From: Rathayibacter sp. SD072
Lineage (GTDB): Bacteria; Actinomycetota; Actinomycetes; Actinomycetales; Microbacteriaceae
Assembly (NCBI RefSeq): GCF_017355185.1
Contig: NZ_JADILJ010000040.1
Span: forward strand, 1 to 35,654
Direction: 5' to 3'
Length of the DNA: 35,654 nt
Below the pieces are notes generated by a model. It was given only the letters and a program-made list of their open reading frames with translations. It had not been told where the DNA came from and did no database searches. The translations under genes were made by a program, and so were the position numbers. Positions within the stretch are counted from its first letter, which is position 1. Each line of letters begins with the position of its first letter. This document shows positions 1 to 35,654 of this stretch, piece after piece.

Positions 1-2366
1 GTCGGCGCCGGGGTGGGCTCCGCCGTCGGCGCGGTGGTCGGCGCGACCGTGGGCTCCGCGGTGGGCGCGACCGTCGGCTCGCCCGTCGGCACCGGCGTCG
101 GCTCGGGCGTGACCGCCGTGCCGAACACCGACTCCGCCGAGCCGAGCGACGCCAGCACGGTCTCGCCGTTCGCGTCGTCGACCGCGTCGTTGTCCGTGAC
201 CACGAAGACCTCGCCCGCGCCCGTGATGCCGAGCCCCTCGAGCTTCTCCTGGGTCCAGCCGTTGCCCGCCTCGAGCGCCGGCAGCACGTCGGCCGCGAGC
301 GTCTTCTCGAGCAGCGGCAGCTCCTCGCCGACCGCGGCGCCCGCGCCCGCGGGAAGCGGCACCGTGTAGACCGCCTTGAGGGCGGCGTCCGGACCGTTGC
401 GCTTGTCGCGCTCGATCACGGCGAGCGTGCCCGCCGGGGTCAGCGTGATCTCGGAGAGGCCGTTCCAGTCGCCCTCGACTCCGGACGGAGCCTCGAGCGG
501 GTAGCCGAAGAAGCTCCAGGTGCCGGCGGCGACGTCGTAGCGGCCCAGGCGCACCACTCCGTCTGCGTCGATCGAGGCCTCGCGCTGCAGCGCGGTCCAG
601 ACGAACTCGCCGTCCGTCCCGGACTCGATGGTCACGCCCTCGAAGCCCTGAGAGCCGAGCGCGTCGGCGACCTCGGCGGGGAGCGCGATGCGCTCGCGCA
701 CCGCGGCGGAGTCGTCGAGGCGCAGCAGGGCGTTCTCGGGTCCGGTCGCGCCCTCGGTCACGGCCCAGAAGCCGCCGTCGGCGCGCGCCGCGATGCCCTC
801 GAGGTCGAGGGCGGCCGGCTCACCCGCCTCGGTGACGGTCGTCGTCGCGTCCAGCACCGCGGGAGTGACGGAGGTGTCGATCGAGTGGATCGTGCTCGGC
901 GCGTAGGCGCTGTCGCTCACCGCGAAGAGGCGGTCGGCGTCGGCCGGGTCGGTGGAGAGTCCCGAGAGGGCGCCCCAGGGCAGCGGTGATCCGTCGACGT
1001 CGGCCGAGACGAGCGTGGGGAACGCCGGAGCGGAGGCGCCCAGCGCGTAGAGCTGCACCGTGGCGCGCAGAGCGGCTTCGGCGTCGTCGGTCTCGCTCGA
1101 GACGACGAGCAGGTCGCGCTCGGGCAGGGCGAGCAGCCCCTCCGGACCGGGCGTCGACGGCAGCGCCTGCACGAGACGCGGCGCGGTCGGGTCCGAGACG
1201 TCGTAGACGGCGACGAAGTTGGCGCGCTCGGCGCCGACGAAGACGTACGGCACGCCGTCGAAGGTCGCCGACAGCAGGCCCTCGGGCTCGGAGCCCTTGG
1301 CGTCGGAGCGCTTGTCGGGGTAGAGGCCGAGGCTCACGGCGAGGTGGTCGAAGGAGTTCCCCGCGTCCCACTGCACCGCTCCGGTGGCCGCGTCGAGGAT
1401 CGACCAGCCGCGCGTGCCGCCCTTCCAGTCGCCCTCGTTCGCGATCGCGACGTGCGCGTCGCCGACCCAGCCGATGGCGTCGGGCTCGCGCGGCACGTCC
1501 GTGATCGATCCCGTGAGCGAGATCGTGTCGTCGTCGAGGGTGTCGATGCCGTCGACCGAGACGGTGCCCGCGGAGTAGGAGGTGAGCACCTCGCGCGAGG
1601 CCAGGTCGACGATCGCGACGGCGTTGTTCTCCTGCAGAGTCACGGCGACGGCCGTGTCGGCGGGGTTGATCGAGACGTACTCGGGCTCGGGGTCCTCGGG
1701 GGTGTCGAGGCCCGTGAGTCCGGTGAGCGAGACGTGCTCAGCGACCCAGGCGGAGGGGTCCCCGGTGAGGTCCATGACGACGAGCTCGCCGGCGGGCGCC
1801 TGCGGCAGGTCGCCCTCCTCGGCGCCCTCGGGGGTGAACTCCTCGTCGCGCTGGTTCTCGATCGCGATGACGGCGGTGTCGCCGGCGGTGGTGACGTCGA
1901 TGGAGTCGGGCTGCCCGCCGAGCTCGATCGTCGCGACGGGCGCGAGGTCGGCGGCGTGCAGCACGCTCACGTGACCGGAGGGGTTCGCGAAGTCGCCGTC
2001 ACTCGTGTCGACGACCGCGAGGACGTACTCGCCGGTCGCGTAGACCGAGGTCGGCTCGCCGCCGACGCCCGTGCCGCCGAGCGGCTCGGGCGACTCGGGG
2101 TCGCTGATGTCCAGGACGTTGATGCGCTGGCCGGCCGAGTCGGTCGAGTAGACGAGGCGGCCGTCGGGCGACGCGCTCGAGATCTCGGCGACGGCGGAGT
2201 CGACGGCCGGGTCGGCGGCGTTCAGGTACGCGGGCACGGTGGCGATGCGGGTGAAGAAGGAGTCGCCGCTCGCCGCGGCCGGCAGGGCGGCTCCGAGCGT
2301 GCAGCTCGCGAGGGTGAGGACGATCGCGGCGCCGGCGGCGCGGCGGGGGGCATGAGGACGGGGCAC
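1..2366 (-). CDS. Secreted beta-propeller / esterase-like phytase-family protein (3' end outside window)
   Basis: An open minus-strand frame runs from a GTG at 2366 to the left edge (about 788 codons, no stop reached). The GTG is preceded by AGGAG at a good distance. The N-terminus has arginines, a hydrophobic stretch and an Ala-rich cleavage region (GAALPAAASGD), a Sec or Tat signal peptide. Residues about 45-440 read as a beta-propeller with repeats such as VYDVSDPTAPRLVQ and GEPTSVYATGEYVLAVVD, typical of 'choice-of-anchor I' proteins. Residues about 442-745 match the esterase-like phytase domain (LSGLSTDPADADRLFAVSDS, LEGIAARADGGFWAVTEG, GFEGVTIES, EKLEGLGITGAGEVFVVTDN). From about residue 755 a Pro/Thr/Glu/Ala linker (TPEPTPVPTGEPTVAPT) runs off the edge, presumably towards a wall or membrane anchor. 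The enzymatic activity of this combination is not established; an extracellular phosphoesterase is inference. Confidence 0.85.
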   Translation of the reverse strand, partial: MPRPHAPRRAAGAAIVLTLASCTLGAALPAAASGDSFFTRIATVPAYLNAADPAVDSAVAEISSASPDGRLVYSTDSAGQRINVLDISDPESPEPLGGTGVGGEPTSVYATGEYVLAVVDTSDGDFANPSGHVSVLHAADLAPVATIELGGQPDSIDVTTAGDTAVIAIENQRDEEFTPEGAEEGDLPQAPAGELVVMDLTGDPSAWVAEHVSLTGLTGLDTPEDPEPEYVSINPADTAVAVTLQENNAVAIVDLASREVLTSYSAGTVSVDGIDTLDDDTISLTGSITDVPREPDAIGWVGDAHVAIANEGDWKGGTRGWSILDAATGAVQWDAGNSFDHLAVSLGLYPDKRSDAKGSEPEGLLSATFDGVPYVFVGAERANFVAVYDVSDPTAPRLVQALPSTPGPEGLLALPERDLLVVSSETDDAEAALRATVQLYALGASAPAFPTLVSADVDGSPLPWGALSGLSTDPADADRLFAVSDSAYAPSTIHSIDTSVTPAVLDATTTVTEAGEPAALDLEGIAARADGGFWAVTEGATGPENALLRLDDSAAVRERIALPAEVADALGSQGFEGVTIESGTDGEFVWTALQREASIDADGVVRLGRYDVAAGTWSFFGYPLEAPSGVEGDWNGLSEITLTPAGTLAVIERDKRNGPDAALKAVYTVPLPAGAGAAVGEELPLLEKTLAADVLPALEAGNGWTQEKLEGLGITGAGEVFVVTDNDAVDDANGETVLASLGSAESVFGTAVTPEPTPVPTGEPTVAPTAEPTVAPTTAPTAEPTPAP

Positions 2367-2379
2367 GGGTCTCCTGAGC

Positions 2380-2411
2380 GGGTTCGAAGGGAACCCGACC
2401 ACGCTGGTCGG
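2380..2411 (-). promoter_or_regulatory. Two adjacent hairpins in the 5' leader of the phytase-like gene
   Basis: GGGTTC/GAACCC (2380-2385 and 2391-2396) and CCGACCA/TGGTCGG (2395-2401 and 2405-2411, 3-nt loop) lie directly upstream of the ribosome site of the 2366 GTG start. They share bases at 2395-2396, so they would compete or stack. A role in mRNA stability or translation control is possible but unproven. Confidence 0.3.
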
Positions 2412-2539
2412 CGCGGGTGAACGCGGGGTCGCTCTCGGGTGTCCGCCGGGGGAACGCGAGGTGTCAGCGGTCCCGGGAGCGGGAGGCCGGGGGCCTCGCT
2501 CCGCCGGCGCCGACCCGTGGCGCTCGGTGCGCCGTTCGT

Positions 2540-2602
2540 AACCGAGGTCAGGAGCGCCCCCGGCGGCGGGTGCGCCGCTCGGAGAGGCTCCTGACCTCGG
2601 TT
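2540..2602. terminator. Perfect 16-bp inverted repeat downstream of the 2632-2994 gene
   Basis: AACCGAGGTCAGGAGC (2540-2555) pairs perfectly with GCTCCTGACCTCGGTT (2587-2602) around a GC-rich 31-nt loop. It begins about 30 nt after the stop of the minus-strand gene ending at 2632 and lies upstream of the phytase-like gene. It has no T-tract, as is common for actinobacterial end-of-gene hairpins, so a terminator or 3' stabiliser is the likeliest role. Confidence 0.5.
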
Positions 2603-2631
2603 CCGTACGGTCCGGCGAGCAGAGTGCGCGC

Positions 2632-2994
2632 TCAGAGAGTGTTCGGGCCGGTCCAGGCTCCCGGTCGGCCCTGGTTGCAGGTGCCGTCGCCGGCCGTCGA
2701 CGAGACCGTCATCGACCACTCGGTCGCCGCTCCGACGCGGGACACGCCGGTGCCGCCGTGGAACGCGATGTCGAACGCCGCGGATCCGCCGTCCCGCAGG
2801 AGCGCCTGCGGGTTGAGGAAGGTCACCGTCGAGGTGCCGATCCCCGTGACGCCCAGGGGCGCCGGGAGACCCGCCGGGGCGGTCAGCGGGGCGACCACCA
2901 GCGAGCCCGTCGGGAACGAGGGCCCGTCGGTCTGCACGATGGTGATCGTGATGGTCGAGGCGCCCGCCGGCCTCCGCGACAGGACGTCCTTCAC
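2632..2994 (-). CDS. Hypothetical protein resembling a secreted domain without its signal peptide
   Basis: A 120-residue frame starting at GTG 2994. An in-frame TGA lies only a few codons upstream, so no longer start exists. The sequence is Thr/Ser/Gly/Val-rich with alternating beta-type pattern (TITITIVQTDGPSFPTGSLV, ATEWSMTVSSTAGDGTCN) and ends PGAWTGPNTL, the look of an extracellular beta-sandwich domain, but there is no hydrophobic leader. A GGAGAAG lies about 15 nt from the start, which is far. The region just upstream (2998-3117) carries a coding-like stretch on the opposite strand, so this may be a 5'-truncated remnant of a secreted protein. I do not recognise the family. Confidence 0.45.
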   Translation of the reverse strand: MKDVLSRRPAGASTITITIVQTDGPSFPTGSLVVAPLTAPAGLPAPLGVTGIGTSTVTFLNPQALLRDGGSAAFDIAFHGGTGVSRVGAATEWSMTVSSTAGDGTCNQGRPGAWTGPNTL

Positions 2995-2997
2995 CGC

Positions 2998-3117
2998 GAC
3001 GCGGACTTCTCCGGATCAGACCGCTTCGTCCTCGAGTTCGACGGGACGATGACCGCTGAGCAGCGCTTCCGACTGCTGCAACGCCTCGAGGGGATGGCGG
3101 CGGGAAGCGACGACTGA
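2998..3117 (+). pseudogene. C-terminal remnant of an unidentified small protein
   Basis: About 39 codons ending in TGA at 3115-3117 read DADFSGSDRFVLEFDGTM, then TAEQRFRLLQRLEGMAAGSDD. This is ordinary-looking, non-repetitive protein sequence with an amphipathic helix. Upstream of about 2998 the same frame becomes Arg-rich shadow of the opposite-strand gene and offers no sensible start codon. It therefore looks like the 3' end of a plus-strand gene whose 5' part was lost at a junction near 2995. A short functional ORF starting internally (ATG 3049) cannot be excluded. Confidence 0.35.
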
Positions 3118-3141
3118 CGCAGACATGGCACGAGGTGCCCG

Positions 3142-3237
3142 CTGATCGAGCAGCCCGCGGAGCGGGCGTAGCGAGATCCCCGTGGCCCAGCAGGGTGGGC
3201 CACGATACGCCGCTGTGCGGCTACTCGACCAGCAGGG
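3142..3237. repeat. Compound palindromic intergenic repeat overlapping the end of the Gfo gene
   Basis: Two inverted copies of a roughly 30-bp palindromic unit flank a central hairpin. The left copy begins CTGATCGAGCAGCC with GCCCGC/GCGGGC inside (3153-3158, 3162-3167). The right copy, read on the minus strand, begins CTGGTCGAGTAGCCGC with GCCGC/GCGGC inside (3209-3213, 3217-3221). The centre is CGTGGCCCA/TGGGCCACG (3181-3189, 3196-3204). It resembles the GATCGAGTAG-type intergenic repeats I know from GC-rich actinobacteria. The right copy supplies the last four codons and the stop of the upstream oxidoreductase gene. Confidence 0.6.
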
Positions 3238-4330
3238 GAGGAGTGAGCCCCGCGGCCGCCGATCCCCACGCCGCCAGAGCCTCCCGCACGCGCTCGTCGC
3301 GCGCCAGCCCCAGCGCCTCTGCGTACGCGCCCTCGAGCACGTCGTCGATCCGCACGCGCTCGCCCGACTCGGAGGAGCGCACCGCCGCCTCCACCATCGC
3401 GAGGCTCCGCACGTTCGCGTGCACCTCGCCCGAGGGTGTGCCCCCGGTGCGCAACGCGGAGACGAACTCGGCGAGCGAGCCGTGGATCTCCTCCGGGACC
3501 GGCACGAGCGCCGCCGTCCGTACCTCGGAGGACTCCCGTGCCTGCACCTCCGGCGCCCCGTCGCCGTCCCAGCGGGCCGTGCCGCCCGCGCCGTTCACAC
3601 GCCAGTTGCCGTTCCACGACGTCTCGAACCCGTCGGCGCACCAGCTGCCCGTGTAGGTGAAGCGCAGCCCGCCGGCGAACTCGAACACCGCGGTCGCCGC
3701 GGCGCCGTCGGCGTACCAGCTCCAGTCCGGGTTGTACTCCTCGCAGTACACCGACACCGGGTCGCGGTCGAGCAGGTACCGCGCGGCGTCGAACGCGTGG
3801 ATCGCCATGTCGACGAGCAGCACGTGCGGCATCTCCTCGCGGAACCCGCCGAAGTGGGGCGCCTTCGCGAAGTCGACGGAGGCGGTTCCGAGCGTTCCGA
3901 GCTCGGCGATCTGCGCGCGGAACGCGGCGATCGCGGCGTAGTACCGGCGCGACTGGCTGGTCATCAGCAGCCGCCCCGAGGCCTCCGCCGTCGCCGCGAG
4001 CACGAGCGCCTCGGCGACCGTCGGCGCGATCGGCTTCTCGCAGAGCACCGGCAGGCCGGCGAACAGCGCCTCGGTGCTCACTGGCAGGTGCGCGCGCGGC
4101 ACGGTCACGTTGACCACGGCCTCGGCGCCCGAGCGCTCGGCGACCTCGGCGACGGAGGTGCCGATCGCGACCGGGGCGACCCCCTCCTCCGCCGCGGCCC
4201 GCTCGGCCAGCGCGGTGTCGAGGTCGACGAGGCCGACCAGCTCGACGTCGGCCGAATCGCGCAGCGCGTGCAGCCAGGCACGCCCCATCGCTCCTGCGCC
4301 GACCTGGACGATGCGCACGGGAGCGCTCAT
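3221..4330 (-). CDS. Gfo/Idh/MocA family oxidoreductase (ThuB-like)
   Basis: A 369-residue NAD(P)-dependent sugar dehydrogenase of the glucose-fructose oxidoreductase/inositol dehydrogenase/MocA family. The N-terminal Rossmann motif GAGAMG is at residues 11-16 and the family EKP motif at 97-99 ([10 protein letters not shown]). A C-terminal alpha/beta domain follows, with the substrate-side helix [19 protein letters not shown]. The ATG at 4330 overlaps the stop of the upstream ThuA gene by 4 bp (ATGA), so the two are co-translated. In rhizobia, ThuA works with a Gfo/Idh partner (ThuB) on trehalose or related disaccharides via 3-keto sugars; this pair fits that logic, but the substrate here is unknown. 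The final residues LLVE come from an intergenic repeat. Confidence 0.88.
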
Positions 4331-5106
4331 CGGACGAGCGCTCCCTGGTAGTCGTGCCCGGTGTAGAAGTTCTCGGTCTCGTAGCGCTGCAGTACCGGCA
4401 GGGTGCGCTCGGGGCGGACGGTGCGCGCCCACTCCACTCCGTTCGCGATCACGCGGCGCACATCGGCGTGGTGGTACACGGGGTAGTCCTGGTCGCCGGG
4501 CGAGAAGAAGAAGATCTTGCCGTGCCCCCGCTTCCAGGTCATGCCCGAGCGGAACACCTCGCCGCCCGAGAACGTCGAGAGGAACACCAGCTCGTCGGGT
4601 GCCGGCACGTCGAAGAACTCCCCGTACATCTCCTGCTGCGGGATCACGAACGGGTGGGGCACGCCCTGGGCGATCGGATGCGTCGGGTCGACGGTCCAGA
4701 CCAGCTCGCGGTCCTGCTCCGATCGCCAGCGCAGTGTGCAGGTCGTGCCCATGAGCTTCCCGAAGATCCTCGACCAGTGGCCGGAGTGGAGCACCAGCAG
4801 TCCCATGCCCGACAGCACGTGGCGGTGCACGCGCTCGACGACCTCGTCGGCGACCTCGCCGTGCGCGGCGTGCCCCCACCAGACGAGCACATCGGTGGCG
4901 GCGAGGACGTCCTCGGTCAGGCCGTGCTCCGGCTCGTCGAGCGTCGTGGTCGACACCTGCGCGCGCTCGCCGAGGTTCTCGGAGATGCCCGCGGCGATCG
5001 TCGTGTGCATGCCGTCCGGGTAGATCGCGCGCACCTCCTCCTCGATCTGCTCGTGGCGGTTCTCGCCCCAGACGAGGACGCGGACGGGAGAGGAGGGAGT
5101 GGTCAC
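4327..5106 (-). CDS. ThuA domain-containing protein (trehalose-utilisation family)
   Basis: A 259-residue ThuA-fold protein (glutamine-amidotransferase-like fold). Recognisable parts are [13 protein letters not shown] near the start, [28 protein letters not shown] and [18 protein letters not shown] near the end. I chose GTG 5106 because AAGGA precedes it at a normal distance; a GTG at 5121 would add five codons and a longer frame reaches 5205 without a ribosome site. It is the first gene of a two-gene unit with the Gfo/Idh/MocA enzyme and is divergent from a LacI regulator, which probably controls it. A role in processing a keto-sugar or disaccharide intermediate is inferred from the family; no transporter lies next to it. 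Confidence 0.85.
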
Positions 5107-5150
5107 GGGAGGGTCCTTCACTGGTCGGCACTGACGGGGTGGCGGAGGGG

Positions 5151-5166
5151 GGTTAACCGCTTTACC
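5151..5166. promoter_or_regulatory. Candidate LacI-family operator in the thuA/lacI divergent region
   Basis: GGTTAACCGCTTTACC is an imperfect palindrome (6 of 8 positions pair), the only AT-rich patch in the 128-bp spacer between the divergent thuA-like and lacI-type genes. Its size and position suit autoregulation plus control of the ThuA/Gfo pair. Confidence 0.4.
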
Positions 5167-5234
5167 GCGATGTCCAGGATGATGGACGTCACCGCCGCTC
5201 GTCAACCGCGAGGGGCGACGAGCGGAGGAGCACC

Positions 5235-6269
5235 ATGGCGACCATGCGCGACGTCGCCGAGCGCGCCGGCGTCTCGATCGCCACCGTCTCGTTCGTCGTC
5301 AACGACTCCAAGCCCGTGACCGCCGAGACCCGGCAGCGCGTCGTCGACGCGATGGCCGATCTCGACTACCGCCCGCACGCCCTCGCGCGGGCGCTCGCCC
5401 GCCGCCGCTCGATGATCCTCGCGGTCGTGTTCCCGCTGGTGCGCCCGCGCCTGCTCAACACGGCCACCCTCTTCTTCGCGGGAGCGGCCGAGGCGGCGGC
5501 CGAGCGCGGCTACTCGATCGTGCTCTGGCCCTCGCTCGACTCCTCCGAGCGCCTCGCCGGCCTCCGCGCGGACGGGCTCGTCGACGGCGTGGTGCTGATG
5601 GAGGTCGCCCTCGACGACGACCGGGTCGACGTGCTGCGCGACTCCGGAACGCCTTTCGCGCTCATCGGGCGCACGCGCGACCCCTCCGCCCTCGACTGGG
5701 TCGACATCGACATCGAGGGCATGGTCGAGGAGTCGCTCGCGCGCCTGTCGTCGCTCGGTCACGAGCGCATCGCCCTGGTGCTCGGCGGTCCCGAGCGTGT
5801 CGAGGGTTTCGGAGCGAACGCCCGCGCCCGCGAGACGTTCCGGCGCGTGTCGGGGGAGCGGGGTCTCTCCAAAGTGCTGCTCGAGGCTGAGGAGTCGGCT
5901 CGCGGCGGACGGGCGCTCGCCGCGGAGCTCGGCGACGTGACGGCGGTGCTCGTGTTCGACGGAGGCATCGCCCTCGGCCTCGCGCACGAGCTGCGGCACC
6001 GCGGAGTGAGCGTGCCGGAGGACGTGTCGATCGTGCTGCTCGCCTCGACCCCGGATGTCGCCGACTTCGGCGATCCCGAGCTCGACGTGCTCGTCTCGCC
6101 CGCGCACGAACTGGGGCGGCGGGGAGTGGAGGCGCTGCTCGCGCGGCTCGAGGATCCGGCGGCCCCGCTCGTGCAGGAGCGGATCGGCGGGGAGTGGCGG
6201 ACCGGCGGATCGGTCGCGCCGGCTCCGCGCCCGGGCGGGGCGGATCGGTCCGCGAGCGACCGCGGGTAG
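5235..6269 (+). CDS. LacI-family transcriptional regulator
   Basis: A 344-residue LacI/GalR-type repressor. The N-terminal helix-turn-helix reads [20 protein letters not shown] (residues 4-23), followed by the hinge helix region [15 protein letters not shown] and a periplasmic-binding-like sensor domain ([49 protein letters not shown]). GGAGGAG is placed 4 nt before ATG 5235. The gene is divergent from the ThuA/Gfo pair, so a sugar-responsive repressor of that pair is the natural reading. The last 20 or so residues are low-complexity Pro/Gly/Arg. Effector unknown. Confidence 0.93.
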
Positions 6270-6316
6270 GGCTCGCGCGGGCGGCACGTGCCCCGGTCGC
6301 GTTGGCGCCGGTCGTC

Positions 6317-6392
6317 CGGCTCGCGGGATCGTGTTCGGCTCGCAGATCCCGCCCGTTCTGACGAGCCGAACCGGTTTCTGCGAGCCGGAGGT
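6317..6392. repeat. Intergenic inverted-repeat element, copy A (likely bidirectional terminator)
   Basis: Nested inverted repeats: GTTCGGCTCG pairs with CGAGCCGAAC, and CCGGCTCGC/GGCTCGCAGA pair with TCTGCGAGCCGG. A close relative lies at about 30041-30142 with the same order of blocks. This copy sits between the convergent lacI (+) and SDR (-) genes, ending 28 nt beyond the SDR stop, the same placement as copy B relative to rhaB. No T-tract. Confidence 0.55.
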
Positions 6393-6419
6393 GCTGCCGA
6401 GGGGCGCGTCAGCTGGTCG

Positions 6420-7217
6420 TCACGGCACGATCGCGTCGATGTACCCGCCGTCGACCCGCACCGCCGCGCCCGTGGTCGCCGAGGCGAGCGGCGACGCGAG
6501 GTAGACGACCGTGTTGGCGATCTCCTCCGGCTCGATCAGCCGCTGCAGCAGCGAGTTCGGCCGGTGCAGCCGCATGAACTCGCGCTGCGCCTCGTCCCAG
6601 GGGAGCGACGCGTCGACCAGCTCGTGCACGAAGTCCTCGACCCCGCCCGTGTGCGTCGGGCCCGCGAGCACGCTGTTCACCGTGACTCCGCTGCCCGCCG
6701 CCGCCTTCGCGAAGCCCCGCGAGACTCCGAGCAGCGCCGTCTTCGACACCCCGTAGTGGATCATCTCGGCCGGCGTCGCGACGGCGGAGTCGCTGCCGAT
6801 GTACTGCACGCGCCCCCAGCCCCGCTCGATCATGCCGGGCAGGTACGCGCGGGTCAGGCGCACCCCGGTCAGCACGTTGACCTCGAAGTAGCGCCGCCAC
6901 TCGTCGTCGCTGATCGTGAGCGGATCCGCGCTGCCGAAGATCCCGAGGTTGTTGACGAGGACGTCGACGGTCGGAACGGCCTCGAGCAGCGCCGCGCTGC
7001 CGTCGTCGGTGGCGAGGTCGGCGGCGACTCCGCGGACGGTCGCCTCCGGAACCTGCTGCAGCACCTCCGCGACCGCCGTGTCGATCGAGCCCTGTGAGCG
7101 GGCGTTGACGACCACGTCCGCGCCGGCCCGTGCGAGCCCGACGGCGATCGCCAGCCCGATGCCCTGCCCGGATCCGGTGACCAGTGCCGTCCTGCCGATG
7201 AGATCGATCGCGATCAT
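6420..7217 (-). CDS. SDR family NAD(P)-dependent oxidoreductase
   Basis: A 265-residue classical short-chain dehydrogenase. The cofactor motif TGSGQGIG is at residues 14-21, NNLG at 89-92 (usually NNAG), and the catalytic triad Ser142, Tyr155, Lys159 sits in YIGSDSAVATPAEMIHYGVSK. The usual C-terminal signature reads GAAVRVDGGYID. Length is normal. ATG 7217 is the natural start. The substrate cannot be read from sequence. About 1.5 kb away (8725-8790) lies a decayed copy of this gene's first 20 codons and upstream region, and the sequence upstream of this start still encodes a cupin-like N-terminus (see 8800-9540). Confidence 0.92.
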   Translation of the reverse strand: MIAIDLIGRTALVTGSGQGIGLAIAVGLARAGADVVVNARSQGSIDTAVAEVLQQVPEATVRGVAADLATDDGSAALLEAVPTVDVLVNNLGIFGSADPLTISDDEWRRYFEVNVLTGVRLTRAYLPGMIERGWGRVQYIGSDSAVATPAEMIHYGVSKTALLGVSRGFAKAAAGSGVTVNSVLAGPTHTGGVEDFVHELVDASLPWDEAQREFMRLHRPNSLLQRLIEPEEIANTVVYLASPLASATTGAAVRVDGGYIDAIVP

Positions 7218-7900
7218 GCTGCTCCGTCCTGCGGCGCGCGCGGTGCGGGCCGTGCTCTCGATGACAGTAGTAGCGACGGGGTGCCCGCAGATGTTGCTGC
7301 AGGGGGTCTTCTTGAGGTGCTTGCCGCGAGGAGTGCCCGGCGAAGACGCCTTGAACCGGGTCTGAAGTCGACAGACCGATCGAAGCCGATGCAGCCCTCT
7401 CCCTTCTGTTCCCCGCGCAGAGCCGCTGAGGCACTGCGATGTGACGAGAAGATTCGGCGTGACCGATCGGCCCGAGGCGAATCAAGCCGGCATGGCGCCG
7501 CACAGGTGACCCGTTCGATCTGGTGGTGAGCTGCAGTCAGCTCTTATTCGGAGCGGGAGTGCCGTGTGTTGCGACAGTGGATGTGGTGCACATGCGCTTG
7601 GAAACGCACGAACCAAGCCACCACAGTAGTCGACGACGGACTACTTCGCCTAGCCGCCGAATGACGCATCTCAATTCACGGCAGACGATGCCAGAATCTC
7701 GCGATTTCTTCCCCTTGAGGTGAAGAAATGCAGTGGCGAGAAACTGCTTGCAGTGACAATTCTTGTCCGACCTGCGCCACTGGCGTCTCTCTTCACGCCA
7801 CATCCTTCTGCCTGAGACCTCTCTCATATGAGAATTCGTCATGTTTAGTTAGCGTTCCTCGCATCAGCACCAACACATCGCTGAGGGATTGGGGAATCGC
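7218..7900. other. Intergenic region leading into a low-GC insert; no convincing gene
   Basis: Up to about 7260 the sequence matches the 8777-8830 region at a moderate level. Beyond it GC content falls clearly, with long stretches near 50% against more than 70% in flanking genes. I see no credible coding frame. Notable structures are GAGCTG/CAGCTC followed by TTATT (7528-7543, terminator-like); ATTTCTTC/GAAGAAAT (7704-7711, 7722-7729); CAGTGGCG/CGCCACTG (7731-7738, 7775-7782); and a perfect 12-bp palindrome TCTCATATGAGA (7822-7833) about 70 bp before the secreted-protein gene. Confidence 0.6.
7822..7833. promoter_or_regulatory. Perfect 12-bp palindrome upstream of the secreted-protein gene
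   Basis: TCTCATATGAGA is a perfect palindrome in the AT-rich segment ahead of the ATG at 7901. It could be an operator for the two-gene insert, but no regulator lies within the insert. Confidence 0.3.
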
Positions 7901-8320
7901 ATGTTCATGAGTAAGAAGCCCTCGAGAGAGAGCCGCTTCACGAAGGTGGCCGCGGCTACGGCAGTGATCTTCGGGGTGCTCGGCGCAGGGGCGGTCATCG
8001 CCACCTCTGCCCAGGCTTCCGAATGCAGCTTCGGGTGGTGTGGCATCGTCCACAGCGCAAAGGACTCGACACGTACCGTGTTCGTCGGCTCTGCATGGAG
8101 CGGCTCAGCGCCGTCCGGCAAGATCGCCGCTCTGTCGCCCGGCCAGTCGTCGAAGTCGTTCATGGTGGACGCCGACGCCTACAAGCTCATGCCAGGTGCC
8201 TGCGCCTGGTGGTACACCGAGGCCGGAACCAAGCAGGCACCCGCTCGCGTGCGCGGCGATGGCAGGTGGCACCAGATTCACAACAGCTTCAACTACACGA
8301 TGCACACCTATGCCTGCTGA
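7901..8320 (+). CDS. Small secreted four-cysteine protein of unknown family
   Basis: A 139-residue protein. GGGGAA lies 5 nt before ATG 7901 (a second ATG at 7907 and a TTG at 7889 are in frame). Residues 1-39 form a Sec signal peptide: KKPSRESRFTK, a hydrophobic core AATAVIFGVLGAGAVIA, and cleavage site TSAQA before SECSF. The mature part is about 100 residues with four cysteines (42, 47, 101 and 139); the last is the C-terminal residue. It is rich in Trp, Ser and Gly (CAWWYTEAG, RWHQIHNSFNY). The cysteine pattern suggests two disulfides in a compact extracellular protein. It is followed after 56 bp by a small membrane protein. A bacteriocin or secreted-toxin role is only a hypothesis; an inhibitor or adhesin-like domain is equally possible. 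Its GC content is lower than the neighbours'. Confidence 0.8.
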   Translation: MFMSKKPSRESRFTKVAAATAVIFGVLGAGAVIATSAQASECSFGWCGIVHSAKDSTRTVFVGSAWSGSAPSGKIAALSPGQSSKSFMVDADAYKLMPGACAWWYTEAGTKQAPARVRGDGRWHQIHNSFNYTMHTYAC

Positions 8321-8376
8321 GGTGCTACCGTCCACGTCACTGCCGACTGCCGCCCCTTGAGAAAGAGAGTCAGCTG

Positions 8377-8601
8377 ATGAAGAAGATCGCCGTCCTGTTG
8401 CCGTTGGTGCTGACTTTTTCGCTGTCATTGATGGCCGCATACGCATTGCCAGAGGTGGTGTGGGCTCTAGCTAATCCCACATCGGCAGATACAGACCCGG
8501 CATTCTTCTTCGCCGGATTCATTGGACTCTTCATCGCGTTCCTCGCTCTGCACGTCTGGGGGGTCGTATGGCTGCTTCGCGGGCAGAGTGCTGAAGACTA
8601 G
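8377..8601 (+). CDS. Small two-helix membrane protein (candidate immunity or accessory protein)
   Basis: A 74-residue protein with GAAAGAGAG about 8 nt before ATG 8377. Two hydrophobic segments are visible: about residues 4-27 (IAVLLPLVLTFSLSLMAAYA) and about 43-66 (FFFAGFIGLFIAFLALHVWG), joined by a short polar loop (NPTSADTDP). The C-terminus LLRGQSAED is charged. It follows the secreted four-cysteine protein in the same orientation and the same low-GC block, so co-transcription is likely. Small membrane proteins beside secreted peptides are often immunity or export factors; that role here is inference. Confidence 0.7.
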   Translation: MKKIAVLLPLVLTFSLSLMAAYALPEVVWALANPTSADTDPAFFFAGFIGLFIAFLALHVWGVVWLLRGQSAED

Positions 8602-8660
8602 CTTGAGCTGGTCGGAGAGGGCCGGCGCCCGCGGGGGCCGGCCCTCTCCGCATTTCGGCG
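8602..8660. terminator. GC-rich hairpin after the membrane-protein gene
   Basis: About 20 nt after the stop, GGAGAGGGCCGGC and GCCGGCCCTCTCC (about 8614-8651) form an almost perfect hairpin of 13 bp around a short GC-rich loop, a strong end-of-operon structure. It marks the right edge of the two-gene insert. Confidence 0.65.
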
Positions 8661-8724
8661 ACGCTCTCGAAAGGCGCTGCGCTGCGCTGTTGCTTGAGTG
8701 CAATTCAGATTTCAGGCAACCCGC

Positions 8725-8790
8725 CGATTCGCTGCCCGGATCCGGTGACCACTGTCGTACTGCTCGTGCGAGCATCGCTGCTCCGTTCTG
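8725..8790 (-). pseudogene. Decayed 5' end of an SDR gene
   Basis: On the minus strand this region keeps the start and cofactor-motif end of an SDR gene. The 20-mer CTGCCCGGATCCGGTGACCA (8732-8751) is identical to 7164-7183 of the intact SDR, and GCTGCTCCGT (8777-8786) matches 7218-7227 just upstream of its start. Translation across the small deletion gives VVTGSGQRIGG, the SDR glycine motif, but it is out of frame with the ATG. Only about 20 codons remain. Confidence 0.65.
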
Positions 8791-8799
8791 CCACGCGCC

Positions 8800-9540
8800 G
8801 TGCGCGCCGTGCCTCCGATCGTGTCGGTTGCGTCGCGAGAGCGGACCCCGGACGAGTCTCTGGAAAGCATCGCGGACCCGGCACCGCTCCTGCGCGCAGA
8901 ACTCGTCGGCACTTGGGACGCGGGCGTTCAGTTCACCTACGCGTTCTGGATCCCGCTGCTGTTCTTCGACGCACCTCACTCGCACAGCGCTGCCGCTCAT
9001 CTCTTCGTCGCGCGCGGAGAGCTCCTGCTGGGTTACGGCGAGACGTTCGACCGCTCGTGTCTCGAGCGGTATCCCGCCGGTTCCTTCCTCTGGGTTCCAG
9101 CCGGCGCGGCGCACTTCGACGGGGCCGACACCGAGACGGTGCTCATCGGCACGGCGACCGGCCGTGAAGCGCCGACTACAGGTGAGGCGTCGGCCACGAG
9201 GGGCTGGTTCTCCGCAGCGGTCGGATCCGGTTCCTCGGGGTCGGAGAGCCCCCCCCGATCCTGGAAGGGGGCGGCGGAGCGGTGTCGCGCCGATGAAGGG
9301 GCGCCTCGTCGCGGCGCCGCCAGTGCAGCACCTTGCGCCCTCCCGCGCCCCGCGCGTACCGTGCTGGAGTACCTCGTCGCGAGCCGCGACGTCGGTGCGG
9401 CCACCTCACCGGCCGACCGGACGGCTCGCGGACACGGGGGCTCCCCGCACGGAAGACGGTCCTTTGCGCATCAGCACCGGTACTGCGTCCACGACGCAGA
9501 CGCTGACCTCGCACTGACGACCCCCGTGCCCGCCCGCTGA
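8800..9540 (+). CDS. Cupin-domain protein, probably with a decayed 3' end
   Basis: From a GTG at 8800 (or 8809) the first 120 or so residues read as a single cupin: TYAFWIPLLFFDAPHSHSAA (metal-type His residues), HLFVARGELLLGYGE, and the second motif YPAGSFLWVPAGAAHFDGAD, ending TETVLIGTATG near 9163. After that the frame stays open to 9540, but the sequence turns into Pro/Arg/Ala-rich shadow, so the natural stop seems lost; a TGA in another frame lies exactly at 9161-9163-plus (ggccgTGA), which a one-base indel would restore. The gene starts immediately beside the SDR relic, back to back. A metal-binding small-molecule enzyme or sensor is the family expectation; the function here is unknown and it may be inactive. 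Confidence 0.55.
   Translation: MRAVPPIVSVASRERTPDESLESIADPAPLLRAELVGTWDAGVQFTYAFWIPLLFFDAPHSHSAAAHLFVARGELLLGYGETFDRSCLERYPAGSFLWVPAGAAHFDGADTETVLIGTATGREAPTTGEASATRGWFSAAVGSGSSGSESPPRSWKGAAERCRADEGAPRRGAASAAPCALPRPARTVLEYLVASRDVGAATSPADRTARGHGGSPHGRRSFAHQHRYCVHDADADLALTTPVPAR
9464..9517 (+). CDS. 17-codon leader ORF upstream of the ABC-F gene
   Basis: TTG 9464 is preceded by GGAAGA at 8-nt spacing and encodes MRISTGTASTTQTLTSH, then TGA at 9515-9517. An internal hairpin CTGCGTC/GACGCAG with a 3-nt loop lies at 9483-9499. A second hairpin (9547-9567) lies between this ORF and the ABC-F start at 9609. Resistance-type ABC-F genes are often controlled by ribosome stalling or attenuation in such leaders, which makes this a plausible regulatory peptide. 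The evidence is positional only; codon use cannot settle so short an ORF. Confidence 0.4.
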   Translation: MRISTGTASTTQTLTSH

Positions 9541-9546
9541 GGGCGA

Positions 9547-9567
9547 GGCTCCCGCATGCCGGGAGCC
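9547..9567 (+). promoter_or_regulatory. Leader hairpin before the ABC-F start (candidate attenuator)
   Basis: GGCTCCCG (9547-9554) and CGGGAGCC (9560-9567) form a perfect 8-bp stem with a 5-nt loop, 30 nt after the leader ORF stop and 42 nt before the ABC-F start. No T-tract follows, so Rho-dependent or translational control would be needed if it is regulatory. Confidence 0.4.
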
Positions 9568-9608
9568 CGGTGGTCGTCGCGCGGCGACACACCATCACCG
9601 GGAGCACC

Positions 9609-11189
9609 GTGCCCTCCATCACCCCACCCTCCGTCGTCCTCACCGACTGCTCGTTCGCCTGGCCCGACGGCGACGTCGTCCTCGACCGGGTCACCACCGC
9701 GTTCGGCCGCGGCCGCACCGGGCTCGTCGGGGCCAACGGCGCCGGCAAGTCCACGCTCGTCCGGCTCGTCACCGGCGACCTCACTCCGACGCACGGCACC
9801 GTCTCGACGACGGGGCCGGTCGACCTGCTGCCGCAGCGGCTCCGGCGCGGGCCCGACGACACCGTCGCGGATCTGCTCGGGATCCGCGGGAAGCTCGACG
9901 CCCTGCACGCGATCCTCGGGGGCGACGCCGATCCGCGGCACTTCGATGTGCTCGACGACGACTGGGACCTCGACGCCCGGGCGGCCGCGGCGCTCGGGGA
10001 GGCAGGGCTTCCGGAAGATCTGCGTCGGCCCGTCGCGACACTCTCGGGTGGGCAGGCGGTCCTCGCCGCGGTGACCGGCGTGCGTCTGCGCGAAAAGCCG
10101 ATCGCCGTGCTCGACGAGCCCACCAACGATCTCGACCGGCGGTCGCGCGGCCTGCTGCTCGACCTGGTCGACCGGTGGCGCGGCACGCTGATCGTGGTCA
10201 GCCACGACCGTGAGCTGCTCGAGCACGTCGACGAGATCGCCGAGCTGCGGGGCGGCGCGCTGCGCACCTCCGGAGGCACCTTCTCGGACTTCGAGGAGCG
10301 GCTCGCCCTCGAGCGTGCCGCGGCCGAGCGCGACGTGCGCGACGCCGATCAGCTGCTGCGCGCCGAGAAGCGGCAGCGCATCGAGGCCGAGACGACGATC
10401 GCGCGGCGAGCGAAGGTGGGCGCCCGATCGGCGGAGTCGATGCCGAAGATCCTCGCGAACGCCCGGAAGAACCGGGCCGAGGGGACCGCCGGGCGCCTCC
10501 GCTCCGGTCACGGCGAGGCGGAGGCGCGCGCCCGCGAGCAGGTCGACGCCGCGTCGCGGGCGGTGCGGGACGACGACGCGGTCCGCATCGAGCTGCCGGA
10601 TCCGGGGGTGCCCGCGGGGCGGCGGCTCGCCGAGATCACAGTGCGCGGCCGCGCCACGGTGCTGCAGGGGTCCGAGCGGATCGCCGTGGTCGGCGCGAAC
10701 GGCACGGGCAAGACCACGCTGCTCGAGCAGCTCGTGCGGGCGGCGGCGCGTCCGCATCCGATCGCCGACACGCACGCCACCGCGCTCACCGACCGGATCG
10801 GCTGGCTGCCGCAGCGTCGGGAGGGGCTGCTCGACGACGACCGCACGGTGCTCGAGCACGTGTCGCGAGCGGCTCCCGCGGTGCCGACCGGTGAGCTGCG
10901 CAACTCGCTGGCCCGGCTGCTGCTCCGCGGCGCGATCGTCGACCGGACGGCGGCGACCCTGTCGGGAGGGGAGCGTTTCCGCGCCGCACTCGCCGGACTC
11001 GTGCTCGCGCAGCCCGCTCCGCAGCTCCTCGTGCTCGACGAGCCGACCAACGATCTCGATCTGGCGACGACCGACCATCTCGTGGAGGTGCTCGCGGCCT
11101 GGCGGGGCGGGCTGGTCGTGGTGAGCCACGACGAGGCGTTCCTGGAGCGGCTGGGGCTCGACGGGCGGGTGGTGCTGGACGCGGACTGA
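9609..11189 (+). CDS. ABC-F family ATP-binding protein (ribosome-associated or antibiotic-resistance type)
   Basis: A 526-residue protein with two ABC domains in one chain and no membrane segment. Domain 1 has Walker A GANGAGKST at residues 41-49, signature LSGGQ near 145-149 and Walker B VLDEPTNDLD near 167-176. Domain 2 has Walker A GANGTGKTT at 362-370, signature LSGGE and a second VLDEPTNDLD. The arginine- and alanine-rich helical linker between them (about 225-325) is the ABC-F hallmark. GTG 9609 is chosen because GGGAG lies 4 nt upstream; a longer frame from 9570 has no ribosome site. ABC-F proteins act on ribosomes, either in translation or in displacing antibiotics. The leader ORF and hairpins favour an inducible resistance role, which is inference. 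Confidence 0.88.
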   Translation: MPSITPPSVVLTDCSFAWPDGDVVLDRVTTAFGRGRTGLVGANGAGKSTLVRLVTGDLTPTHGTVSTTGPVDLLPQRLRRGPDDTVADLLGIRGKLDALHAILGGDADPRHFDVLDDDWDLDARAAAALGEAGLPEDLRRPVATLSGGQAVLAAVTGVRLREKPIAVLDEPTNDLDRRSRGLLLDLVDRWRGTLIVVSHDRELLEHVDEIAELRGGALRTSGGTFSDFEERLALERAAAERDVRDADQLLRAEKRQRIEAETTIARRAKVGARSAESMPKILANARKNRAEGTAGRLRSGHGEAEARAREQVDAASRAVRDDDAVRIELPDPGVPAGRRLAEITVRGRATVLQGSERIAVVGANGTGKTTLLEQLVRAAARPHPIADTHATALTDRIGWLPQRREGLLDDDRTVLEHVSRAAPAVPTGELRNSLARLLLRGAIVDRTAATLSGGERFRAALAGLVLAQPAPQLLVLDEPTNDLDLATTDHLVEVLAAWRGGLVVVSHDEAFLERLGLDGRVVLDAD

Positions 11190-11228
11190 GCGGGAGCGCG
11201 GCCGTCCCACTCCGTTCTCGCGGCCGCC

Positions 11229-11447
11229 GAGTCGACGCGGGGCGGGCTCCGGGGTCGGGACGGGCCCCGGTTCGAGTCCACTCGGGTCGGGCTGCGCGGT
11301 GGAGTCGACGCGGGGCGGGCTCTGGACCCGGACCGAGCCCCGTTCCGAGTCGAGTCGCGTCGTGCCGCACGCCCGAGTCGACGCGGGCCGGGCTCCGGAC
11401 TCCGAGCAGGCCCCGTCCCGCGACCACTCGCGCCCCGGATGCGCCCC
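11229..11447. repeat. Three-unit 73-bp tandem repeat
   Basis: GAGTCGACGCGGGGCGGGCT begins at 11229 and 11302, and a one-base variant begins at 11375, exactly 73 bp apart. The first 20-25 bp of each unit are conserved; the rest keeps a similar pattern (GGCCCCG or GAGCCCCG, then GTTC.GAGTC) but has diverged. The array fills the non-coding space between the ABC-F stop and the terminator at 11480. No plausible gene is present in 11190-11532. Confidence 0.65.
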
Positions 11448-11479
11448 GCCGGCACTCGCGGACGCGTCGACTCCGCAGT

Positions 11480-11511
11480 AGTTGTCGTACTCGCGCTCGA
11501 GTACGACAACT
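11480..11511. terminator. Strong bidirectional terminator between convergent genes
   Basis: AGTTGTCGTACTCG (11480-11493) and CGAGTACGACAACT (11498-11511) form a perfect 14-bp stem with a 4-nt loop. It lies between the ABC-F gene (+) and the siderophore ATPase (-). A short TTT follows on the plus strand. This is the best terminator in the window and serves both directions. Confidence 0.85.
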
Positions 11512-11532
11512 TTCGAGGAGTGGACCAGGCCC

Positions 11533-12368
<836 letters not shown>

Positions 12369-12372
<4 letters not shown>

Positions 12373-13430
12373 AGGGTGCCTCCGGTGCGGGTGCGTCGGG
12401 CGAGGAGCCAGAGCAGGAACGGCGCGCCGAGCGCGCCCGTCACCACTCCGACGGGGAAGCGGGCGCCCGAGAAGGCGAGCCCCGCGACGTACTGGGCGAC
12501 GAGGTCGGCCGCGAGCACGACCACCACGCCGACGAGGGCGGACGGCACGAGCAGCGACCGCGCCTCCGGGACGATGCGCCGGGCGATCGGACCCGACACG
12601 AACGCGATGAACGCGATCGGCCCCGTGGCGGCGGTCGCGACCGAGACGAGCCCGACGGCCACCGCGAGCAGCACCGTGCGGTCGCGCCCGACGGAGGCGC
12701 CCAGCGCGGTGGCGGAGTCGTCGCCGAGCTGGAGCACCTGCAGCCGCCCCGAGAGCAGCAGCGCCAGCGGCACCAGCACCAGCATCGCCAGTGCGAGCGG
12801 AGGCACGGCCTCCCACCTCGCCGAGTTGAGGCTGCCGGTCAGCCAGCGCAGCGACTCCTGCACGTCCTCGAAGTCGGCCCGCGTCTGCACGTACGCGATG
12901 ACGCTCTGGAGCATCGCGCCCACCCCGATGCCGATCAGGATCAGGCGCGCCCCCGCGACTCCGCCCCGCCCCGCCAGCCCGGCGATGACGAGCGCGGTCA
13001 GGAGGCCCGCGACGACGGCGATCACCGAGACGGCGACGCCCGAGAGTCCGAGGAACGCGATCGCGACGACGGCCGCGGCGCTCGCCCCGGACGTGATGCC
13101 GATGATGTCGGGGCTGGCGAGCGCGTTGCGCAGCAGCGTCTGGAAGATCACGCCGCCCATGCCGAAGCCCGTGCCGACCAGCACGGCGGTGAGGGTGCGC
13201 GGCAGGCGCAGAGTGCCGACGGTGAACGACGCCCCGGGAACCGTGTCGCCGAGGATCACCCGCACGACCTCGACGGGGGAGTAGAAGGTGTTGCCGACGC
13301 TCAGCGACACGAGCACGAGTGCGAGCGCGACGGCGGCGAGGATCGCGCAGCCGAGCGCGGTGCGGCGCGCACGGCGTGCCCGCCCGGCGACGATGCCGGT
13401 CGACGAACGGAGCGACGTGGCCGTGCTCAC
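12369..13430 (-). CDS. Iron-siderophore ABC transporter permease (FecCD family, second subunit)
   Basis: A 353-residue polytopic membrane protein of the FecCD family. It has many hydrophobic segments and the family signatures [20 protein letters not shown] and [20 protein letters not shown] near the N-terminal third, with [17 protein letters not shown] as the cytoplasmic coupling region. GTG 13430 overlaps the preceding permease stop (GTGA); upstream in-frame sequence is Arg-rich shadow. It pairs with the product of 13427-14488 to form the channel. Length and motif spacing are normal. Confidence 0.93.
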
Positions 13431-14488
13431 AGCGCCCGCACCTTCGAGCGGCGCACGATCGCGATCAGCACGGGCGCTCCGATCAGCGCGGTGACGATGC
13501 CGACCTCGACGTCGCTGGGCCGCGCGACGACGCGCCCGACGACGTCGGCGGTGAGCAGCAGCAGCGCGCCGAGCAGGGCCGAGGCGGGCAGCAGCCACGC
13601 GTGCGCGGGCCCGGTCAGCCGGCGCGCGAGGTGCGGCACCGTGAGTCCGATGAATCCGATGGGCCCCGCGACGGCGGTGGCGGCGCCGCAGAGCAGCACG
13701 GCGGCGACGCCGGCCACCAGGCGGATGCGTCCCACGCGGCGGCCGAGGCCGGTCGCGAGGTCGTCGCCCAGTGCCAGGGCGTCCAGGCCGCGCGCGCTGC
13801 CGAGCGCGAGCAGCGCGCCGACGGCGAGGAACGGCAGCACCTGCAGGATCCCGGTCGTCTCGGCGCCGCCGACGCCGCCGACCTGCCAGAAGCGGAAGCG
13901 GTTGAGCGTCTCGTCCTGCGTGAGCAGCACGGCGCTGATCAAAGAGGTGAGCGCGGCGGCGGTCGCGGCTCCGGCGAGGGCGAGCGTGAGCGGAGTCGCT
14001 CCGTCGCGGCCGAGCGACGCCACGGCGTAGACGAAGGCCCCGGCGGCCGCCGCACCGAGGAACGCGAGCCAGACGAACTGCGGGAGGGTCGTCACTCCGA
14101 GGACCGAGATGCCCAGGACCACCGCGAGGGACGCTCCCGCGTTCAGCCCCAGGATGCCCGGGTCGGCGAGCGGATTGCGGGTCATGCCCTGCATGACCGC
14201 GCCGGCGAGCCCGAGGGACGCGCCGACCAGCAGAGCCAGCACGGTGCGCGGGATGCGGTTCTGCACGGCCGCGTCGACGATCGAGGCGGGGTCGGGCGCG
14301 GTGAGCGCCGGCCAGACCTCGGCGAGCGGGATCTCGCGCGAGCCGTAGACGAGCGAGGCGATCGAGGCCAGGGCGAGCGCGACGACGACGGCGCCGAGCC
14401 CGAGGGGGCGCAGGCGCCGAGCGGCGCCCCGCTCGCGAGTGTCGTCGCGGGCGGGGCGCCGGGGAGGAGCGGAGGCGCCGGTGCTCAC
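13427..14488 (-). CDS. Iron-siderophore ABC transporter permease (FecCD family, first subunit)
   Basis: A 353-residue FecCD-family permease. The signatures are [40 protein letters not shown] and [17 protein letters not shown], with about ten hydrophobic segments after a short basic N-terminus. GTG 14488 overlaps the stop of the binding-protein gene by 4 bp; earlier in-frame starts lie inside that gene. With the second permease it forms the heterodimeric channel. [13 protein letters not shown] is close to the consensus for iron-siderophore systems. Confidence 0.93.
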
Positions 14489-15522
14489 GACACCTTGTCG
14501 GCGGCCGCCGCGATCCCCGCCGTGTACTCGTCGAGACCCCACGGGATGCTCAGCAGGTTGGGCGAGGAGGTCGCCATCGCGAGGGACGAGCCGTCGGTGA
14601 GGACGTAGACCGAGCCGCGCGCGACGGCCGGGATCTTCGAGAGCAGCGGGTCGGCCTGCAGGGCCGCGAGGGTGGTCTCGTCGCCGTAGACGATGAGCAC
14701 GTCGGCGTCGAGCTGGTCGGCGTTCTCGGAGCTGAGGGTGCCGCTGAACGCCTCGGAGTCGCCCGAGAGCTCGACGACGCTGGGCGCGACCTCGAGGCCG
14801 AGGTCCTCGACGTACTTCACTCGCGCGTCGTTCGGCGTGTAGTAGGTGAAGGAGCTGGCGTCGGTGGGGTCGTACCAGCCGTAGGTGAAGGTCGTGCCCT
14901 CGAGCGAGGGGTGCTCGGCCACCGTGGAGGCGATCTCGTCCTCGACCTCGGCGACCTTCGCCTCGGCCTCGTCCGCGAGCCCGAGGGCGGCGCCGTCGAG
15001 CTTCGCGGAGTCCTGCCAGGTGGTGCCCCAGGGCAGGCCCGGGTAGGCGACGGTCGGGGCGATCTGCGACATCGTGTCGTAGTCCTCCTGCGAGATGCCG
15101 GAGTAGGCCGAGAGGATCACGTCGGGCGCGAGGTCGGCGATCGCCTCGAAGGGCACACCGTCGGTCTCGTCGAAGAGCTCGGGAGTCTCGGCGCCGCTCG
15201 CGTCGAGGGCCTCCTTCGTCCAGGCCAGCAGCCCGTCGCCGTCCTCGTCGCCGTAGGAGGCGCGGGCGAAGCCGACGGGAACAACGCCCAGCGCGAGCGC
15301 GACGTCCTGGTTGGTCCAGCTGGTGGCGACGACGCGGTCCGCCGACTCGACGGTGGTCTCGCCGAAGGCGTGCTCGACGGTGACGGGGAAGCCGGCCGAC
15401 GCGCCAGAGGGGGCGGAGTCGGAGCCGGCGTCGGCGCCTCCGGAGCAGGCCGTGAGAAGCAGGGCGGTGAGGCCGAGCGAGGCGACGGCGGTGAGGCGGC
15501 GGGGGGTGCGGATGGCGGGCAC
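14485..15522 (-). CDS. Iron-siderophore ABC transporter substrate-binding lipoprotein
   Basis: A 345-residue binding protein. The signal peptide ends in lipobox LLTAC with the lipidated Cys at residue 26, followed by a Gly/Ser/Ala linker. The body has the Fhu/FepB-type helical-backbone fold: VESADRVVATSWTNQDVALALGVVPVG, IADLAPDVILSAYSGISQE and a C-terminal half ending VLTDGSSLAMATSSPNLLSIPWGLDEY. AAGGA precedes GTG 15522 at 6-nt spacing. It is the first gene of the siderophore import operon, just downstream of the iron box. The exact siderophore cannot be told from sequence. Confidence 0.95.
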   Translation of the reverse strand: MPAIRTPRRLTAVASLGLTALLLTACSGGADAGSDSAPSGASAGFPVTVEHAFGETTVESADRVVATSWTNQDVALALGVVPVGFARASYGDEDGDGLLAWTKEALDASGAETPELFDETDGVPFEAIADLAPDVILSAYSGISQEDYDTMSQIAPTVAYPGLPWGTTWQDSAKLDGAALGLADEAEAKVAEVEDEIASTVAEHPSLEGTTFTYGWYDPTDASSFTYYTPNDARVKYVEDLGLEVAPSVVELSGDSEAFSGTLSSENADQLDADVLIVYGDETTLAALQADPLLSKIPAVARGSVYVLTDGSSLAMATSSPNLLSIPWGLDEYTAGIAAAADKVS

Positions 15523-15555
15523 TGGTGTCCTTCGGCAGGGGAGGTACGGGGTTGC

Positions 15556-15574
15556 GAAGGTTAACCTAACCTAA
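15556..15574 (-). promoter_or_regulatory. IdeR/DtxR-type iron box
   Basis: Read on the minus strand the site is TTAGGTTAGGTTAACCTTC, matching 17 of 19 positions of the known consensus TWAGGTTAGSCTAACCTWA. It lies 34 nt upstream of the binding-protein start, where bound repressor would block transcription of the four-gene importer when iron is plentiful. The same spacer serves the divergent small gene at 15649. Confidence 0.8.
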
Positions 15575-15648
15575 CTTCCTCGGAGTCGCCACGGCGGGGC
15601 GGTGTTCTGCCCGGCCTCGCAGGAACGCGCGAGCCTAGGGTGGAGGCC

Positions 15649-15870
15649 ATGGTCCCGACGCAGCCGCCCACGGATCCGGGCGAGGAGCCGCGGACCCCCG
15701 AGCCCACTCCGGAGGAGCGCGCGCTGCGCGCCATCCGGAACACGAGCGCCGGAGCCGACCCGGGCGCCGAGGCCCTGGCCCTCTCGAACGACTTCACCGA
15801 CCGCTGGACGGAGCGGCTCCGAGGGGTGTGGCGGCGGCTCCGCCTGCGCGGTCGCGGCCCCCGGGCATGA
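15649..15870 (+). CDS. Small hypothetical protein divergent from the siderophore operon
   Basis: A 73-residue protein. The N-terminal half is acidic and Pro-rich (TQPPTDPGEEPRTPEPTPEE), the middle is helical (RALRAIRNTSAGADPGAEAL, SNDFTDRWTERL) and the tail is basic (RGVWRRLRLRGRGPRA). TAGGGT at 15636-15641 is a good -10 for a leaderless start at ATG 15649; the alternative is GTG 15640. The composition looks like true protein, not shadow, and no overlapping gene exists. I do not recognise the family. Confidence 0.6.
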   Translation: MVPTQPPTDPGEEPRTPEPTPEERALRAIRNTSAGADPGAEALALSNDFTDRWTERLRGVWRRLRLRGRGPRA

Positions 15871-16003
15871 GCCGGCACCGGGGCGGGTCTCGGCACGGGG
15901 TCTCGCGTCGACGCGTTCGACGCCCCTACGGTCGCACGACGCGTCCCACCGCACGGACGCCGGGTCCGGACGTCGGCCTCGAGGTCGTGAGGAGGGCCGG
16001 CGG

Positions 16004-16975
16004 ATGATCCGAGTACTGACCGTGGGCACGGGGACGATCACGACCGGATTCTGCCGCGCGGTGGACGTGGTCTCCGGGATCCGCGTCCACGCGGTGCACT
16101 CCCGCGACGCGGGGCGGGCGAGGCTCCTGGCCGACAGCGCCGGTGCGGTTCCCGCTCCGACCGATCTCGAGCGGGCGCTGTCGGTCGAGGACATCGACGC
16201 CGTCTACGTCGCGACCCCGAATCGACTGCACGCCGAGCACGTGCGCCTCGCGATCGAGCAGGGCAAGCACGTCCTGGTGGAGAAGCCGGGCGTGACGGAC
16301 GCGCCCGCGTGGGCGGACCTGGTCGCGCGGGCGGACCGAGCCGGTGTCGTCCTGATGGAGGCGGTTCGATCCGCCTACGACCCCGGCACGCTCGAGCTGG
16401 AGCGCCTTCTGCCCCTCGCCGGTCGCCTCCGTCGCGCCTCGTTCCGGTTCGAGAAGGTCTCCTCCCGGTACCCCGCGGTGCTGCGCGGCGAGTCCAGCTC
16501 GACCTTCGACCCGGACGGCGGCGGGGCCCTCCTCGATCTCGGTGTCTACGCCGCGAATACGGTGATCGGGCTGTTCGGCGAGCCCCGCGGAGTCGCCGGC
16601 CTGCGCGTGGCCATGGCGGGGGGAGTCGACGGCGCGGGGATCGCGCTCCTCGACTACGGCGACGTCGTCGTCGATGTGAGCGTCTCGAAGATCACGACCT
16701 CGTTCGCGTCGAGCACGATCCAGGGAGAGGACGCCACGCTGGAGATCGACCGCGTCGTCGCGCCCCGCTCGATCACCGTCCGACCGGTCGACGGCGCCGC
16801 GCCGACCGTCCACGAGATCCCGCCCCCGGCGCATCTGCTCGCCCCGGAGGTGGCGCGCTTCGTGGACCTGGTCCGCGGCGCCGACCCCGGGCCGGACCAG
16901 CGCCGCACCGCCGCGACGCTGCGGACCCTGGACCGCATCCGCGCCGCGTGGGCCGACCACCCGGACCGGGTGTGA
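16004..16975 (+). CDS. Gfo/Idh/MocA family oxidoreductase
   Basis: A 323-residue NAD(P)-dependent dehydrogenase. The Rossmann motif is VGTGTIT (residues 7-13), the EKP motif is at 93-95 (HVLVEKPGVTDAPAW), and the C-terminal domain has the typical DPDGGGALLDLGVYAANTVI. AGGAGG lies about 9 nt before ATG 16004. It resembles the subset acting on sugars or sugar derivatives, but no partner gene adjoins it, so the substrate is unknown. It shares only family-level features with the enzyme at 3221-4330. A TCGAGGA/TCCTCGA hairpin follows at 16987-17009. Confidence 0.9.
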   Translation: MIRVLTVGTGTITTGFCRAVDVVSGIRVHAVHSRDAGRARLLADSAGAVPAPTDLERALSVEDIDAVYVATPNRLHAEHVRLAIEQGKHVLVEKPGVTDAPAWADLVARADRAGVVLMEAVRSAYDPGTLELERLLPLAGRLRRASFRFEKVSSRYPAVLRGESSSTFDPDGGGALLDLGVYAANTVIGLFGEPRGVAGLRVAMAGGVDGAGIALLDYGDVVVDVSVSKITTSFASSTIQGEDATLEIDRVVAPRSITVRPVDGAAPTVHEIPPPAHLLAPEVARFVDLVRGADPGPDQRRTAATLRTLDRIRAAWADHPDRV

Positions 16976-16986
16976 GCGTCCGGGGA

Positions 16987-17009
16987 TCGAGGATCCGGTC
17001 GGTCCTCGA
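16987..17009. terminator. Hairpin after the Gfo/Idh/MocA gene
   Basis: TCGAGGA (16987-16993) and TCCTCGA (17003-17009) form a 7-bp stem 12 nt beyond the stop at 16975, between this gene and the convergent lipoprotein gene. No T-tract. Confidence 0.4.
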
Positions 17010-17080
17010 GCGACGATCTCTTAGACGACGCACTGGTCCGCACCGCAGGATTCGGCCTCGAGGACGAGCGACGGTCGACG

Positions 17081-17674
17081 CTACTTCTGTTCGGGCAGGG
17101 GATCAGGCGGGCTGTTGTCGGAGACCTCGCCGTTCTCCGATCCGACCGATGTCACGGTGTACGGGCTGAGGTTCAGGGTGTCTCCGGCGTACAACGTGAA
17201 TGCCGAGTTCCGCCGCACCTGGTTGAGTGCGTTGATGTAGTCGACGTGGAGGCAGAAACGCTCAGCCACGACGGTCCACACGTCATCGGGTGCGACGACA
17301 TAGGCGACTGGTCGGCCGGCCTCGTCCGCCACGACGTCGCCGTTCGCGTGCTCCCGCGGACCCTGGTCCGACGGGATGCGCAGGCGCTGCCCACCCAACG
17401 ACGACACCGATGGTCGTTCGGACGACCACGGCTCGTACAGCTCGATCGGCGCGCACGTCGATGCGGCTGAGGGCGTCGGTCGAGCTGAAGCCAGCACGTC
17501 GGCTTCGACCGTCGCTGCCGGCGCGGGCTGCTCCGGCACTGGTTCTGCAGACGTCGGAGTCGTTCCCGCGGCAGCGTCGGGCGACTCGCGAGGCGTCACG
17601 CATCCTGACAGCGAGACGAGCAGCAGCAGCGCGGCCCCGATGGATGCACTGACACTCGTGATCCCCCGACCCAT
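17081..17674 (-). CDS. LysM-like domain lipoprotein
   Basis: A 197-residue exported lipoprotein. The signal peptide ends in LVSLSGC (Cys25), followed by a Pro/Ala/Glu/Thr linker. Near the C-terminus lies a LysM-like module: VAYVVAPDDVWTVVAERFCL, VDYINALNQVRR, then LYAGDTLNLSPY. LysM domains bind peptidoglycan, so the protein probably sits at the cell envelope. I chose ATG 17674: TACGCT lies 6 nt upstream and would give a leaderless transcript; the frame upstream (to 17944) lacks a ribosome site and looks non-coding. Confidence 0.75.
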   Translation of the reverse strand: MGRGITSVSASIGAALLLLVSLSGCVTPRESPDAAAGTTPTSAEPVPEQPAPAATVEADVLASARPTPSAASTCAPIELYEPWSSERPSVSSLGGQRLRIPSDQGPREHANGDVVADEAGRPVAYVVAPDDVWTVVAERFCLHVDYINALNQVRRNSAFTLYAGDTLNLSPYTVTSVGSENGEVSDNSPPDPLPEQK

Positions 17675-18136
17675 GTGGTGAGCGTAACGAGTCGCCGGGG
17701 CGTCGGATCCGCTCGACTCGGCGGGAACTCGTCGACGGGTCCCGGCGAAGAGGCGTGCGCTCAGTGGAAGTCGAGAGTGGAGGGCGCGGGCGCCAGCACG
17801 GTCGACACGATGACCGCTCTCGTCCTCGTCGCAGTGCGGAATCCGTGGTGAGCAGACCCCCGGACAGGCCGTGCGTGCCCGACGTGCAGTCCGTCGGGAT
17901 GTTGTGATCAGCGTGGCGTGAGTCGACGGAGCGAGGATCTCCACGCTCCGGGCCGAGGATGCTCCGGCCCGCCGATCTGCTGCACGTCAGCAGTGCCGGA
18001 TCGACCCGCTCGGCCGTCGGATCCGGGGCGCCGCACCCCCTCGGAAGCTGAGTTCGATCACGATCGACTCCGTCCGTTGCGTCAACGCGATTGACGACTT
18101 TACGGTCGCATCAATCGTTTGACGGAGGGAGTGTCG
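17675..18136. other. Intergenic region with three consecutive stem-loops and LacI operators
   Basis: No convincing gene. Three hairpins follow each other: GGAGCG/CGCTCC (17928-17949), GGGCCG/CGGCCC (17950-17970) and CTGCTG/CAGCAG (17977-17993). They are followed by the operator pair listed separately. A short frame at about 17809 (MTALVLVAVRNPW) has no supporting ribosome site. Confidence 0.5.
18080..18122 (+). promoter_or_regulatory. Paired LacI-type operators before the second lacI gene
   Basis: CGTCAACGCGATTGACG (18080-18096) has perfect CGTCAA/TTGACG arms. TCAATCGTTTGA (18111-18122) keeps the same TCAA...TTGA half-sites. Centres are about 28 bp apart, near three helical turns. TTGACG in the first site could also serve as a -35 element. 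The position directly before the ribosome site at 18124 indicates autoregulation. Confidence 0.6.
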
Positions 18137-19159
18137 ATGCTGACACTGAAGGACATCGCACGGCACGTGGGCGTGTCCGCGTCGACCGTGTCGCTCGTCC
18201 TCAACGACCGCGACCGCGGTCGGGTGAACCCCTCGGTCGCGGCGACGATCCGCAGGACCGCGGACGACATGGGCTACGTGCCCAACCTCCTGGCCCGCGG
18301 TCTGAAGACCCGGAAGTCGCACACCATCGGGATGCTCTCGGACGGCGTCGCGAGCATCCCGTTCGCGGGGGGCATGGTGCGCGGCGCGCAGGACACCGCC
18401 TGGACGCTCGGCTACCTGCTCATGCTGATCGACTCCGGCGGCAACCACGACCTCGACTCGGCGGCGGTCAAGTCGCTGCTGCAGCGCGACATCGAGGCCC
18501 TCGTCTTCGCTGCCGAGTTCCACCGCGACGTCGAGCTGCCCCTGGTGCCGACGTCGGTGCCCGTCGTCGTCCTCGACGGACGCTCCGCCGACCGGACCGA
18601 CGTCGACTCCGTCGTCCCCGACGAGGAGCAGGGCGGTTACGACGCCGCCCGGCACCTCCTCGAGGCGGGTCACCGCCGCATCGCCTACTGCGGGGTCGCG
18701 GACGAGCGCTACATCGCCGCCACCCTGCGCCGCCGCGGCTACGAGCGGGCGCTCGCCGACGCGGGCGTCGCGCTCGACGAGTCGATCGTCGCGGCGGCCC
18801 CGGGTCCCGACGCCCGCGACGGATTCGCGCTCGCCATCGCCCTCCTGTCACGCTCCGATCGCCCGAGCGCGGTCTTCTGCTTCTCGGACCGGCTCGCGTT
18901 CGCGTTCTACCAGGCGGCGGGACGGCTGGGGCTGCGGGTGCCCGAGGACCTCTCGATCGTGGGCTTCGACAACCAGATCGCCGTCGCCGACTCGGTTCTC
19001 CCCGGACTCACCAGCGTCGCCCTGCCCCACGCCGATATGGGCTCCTGGGCGATGGAGCGGGCCGTGCTGCGGATCCGCGGCGAGTCGTCGCTGCCGTACG
19101 AGCACCGGCTGATGCGCTGCCCGCTCGTCCTGCGCGACTCGGTCGGGCCGCCGGGCTGA
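18137..19159 (+). CDS. LacI-family regulator of the sugar-uptake/GH172 locus
   Basis: A 340-residue LacI-type repressor. The helix-turn-helix is LTLKDIARHVGVSASTVSLV (residues 2-21), the hinge region MGYVPNLLARGLKTRKSHTI, then a sugar-sensing domain (GGYDAARHLLEAGHRRIAYC, AVFCFSDRLAFAFYQAAGRL, VPEDLSIVGFDNQ). ATG 18137 has GGAGG 8 nt upstream; a GTG at 18119 is in frame but lies inside an operator. It stands first in a row with the transporter and glycosidase genes and probably controls them. Effector likely the imported sugar (inference). Confidence 0.92.
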   Translation: MLTLKDIARHVGVSASTVSLVLNDRDRGRVNPSVAATIRRTADDMGYVPNLLARGLKTRKSHTIGMLSDGVASIPFAGGMVRGAQDTAWTLGYLLMLIDSGGNHDLDSAAVKSLLQRDIEALVFAAEFHRDVELPLVPTSVPVVVLDGRSADRTDVDSVVPDEEQGGYDAARHLLEAGHRRIAYCGVADERYIAATLRRRGYERALADAGVALDESIVAAAPGPDARDGFALAIALLSRSDRPSAVFCFSDRLAFAFYQAAGRLGLRVPEDLSIVGFDNQIAVADSVLPGLTSVALPHADMGSWAMERAVLRIRGESSLPYEHRLMRCPLVLRDSVGPPG

Positions 19160-19335
19160 TCCGCCGCCGCCGCCGTCCGGCGCCCCCGCGCCGCCCTCCG
19201 GCCGACCCGCACTGCTGATCCGAGGATCACCCGCTCACCCCCCTCCCGTCGTCGCGCCTGCGGCGACCCTCCGACCCCTGCCGTCGGCGCACGCCTGCGG
19301 CAGTCCCTCCCCATCACGAAAGCAAGGAAGCTGAC
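19160..19335 (+). promoter_or_regulatory. C-rich leader before the sugar-binding protein gene
   Basis: The spacer is unusually cytosine-rich on the coding strand, with a hairpin CTGCCG/CGGCAG (19278-19283, 19298-19303) and a duplicated GCCTGCGGC block. It ends in AAGGAAG before ATG 19336. I find no clear operator or -10/-35 pair, so the transporter may depend on the lacI promoter or on an unseen one. Confidence 0.3.
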
Positions 19336-20664
19336 ATGAGACACCCCCGACGACCCCGTCGCGCACTCGCCCTCGCCGCTGCCGCACTCCTGGGTGCGAC
19401 GACCCTGGTCTCCTGCTCCTCCGCCGGCGGAGAAGCCGAGAGCGACGGGACCTTCACGATCCTGCAGTACGAGAACCCCGACTCCGCGCAGGGTCAGGGC
19501 TGGGCCCGCGCGGTCGAGCTCTTCGAGGAGCAGCACCCCGATGTCGAGGTGGACTACCAGACCACGAGCTTCGACGCGATCCGGCAGAACGCCAAGATCC
19601 TGCTGACCGGCAACGACGTCCCCGACGTGATCGAGTTCAACAAGGGCAACTCCGACGGCGGCCAGCTCGCGGCGCAGGGCCTGCTCGACCCGATCACCGA
19701 CCTCGTCGAGGAGCGCGGCTGGGACGAGAAGGTGTCGGGCGCGATGTCGTCCTTCGCCCGCTACGACGAGAACGGCAATGCCGGCTCCGGCGACTGGTAC
19801 GGCGTCCCGAACATCGGCGAGTACGTGATGCTCTACTACAACAAGGACCTCTTCGCGAAGGCCGGCATCACCGAGCCGCCGACCACGATCGAGGACTTCG
19901 AGGCCGCGATGGACGAGCTCCTCGCGCAGGGCGTCACCCCGATCTCGAGCTCGGCGGCGACCAGCCAGGGCTTCAACCAGATGTGGGTCTGGTACTCGCT
20001 GGTCTCGCAGGCCGCCGGGGACGACCGCACCCCGATCGACGACTTCATGTTCCTGCGGAAGGACATCGACTTCAGCCAGGACCCGTGGGCGTCGGGCACG
20101 CAGCGCTTCCAGGACTGGATCGAGAAGGGCTACGTCGGCGAGGACCTCGGCGGGCTCTCGTTCGAGCAGGCCACGGTGAACTTCCTGGGCCAGGACGCCG
20201 CGATGCTCATCTGGAACAACGGCGAGTTCGCCCGCATCGGCGAGCAGGCCGAGTTCCCGTGGGGCTACTTCACCCTCCCCGGGGCGGACCTCTCGATGGG
20301 CTCGTCGGGGCACCTCTGGGGCATCCCCGCGAAGGCCGGCGACAAGGACCTCGCCGCCGACTGGATCGACATCACGCTCAGCGACGAGGTGCAGAACCTC
20401 ATCGGCGGGAAGGGCGGGCTCCCGCTGGCGGGCGACACCGCCACTATCGAGGACCCGCTCACCCAGGAGTTCACCGCGCGCTTCGACGAGCTCGTCGCGG
20501 ACGACGCCCTGACCTTCTACCCGGACTACCCGGTCCCCGGGCTCCTCGACTTCATCCAGAACAACATGCAGGCGATGTCCAACGGCAACGAGACGGCCGA
20601 CGAGTACCTGCAGAAGCTGCAGGAGTTCTACGACGACGGCCGCGCGGTCGTCGAAGAGGGCTGA
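19336..20664 (+). CDS. Sugar ABC transporter substrate-binding lipoprotein (CUT1, family 1)
   Basis: A 442-residue extracellular solute-binding protein. The signal peptide ends in LVSC (Cys27). The mature protein begins FTILQYENPDSAQGQGWARA and shows the family pattern: EEQHPDVEVDYQTTSFDAIR, DVPDVIEFNKGNSDG, DWYGVPNIGEYVMLYYNKDL and a C-terminal GHLWGIPAKAGDKDLAADWI. AAGGAAG precedes ATG 19336. It delivers an oligosaccharide to the two permeases that follow. No ATPase gene is present; in actinobacteria a shared MsiK-type ATPase encoded elsewhere usually serves such importers. Confidence 0.94.
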   Translation: MRHPRRPRRALALAAAALLGATTLVSCSSAGGEAESDGTFTILQYENPDSAQGQGWARAVELFEEQHPDVEVDYQTTSFDAIRQNAKILLTGNDVPDVIEFNKGNSDGGQLAAQGLLDPITDLVEERGWDEKVSGAMSSFARYDENGNAGSGDWYGVPNIGEYVMLYYNKDLFAKAGITEPPTTIEDFEAAMDELLAQGVTPISSSAATSQGFNQMWVWYSLVSQAAGDDRTPIDDFMFLRKDIDFSQDPWASGTQRFQDWIEKGYVGEDLGGLSFEQATVNFLGQDAAMLIWNNGEFARIGEQAEFPWGYFTLPGADLSMGSSGHLWGIPAKAGDKDLAADWIDITLSDEVQNLIGGKGGLPLAGDTATIEDPLTQEFTARFDELVADDALTFYPDYPVPGLLDFIQNNMQAMSNGNETADEYLQKLQEFYDDGRAVVEEG

Positions 20665-20687
20665 ACCGGATCCACGGAAGGACCATC

Positions 20688-21674
20688 ATGACCTCCGCAC
20701 CACCCCGTCCTCCGGCGGCGCCCCCCGCGCCCGCCGCCCCGGTCGGCGCGCCCCCGCGGCGCGCCGACCGGGGCGGCGGAGGCCGCGCCGGCTACTGGCT
20801 CTACCTCCTCCCCATCGCCGTCGGCTTCGTCGTCGTGGTGGGGGCCCCCTTCGCCATGAACGTCTTCTTCAGCCTGTTCCGCTGGAAGGGCGGGCTGGCG
20901 CCGATGCGCTGGAACGGCCTCGGCAACTACACCGCGCTGCTGGCCGACGAGCAGTTCTGGCAGTCGTTCTCGAACTCGGTGGCGATGATCGTGGCGATCG
21001 TCGTCATCCCGACCGCGATCGGCATCGTCCTGGCCGCGCTGCTCTTCGACTACCTCGGCAGGAGCTTCGGCGCCCGCGCGGCCTCGTTCCTCCGGGCCAC
21101 CTTCTACCTGCCGCAGATCCTGCCGATCGCGGTGGCCGGCTTCATCTGGAGCTGGATCCTCGACTCCGGCGACGGAAGCCTCAACGCCGCCCTCCGCGCC
21201 ATCGGGATCTCGGATCCGCCCGACTGGCTCGGCGATCCCACCACGGCGATCTACGCCGTGATGCTGATGCTCGTCTGGCTGCAGATCGGCTACCCGGTCG
21301 TCATCTTCATGGCCGCGCTCCAACGGGTCGACCCCGAGCTCTACGAGGCCGCCGAGCTCGACGGCGCCGGCTGGTGGCGGCGCTTCACGGCCATCACCGT
21401 CCCGCAGATCCGTCCGGAGGTCTTCATCGTGGTCCTCACCGCCACCGTCGGCGCACTCAAGGTGTTCGCGCCGATCCTGATCCTGACCGGCGGCGGGCCA
21501 GAGAGCTCGACCGTCGTGCCCTCCTACTACGCGTACCGCAACTTCTTCGAGCTGTCGCAGGTCGGCTACGGGTCGACGATCGCCACGGTGATGTCGGTCC
21601 TGATCTTCGCGATCGCCGGCGTCCTGCTCTGGTGGCAGCGGCGCGGAGACGGCGAGAAGGTGGTGGCGCGATGA
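20688..21674 (+). CDS. Sugar ABC transporter permease (MalF-type)
   Basis: A 328-residue membrane protein. A Pro/Ala/Arg-rich cytoplasmic N-terminus (about 35 residues) precedes six hydrophobic segments. The coupling motif ELYEAAELDGAGWWRRFTAI is the EAA loop of binding-protein-dependent sugar permeases. ATG 20688 has GGAAGGA upstream. It lies 23 bp after the binding-protein gene and overlaps the next permease by 4 bp (ATGA). Confidence 0.94.
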   Translation: MTSAPPRPPAAPPAPAAPVGAPPRRADRGGGGRAGYWLYLLPIAVGFVVVVGAPFAMNVFFSLFRWKGGLAPMRWNGLGNYTALLADEQFWQSFSNSVAMIVAIVVIPTAIGIVLAALLFDYLGRSFGARAASFLRATFYLPQILPIAVAGFIWSWILDSGDGSLNAALRAIGISDPPDWLGDPTTAIYAVMLMLVWLQIGYPVVIFMAALQRVDPELYEAAELDGAGWWRRFTAITVPQIRPEVFIVVLTATVGALKVFAPILILTGGGPESSTVVPSYYAYRNFFELSQVGYGSTIATVMSVLIFAIAGVLLWWQRRGDGEKVVAR

Positions 21675-22531
21675 CCGCCGTGGACGCTCCCCGCGCGGAG
21701 CACCGCTTCCGCCGCACCCCGATGCACTGGCTGATGCTCGTGCTGGCGGCCGCCTTCGCCCTGCTGATGCTCGCTCCGTTCTGGCTGCTCGTGCTCAACG
21801 CCTTCAAGACCGGAGCGGACTACTCCGCGAACGGGCCCCTCGCCTTCCCGACGTCCTTCACCCTCGATGCGTTCACCTCGTATCTGGGGCGGGTCGACTA
21901 CCCGGTGGCGCTGGGCAACTCGCTGCTCATCTCGGGTGTCGTCGCCGTGGCCGGCGTCGGCGTCGCGCTCCTGGCGGCCTACGCGATCGGCGTCGGCCGG
22001 ATCCGCGGAAGCGGCATCGTGCTGGCGCTGCTCCTGATCTCGACGATGCTCCCGCACGAGGCGCTCATCTACCCGCTCTTCTACGGGGCGCAGGCCACCG
22101 GCACGCTGAACACCCCGTGGGCCGTGATCATCGTCTTCACGGTGCTGCAGGGCGCGTTCGGCACCTACATCCTCGCGAGCGTGATGGCCACCGTCCCCAA
22201 GGAGCTGCTCGAGGCCGCGGCGATCGACGGCGCCGGCCGCTGGCAGATCCTGTGGCGCGTGGTGTTCCCGGTGCTCCGGCCGACGCTCTCGGTGCTGCTG
22301 GTGTTCTTCTTCATCTGGACCTGGAACGAGTTCTACATCCCGCTCATCCTGCTCAGCGACCCGGCCTCCCAGACCGTCCCGATCGCCCTGTCGACCCTGC
22401 GGGGCCAGCACTCGATCGACATCACGGTCGTGAACGCGGGCTCGCTGCTCTCGCTCATCCCGACGCTGATCTTCTTCCTGCTCTTCCAGCGGACCCTCAG
22501 CCGCGGCGTCACCGCCGGGGCCGTCAAATGA
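21671..22531 (+). CDS. Sugar ABC transporter permease (MalG-type)
   Basis: A 286-residue membrane protein with six hydrophobic segments and the EAA motif ELLEAAAIDGAGRWQILWRV. FFIWTWNEFYIPLILL near the C-terminal third is typical of the MalG side of CUT1 importers. ATG 21671 overlaps the stop of the first permease. With it, this subunit forms the transmembrane channel. Confidence 0.94.
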   Translation: MTAVDAPRAEHRFRRTPMHWLMLVLAAAFALLMLAPFWLLVLNAFKTGADYSANGPLAFPTSFTLDAFTSYLGRVDYPVALGNSLLISGVVAVAGVGVALLAAYAIGVGRIRGSGIVLALLLISTMLPHEALIYPLFYGAQATGTLNTPWAVIIVFTVLQGAFGTYILASVMATVPKELLEAAAIDGAGRWQILWRVVFPVLRPTLSVLLVFFFIWTWNEFYIPLILLSDPASQTVPIALSTLRGQHSIDITVVNAGSLLSLIPTLIFFLLFQRTLSRGVTAGAVK

Positions 22532-22574
22532 TCCGCGCGACCTCCCTGCCCGCCTCCGTCTCCGAGGAGTACCG

Positions 22575-23672
22575 ATGAACATCCCCTGGCACACCACCAC
22601 CCGCGAGCGCGGCGTCCGCAGCCGCTCCATCAACGCCGAGAACCCGACCGGAGCGTCGGGCGCGGCGGCCAGGACCGCCTCCGATCTCGGTCCCGGCCGC
22701 AAGGGCACGGCGTTCCTGCCGCTGGCCGCGGGCGAGACGCTGACCCTGGCCGAGATCGAGGGCCCGGGGGTGATCAGGCACATCTGGATCACCGTGGCCG
22801 ACCGCACCGAGGCAGGTCCCTTCGTCCTGCGCGATCTGGTCCTCCGGGCGTACTGGGACGACTCCGACCAGCCCGCCGTCGAGGTCCCCCTCGGCGACTT
22901 CTTCTGCAACGGCTTCGCGACCCGGGCGCTGGTGACCTCGATCCCGATCGTCGTCGCGCCGACCGGGGGGATGAACAGCTACATCCCCATGCCGTTCCGC
23001 CGCTCCGCCCGCCTCACCCTCGAGAACCAGCACGGCGGCGACCTGCCGCACGTGTTCTTCCAGGTCGACTACACGACGGGCGACGCCCTGGACGCCGGCA
23101 CCGAGTACTTCCACGCCCAGTGGCGGCGCTCGAACGGCACCACCGCACTGGGCAGCGATCACGTCGTGCTCGACGGCGTGGAGGGCCGGGGCACCTACCT
23201 CGGCACCTACATCGCGCTGGCCTCCCTCCAGCGCTACTGGTGGGGCGAGGGCGAGATGAAGTTCTTCGTCGACGACGACGACGAGTTCCCGACCCTGTGC
23301 AGCACCGGTCTGGAGGATTACGCGGGCGGTGCGTGGGCGTTCCAGGACGAGCTCCGCGCCGACCCCGAACCCGAGATCCTCACCTTCAGCGCGCCGTACT
23401 TCGGCTACCCCTTCCACAGCACGCGCGACACCACCAGGGCGTCGCCGTTCTCGACGGAGGCGGTGCCGATGCACGCGCTCTACCGCTGGCACCTGCCCGA
23501 CCCGATCTACTTCGACGAGCGCCTCCGCGTGACGCTGCAGCAGATCGGGGCCTGGGACCACGGGCTGTTCGAGCGGCAGGACGACCTCTCGAGCACCGCC
23601 TACTGGTACCAGTCCGGGCCGACGGCGGCGTTCCCGCCGCTGCCTCCCGTCGAGCAGCGCCGCCCGCGCTGA
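22575..23672 (+). CDS. DUF2961/GH172 family glycosidase
   Basis: A 365-residue protein with the DUF2961 hallmarks: GPGVIRHIWITV, GGMNSYIPMPFRRSARLTLE, and WWGEGEMKFFVD followed by STGLEDYAGGAW. The family is now CAZy GH172, whose members include difructose-dianhydride I synthase/hydrolase and D-arabinofuranosidases. The two catalytic glutamates of the family should correspond to Glu225 (in GEGE) and Glu247 (in GLEDY); that assignment is by motif position. No signal peptide, so it acts inside the cell on the sugar brought in by the preceding importer. GAGGAG lies 5-6 nt before ATG 22575. It is last in the LacI/importer row and ends 4 bp from the convergent lipoprotein gene. Confidence 0.88.
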   Translation: MNIPWHTTTRERGVRSRSINAENPTGASGAAARTASDLGPGRKGTAFLPLAAGETLTLAEIEGPGVIRHIWITVADRTEAGPFVLRDLVLRAYWDDSDQPAVEVPLGDFFCNGFATRALVTSIPIVVAPTGGMNSYIPMPFRRSARLTLENQHGGDLPHVFFQVDYTTGDALDAGTEYFHAQWRRSNGTTALGSDHVVLDGVEGRGTYLGTYIALASLQRYWWGEGEMKFFVDDDDEFPTLCSTGLEDYAGGAWAFQDELRADPEPEILTFSAPYFGYPFHSTRDTTRASPFSTEAVPMHALYRWHLPDPIYFDERLRVTLQQIGAWDHGLFERQDDLSSTAYWYQSGPTAAFPPLPPVEQRRPR

Positions 23673-23676
23673 GGGG

Positions 23677-24372
23677 TCAGGTCGGGCGGACGCACGCCTC
23701 CTCGATCGCCGCCTCCTCCTCGAGCGTGAACGAGGACTCGGCGGTGGTCGGGAACCAGCCCTGCTGCGGCCACTGCGAGACGAAGTCGGCGCGCGACGGA
23801 GCGGCGGTGATCGTCGCTCCGTTCGCCTCGTAGCAGGGCACGAGGTACTCGGTCAGGTAGCTGTAGAGGTAGTCGATCTGCTCCGTCGTCATCGGCGCGA
23901 TCGGAGTGGTCGGGTAGGTGCTCCAGCAGGTGAACGAGGCGACGGACTCCGCCTCGTCCACGGGGCTCACCATCAGCCCGGCGGGTCCCTCGCCGTCGGC
24001 GTCCGTGCCGATGTCGACGGGGACCCCCGCCGCCTCGAGGCAGTCCACGAGCTCCGGGGCCGCGGCCTCCTCGCGGTACTGCAGGAACGGGTCCGCGGGC
24101 CGCACGGCGCTCGGGTAGCCGGCGACGACGCCCTGCCACTGCTCGTCCTGCTGCTCGATCCGGAGCTCCTCGAGCCGGTCGGCGTCGAGGGGCGCCGGCG
24201 CCGGGGACGGGCCGAGATCCGGCATCGGGTACACGACGGCTCCCTCCGCGCTGGGGGAGGAGGTCGGGGCGTCCGACGCGGACGGGGCGGCTCCCGCGCA
24301 TCCCGTCGCCCCGAGGGCGAGGCAGGCGCCGAGCAGGAGCGGGACGAGGTGCCGTGAGCGCGTGCGAGTCAT
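23677..24372 (-). CDS. Lipoprotein of unknown function
   Basis: A 231-residue lipoprotein. The signal peptide ends GATGC (Cys25), followed by a Ser/Ala/Pro/Thr linker. The mature domain is acidic and Trp/Tyr-rich with four more cysteines in the folded part (VDCLEAAG, SFTCWST, VPCYEANG, EEACVRP), probably two disulfides. It is mixed alpha/beta by eye. It starts 78 bp from the end of the SpoIIE-type phosphatase gene in the same direction, but nothing links the two functionally. I do not recognise the family; small actinobacterial lipoproteins of this shape are common. Confidence 0.82.
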   Translation of the reverse strand: MTRTRSRHLVPLLLGACLALGATGCAGAAPSASDAPTSSPSAEGAVVYPMPDLGPSPAPAPLDADRLEELRIEQQDEQWQGVVAGYPSAVRPADPFLQYREEAAAPELVDCLEAAGVPVDIGTDADGEGPAGLMVSPVDEAESVASFTCWSTYPTTPIAPMTTEQIDYLYSYLTEYLVPCYEANGATITAAPSRADFVSQWPQQGWFPTTAESSFTLEEEAAIEEACVRPT

Positions 24373-24450
24373 GTGGTCCCCCCCCGGAAGCCGACCGGCA
24401 CCGAGAGGGCGCCGGTCGCTCGATTCTGCCCGACGCGAGGCGCCGCGCGC

Positions 24451-25818
24451 TCAGCCCGCCGCCCGGCGGATCGCGACCACGGTCACGTCGTCCGGCAGCA
24501 CGCCCGCGGACGCCAGCCGGGTGATGCTCGCGACCGCCGCCGAGGCGGTGGGCGCGGCGGCCGCCGCGGCGTCGGCCACGCGCTCCAGCGCCTCCAGCGT
24601 TCCGTCGAAGAGGTCGAGCACCCCGTCGCTGCAGATCAGCAGCAGATCGCCGGGGCCCAGTCGGAAGGCGCTCGTCTCCCACTCCTGCGTGCCGAGGACG
24701 CCGAGCGGCAGGTTGTACGAGGGGACGCGCTCGCGGGAGCCGTCGGCCCGGCAGATCACCCCGAGGCCGTGCCCGGCGTCGACCGCGGTGATGTCGCCGG
24801 TCGCGGCGTCGAGCCGCAGGTGCAGCAGCGTGACGAAGGCCTCGTTGGCGTCGAGGTCGGGCTCCACCGCACGGTCGACGAGGGCCATCGTGCTCCCCGG
24901 ATCGAGCGAGGGCGGGGTGATCCGCAGCGCCGCGCGGACCGTCGCCGCGATCATCGCCGCTCCGACGCCCTTGCCCATGACGTCGGCGAGCGTGACGACG
25001 AGACCGTCGGAGGTGCGCTGCCAGTCGAAGAAGTCGCCGCTGACCGCGCCGCTGGGCACGCAGGCGCCCGCCACCTCGTAGCCCGGGAGGTCCGGGACCG
25101 ACTTGGGCTGCAGGCGGCGCTGCACCCCTCCGCCGTCGGCGAGCTCCTGCCGGGTCCGGGCGGCCCGCGCGGTGAGCATCCTCGCGACCTGCTCGCCGCT
25201 GAGCGACGCCATGCTGAACGACACCACGACCAGCAGCACCAGGGTGATGAGGGTCGTCGACGGCGTGCCGAACCAGGTCGTGAACAGCACGCTCCGCGGA
25301 CCGACCGCCAGGAACACGCCGAACCGCACCGCGTAGTAGGCCGCGAGGGCTCCGGAGGAGAGCAGCAGCGGCCAGCGCGTGCGCGAGTGCCCGGCGGCGA
25401 GGAGGGCGATCTCGCGGGTCGACAGCCCGATCAGGGTCGCCATGAGGGCGAGGTAGAGCGGGCCTCCCGACCAGTCGTTCACGGCGGGCGAGTCGAACGC
25501 CGAGACCGAGACGACCAGCACCGTCGGAGCGATCACGAGCCACCACGGCGTCGGCCGGCCGCGCAGCGAGCGGCTGCCCATCCACACGCTCGCGGCGCCC
25601 GCGACGATCAGGCCGTTGCCCAGCGGATTCGCCCACACCTGCTCCGGCGTGCCGTCGCGCAGGTAGGCGAGCGAGCCGCCCATGAACAGCGCGAGCGCGG
25701 TGCACCACCAGAAGCTGAAGGCCGACCGGGTGGTGCGGAACGTGACGAGGGCGAAGAGCAGGAAGAGGGTGAGAGTGGTGACCCCGAAGGCGACTCGGAG
25801 GGTCGTGGAGTCGAGCAA
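24451..25818 (-). CDS. Membrane-bound SpoIIE-type PP2C serine phosphatase
   Basis: A 455-residue protein. The N-terminal 215 or so residues hold about seven hydrophobic segments (sensor or anchor part). The C-terminal part is a PP2C/SpoIIE domain with all metal-binding landmarks: SGDFFDW, LADVMGKGVGAAM, DAGHG, LLICSDGVLDLF and DDVTVVAI. Such phosphatases dephosphorylate anti-anti-sigma proteins or similar partners; none lies next to it. The start is TTG 25818, because an in-frame TGA lies just upstream and no ATG/GTG comes before the first helix. AAGGA is somewhat far upstream. Confidence 0.88.
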   Translation of the reverse strand: MLDSTTLRVAFGVTTLTLFLLFALVTFRTTRSAFSFWWCTALALFMGGSLAYLRDGTPEQVWANPLGNGLIVAGAASVWMGSRSLRGRPTPWWLVIAPTVLVVSVSAFDSPAVNDWSGGPLYLALMATLIGLSTREIALLAAGHSRTRWPLLLSSGALAAYYAVRFGVFLAVGPRSVLFTTWFGTPSTTLITLVLLVVVSFSMASLSGEQVARMLTARAARTRQELADGGGVQRRLQPKSVPDLPGYEVAGACVPSGAVSGDFFDWQRTSDGLVVTLADVMGKGVGAAMIAATVRAALRITPPSLDPGSTMALVDRAVEPDLDANEAFVTLLHLRLDAATGDITAVDAGHGLGVICRADGSRERVPSYNLPLGVLGTQEWETSAFRLGPGDLLLICSDGVLDLFDGTLEALERVADAAAAAAPTASAAVASITRLASAGVLPDDVTVVAIRRAAG

Positions 25819-25900
25819 GGCGGTCCCGTGGTCCTTCCGTCAGACCGAGCGCGGAGCCGGCGGAGGAGCGACCGGCACGAGACGGATCCTCCCACGAGAC

Positions 25901-25929
25901 GGACCCCCGCGTCGCCCGAGCGGGGGTCC
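25901..25929 (-). terminator. Terminator hairpin after the quinone-oxidoreductase gene (second of two)
   Basis: GGACCCCCGC (25901-25910) and GCGGGGGTCC (25920-25929) form a perfect 10-bp stem. An overlapping alternative stem CGCCCGAG/CTCGGGCG (25914-25936) is possible. It lies 50 nt beyond the stop at 25979. Confidence 0.65.
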
Positions 25930-25937
25930 TCGGGCGT

Positions 25938-25980
25938 GACCGCCCCGGGGACGGGGGGCACGGCGGGGGACGGGGCGGTC
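25938..25980 (-). terminator. Terminator hairpin at the quinone-oxidoreductase stop codon (first of two)
   Basis: GACCGCCCCG (25938-25947) and CGGGGCGGTC (25971-25980) pair perfectly over 10 bp, with the stem starting inside the stop codon region. Together with the next hairpin it forms a stacked double terminator without a T-tract. Confidence 0.55.
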
Positions 25981-26884
25981 AGGGCCGCACGAGGACGACC
26001 ACCTTGCCGCTGCCGCTCTCGGCGACGGTGTGCGCGCGGGCGATGTCGGCCAGCGGGAGCACGTGGTCGACGCGCGGCGTGTAGAGGCCGCTGCCGCCCA
26101 GCGCGGCGGCGTGCCGCAGCAGCGCCGACTCGTTGCGGGCGTCGACCTTCCGCAGGCCCAGCCGGGCGGCGCCGCGGTCGTCGATCACGGTGACGACGCG
26201 GGAGGGGTCGCCCACGATCGCCAGCAGGTCCGGCAGGGAGTCGGACGGGGCCGAGTGCAGTGCGGCGTCCACACCGTGGGGTGCGAGCCGGGCCACCCGC
26301 TCGGCGAGACCCGGGCCGTAGGTCGTGGCGGCGACTCCGAGCGCGTCGAGGAACGCGAGGTTGCTCTCGCGCGCCGTGCCGATCACGGTCGCGCCGGCGG
26401 CGAGGGCGAACGCGGCGGCCGCGCTGCCGACGGCGCCCGAGGCGCCCTCGATGAGCAGCGTCGCGCCGTCGAGGTCGCCCAGAGCACCGAGGGCGGCGGC
26501 CGCCGTGGCGGAGGCGAGCCCGGCCGCCGCGGCCTGCTCGGTCGACCACTGCTCGGGGACGCTGCTCCAGGCGGTGAGGACCGCGTACTCGGCCGTCGTG
26601 TCGCTCACTCCGCCCAGTCCGAAGACGAGATCGCCGACCTGCGCGTCCGTCACTCCGGCGCCGACCTCGTCGACGACGCCGACGGCGTCGCGACCGGGGA
26701 TCGCCGGCAGGTCCAGGGGCAGGTAGGGGGCGAGGTGGCCGGCGCGGAGCAGGACGTCGATCGGATTCACGCTCGTCGCGAGGACGCGGATCCGCACCGC
26801 TCCCTCGCCGGCGCGGGGCTCGGGGGCTTCCTCGACGGTGAGGACGTCGGGGGCTCCGTAGGAGTGGAAGCGGGCAGCGCGCAC
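25979..26884 (-). CDS. NADP-dependent quinone-oxidoreductase-like protein (MDR family)
   Basis: A 301-residue medium-chain reductase of the zeta-crystallin/quinone-oxidoreductase group. It has AARFHSYGAPDVLTVEEAPE at the start, VLATSVNPIDVLLRAG, the PAIPGRDAVGVVDEVGAGV block, and the nucleotide-binding GASGAVGSAAAAFALAAGAT. The structural-zinc cysteines of alcohol dehydrogenases are absent. It starts at GTG 26884 and is divergent from a MarR regulator, with two operator sites between them; this is the usual set-up for a repressor controlling a detoxifying reductase. Substrate unknown. Confidence 0.9.
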   Translation of the reverse strand: MRAARFHSYGAPDVLTVEEAPEPRAGEGAVRIRVLATSVNPIDVLLRAGHLAPYLPLDLPAIPGRDAVGVVDEVGAGVTDAQVGDLVFGLGGVSDTTAEYAVLTAWSSVPEQWSTEQAAAAGLASATAAAALGALGDLDGATLLIEGASGAVGSAAAAFALAAGATVIGTARESNLAFLDALGVAATTYGPGLAERVARLAPHGVDAALHSAPSDSLPDLLAIVGDPSRVVTVIDDRGAARLGLRKVDARNESALLRHAAALGGSGLYTPRVDHVLPLADIARAHTVAESGSGKVVVLVRP

Positions 26885-26922
26885 GGGGTTCTGCTTTCTG
26901 ACGGGGTTCGCAGCAGCAGATG

Positions 26923-26967
26923 CTTGCCGCGGAAAGGAAGCTATCCCCGAATGCTTTCCGTGGCAAG
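26923..26967. promoter_or_regulatory. Paired MarR operators between the reductase and marR genes
   Basis: CTTGCCGCGGAAAG (26923-26936) and CTTTCCGTGGCAAG (26954-26967) are inverted copies of each other (13 of 14 positions). Each is also nearly palindromic by itself (12 of 14 for the first). Starts are 31 bp apart, about three helical turns, so two MarR dimers could bind the same DNA face. TAGTCT at 26974-26979 is a likely -10 for a leaderless marR transcript starting at GTG 26986. Confidence 0.7.
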
Positions 26968-26985
26968 TGAATGTAGTCTGCGAGG

Positions 26986-27477
26986 GTGACCGCGGCCGAT
27001 CGACTCTCGCCCCAGCAGGACCGGACCTGGACCCTGCTCGTGGGCGTCATGATGTGGCTGCCCGCCGAGCTCGACGCCTACCTCGAGCAGGCCGCGGATC
27101 TCAGCCACGCCGAGTTCGGGGTGCTGCGCTGCCTCTCGCTCGGCGAGGACCGCGAGATCCACATGAGCCGCCTGGCCGCGACGGCCAGCGTCACTCCCTC
27201 GCACCTGTCCCGCATCGTGGGGCGACTCGAGAAGCGCGGCCTCCTCGCCCGCAGCACCGACCCCTCGGATGCGCGGCGCACGCTCGCGAGGCTGACGGCC
27301 GCGGGCGCGAGGCTCCTCGCCGAGGTCGAGCCCGGGTACGTCGCCGAGGTCCGCGCACGGGTGTTCGCCCTGCTCGAGGACTCGCAGCTCGATCAGCTCG
27401 AGGACATCGCGGAGGCGATCCTCACTCCGCTCCGGCGCGAGTGCGTCGACCTGCTGGCGCCGCGATCGGCGCGCTAG
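26986..27477 (+). CDS. MarR-family transcriptional regulator
   Basis: A 163-residue winged-helix repressor. It has MMWLPAELDAYLEQAADLSH, FGVLRCLSLGEDREIHMSRL, the recognition region ASVTPSHLSRIVGRLEKRGL and the wing LARSTDPSDARRTLARLT. GTG 26986 has no clear ribosome site but lies 7 nt after a -10-like TAGTCT, so it is probably leaderless. It is divergent from the reductase gene and likely represses both. Its stop TAG (27475-27477) overlaps the stop of the convergent ThrE gene inside one CTAG. Confidence 0.92.
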   Translation: MTAADRLSPQQDRTWTLLVGVMMWLPAELDAYLEQAADLSHAEFGVLRCLSLGEDREIHMSRLAATASVTPSHLSRIVGRLEKRGLLARSTDPSDARRTLARLTAAGARLLAEVEPGYVAEVRARVFALLEDSQLDQLEDIAEAILTPLRRECVDLLAPRSAR

Positions 27478-29141
27478 TCGTCGTGATCGGGACGGTCGGA
27501 GGGCCGGTCCCGCGCGGGCTCGGCCGTGTCCGGAGCCGAGGCGATCGGGGCGGCGATCCCGCTGGTGCTGATGACCGGCAGGGTGCCCGTCCGGGGGAGC
27601 GGCTCCTCCGGGAGCGGAGTGCTGCTCGGTGCCTCGCCGGGCGCCGCGCCGTCCGCGTAGAGGACGTCGGCGGCCAGGGCCTCCTCGAGTCCGCGGTCCC
27701 GGCGCGTGCGTGCGCGGACGGGTGCGACGGCGCGGACGACCGGGGTGCGCAGCCGGCGGTACGCGAGGCGGCCGAGGGTGACGCCCCCGGCGAGGCCGAC
27801 GGCGATCATTCCCGCCTGGAGCAGCAGGTCGATCCCGCTCGTCGGCGAGCCGCCCGAGGTGAGGTCGAGCACGCCGCGGTAGAGCGTGAGCCCGGGGAGC
27901 AGGGGGACGATGGCGCAGGCCGTGGTCACGACGGCGGGGATCCGCATCCGCTCGGACAGCGCCTCGCCCAGCAGGCCGATGGCGAGGGCGGGGACGGCGC
28001 TGGCCATGAGGGGTGCCGCGCCCAGATCGAGGAGCGTGTCGGAGGCGAGCCAGGCCCCTGCTCCGGTGATCGCGGTGAGGAGCGCCGCGCGCGGGGGCGT
28101 GTGCGACGAGAGCGCCCAGGCGCCGGCGGCGACGCCCGCTCCGAGCACCTGCACCTCGGCCGGCCAGGGACGGGCGTAGGAGTCGACGAGCACGAGGTCG
28201 ACGCCGAGCGTGCGCGCGACGTCGAGCACCGCGGCGATGCCCACCACGATGCCGAGAGTGAGCAGCCCGACCTCCAGGAGCCGCCCGCCCGCGGTGATCG
28301 GGAACCCGTTGATCGCGTCGTCCGCGGCGCCGACGAACGAGAGCCCGGCCAGGAGCACGACCACCCCCGACGCGACGACGAGTGCCGGAGGCAGCACGGC
28401 CAGCTCGATCGGGAGCTGCGGCACGACCGCGAGCAGCAGCACCGCGACCCCCGTCGCGATCGCGGCGCCGGCGATCTGCTGGAAGAAGGCGGGAAGTCCC
28501 CAGCGCCCGAGCAGCCGGCCGGCGGAGTCGATGAGCGCGGCGGTCGCCGCGGCGACGAGGACGACGAGCGGTCCGCCTCCCAGCAGCAGCGCGACTCCCG
28601 CCGCCATCAGCGCCAGAGTGAGCGTGACGACGCCCCGGCGGTAGCGGTGCGGCTGCACGAGGATCGCGTCGAGCCGGTCGTGCGCCGCCTCGAACTGGTG
28701 CCGCGCCTCGTCGCGCGCGTCGGAGGAGTCGACGGCGTCGGCCACCCGCACCTCGGGCGAGCCCTCGGTGATCGCGGCGACGAGCGCCGTGACCCGGGCG
28801 AGCCGCTCGTAGTCGGCGCTGCGGGTCTGCACCACGCGCAGCACGCTCACGCTGGGCGAGTCCTCGCCTCCGTCGTGCACCACGAGGATCGACGTGAAGG
28901 TGAGGTCGACCTGGACCTCGATGCCGTACGCGCGGCAGACGCGCTGGATCGTCTCGGTGACCTCGGCCGCCGCGGACCCGAGCGACAGCAGCGTCTCGCC
29001 CAGCCGGACGGCGAGGTCGAGCACGCCGCGCACGGTCTGCTCGGCGAGCAGCGCCCGCTGGGTGCGCCGGCTGACCGGCGCGGCGGGGGTCTGCCCGCTG
29101 AGCTTGCCGACGACCTGCTGCAGGAGACGTGGGGAGCGCAT
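27474..29141 (-). CDS. Threonine/serine exporter family protein (ThrE type)
   Basis: A 555-residue membrane protein. The N-terminal cytoplasmic part (AVRLGETLLSLGSAAAEVTE, VQVDLTFTSILVVHDGGED) belongs to the ThrE domain, and is followed by about ten hydrophobic segments covering the fused ThrE and ThrE_2 halves (FVGAADDAINGFPITAGGRL; VVTTACAIVPLLPGLTLYRG). The C-terminal 90 residues are hydrophilic and Pro-rich. In Corynebacterium glutamicum ThrE exports threonine and serine; here that is inferred. I chose ATG 29141 (MRSPRLLQQV); a GTG at 29249 would add 36 hydrophilic residues and cannot be excluded. Confidence 0.9.
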   Translation of the reverse strand: MRSPRLLQQVVGKLSGQTPAAPVSRRTQRALLAEQTVRGVLDLAVRLGETLLSLGSAAAEVTETIQRVCRAYGIEVQVDLTFTSILVVHDGGEDSPSVSVLRVVQTRSADYERLARVTALVAAITEGSPEVRVADAVDSSDARDEARHQFEAAHDRLDAILVQPHRYRRGVVTLTLALMAAGVALLLGGGPLVVLVAAATAALIDSAGRLLGRWGLPAFFQQIAGAAIATGVAVLLLAVVPQLPIELAVLPPALVVASGVVVLLAGLSFVGAADDAINGFPITAGGRLLEVGLLTLGIVVGIAAVLDVARTLGVDLVLVDSYARPWPAEVQVLGAGVAAGAWALSSHTPPRAALLTAITGAGAWLASDTLLDLGAAPLMASAVPALAIGLLGEALSERMRIPAVVTTACAIVPLLPGLTLYRGVLDLTSGGSPTSGIDLLLQAGMIAVGLAGGVTLGRLAYRRLRTPVVRAVAPVRARTRRDRGLEEALAADVLYADGAAPGEAPSSTPLPEEPLPRTGTLPVISTSGIAAPIASAPDTAEPARDRPSDRPDHDD

Positions 29142-29427
29142 CTTTCGAGGGTAGGTCCGGGGGAGGGTGCCCGGGGCCGCCTCGGGGCGGTCGGGCGAGT
29201 CGTCACTCCCCGGCCCTTGGGAGGGACGTCGGGCCCGTTCCGCGTCCACTCGCGCGCCGCGGCGCGGGCGAGAGGACGCCGAACGGGGTGCGGCGGAGGA
29301 TCAGCGTCCGGACGGCGTCGACTCGCCGCGCGCTCCCGGATCTCTCCGGGATCTGCTGGGCACGTGGGGCTCTGCGCGGCAGCACAGGGCCCCGGACGCC
29401 ACTCGGGCGTCCGGAGCCGCGCCGCGG
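29142..29427. other. Spacer between thrE and the tiny-gene cluster
   Basis: It probably contains the thrE promoter (TACCCT lies just upstream of ATG 29141) and the end of the tiny-gene transcript. Frames through it are Arg/Pro/Gly-rich shadow with no ribosome site. I see no gene. Confidence 0.5.
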
Positions 29428-29652
29428 TCAGCGGCCGAGGCGGAGGAGCTGATGCCTCCGCTCGCGCTCGAGCAGGTCGGCGCGCTCTCGGCGGAGGGCA
29501 GCGACGTCGGCGTGGTCGAGAGGCGGGCGGCGCTCCCGCCTGCTCCACGCGACGAGCGCGACTCCGACCCGCAGAGCGAGCCGGTCGAGCAGGCCGGCGA
29601 GGCGGCGGTGAGGGGGGTGGGCGTACCGGGTCGCCCGGAGTGCGGTGTTCAT
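29428..29652 (-). CDS. Small basic protein of unknown function
   Basis: A 74-residue protein. AAGGACACC lies just before ATG 29652. The sequence has a hydrophobic helix (LAGLLDRLALRVGVALVAW), then a charged, heptad-like helix (DVAALRRERADLLERERRHQ) that could form a coiled coil. Its ATG overlaps the stop of the frame ending at 29649 (ATGA), indicating translational coupling. No family recognised. The protein-like pattern and the overlap make it more credible than a random frame. Confidence 0.55.
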   Translation of the reverse strand: MNTALRATRYAHPPHRRLAGLLDRLALRVGVALVAWSRRERRPPLDHADVAALRRERADLLERERRHQLLRLGR

Positions 29653-29837
29653 GAGGTGTCCTTGTCGTGCAGGCGCGCGGGCGCGCCGAAGAGCGCCGCG
29701 AGGGCGCGAGGAGGAGCGCGCTCGAGGGCGCGCGGAGGCACCGCCGCGGAGGCGGTGCGGGACCAGCGGGGGTCCGGGACGGGACGACGGTCCGTGCGGG
29801 GGACCCGCGGGACCGGGAGCTTCTCGAGCGTCGTCAC
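29649..29837 (-). CDS. Tiny gene upstream of the basic small protein
   Basis: A 62-residue frame from GTG 29837: VTTLEKLPVPRVPRTDRRPV, then PDPRWSRTASAAVPPRALER and a tail LAALFGAPARLHDKDTS. It is Pro/Arg-rich, with a stop overlapping the next start by 4 bp. No clear ribosome site precedes the GTG, so translation may depend on coupling to the 17-codon ORF ending at 29872 or the start may differ. No family recognised. Confidence 0.35.
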   Translation of the reverse strand: MTTLEKLPVPRVPRTDRRPVPDPRWSRTASAAVPPRALERAPPRALAALFGAPARLHDKDTS

Positions 29838-29871
29838 CGTCTGAGCGATGACGAGCGCGGGGCTCGACCGG

Positions 29872-29925
29872 TCAGGCGGAGTGGACGCCGGAGAAGCCGG
29901 CGGTGAAGTGCGCGAAGTGCGGCAT
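29872..29925 (-). CDS. 17-codon ORF with strong ribosome site (candidate leader peptide or small protein)
   Basis: ATG 29925 follows AAAGGAG at 7-nt spacing, one of the best ribosome sites in the window, and encodes MPHFAHFTAGFSGVHSA followed by TGA. A promoter (TTGCCA, 18 bp, TACGGT) lies 33-62 bp upstream. The peptide is rich in His and Phe (three of each in 17 residues). It precedes two tiny overlapping genes in the same direction. It could be a regulatory leader or a genuine microprotein. Confidence 0.45.
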   Translation of the reverse strand: MPHFAHFTAGFSGVHSA

Positions 29926-29957
29926 GCCTGGCTCCTTTCGTTGGTTCGGCTCCGTCG

Positions 29958-29987
29958 ACCGTAGCGGGAGCGGTGCGGACCTGGCAA
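29958..29987 (-). promoter_or_regulatory. Promoter of the 29.4-29.9 kb tiny-gene cluster
   Basis: On the minus strand TTGCCA (29987-29982, five of six to TTGACA) and TACGGT (29963-29958) are separated by 18 bp. The -10 lies 32 nt before ATG 29925, leaving room for the AAAGGAG site. This is a good housekeeping-type promoter. Confidence 0.55.
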
Positions 29988-30040
29988 GAGCCTGGGAGCG
30001 GCGGATCGCCGATCTGCCGGATTCCGGCTCCTGGCGGCCT

Positions 30041-30142
30041 GTTCGGCTCGTGAGAACACGTCCGGCTCGCGGGAACACGTCCGGCTCGCAGGATCCCCCG
30101 ACTCCGACGAGCCGAACGGATTCCTGCGAGCCGGAGGTGATC
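30041..30142. repeat. Intergenic inverted-repeat element, copy B, downstream of rhaB
   Basis: Same block order as copy A at 6317-6392: GTTCGGCTCG, TCCGGCTCGCGGGAACACG, TCCGGCTCGCAGGATCCC, GACGAGCCGAAC, CTGCGAGCCGGAGGTG. Here one GGCTCGYGRGAACACGTC block is present twice in tandem, so this copy is longer. It follows the rhaB stop by about 32 nt. The arms pair to form nested hairpins. Confidence 0.6.
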
Positions 30143-30173
30143 CGGAGGCGCCGCGTCCGCGTGCGCAGACGGG

Positions 30174-31601
30174 TCAGTGCGCCCGGGGCGTGTACCGCAC
30201 CGGCGGGAACGCCGTCCGCACGATCGCGCGAAGCGATTCCAGCGACCCGGTCACGAGTCCCTGCGCCCGCGCCTGCACCAGGATGTTGCCGATCGCGGTC
30301 GCCTCGACCGGGCCGGCGAGCACGGTGCGGCCCGTGCGGTCGGCGGTCAGCTGGCACAGCAGCTCGTTCTGCGATCCTCCGCCGACCACGTGCACCGCGT
30401 CGATCCGCACGCCCGAGAGCGCCGAGGCCTGCTCGAGGGTCACCGCGTACGCCTCGGCGAGCGACTCGAGGATCGACCGCACGAACTCGGCGCGGGTGCG
30501 CGGCTGCTCCAGGCCGTTCTCGACGCACCACTCCACGATGCGGCCGGGGATGTTCCCCGGCGCGACGAAGCGCTCGTCGGCCGCGTCGAACGTGGTGATG
30601 CGCCCGCGGATCGCGGCGGCCTCGGAGAGCAGCAGCGGCAGCTCGATGCGCTCGCCCGTCTGCTTCTCCCAGGTGCGGATGGATTCGGACAGCAGCCACA
30701 GACCCGAGACGTTCTTCAGGTAGCGGATGCGCCCGTCGACGCCGCCCTCGTTGGTGAAGTTGGCGGCCCGACCCTCCAGCGAGACCACCGGCTTCTCGAG
30801 TTCGACGCCGACGAGCGACCAGGTTCCGCTCGAGATGTACGCCACGTTGTCGTCGGTCGAGGGCACCGCGACGACGGCCGAGGCCGTGTCGTGGGAGCCG
30901 ACGGCGACGACGCCCAGGCTCTCCGGCGCGCCGAGATCGGCGGCGACGGAGGGCAGGAGCGAGCCGAGCCGGGAGCCCGGCTCGATCAGCGGCGCGAGGA
31001 TCCCGCGCGGAAGGTCGAGGCGCGTGAGGAGGTCGTCGTCCCACGCGCGGGTGTGCGGGCTCAGCAGGCCCGTGGTCGAGGCGTTCGTGATCTCGGTCGC
31101 CGCGACCCCGGTCAGCCAGTAGCCGATGAGATCCGGAACGAGCAGCGCCTGATCGGCGAGCGCGAGCACGTCCCGCTCCGCCGCGAACTGGAACAGCGTG
31201 TTGAACGGCAGGTGCTGCAGGCCGTTCCGCTGGTAGAGCTCCTCCGCGCCGATGCGGGAGTGCACATCGGCGACGCCGCGCGCCGTCCGCTCGTCGCGGT
31301 AGTGGTACGGGGCGCCGAGCATCCGCCCCTGGCGCAGCAGCGCGTAGTCGACGGCCCAGGAGTCGACGCCGATCGAGACGACCTCCGGCTCCTCGCGGAG
31401 GGCGTTCGTCAGCCCCGCCGTGAGCGAGCGGTAGAGCTCCAGGATGTTCCAGTGCAGAGCGGAGGAGGCGCCCTCGTGGGTCCGCACCGGCTGGTTCGGG
31501 AACCGCGCGACGTGGCGCATCCGCAACTCGTCGTGGCCGACGTAGCCGAGGATCACGCGTCCGCTGGTCGCCCCGAGGTCGACGGCGGCGACGGCCTTCA
31601 T
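30174..31601 (-). CDS. rhaB: Rhamnulokinase
   Basis: A 475-residue FGGY-family sugar kinase that phosphorylates L-rhamnulose. AVDLGATSGRVILGYVG at the start is the first phosphate loop and GVDSWAVDYALL is the typical rhamnulokinase substrate motif. NGLQHLPFNTLFQF, GSHDTASAVVAVP, ISSGTWSLVGVE and VVGGGSQNELLCQLTADRTG complete the family pattern. ATG 31601 has AAGGG upstream; the frame extends to 31784 without better signals. It lies 151 bp downstream of the RhaEW gene in the same direction and probably shares its DeoR-controlled promoter. Confidence 0.94.
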   Translation of the reverse strand: MKAVAAVDLGATSGRVILGYVGHDELRMRHVARFPNQPVRTHEGASSALHWNILELYRSLTAGLTNALREEPEVVSIGVDSWAVDYALLRQGRMLGAPYHYRDERTARGVADVHSRIGAEELYQRNGLQHLPFNTLFQFAAERDVLALADQALLVPDLIGYWLTGVAATEITNASTTGLLSPHTRAWDDDLLTRLDLPRGILAPLIEPGSRLGSLLPSVAADLGAPESLGVVAVGSHDTASAVVAVPSTDDNVAYISSGTWSLVGVELEKPVVSLEGRAANFTNEGGVDGRIRYLKNVSGLWLLSESIRTWEKQTGERIELPLLLSEAAAIRGRITTFDAADERFVAPGNIPGRIVEWCVENGLEQPRTRAEFVRSILESLAEAYAVTLEQASALSGVRIDAVHVVGGGSQNELLCQLTADRTGRTVLAGPVEATAIGNILVQARAQGLVTGSLESLRAIVRTAFPPVRYTPRAH

Positions 31602-31752
31602 CGCTGGAGCCCTTCGGTTGCGGTCATCGCAGGAACGCCGCGCTCGGGTGCGCAGATGCGACCCAGTGAGGGTCGCCGTCGCGTCCCGCGGTCTTCCGGA
31701 GTGGGGGCTGCCGCCTTCCGGGCGTGGCTGCAGCATTCCCGCGATGACGATG
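31602..31752. other. Spacer with a duplicated rhaEW 3' end
   Basis: GTCATCGCAGGAACGCCGC occurs at 31623-31641 and again at 31752-31770, where it encodes the last codons (AAFLR, stop) of the RhaEW gene. The spacer also contains a hairpin GCGACCC/GGGTCGC (31658-31664, 31670-31676) and ATGAC/GTCAT beside the real stop. It separates rhaEW from rhaB and could trim or tune readthrough. No gene seen. Confidence 0.55.
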
Positions 31753-33792
31753 TCATCGCAGGAACGCCGCCGCGACGCCCGCATCGACCGGCACGTGGAG
31801 TCCGGTCGTGTGCGAGAAGTCGGACGTGCAGAGCGCGAACACGGCGTTGGCCACGTTCTCGGGGACGACCTCGCGCTTGAGGATCGTGCGCTGGGCGTAG
31901 AACTTGCCCAGGTCCTCCTCCTCGATGCCGTAGGTCTTGGCGCGGTTCGCGCCCCAGCCCGACGCGAAGATGCCGGAGCCGCGGACGACGCCGTCGGGGT
32001 TGATGCCGTTCACCTTGATGCCGTGCTCGCCGAGCTCGGCGGCCAGCAGGCGCACCTGGTGGGCCTGGTCGGCCTTGGTGGCCGAGTACGCGATGTTGTT
32101 CGGGCCGGCGAAGACCGAGTTCTTCGACGAGATGTAGATGATGTCGCCGCCGAGCTTCTGGTCGACGAGCACGCGGGCCGCGGCCTTCGAGACGAGGAAC
32201 GAGCCCTTCGCCATCACGTTGTGCTGCAGGTCCCAGTCGGCGACGGTGGTGTCGAAGAGCGACTTCGAGAGCGAGAGGCCGGCATTGTTGACGACGAGGT
32301 CGAGTCCGCCGAACGCGAGCACGGTGGCGTCGATCGCGGCCTGCACGGCGGCCTCGTCCGAGACGTTCGCGGCGAGTCCGATCGCGACGTCCGTCGATCC
32401 GAGCTCGGCCGCGGCGGCCTGCGCCTTCGCGAGGTCGAGGTCGGCGATGACGACGCAGGCGCCCTCGGCGGCCAGGCGCGTGGCGATGGCCTTTCCGATG
32501 CCGGAGGCGGCTCCGGTCACGAGCGCGATGCGCGAGGCGAGCGGCTTGGGCTTGGGCATCCGCTGCAGCTTCGCCTCCTCGAGCGCCCAGTACTCGATGC
32601 GGAACTTCTCGGCCTCGTCGATGGGCGCGTAGGTCGAGATGGCCTCGGCGCCGCGCATCACGTTGATGGCGTTGACGTAGAACTCGCCGGCGACGCGGGC
32701 GGTCTGCTTGTTCGCTCCGTACGAGAACATGCCCACGCCCGGCACGAGGACGATCAGCGGGTCGGCGCCGCGGATCGCGGGGCTCTCGGGCGTCGCGTGC
32801 GCGTCGTAGTAGGCCTGGTAGTCGGCGCGGTACGCCTCGTGCAGCGCGGGGAGGCGCTCGAGGATCTCCTCGACGGAGGCGGTCGCCGGCAGGTCGACGA
32901 GCAGCGGCTTCACCTTCGTGCGGAGGAAGTGGTCGGGGCAGGAGGTGCCGAGCGCGGCCAGGCGCGGGTGCTCGGTGCTCGCGAGGAAGTCGAGCACCTC
33001 GGGGGAGTCGGTGAAGTGGCCGACCCGGGGGCTGTCGTGCGAGGCGATGGCGCGCAGGTGCGGGGCGAGGGCGGCGGCCTTGGCGCGGCGCTCCTCCTCG
33101 GGCAGGGCGGCGTAGTCCTCGAGGGCGGGTCCGAAGGGCTCCGGAGCGCCGTGCTCGGCGATGTACGCGGCCGCGGTCTCGATGATGCGGAGCGAGTTCG
33201 CCTCCGCCTCCTCGCTCGTGTCGCCCCAGGCGGTGATGCCGTGGCCGCCGAGGATCGCGCCGATCACTCCGGGGTTCGCGTCCTTGATGGCCGCGATGTC
33301 GAGGCCGAGCTGGAAGCCGGGGCGGCGCCACGGGACCCAGGCGACGGTGCCGCCGAAGGCCTCGGCGGTGAGCTTCTCGCCGTCGGCGGCGGTCGCGAAG
33401 GCGATGCCGGAGTCGGGGTGCAGGTGGTCGACGTGCGCGGCGTCGACGAGGCCGTGCATGGCGGTGTCGATCGAGGGGGCGGCGCCGCCCTTGCCGTGCA
33501 GCGTGTAGTCGAACGCGGCGACCATCTCGTCCTCGCGGTCGAGGCCGGGGTAGACGTTGACGAGCGCGCGGAGGCGGTCGAGGCGGAGGACCGCGAGGCC
33601 GGACTCCTTCAGCGTGCCGAGGTCTCCTCCGGAGCCCTTGACCCAGAGCAGCTCGACGGGCTCGCCGGTGACGGGGTCGGTCTCGACACCCTTCGCGGAG
33701 GTGTTGCCCCCCGCGTAGTTCGTGTTCTTCGGATCGGCGCCGAGGCGGTTGGAACGGGCGATGAGCTCCGCTGCGGTCGAGGACGAGGCCAT
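31753..33792 (-). CDS. rhaEW: Bifunctional rhamnulose-1-phosphate aldolase / lactaldehyde (short-chain) dehydrogenase
   Basis: A 679-residue fusion. Residues 1 to about 410 are a class II aldolase/adducin domain with metal ligands in HVDHLHPDSGIA (His123, His125) and GGHGITAWG (His184). Residues 422-679 are an SDR dehydrogenase: TGAASGIG at 426-433, NNAG at 502-505, Ser556, Tyr569 and Lys573 (YSATK). It splits rhamnulose-1-phosphate into dihydroxyacetone phosphate and lactaldehyde, then oxidises the aldehyde. GGAG lies 5 nt before ATG 33792. Bifunctional RhaEW enzymes are known in Bacillus and common in actinobacteria. It is followed by rhaB and preceded by a DeoR gene. Confidence 0.94.
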   Translation of the reverse strand: MASSSTAAELIARSNRLGADPKNTNYAGGNTSAKGVETDPVTGEPVELLWVKGSGGDLGTLKESGLAVLRLDRLRALVNVYPGLDREDEMVAAFDYTLHGKGGAAPSIDTAMHGLVDAAHVDHLHPDSGIAFATAADGEKLTAEAFGGTVAWVPWRRPGFQLGLDIAAIKDANPGVIGAILGGHGITAWGDTSEEAEANSLRIIETAAAYIAEHGAPEPFGPALEDYAALPEEERRAKAAALAPHLRAIASHDSPRVGHFTDSPEVLDFLASTEHPRLAALGTSCPDHFLRTKVKPLLVDLPATASVEEILERLPALHEAYRADYQAYYDAHATPESPAIRGADPLIVLVPGVGMFSYGANKQTARVAGEFYVNAINVMRGAEAISTYAPIDEAEKFRIEYWALEEAKLQRMPKPKPLASRIALVTGAASGIGKAIATRLAAEGACVVIADLDLAKAQAAAAELGSTDVAIGLAANVSDEAAVQAAIDATVLAFGGLDLVVNNAGLSLSKSLFDTTVADWDLQHNVMAKGSFLVSKAAARVLVDQKLGGDIIYISSKNSVFAGPNNIAYSATKADQAHQVRLLAAELGEHGIKVNGINPDGVVRGSGIFASGWGANRAKTYGIEEEDLGKFYAQRTILKREVVPENVANAVFALCTSDFSHTTGLHVPVDAGVAAAFLR

Positions 33793-33824
33793 GACTTCTC
33801 CGTCTGATTGAACGAACTTGTTAA

Positions 33825-33843
33825 CTGTTACAAAAGCTAACAG
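33825..33843 (-). promoter_or_regulatory. Candidate DeoR operator before rhaEW
   Basis: CTGTTA (33825-33830) and TAACAG (33838-33843) are perfect inverted half-sites 7 bp apart, with an additional GTTAAC palindrome at 33820-33825. This AT-rich patch stands out in GC-rich DNA and lies 33-51 bp upstream of the RhaEW start. It fits a repressor site for the adjacent DeoR-family regulator. Confidence 0.55.
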
Positions 33844-33897
33844 GGTGCGCGGTCCGGGTCAACGGTCCGGCGCCGCGGAAGCGGTGCGCAGCCGTCG

Positions 33898-33965
33898 AGG
33901 GAACCCCCGACCGTCGAGACGTCCCGCTGCTCCTGGCTGTCTCGACCATCCGGGGTTCCCTCGAG
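33898..33965. terminator. Long hairpin after the deoR gene
   Basis: AGGGAACCCC...GTCGAGAC (about 33898-33921) pairs with GTCTCGAC...GGGGTTCCCT (about 33940-33962), a stem of 10 plus 8 bp interrupted by three mismatches. It begins 8-10 nt after the deoR stop at 33973 and isolates it from the rhaEW promoter. Confidence 0.6.
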
Positions 33966-33972
33966 GATCGGG

Positions 33973-34719
33973 TCAGCGCAGCTCGACCAGTGCGCGGAAC
34001 GGCTCCAGCCGCGCGTCCGACGGAGCGAGCTCGGTCACCATGACGCTGATCGCGTCCCAGTCGAGCGCCCGGGCGAGCGCCGAGCGCTCGAGCTTGGTCG
34101 AGTCGACCAGCAGCACCGTCTCGGTCGACGCGGAGACGAACACGCGCTTGACCTGCGCCTCCTGCAGCGTGACCTCGCTGGTGCCGTGCGTCGAGACGGC
34201 GGAGGCGGAGGTGAAGAAGCGGTCGTAGTGCAGCTCGGCGGCGCTCGAGCAGGCGAGGGGTCCGACGAAGCTGTCCGTCTCCTCCTCCAGCTCGCCGCCG
34301 ATGAGCACCACCCGCGCCCTCGTGGTGCGGGCCGAGGCGTGGTTCTCGAGCGAGTTGGTGGCGACGAGCAGTCGAGGGGATTCGGCGGCGGCGCTCAGCA
34401 GGGTGCCCGCGGTGGAGGAGGCGTCGACGGCGATGGCGCCGGTGGCGGGCACCAGGTCGACGGCCTTCCTCGCGATCTCGCGCTTGGCGGCGGCTCCGGC
34501 GGCGAGGCGCTCGGCGAAGGGGCGCGGACGCAGAGCAGGCACCGCCCCTCCGCGGACCCGGCTGAGCCGGCCCTCGGCCTCGAGATCGGCGAGGTCGCGG
34601 CGCACGGTCATGGTCGAGACGTCGAGCTCGGCGGCCGCCTCGTCGAGCCGCACGGCGCCGTCGCGCTCGAGGAGCCCGATCAGGCGCGCTCGCCGCTCCG
34701 CCGAGTCCACCGTGGCCAT
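33973..34719 (-). CDS. DeoR/GlpR-family transcriptional regulator
   Basis: A 248-residue sugar-responsive repressor. The winged helix-turn-helix is ERRARLIGLLERDGAVRLDE, AAAELDVSTMTVRRDLADLE, EGRLSRVRGGAV; the DeoR sensor domain follows with AIAVDASSTAGTLLSAAA, LLVATNSLENHA, RVVLIGGELEEETDSFVGPL and VLLVDSTKLERSALARALDW. GGGAG precedes ATG 34719; an upstream in-frame start at 34782 lacks a ribosome site. Position next to rhaEW-rhaB suggests that it controls rhamnose catabolism. Confidence 0.92.
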   Translation of the reverse strand: MATVDSAERRARLIGLLERDGAVRLDEAAAELDVSTMTVRRDLADLEAEGRLSRVRGGAVPALRPRPFAERLAAGAAAKREIARKAVDLVPATGAIAVDASSTAGTLLSAAAESPRLLVATNSLENHASARTTRARVVLIGGELEEETDSFVGPLACSSAAELHYDRFFTSASAVSTHGTSEVTLQEAQVKRVFVSASTETVLLVDSTKLERSALARALDWDAISVMVTELAPSDARLEPFRALVELR

Positions 34720-34795
34720 GCCGCTCCCGTCCGCGGCGCGTCGGCGCCCGCGGCCTCGAGCGTATCGCCCGGCCGCGAGCACACTCCGGTTCGCA

Positions 34796-34855
34796 GAACC
34801 TCGGCTGGGCGAGGGTGGCGGCGGCCGACGGATCCCGGCCGCGCAGCCGAGGTTC
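34796..34855. terminator. Inverted repeat downstream of the ltrA gene
   Basis: GAACCTCGGCTG (34796-34807) and CAGCCGAGGTTC (34844-34855) pair perfectly over 12 bp. The stem starts 20 nt after the LtrA stop at 34875 and precedes the deoR leader. A GGCCGAC...GATCCCGGCC inner region can fold further. No T-tract. Confidence 0.6.
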
Positions 34856-34874
34856 CGCGGGCGAGCGGCATCGA

Positions 34875-35654
34875 CTACCCGGAGGTGCGCCCGGTGCCGT
34901 CGGTCGGCACGTCGGCCGCCCCTCCGGGCCGTTCCTCCGGCGACCGGCGCCGGCGCGCCCGCTCACGGCCGATGACGACCGCCACGAGTCCGGAGCACAC
35001 GACCGCGATCACCGCGACGGTGCCTCCCGGCCCGATCGACGGGGCGAGGGCCGGCGCCACGAGCACTGCGGCCGCGGCGGGCAGCACGACCCCGGCGTGC
35101 AGGGGCTGCCTGCTGCCCAGCGGAGCGTGCACCAGCCACATCAGGAGCAGGTACGAGGCCACGGGCACGGCGACCGCCGCCCCGAGCACGACCTCGGACG
35201 CCTCGAGATGCCCCGCGGTCGCTGCGACGGCGGCCTCCAGACCGGACCCCAGGGCGGCGAGCGCCGCGAAGACGAGGAAGTGGGCGTAGCCCCACCGGTA
35301 GGACAGGCTCCGCCGCGCTTCGAGGAGTTCGCCCGACGGGTGCAGGTACGACAGCCACCACAGGGCGAAGACGAGGACGAGGGCCGCCAGCGACACGAGG
35401 ACGAGTGGTGAGCTGACCCCGCGCTCCGCGAGTGATCGCTGCATCCCGGTCACCGCCGCGAGCACGCCCTCGCCCAGCAGGATGATCGTGAACAGCCCGT
35501 ACCGCTCGGCGATGTGGTGCGGATGCCAGCTCGGCTCGCCCGCCCGGGCGGCGTACAGGGGGACGCAGAGCTCGAGCGCCGCCAGCAGGACGAAGCTCGC
35601 GACCTCGGTCTGCTCGGGGAGCAGGAGCCGCAGCAGCCAGCCGACCTGGACGAG
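34875..35654 (-). CDS. Low-temperature-requirement protein A (LtrA) family membrane protein, 5' end outside window
   Basis: An open minus-strand frame of about 260 codons from the right edge to TAG at 34877-34875. It contains the family hallmark HIAERYGLFTIILLGEGVLA preceded by LELCVPLYAARAGEPSWHPH, then several hydrophobic segments (LVLVSLAALVLVFALWWLSY; HFLVFAALAALGSGLEAAVA) and a basic C-terminal tail (GRERARRRRSPEERPGG). LtrA was named for a Listeria gene needed for growth in the cold; its biochemical role is unknown. The internal ATG-like start at 35465 is not the real one because the motif extends upstream. Confidence 0.9.
   Translation of the reverse strand, partial: LVQVGWLLRLLLPEQTEVASFVLLAALELCVPLYAARAGEPSWHPHHIAERYGLFTIILLGEGVLAAVTGMQRSLAERGVSSPLVLVSLAALVLVFALWWLSYLHPSGELLEARRSLSYRWGYAHFLVFAALAALGSGLEAAVAATAGHLEASEVVLGAAVAVPVASYLLLMWLVHAPLGSRQPLHAGVVLPAAAAVLVAPALAPSIGPGGTVAVIAVVCSGLVAVVIGRERARRRRSPEERPGGAADVPTDGTGRTSG

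Follow-up and report, generated by a model that had tools for sequence, protein, structure and literature searches.

A decaying duplicate of an SDR gene start beside foreign DNA in Rathayibacter sp. SD072: a probable scar of gene gain

Genomic islands that carry integrases and restore the gene at which they insert leave that gene intact at one end and a displaced fragment of it at the other. The locus described here, in Rathayibacter sp. SD072, shows the same layout of intact gene and displaced fragment, but differs from such islands in that neither a recognised integrase nor a short identical attachment core was found in or around its 1.46-kb insert. A second relevant system is the single-crossover (Campbell-type) integration of E. 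coli homology-facilitated illegitimate recombination. There, conjugation tests gave partial lacZ duplications of 109-950 bp, which the authors ascribed to single crossovers with circles missing part of the homologous fragment (PMC3240628). The SD072 locus likewise has its cargo enclosed by a direct repeat of part of the target gene, here of about 110 bp, and a parallel locus in Rathayibacter sp. VKM Ac-2754 (G006) has one of about 580 bp. Unlike the E. coli tests, the SD072 event is read from a decayed natural locus, with no donor molecule seen.

The window, that is, the whole stretch of 35,654 nucleotides analysed, from a draft genome in 117 contigs, carries an intact minus-strand gene for an SDR-family oxidoreductase at 6420-7217 (PF13561, E 7.5e-41), as the earlier note had proposed. 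SDR matches of about 800 bp or more were present in 11 of 14 congeners at 82-96% identity, and the gene is evidently ancestral at its place in Rathayibacter. On the other side lies an ABC-F gene (9570-11189; family NF000355, score under the cut-off), preceded on the plus strand by a conserved leader at 9331-9569, of which the part 9331-9540 is kept at 87-99% identity in 9 of the 14 congeners, at the same locus or elsewhere. Synteny breaks on the left at 7263, where the match to genomes G005 and G001 ends, and on the right at the start of the leader. In the close relative G005 the site is empty: 34 bp separate the positions that correspond to 7263 and 9331, as against 2067 bp in SD072, and identity is 93.7% on both flanks. 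Four congeners have spacers of 34, 130, 145 and 154 bp between SDR and ABC-F leader, and in a fifth the two are separated by 1031 bp of other DNA. Comparison across congeners thus shows the order SDR, short spacer, ABC-F leader to be the ancestral one in this part of the genus. Since SDR is followed in these congeners by the leader with no cupin or secreted-protein gene adjoining, 7264-9330, cupin included, constitutes the extra DNA. The old insertion that had been offered as one option is therefore supported by the G005 empty site; its right limit, previously put at about 8700, moves to about 9330. The secreted-protein gene, which relatives might always have carried here, was not found beside SDR in any of the 11 SDR-bearing congeners.

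The 2067 bp consist of three components, namely a low-GC segment with two genes, a relic of the SDR 5′ end and a foreign piece of a cupin gene; DNA from the cupin piece to the right break (9163-9330) was unassigned and unmatched in G001 and G005. The low-GC segment (7264-8723) has a GC content of 60.5% against 72.4% for the window, in line with the lower GC noted earlier between the two copies; the lowest-GC stretch of 1460 bp elsewhere (starting within 1-5000 or past 9500) reaches 67.8%. The segment gave no blastn match at the SDR locus of the 11 congeners. No transposase or integrase was recognised in the nine frames of the insert region (four on the plus strand, five on the minus strand), and self-comparison gave no inverted-repeat ends at 7264/8723, which sets the insert apart from insertion sequences and transposons. 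It does not qualify as an integrase island either, with no integrase and with a surrounding repeat that is 84.5% identical rather than identical. The direct repeat around the insert does contain a 20-bp identical block. A consensus promoter scan over 7200-9600 gave no site, and Rfam at gathering scores gave no match in the whole window.

Of the two plus-strand genes in the segment, the first (7901-8320) encodes a predicted secreted protein of 139 aa with four cysteines and an N-terminus that by eye resembles a signal peptide. At the limits applied, Pfam, NCBIfam, PADLOC and PHROGs assigned it to no family (one NCBIfam match lay far under the cut-off), and its AlphaFold2 model had a mean pLDDT of 43. 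All four cysteines recur in weak relatives from G322 (E 2.1e-6) and G447 (E 7.2e-5), and the predicted protein is best placed in a small unnamed actinobacterial family. The second gene (8377-8601), starting 56 bp past the first, encodes a product of 74 aa that by eye is probably a two-helix membrane protein; it matched no family in the same four collections, and one other relative was found, 78% identical, in VKM Ac-2754. Just 3′ of the two genes, a GC-rich plus-strand hairpin (8613-8650; a 38-bp inverted repeat, −41.1 kcal/mol, z −4.0) resembles a terminator without a T run, and was absent from the output of the terminator scan. From the layout, the pair could represent a secreted effector with a membrane partner, similar to bacteriocin and immunity protein, with no homology to a known bacteriocin family in Pfam, NCBIfam, PADLOC or PHROGs. 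No donor with the secreted protein was found in plasmids, viral contigs or phages, and none with the membrane protein in plasmids, viral contigs or 84,980 genomes, by pattern-based scans that are blind to distant relatives.

The segment is flanked by two copies of the SDR 5′ region, both on the minus strand. The copy on the intact side (7155-7263) comprises SDR codons 1-21 and 46 bp upstream, and is homologous to 8723-8819, with 82 of 97 ungapped positions (84.5%) identical. The 20-bp and 10-bp identities by which an SDR 5′ relic had first been recognised proved to be parts of this longer alignment (7155-7262 with 8723-8819), whose local score of 46 compares with a maximum of 36 among 293 random segment pairs from the same window and of 20 among 2000 dinucleotide shuffles. 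Similarity also reaches past both blocks: of 5000 shuffles, 0.3% attained the score for the 60 bp beyond the second. The two 5′ regions therefore do align outside the short identities, and the duplication is real. The relic, a decayed SDR 5′ end with upstream DNA, occupies 8724-8855 at the original site and aligns to the SDR-upstream DNA of G001 at 74% over 144 columns (E 4e-15). Its flank past 8819 matches this upstream DNA with a score reached by 1 of 5000 shuffles, as opposed to the flank past 7263, which gave no match to G001 (score reached by 91% of shuffles, p 0.91). Sequence continuity thus indicates that it is the relic, rather than the intact SDR, that continues into the ancestral upstream sequence kept in G001, and that the intact SDR is the copy severed from it. 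Changes found in the relic only affect 15 of the 97 positions, against 2 each in the left copy, G001 and G005.

A parallel arrangement is found in VKM Ac-2754, where the membrane-protein gene is flanked by an intact epimerase gene on one side and by a partial copy of the epimerase 5′ end on the other; the equivalent locus in G004 is empty. The relic adjoins the side of the original neighbour, as in SD072. The partial copy is internally deleted; one part of 139 bp is 92% identical, the other 74% over 152 columns, and the repeat extends over about 580 bp, including a core of 116 bp with two mismatches. The epimerase itself is 76% identical to that of G004, against 90.7% for the opposite flank. 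Over the start, the relic and the intact gene resemble each other (92%) more than either resembles G004 (85 and 87%); over the second half they do not (77%, against 76 and 81%). A foreign replacement of the epimerase was considered, and the start region and the second half point in different ways. Beyond the epimerase, too, the DNA has a low GC content and no match in G004, and a larger import including the epimerase may have occurred there.

Taken together, these data suggest, with a modest balance of probability in its favour, that foreign DNA entered SD072 through short SDR homology in a manner resembling a single crossover, leaving a duplication of about 110 bp that later decayed. The foreign DNA would have brought with it, or been attached to, a small part of the SDR 5′ end, and would have used this homology to enter the chromosome. 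The outcome would be a partial direct duplication around the cargo, as expected of a single crossover, with one copy remaining with the working SDR while the second could decay freely; the cupin piece could have arrived in the same event or in a second one. This reading is favoured because of the G005 empty site and the short SDR-leader spacers in four congeners, the duplication far above chance, the match of the relic flank instead of the 7263 flank to G001 upstream DNA, the concentration of changes in the relic, and the parallel arrangement in VKM Ac-2754. A donor joining the SDR 5′ end to the two-gene segment was not found, so we infer the homology-driven step. Against a simple duplication, the halves of the VKM Ac-2754 relic differ sharply (116 bp with two mismatches, against 74%).

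The same partial duplication could have arisen, though we consider it unlikely, by end-joining capture, in which a staggered or sister-chromatid double-strand break is closed by Ku-dependent joining with foreign filler and the stretch between the break points is duplicated. End joining requires no homology in the donor, SD072 encodes Ku (PF02735, E 1.7e-50), and the insert is put together from several unrelated pieces, all of which suits this explanation. The repeat in VKM Ac-2754, with its near-identical core, argues against it, as a repeat of this length and core is long for filler repair; in SD072 the junctions, where microhomology might be sought, have decayed.

The earlier note had read the locus as two halves of an SDR/cupin divergent pair, each having lost its partner after an insertion or after recombination between two homologous loci. 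The order of relic and cupin would suit such a pair, and an ancestral relic flank is consistent with it. However, a profile built from six relatives matched only residues 24-121 of the cupin open frame (8869-9162, plus strand; 143 bits). The cupin was said to begin at 8800, but 8724-8855 is SDR-upstream DNA and cupin homology starts at about 8869; the first 20 or so codons of the frame are borrowed from the relic. The likeness between the peptides VRAVLSMTVVA and VRAVPPIVSVA comes from the two copies of SDR-upstream DNA being translated in one frame and does not mark a cupin start. At its other end the frame runs on into the ABC-F leader, so that, compared with the small cupin proteins of Micrococcales, to whose core it is 56-67% identical, the SD072 copy lacks both their start region and their ending. 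Such relatives are scattered, occurring in 6 other genomes (G062, G407, G453, G481, G540 and G588) out of 396 searched in the taxonomic order, and no SDR was seen by eye among the frames around the L036 and L071 cupins (about 3.3 kb each, the two cases listed). Cupin and SDR adjoin in none of the 11 SDR-bearing congeners by blastn, the cupin profile was negative in 9 of the 11 SDR spacers, and a protein search found no cupin anywhere in G002 and G003. The reciprocally decayed pair is rejected as the ancestral state, and we give the model as a whole little credence.

It is also quite improbable that a mobile cassette of secreted and membrane protein inserts at gene 5′ ends and routinely duplicates its target, its recombinase being lost or supplied in trans. 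Both known membrane-protein genes (n = 2) lie, in the same orientation, between an intact gene and its partial 5′ copy. A base-rate scan for direct repeats in 800 kb of G001 and G006 (cut-off E 1e-8) passed 48 pairs (19 and 29, respectively); 12 were inspected singly, and frame data set the rest aside as lying within a single gene, between adjacent long frames or at places already inspected. Besides the VKM Ac-2754 locus, no clear gene-start relic was seen among the 12, which favours a cassette; the scan scores no pair in the SD072 window, its own repeat included, and so misses old, short cases. The pair 41531/45014 of G006 was dismissed as a gene-start relic, since it looks like paralogous genes whose protein-level match passes the repeat on both sides. 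The pair 214228/216438 of G001 reads like an intergenic repeat. Against a cassette, no recombinase was found in the nine insert frames or in five frames beside the G006 gene, the copies have only about 250 bp in common (8352-8601) with no common ends seen, G006 showed no trace of the secreted-protein gene, and the two duplications, from which the pattern is drawn, differ in length. That a very small cassette without recombinase repeatedly settles at Rathayibacter gene starts by gene-preserving partial 5′ duplication is scarcely credible, although, if true, every move would leave behind a functional gene together with a decaying relic of its start.

Our best reading, then, is that the locus records ordinary gene gain in a scar that can still be read, and that it is not a broken ancestral gene pair. 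Empty site, filled site and decaying duplicate can all be read here, which would make it a clear, polarised example of gene-sized foreign DNA being taken into an actinobacterial chromosome with no recognisable recombinase. It also cautions that an apparent gene start may be borrowed from the relic of a neighbour. If the parallel in VKM Ac-2754 recurs in more genomes, partial gene-start duplications could provide scars by which gene gain may be dated.

The duplication of the start of the SDR gene (6420-7217, minus strand) is real. In the window, contig 53 of the 117-contig draft genome of Rathayibacter sp. SD072 (family Microbacteriaceae), local alignment of 7100-7400 with 8650-8950 gave a score of 46, against a maximum of 36 in 293 random pairs of window segments and of 20 in 2000 dinucleotide shuffles. 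The two arms, 7155-7262 and 8723-8819, are identical at 82 of 97 ungapped positions, with 14 further gap columns. A 26-bp ungapped match persists past the second identical block (equal score in 0.3% of 5000 shuffles), and therefore the two SDR 5′ regions align beyond the short identical blocks noticed in the earlier note, which had made its reading depend on such similarity.

A DNA search across 15 genomes of the genus, that of SD072 counted among them, revealed the SDR gene at a length of at least about 800 bp in 11 of the 14 other Rathayibacter genomes, the matches in G010, G013 and G014 being partial or short only. In regional alignments, the gap between the SDR gene and the conserved leader of the ABC-F gene is 34 bp in G005, 130 bp in G008, 145 bp in G004 and 154 bp in G006 (strain VKM Ac-2754); it amounts to 1031 bp of other DNA in G001, taking the end of the SDR-side matches and the beginning of the leader matches as limits, and the leader is not adjacent to the SDR gene in the remaining six of the 11. 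The distance in the window is 2067 bp. Beside the SDR gene, blastn detected no counterpart of 7264-9330 in any of the 11 congeners, save the SDR-upstream match of the relic (8724-8855) in G001 and G005, and identity to G005 is 93.7% at either flank of the break. The extra DNA therefore takes in the cupin frame and stops near 9330, further right than the end near 8700 proposed earlier. The spacer of G001 (L024 7616-8646), a segment of 1.03 kb, differs from this DNA and has an open frame that would encode a membrane protein; no Pfam family reached its cut-off in that frame. The spacer between SDR and leader is thus variable in this clade, and it looks like a small variable site.

The leader itself (9331-9569) is found upstream of the ABC-F gene with 87-99% identity over about 190-210 bp in nine of 14 congeners, in four of which it is distant from the SDR gene. 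It has no Rfam match; the fold computed for 9340-9470 has an energy of −70 kcal/mol (z −2.0), and the leader is possibly an attenuator.

SDR-upstream DNA is kept further in G001 than beside the intact SDR copy of the window, and 8724-8855 matches it at 74% across 144 columns (E 4e-15). Beyond the repeat, the score of the flank 8820-8900 against G001 was equalled by one of 5000 shuffles, whereas that of 7264-7344 was equalled by 91% of 5000. Because only the former matches, it is the relic that occupies the original junction; the low-GC segment separates the intact SDR copy from it. Among 97 compared positions, 15 changes are found in the relic alone and two each in the left copy, G001 and G005; judged from these counts the relic has decayed, and the comparison gives no clear branching order relative to the three genomes.

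The low-GC segment (7264-8723) carries genes for a protein of 139 aa (7901-8320) that has four cysteines and begins with a signal-peptide-like stretch, and for a 74-aa membrane-type protein (8377-8601), the latter followed by a strong hairpin (8613-8650). Third-position GC is 82.1% and 68.0% in these genes and 95.5% in the SDR gene. Apart from SD072, only two of the 396 genomes compared at order level encode relatives of the predicted secreted protein, both of them weak (E ≤ 1e-4) and with the four cysteines in common; eight more family-level matches (E 3e-4 to 9e-4) were taken as chance. The membrane protein has one relative in 299 genomes of the family; a pattern-based scan of 84,980 genomes, a method liable to overlook distant relatives, returned that single one again. 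Neither protein was found in the plasmids or viral contigs searched, nor the secreted one in the phages searched, and no Pfam family (four plus-strand and five minus-strand frames) or PHROGs family (six frames) was detected in the insert region. The function of this two-protein unit is inferred from gene layout only.

The open frame at 8800 gave weak cupin matches under the Pfam cut-offs. At E ≤ 1e-6, six other genomes among the 396 of the order have relatives of 56-67% identity; in the 299 family genomes four match at E ≤ 1e-3, SD072 counted, with G062 the sole strong one and two others at about 1e-4. A profile of the six relatives hits the window frame at residues 24-121 alone (8869-9162), and the first 20 or so residues are SDR-upstream DNA, which leaves the gene start earlier placed at 8800 unconfirmed. 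The relatives share a conserved ...GPWST... ending, which the window frame lacks, continuing instead through the leader. On these alignments, a fragment of a foreign cupin gene is the best reading of 8869-9162. The divergent SDR/cupin pair of the earlier note found no counterpart: when the spacers next to the SDR gene were searched in nine congeners, the profile stayed at noise level, and the other two SDR-bearing congeners, G002 and G003, had no match genome-wide in the family search.

A parallel was observed in VKM Ac-2754, where the relative of the 74-aa membrane-protein gene is flanked by an intact epimerase gene on one side and by an incomplete copy of the epimerase 5′ region on the other. 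This relic consists of two adjoining parts, one of 139 bp at 92% identity and one of 152 columns at 74%, whose counterparts in the intact gene are separated by 289 bp. The equivalent locus of G004 is empty, and comparison with it shows that the relic is the copy next to the original neighbour. The 116 bp around the start codon differ at only two positions between the copies, which suggests later exchange or conversion, and a larger import is possible because the DNA past the epimerase gene has a low GC content and no match in G004. The low-GC DNA beside this locus (L108 13944-17438) has frames for an ABC ATPase (PF00005, E 6.7e-27) and for an FtsX-type permease (PF02687, E 4.3e-6), besides one that is lipoprotein-like and one whose peptidoglycan-binding match is weak.

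A direct-repeat scan of 800 kb of G001 and G006, blind to old, short cases such as the repeat of the window, passed 48 pairs. Among 12 inspected, no clear gene-start relic was recognised except the known G006 locus, one pair was ambiguous, and several belong to an intergenic repeat family (GTCGAGTAGCCCCGCAGGGGCGTATCGAGA ... GGATCTCGATACG) present in both genomes (L078-L117; e.g., G006:C19:89079-89202). An 81-bp perfect direct repeat with 2.4-kb spacing (G001:C1:457593-457673 and 459999-460079) is possibly an attachment-site pair.

A single crossover through a short stretch of homology leaves part of the target directly duplicated, with unrelated cargo in between. In one study, conjugation tests in E. 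coli gave partial lacZ duplications of 109-950 bp in 14 sequenced clones, which its authors explained by single crossovers with circular molecules from which some of the homologous fragment had been lost (PMC3240628); the duplications described above span about 110 bp in the window and about 580 bp in G006. Duplication via transformation is described for Streptococcus pneumoniae, at a much larger scale (PMC3784515). A ComEC-like protein is present in SD072, and likewise in 10 of 14 control genomes, so it carries little information on competence. The main rival is that end joining produced both insert and duplication: Ku is encoded in the SD072 genome, and among bacteria the distribution of end joining is sporadic (PMC7719229). 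The locus holds foreign DNA inserted specifically in this lineage, together with a decayed partial copy of the start of the adjacent gene; this is an ordinary type of event whose anatomy is unusually clear here.
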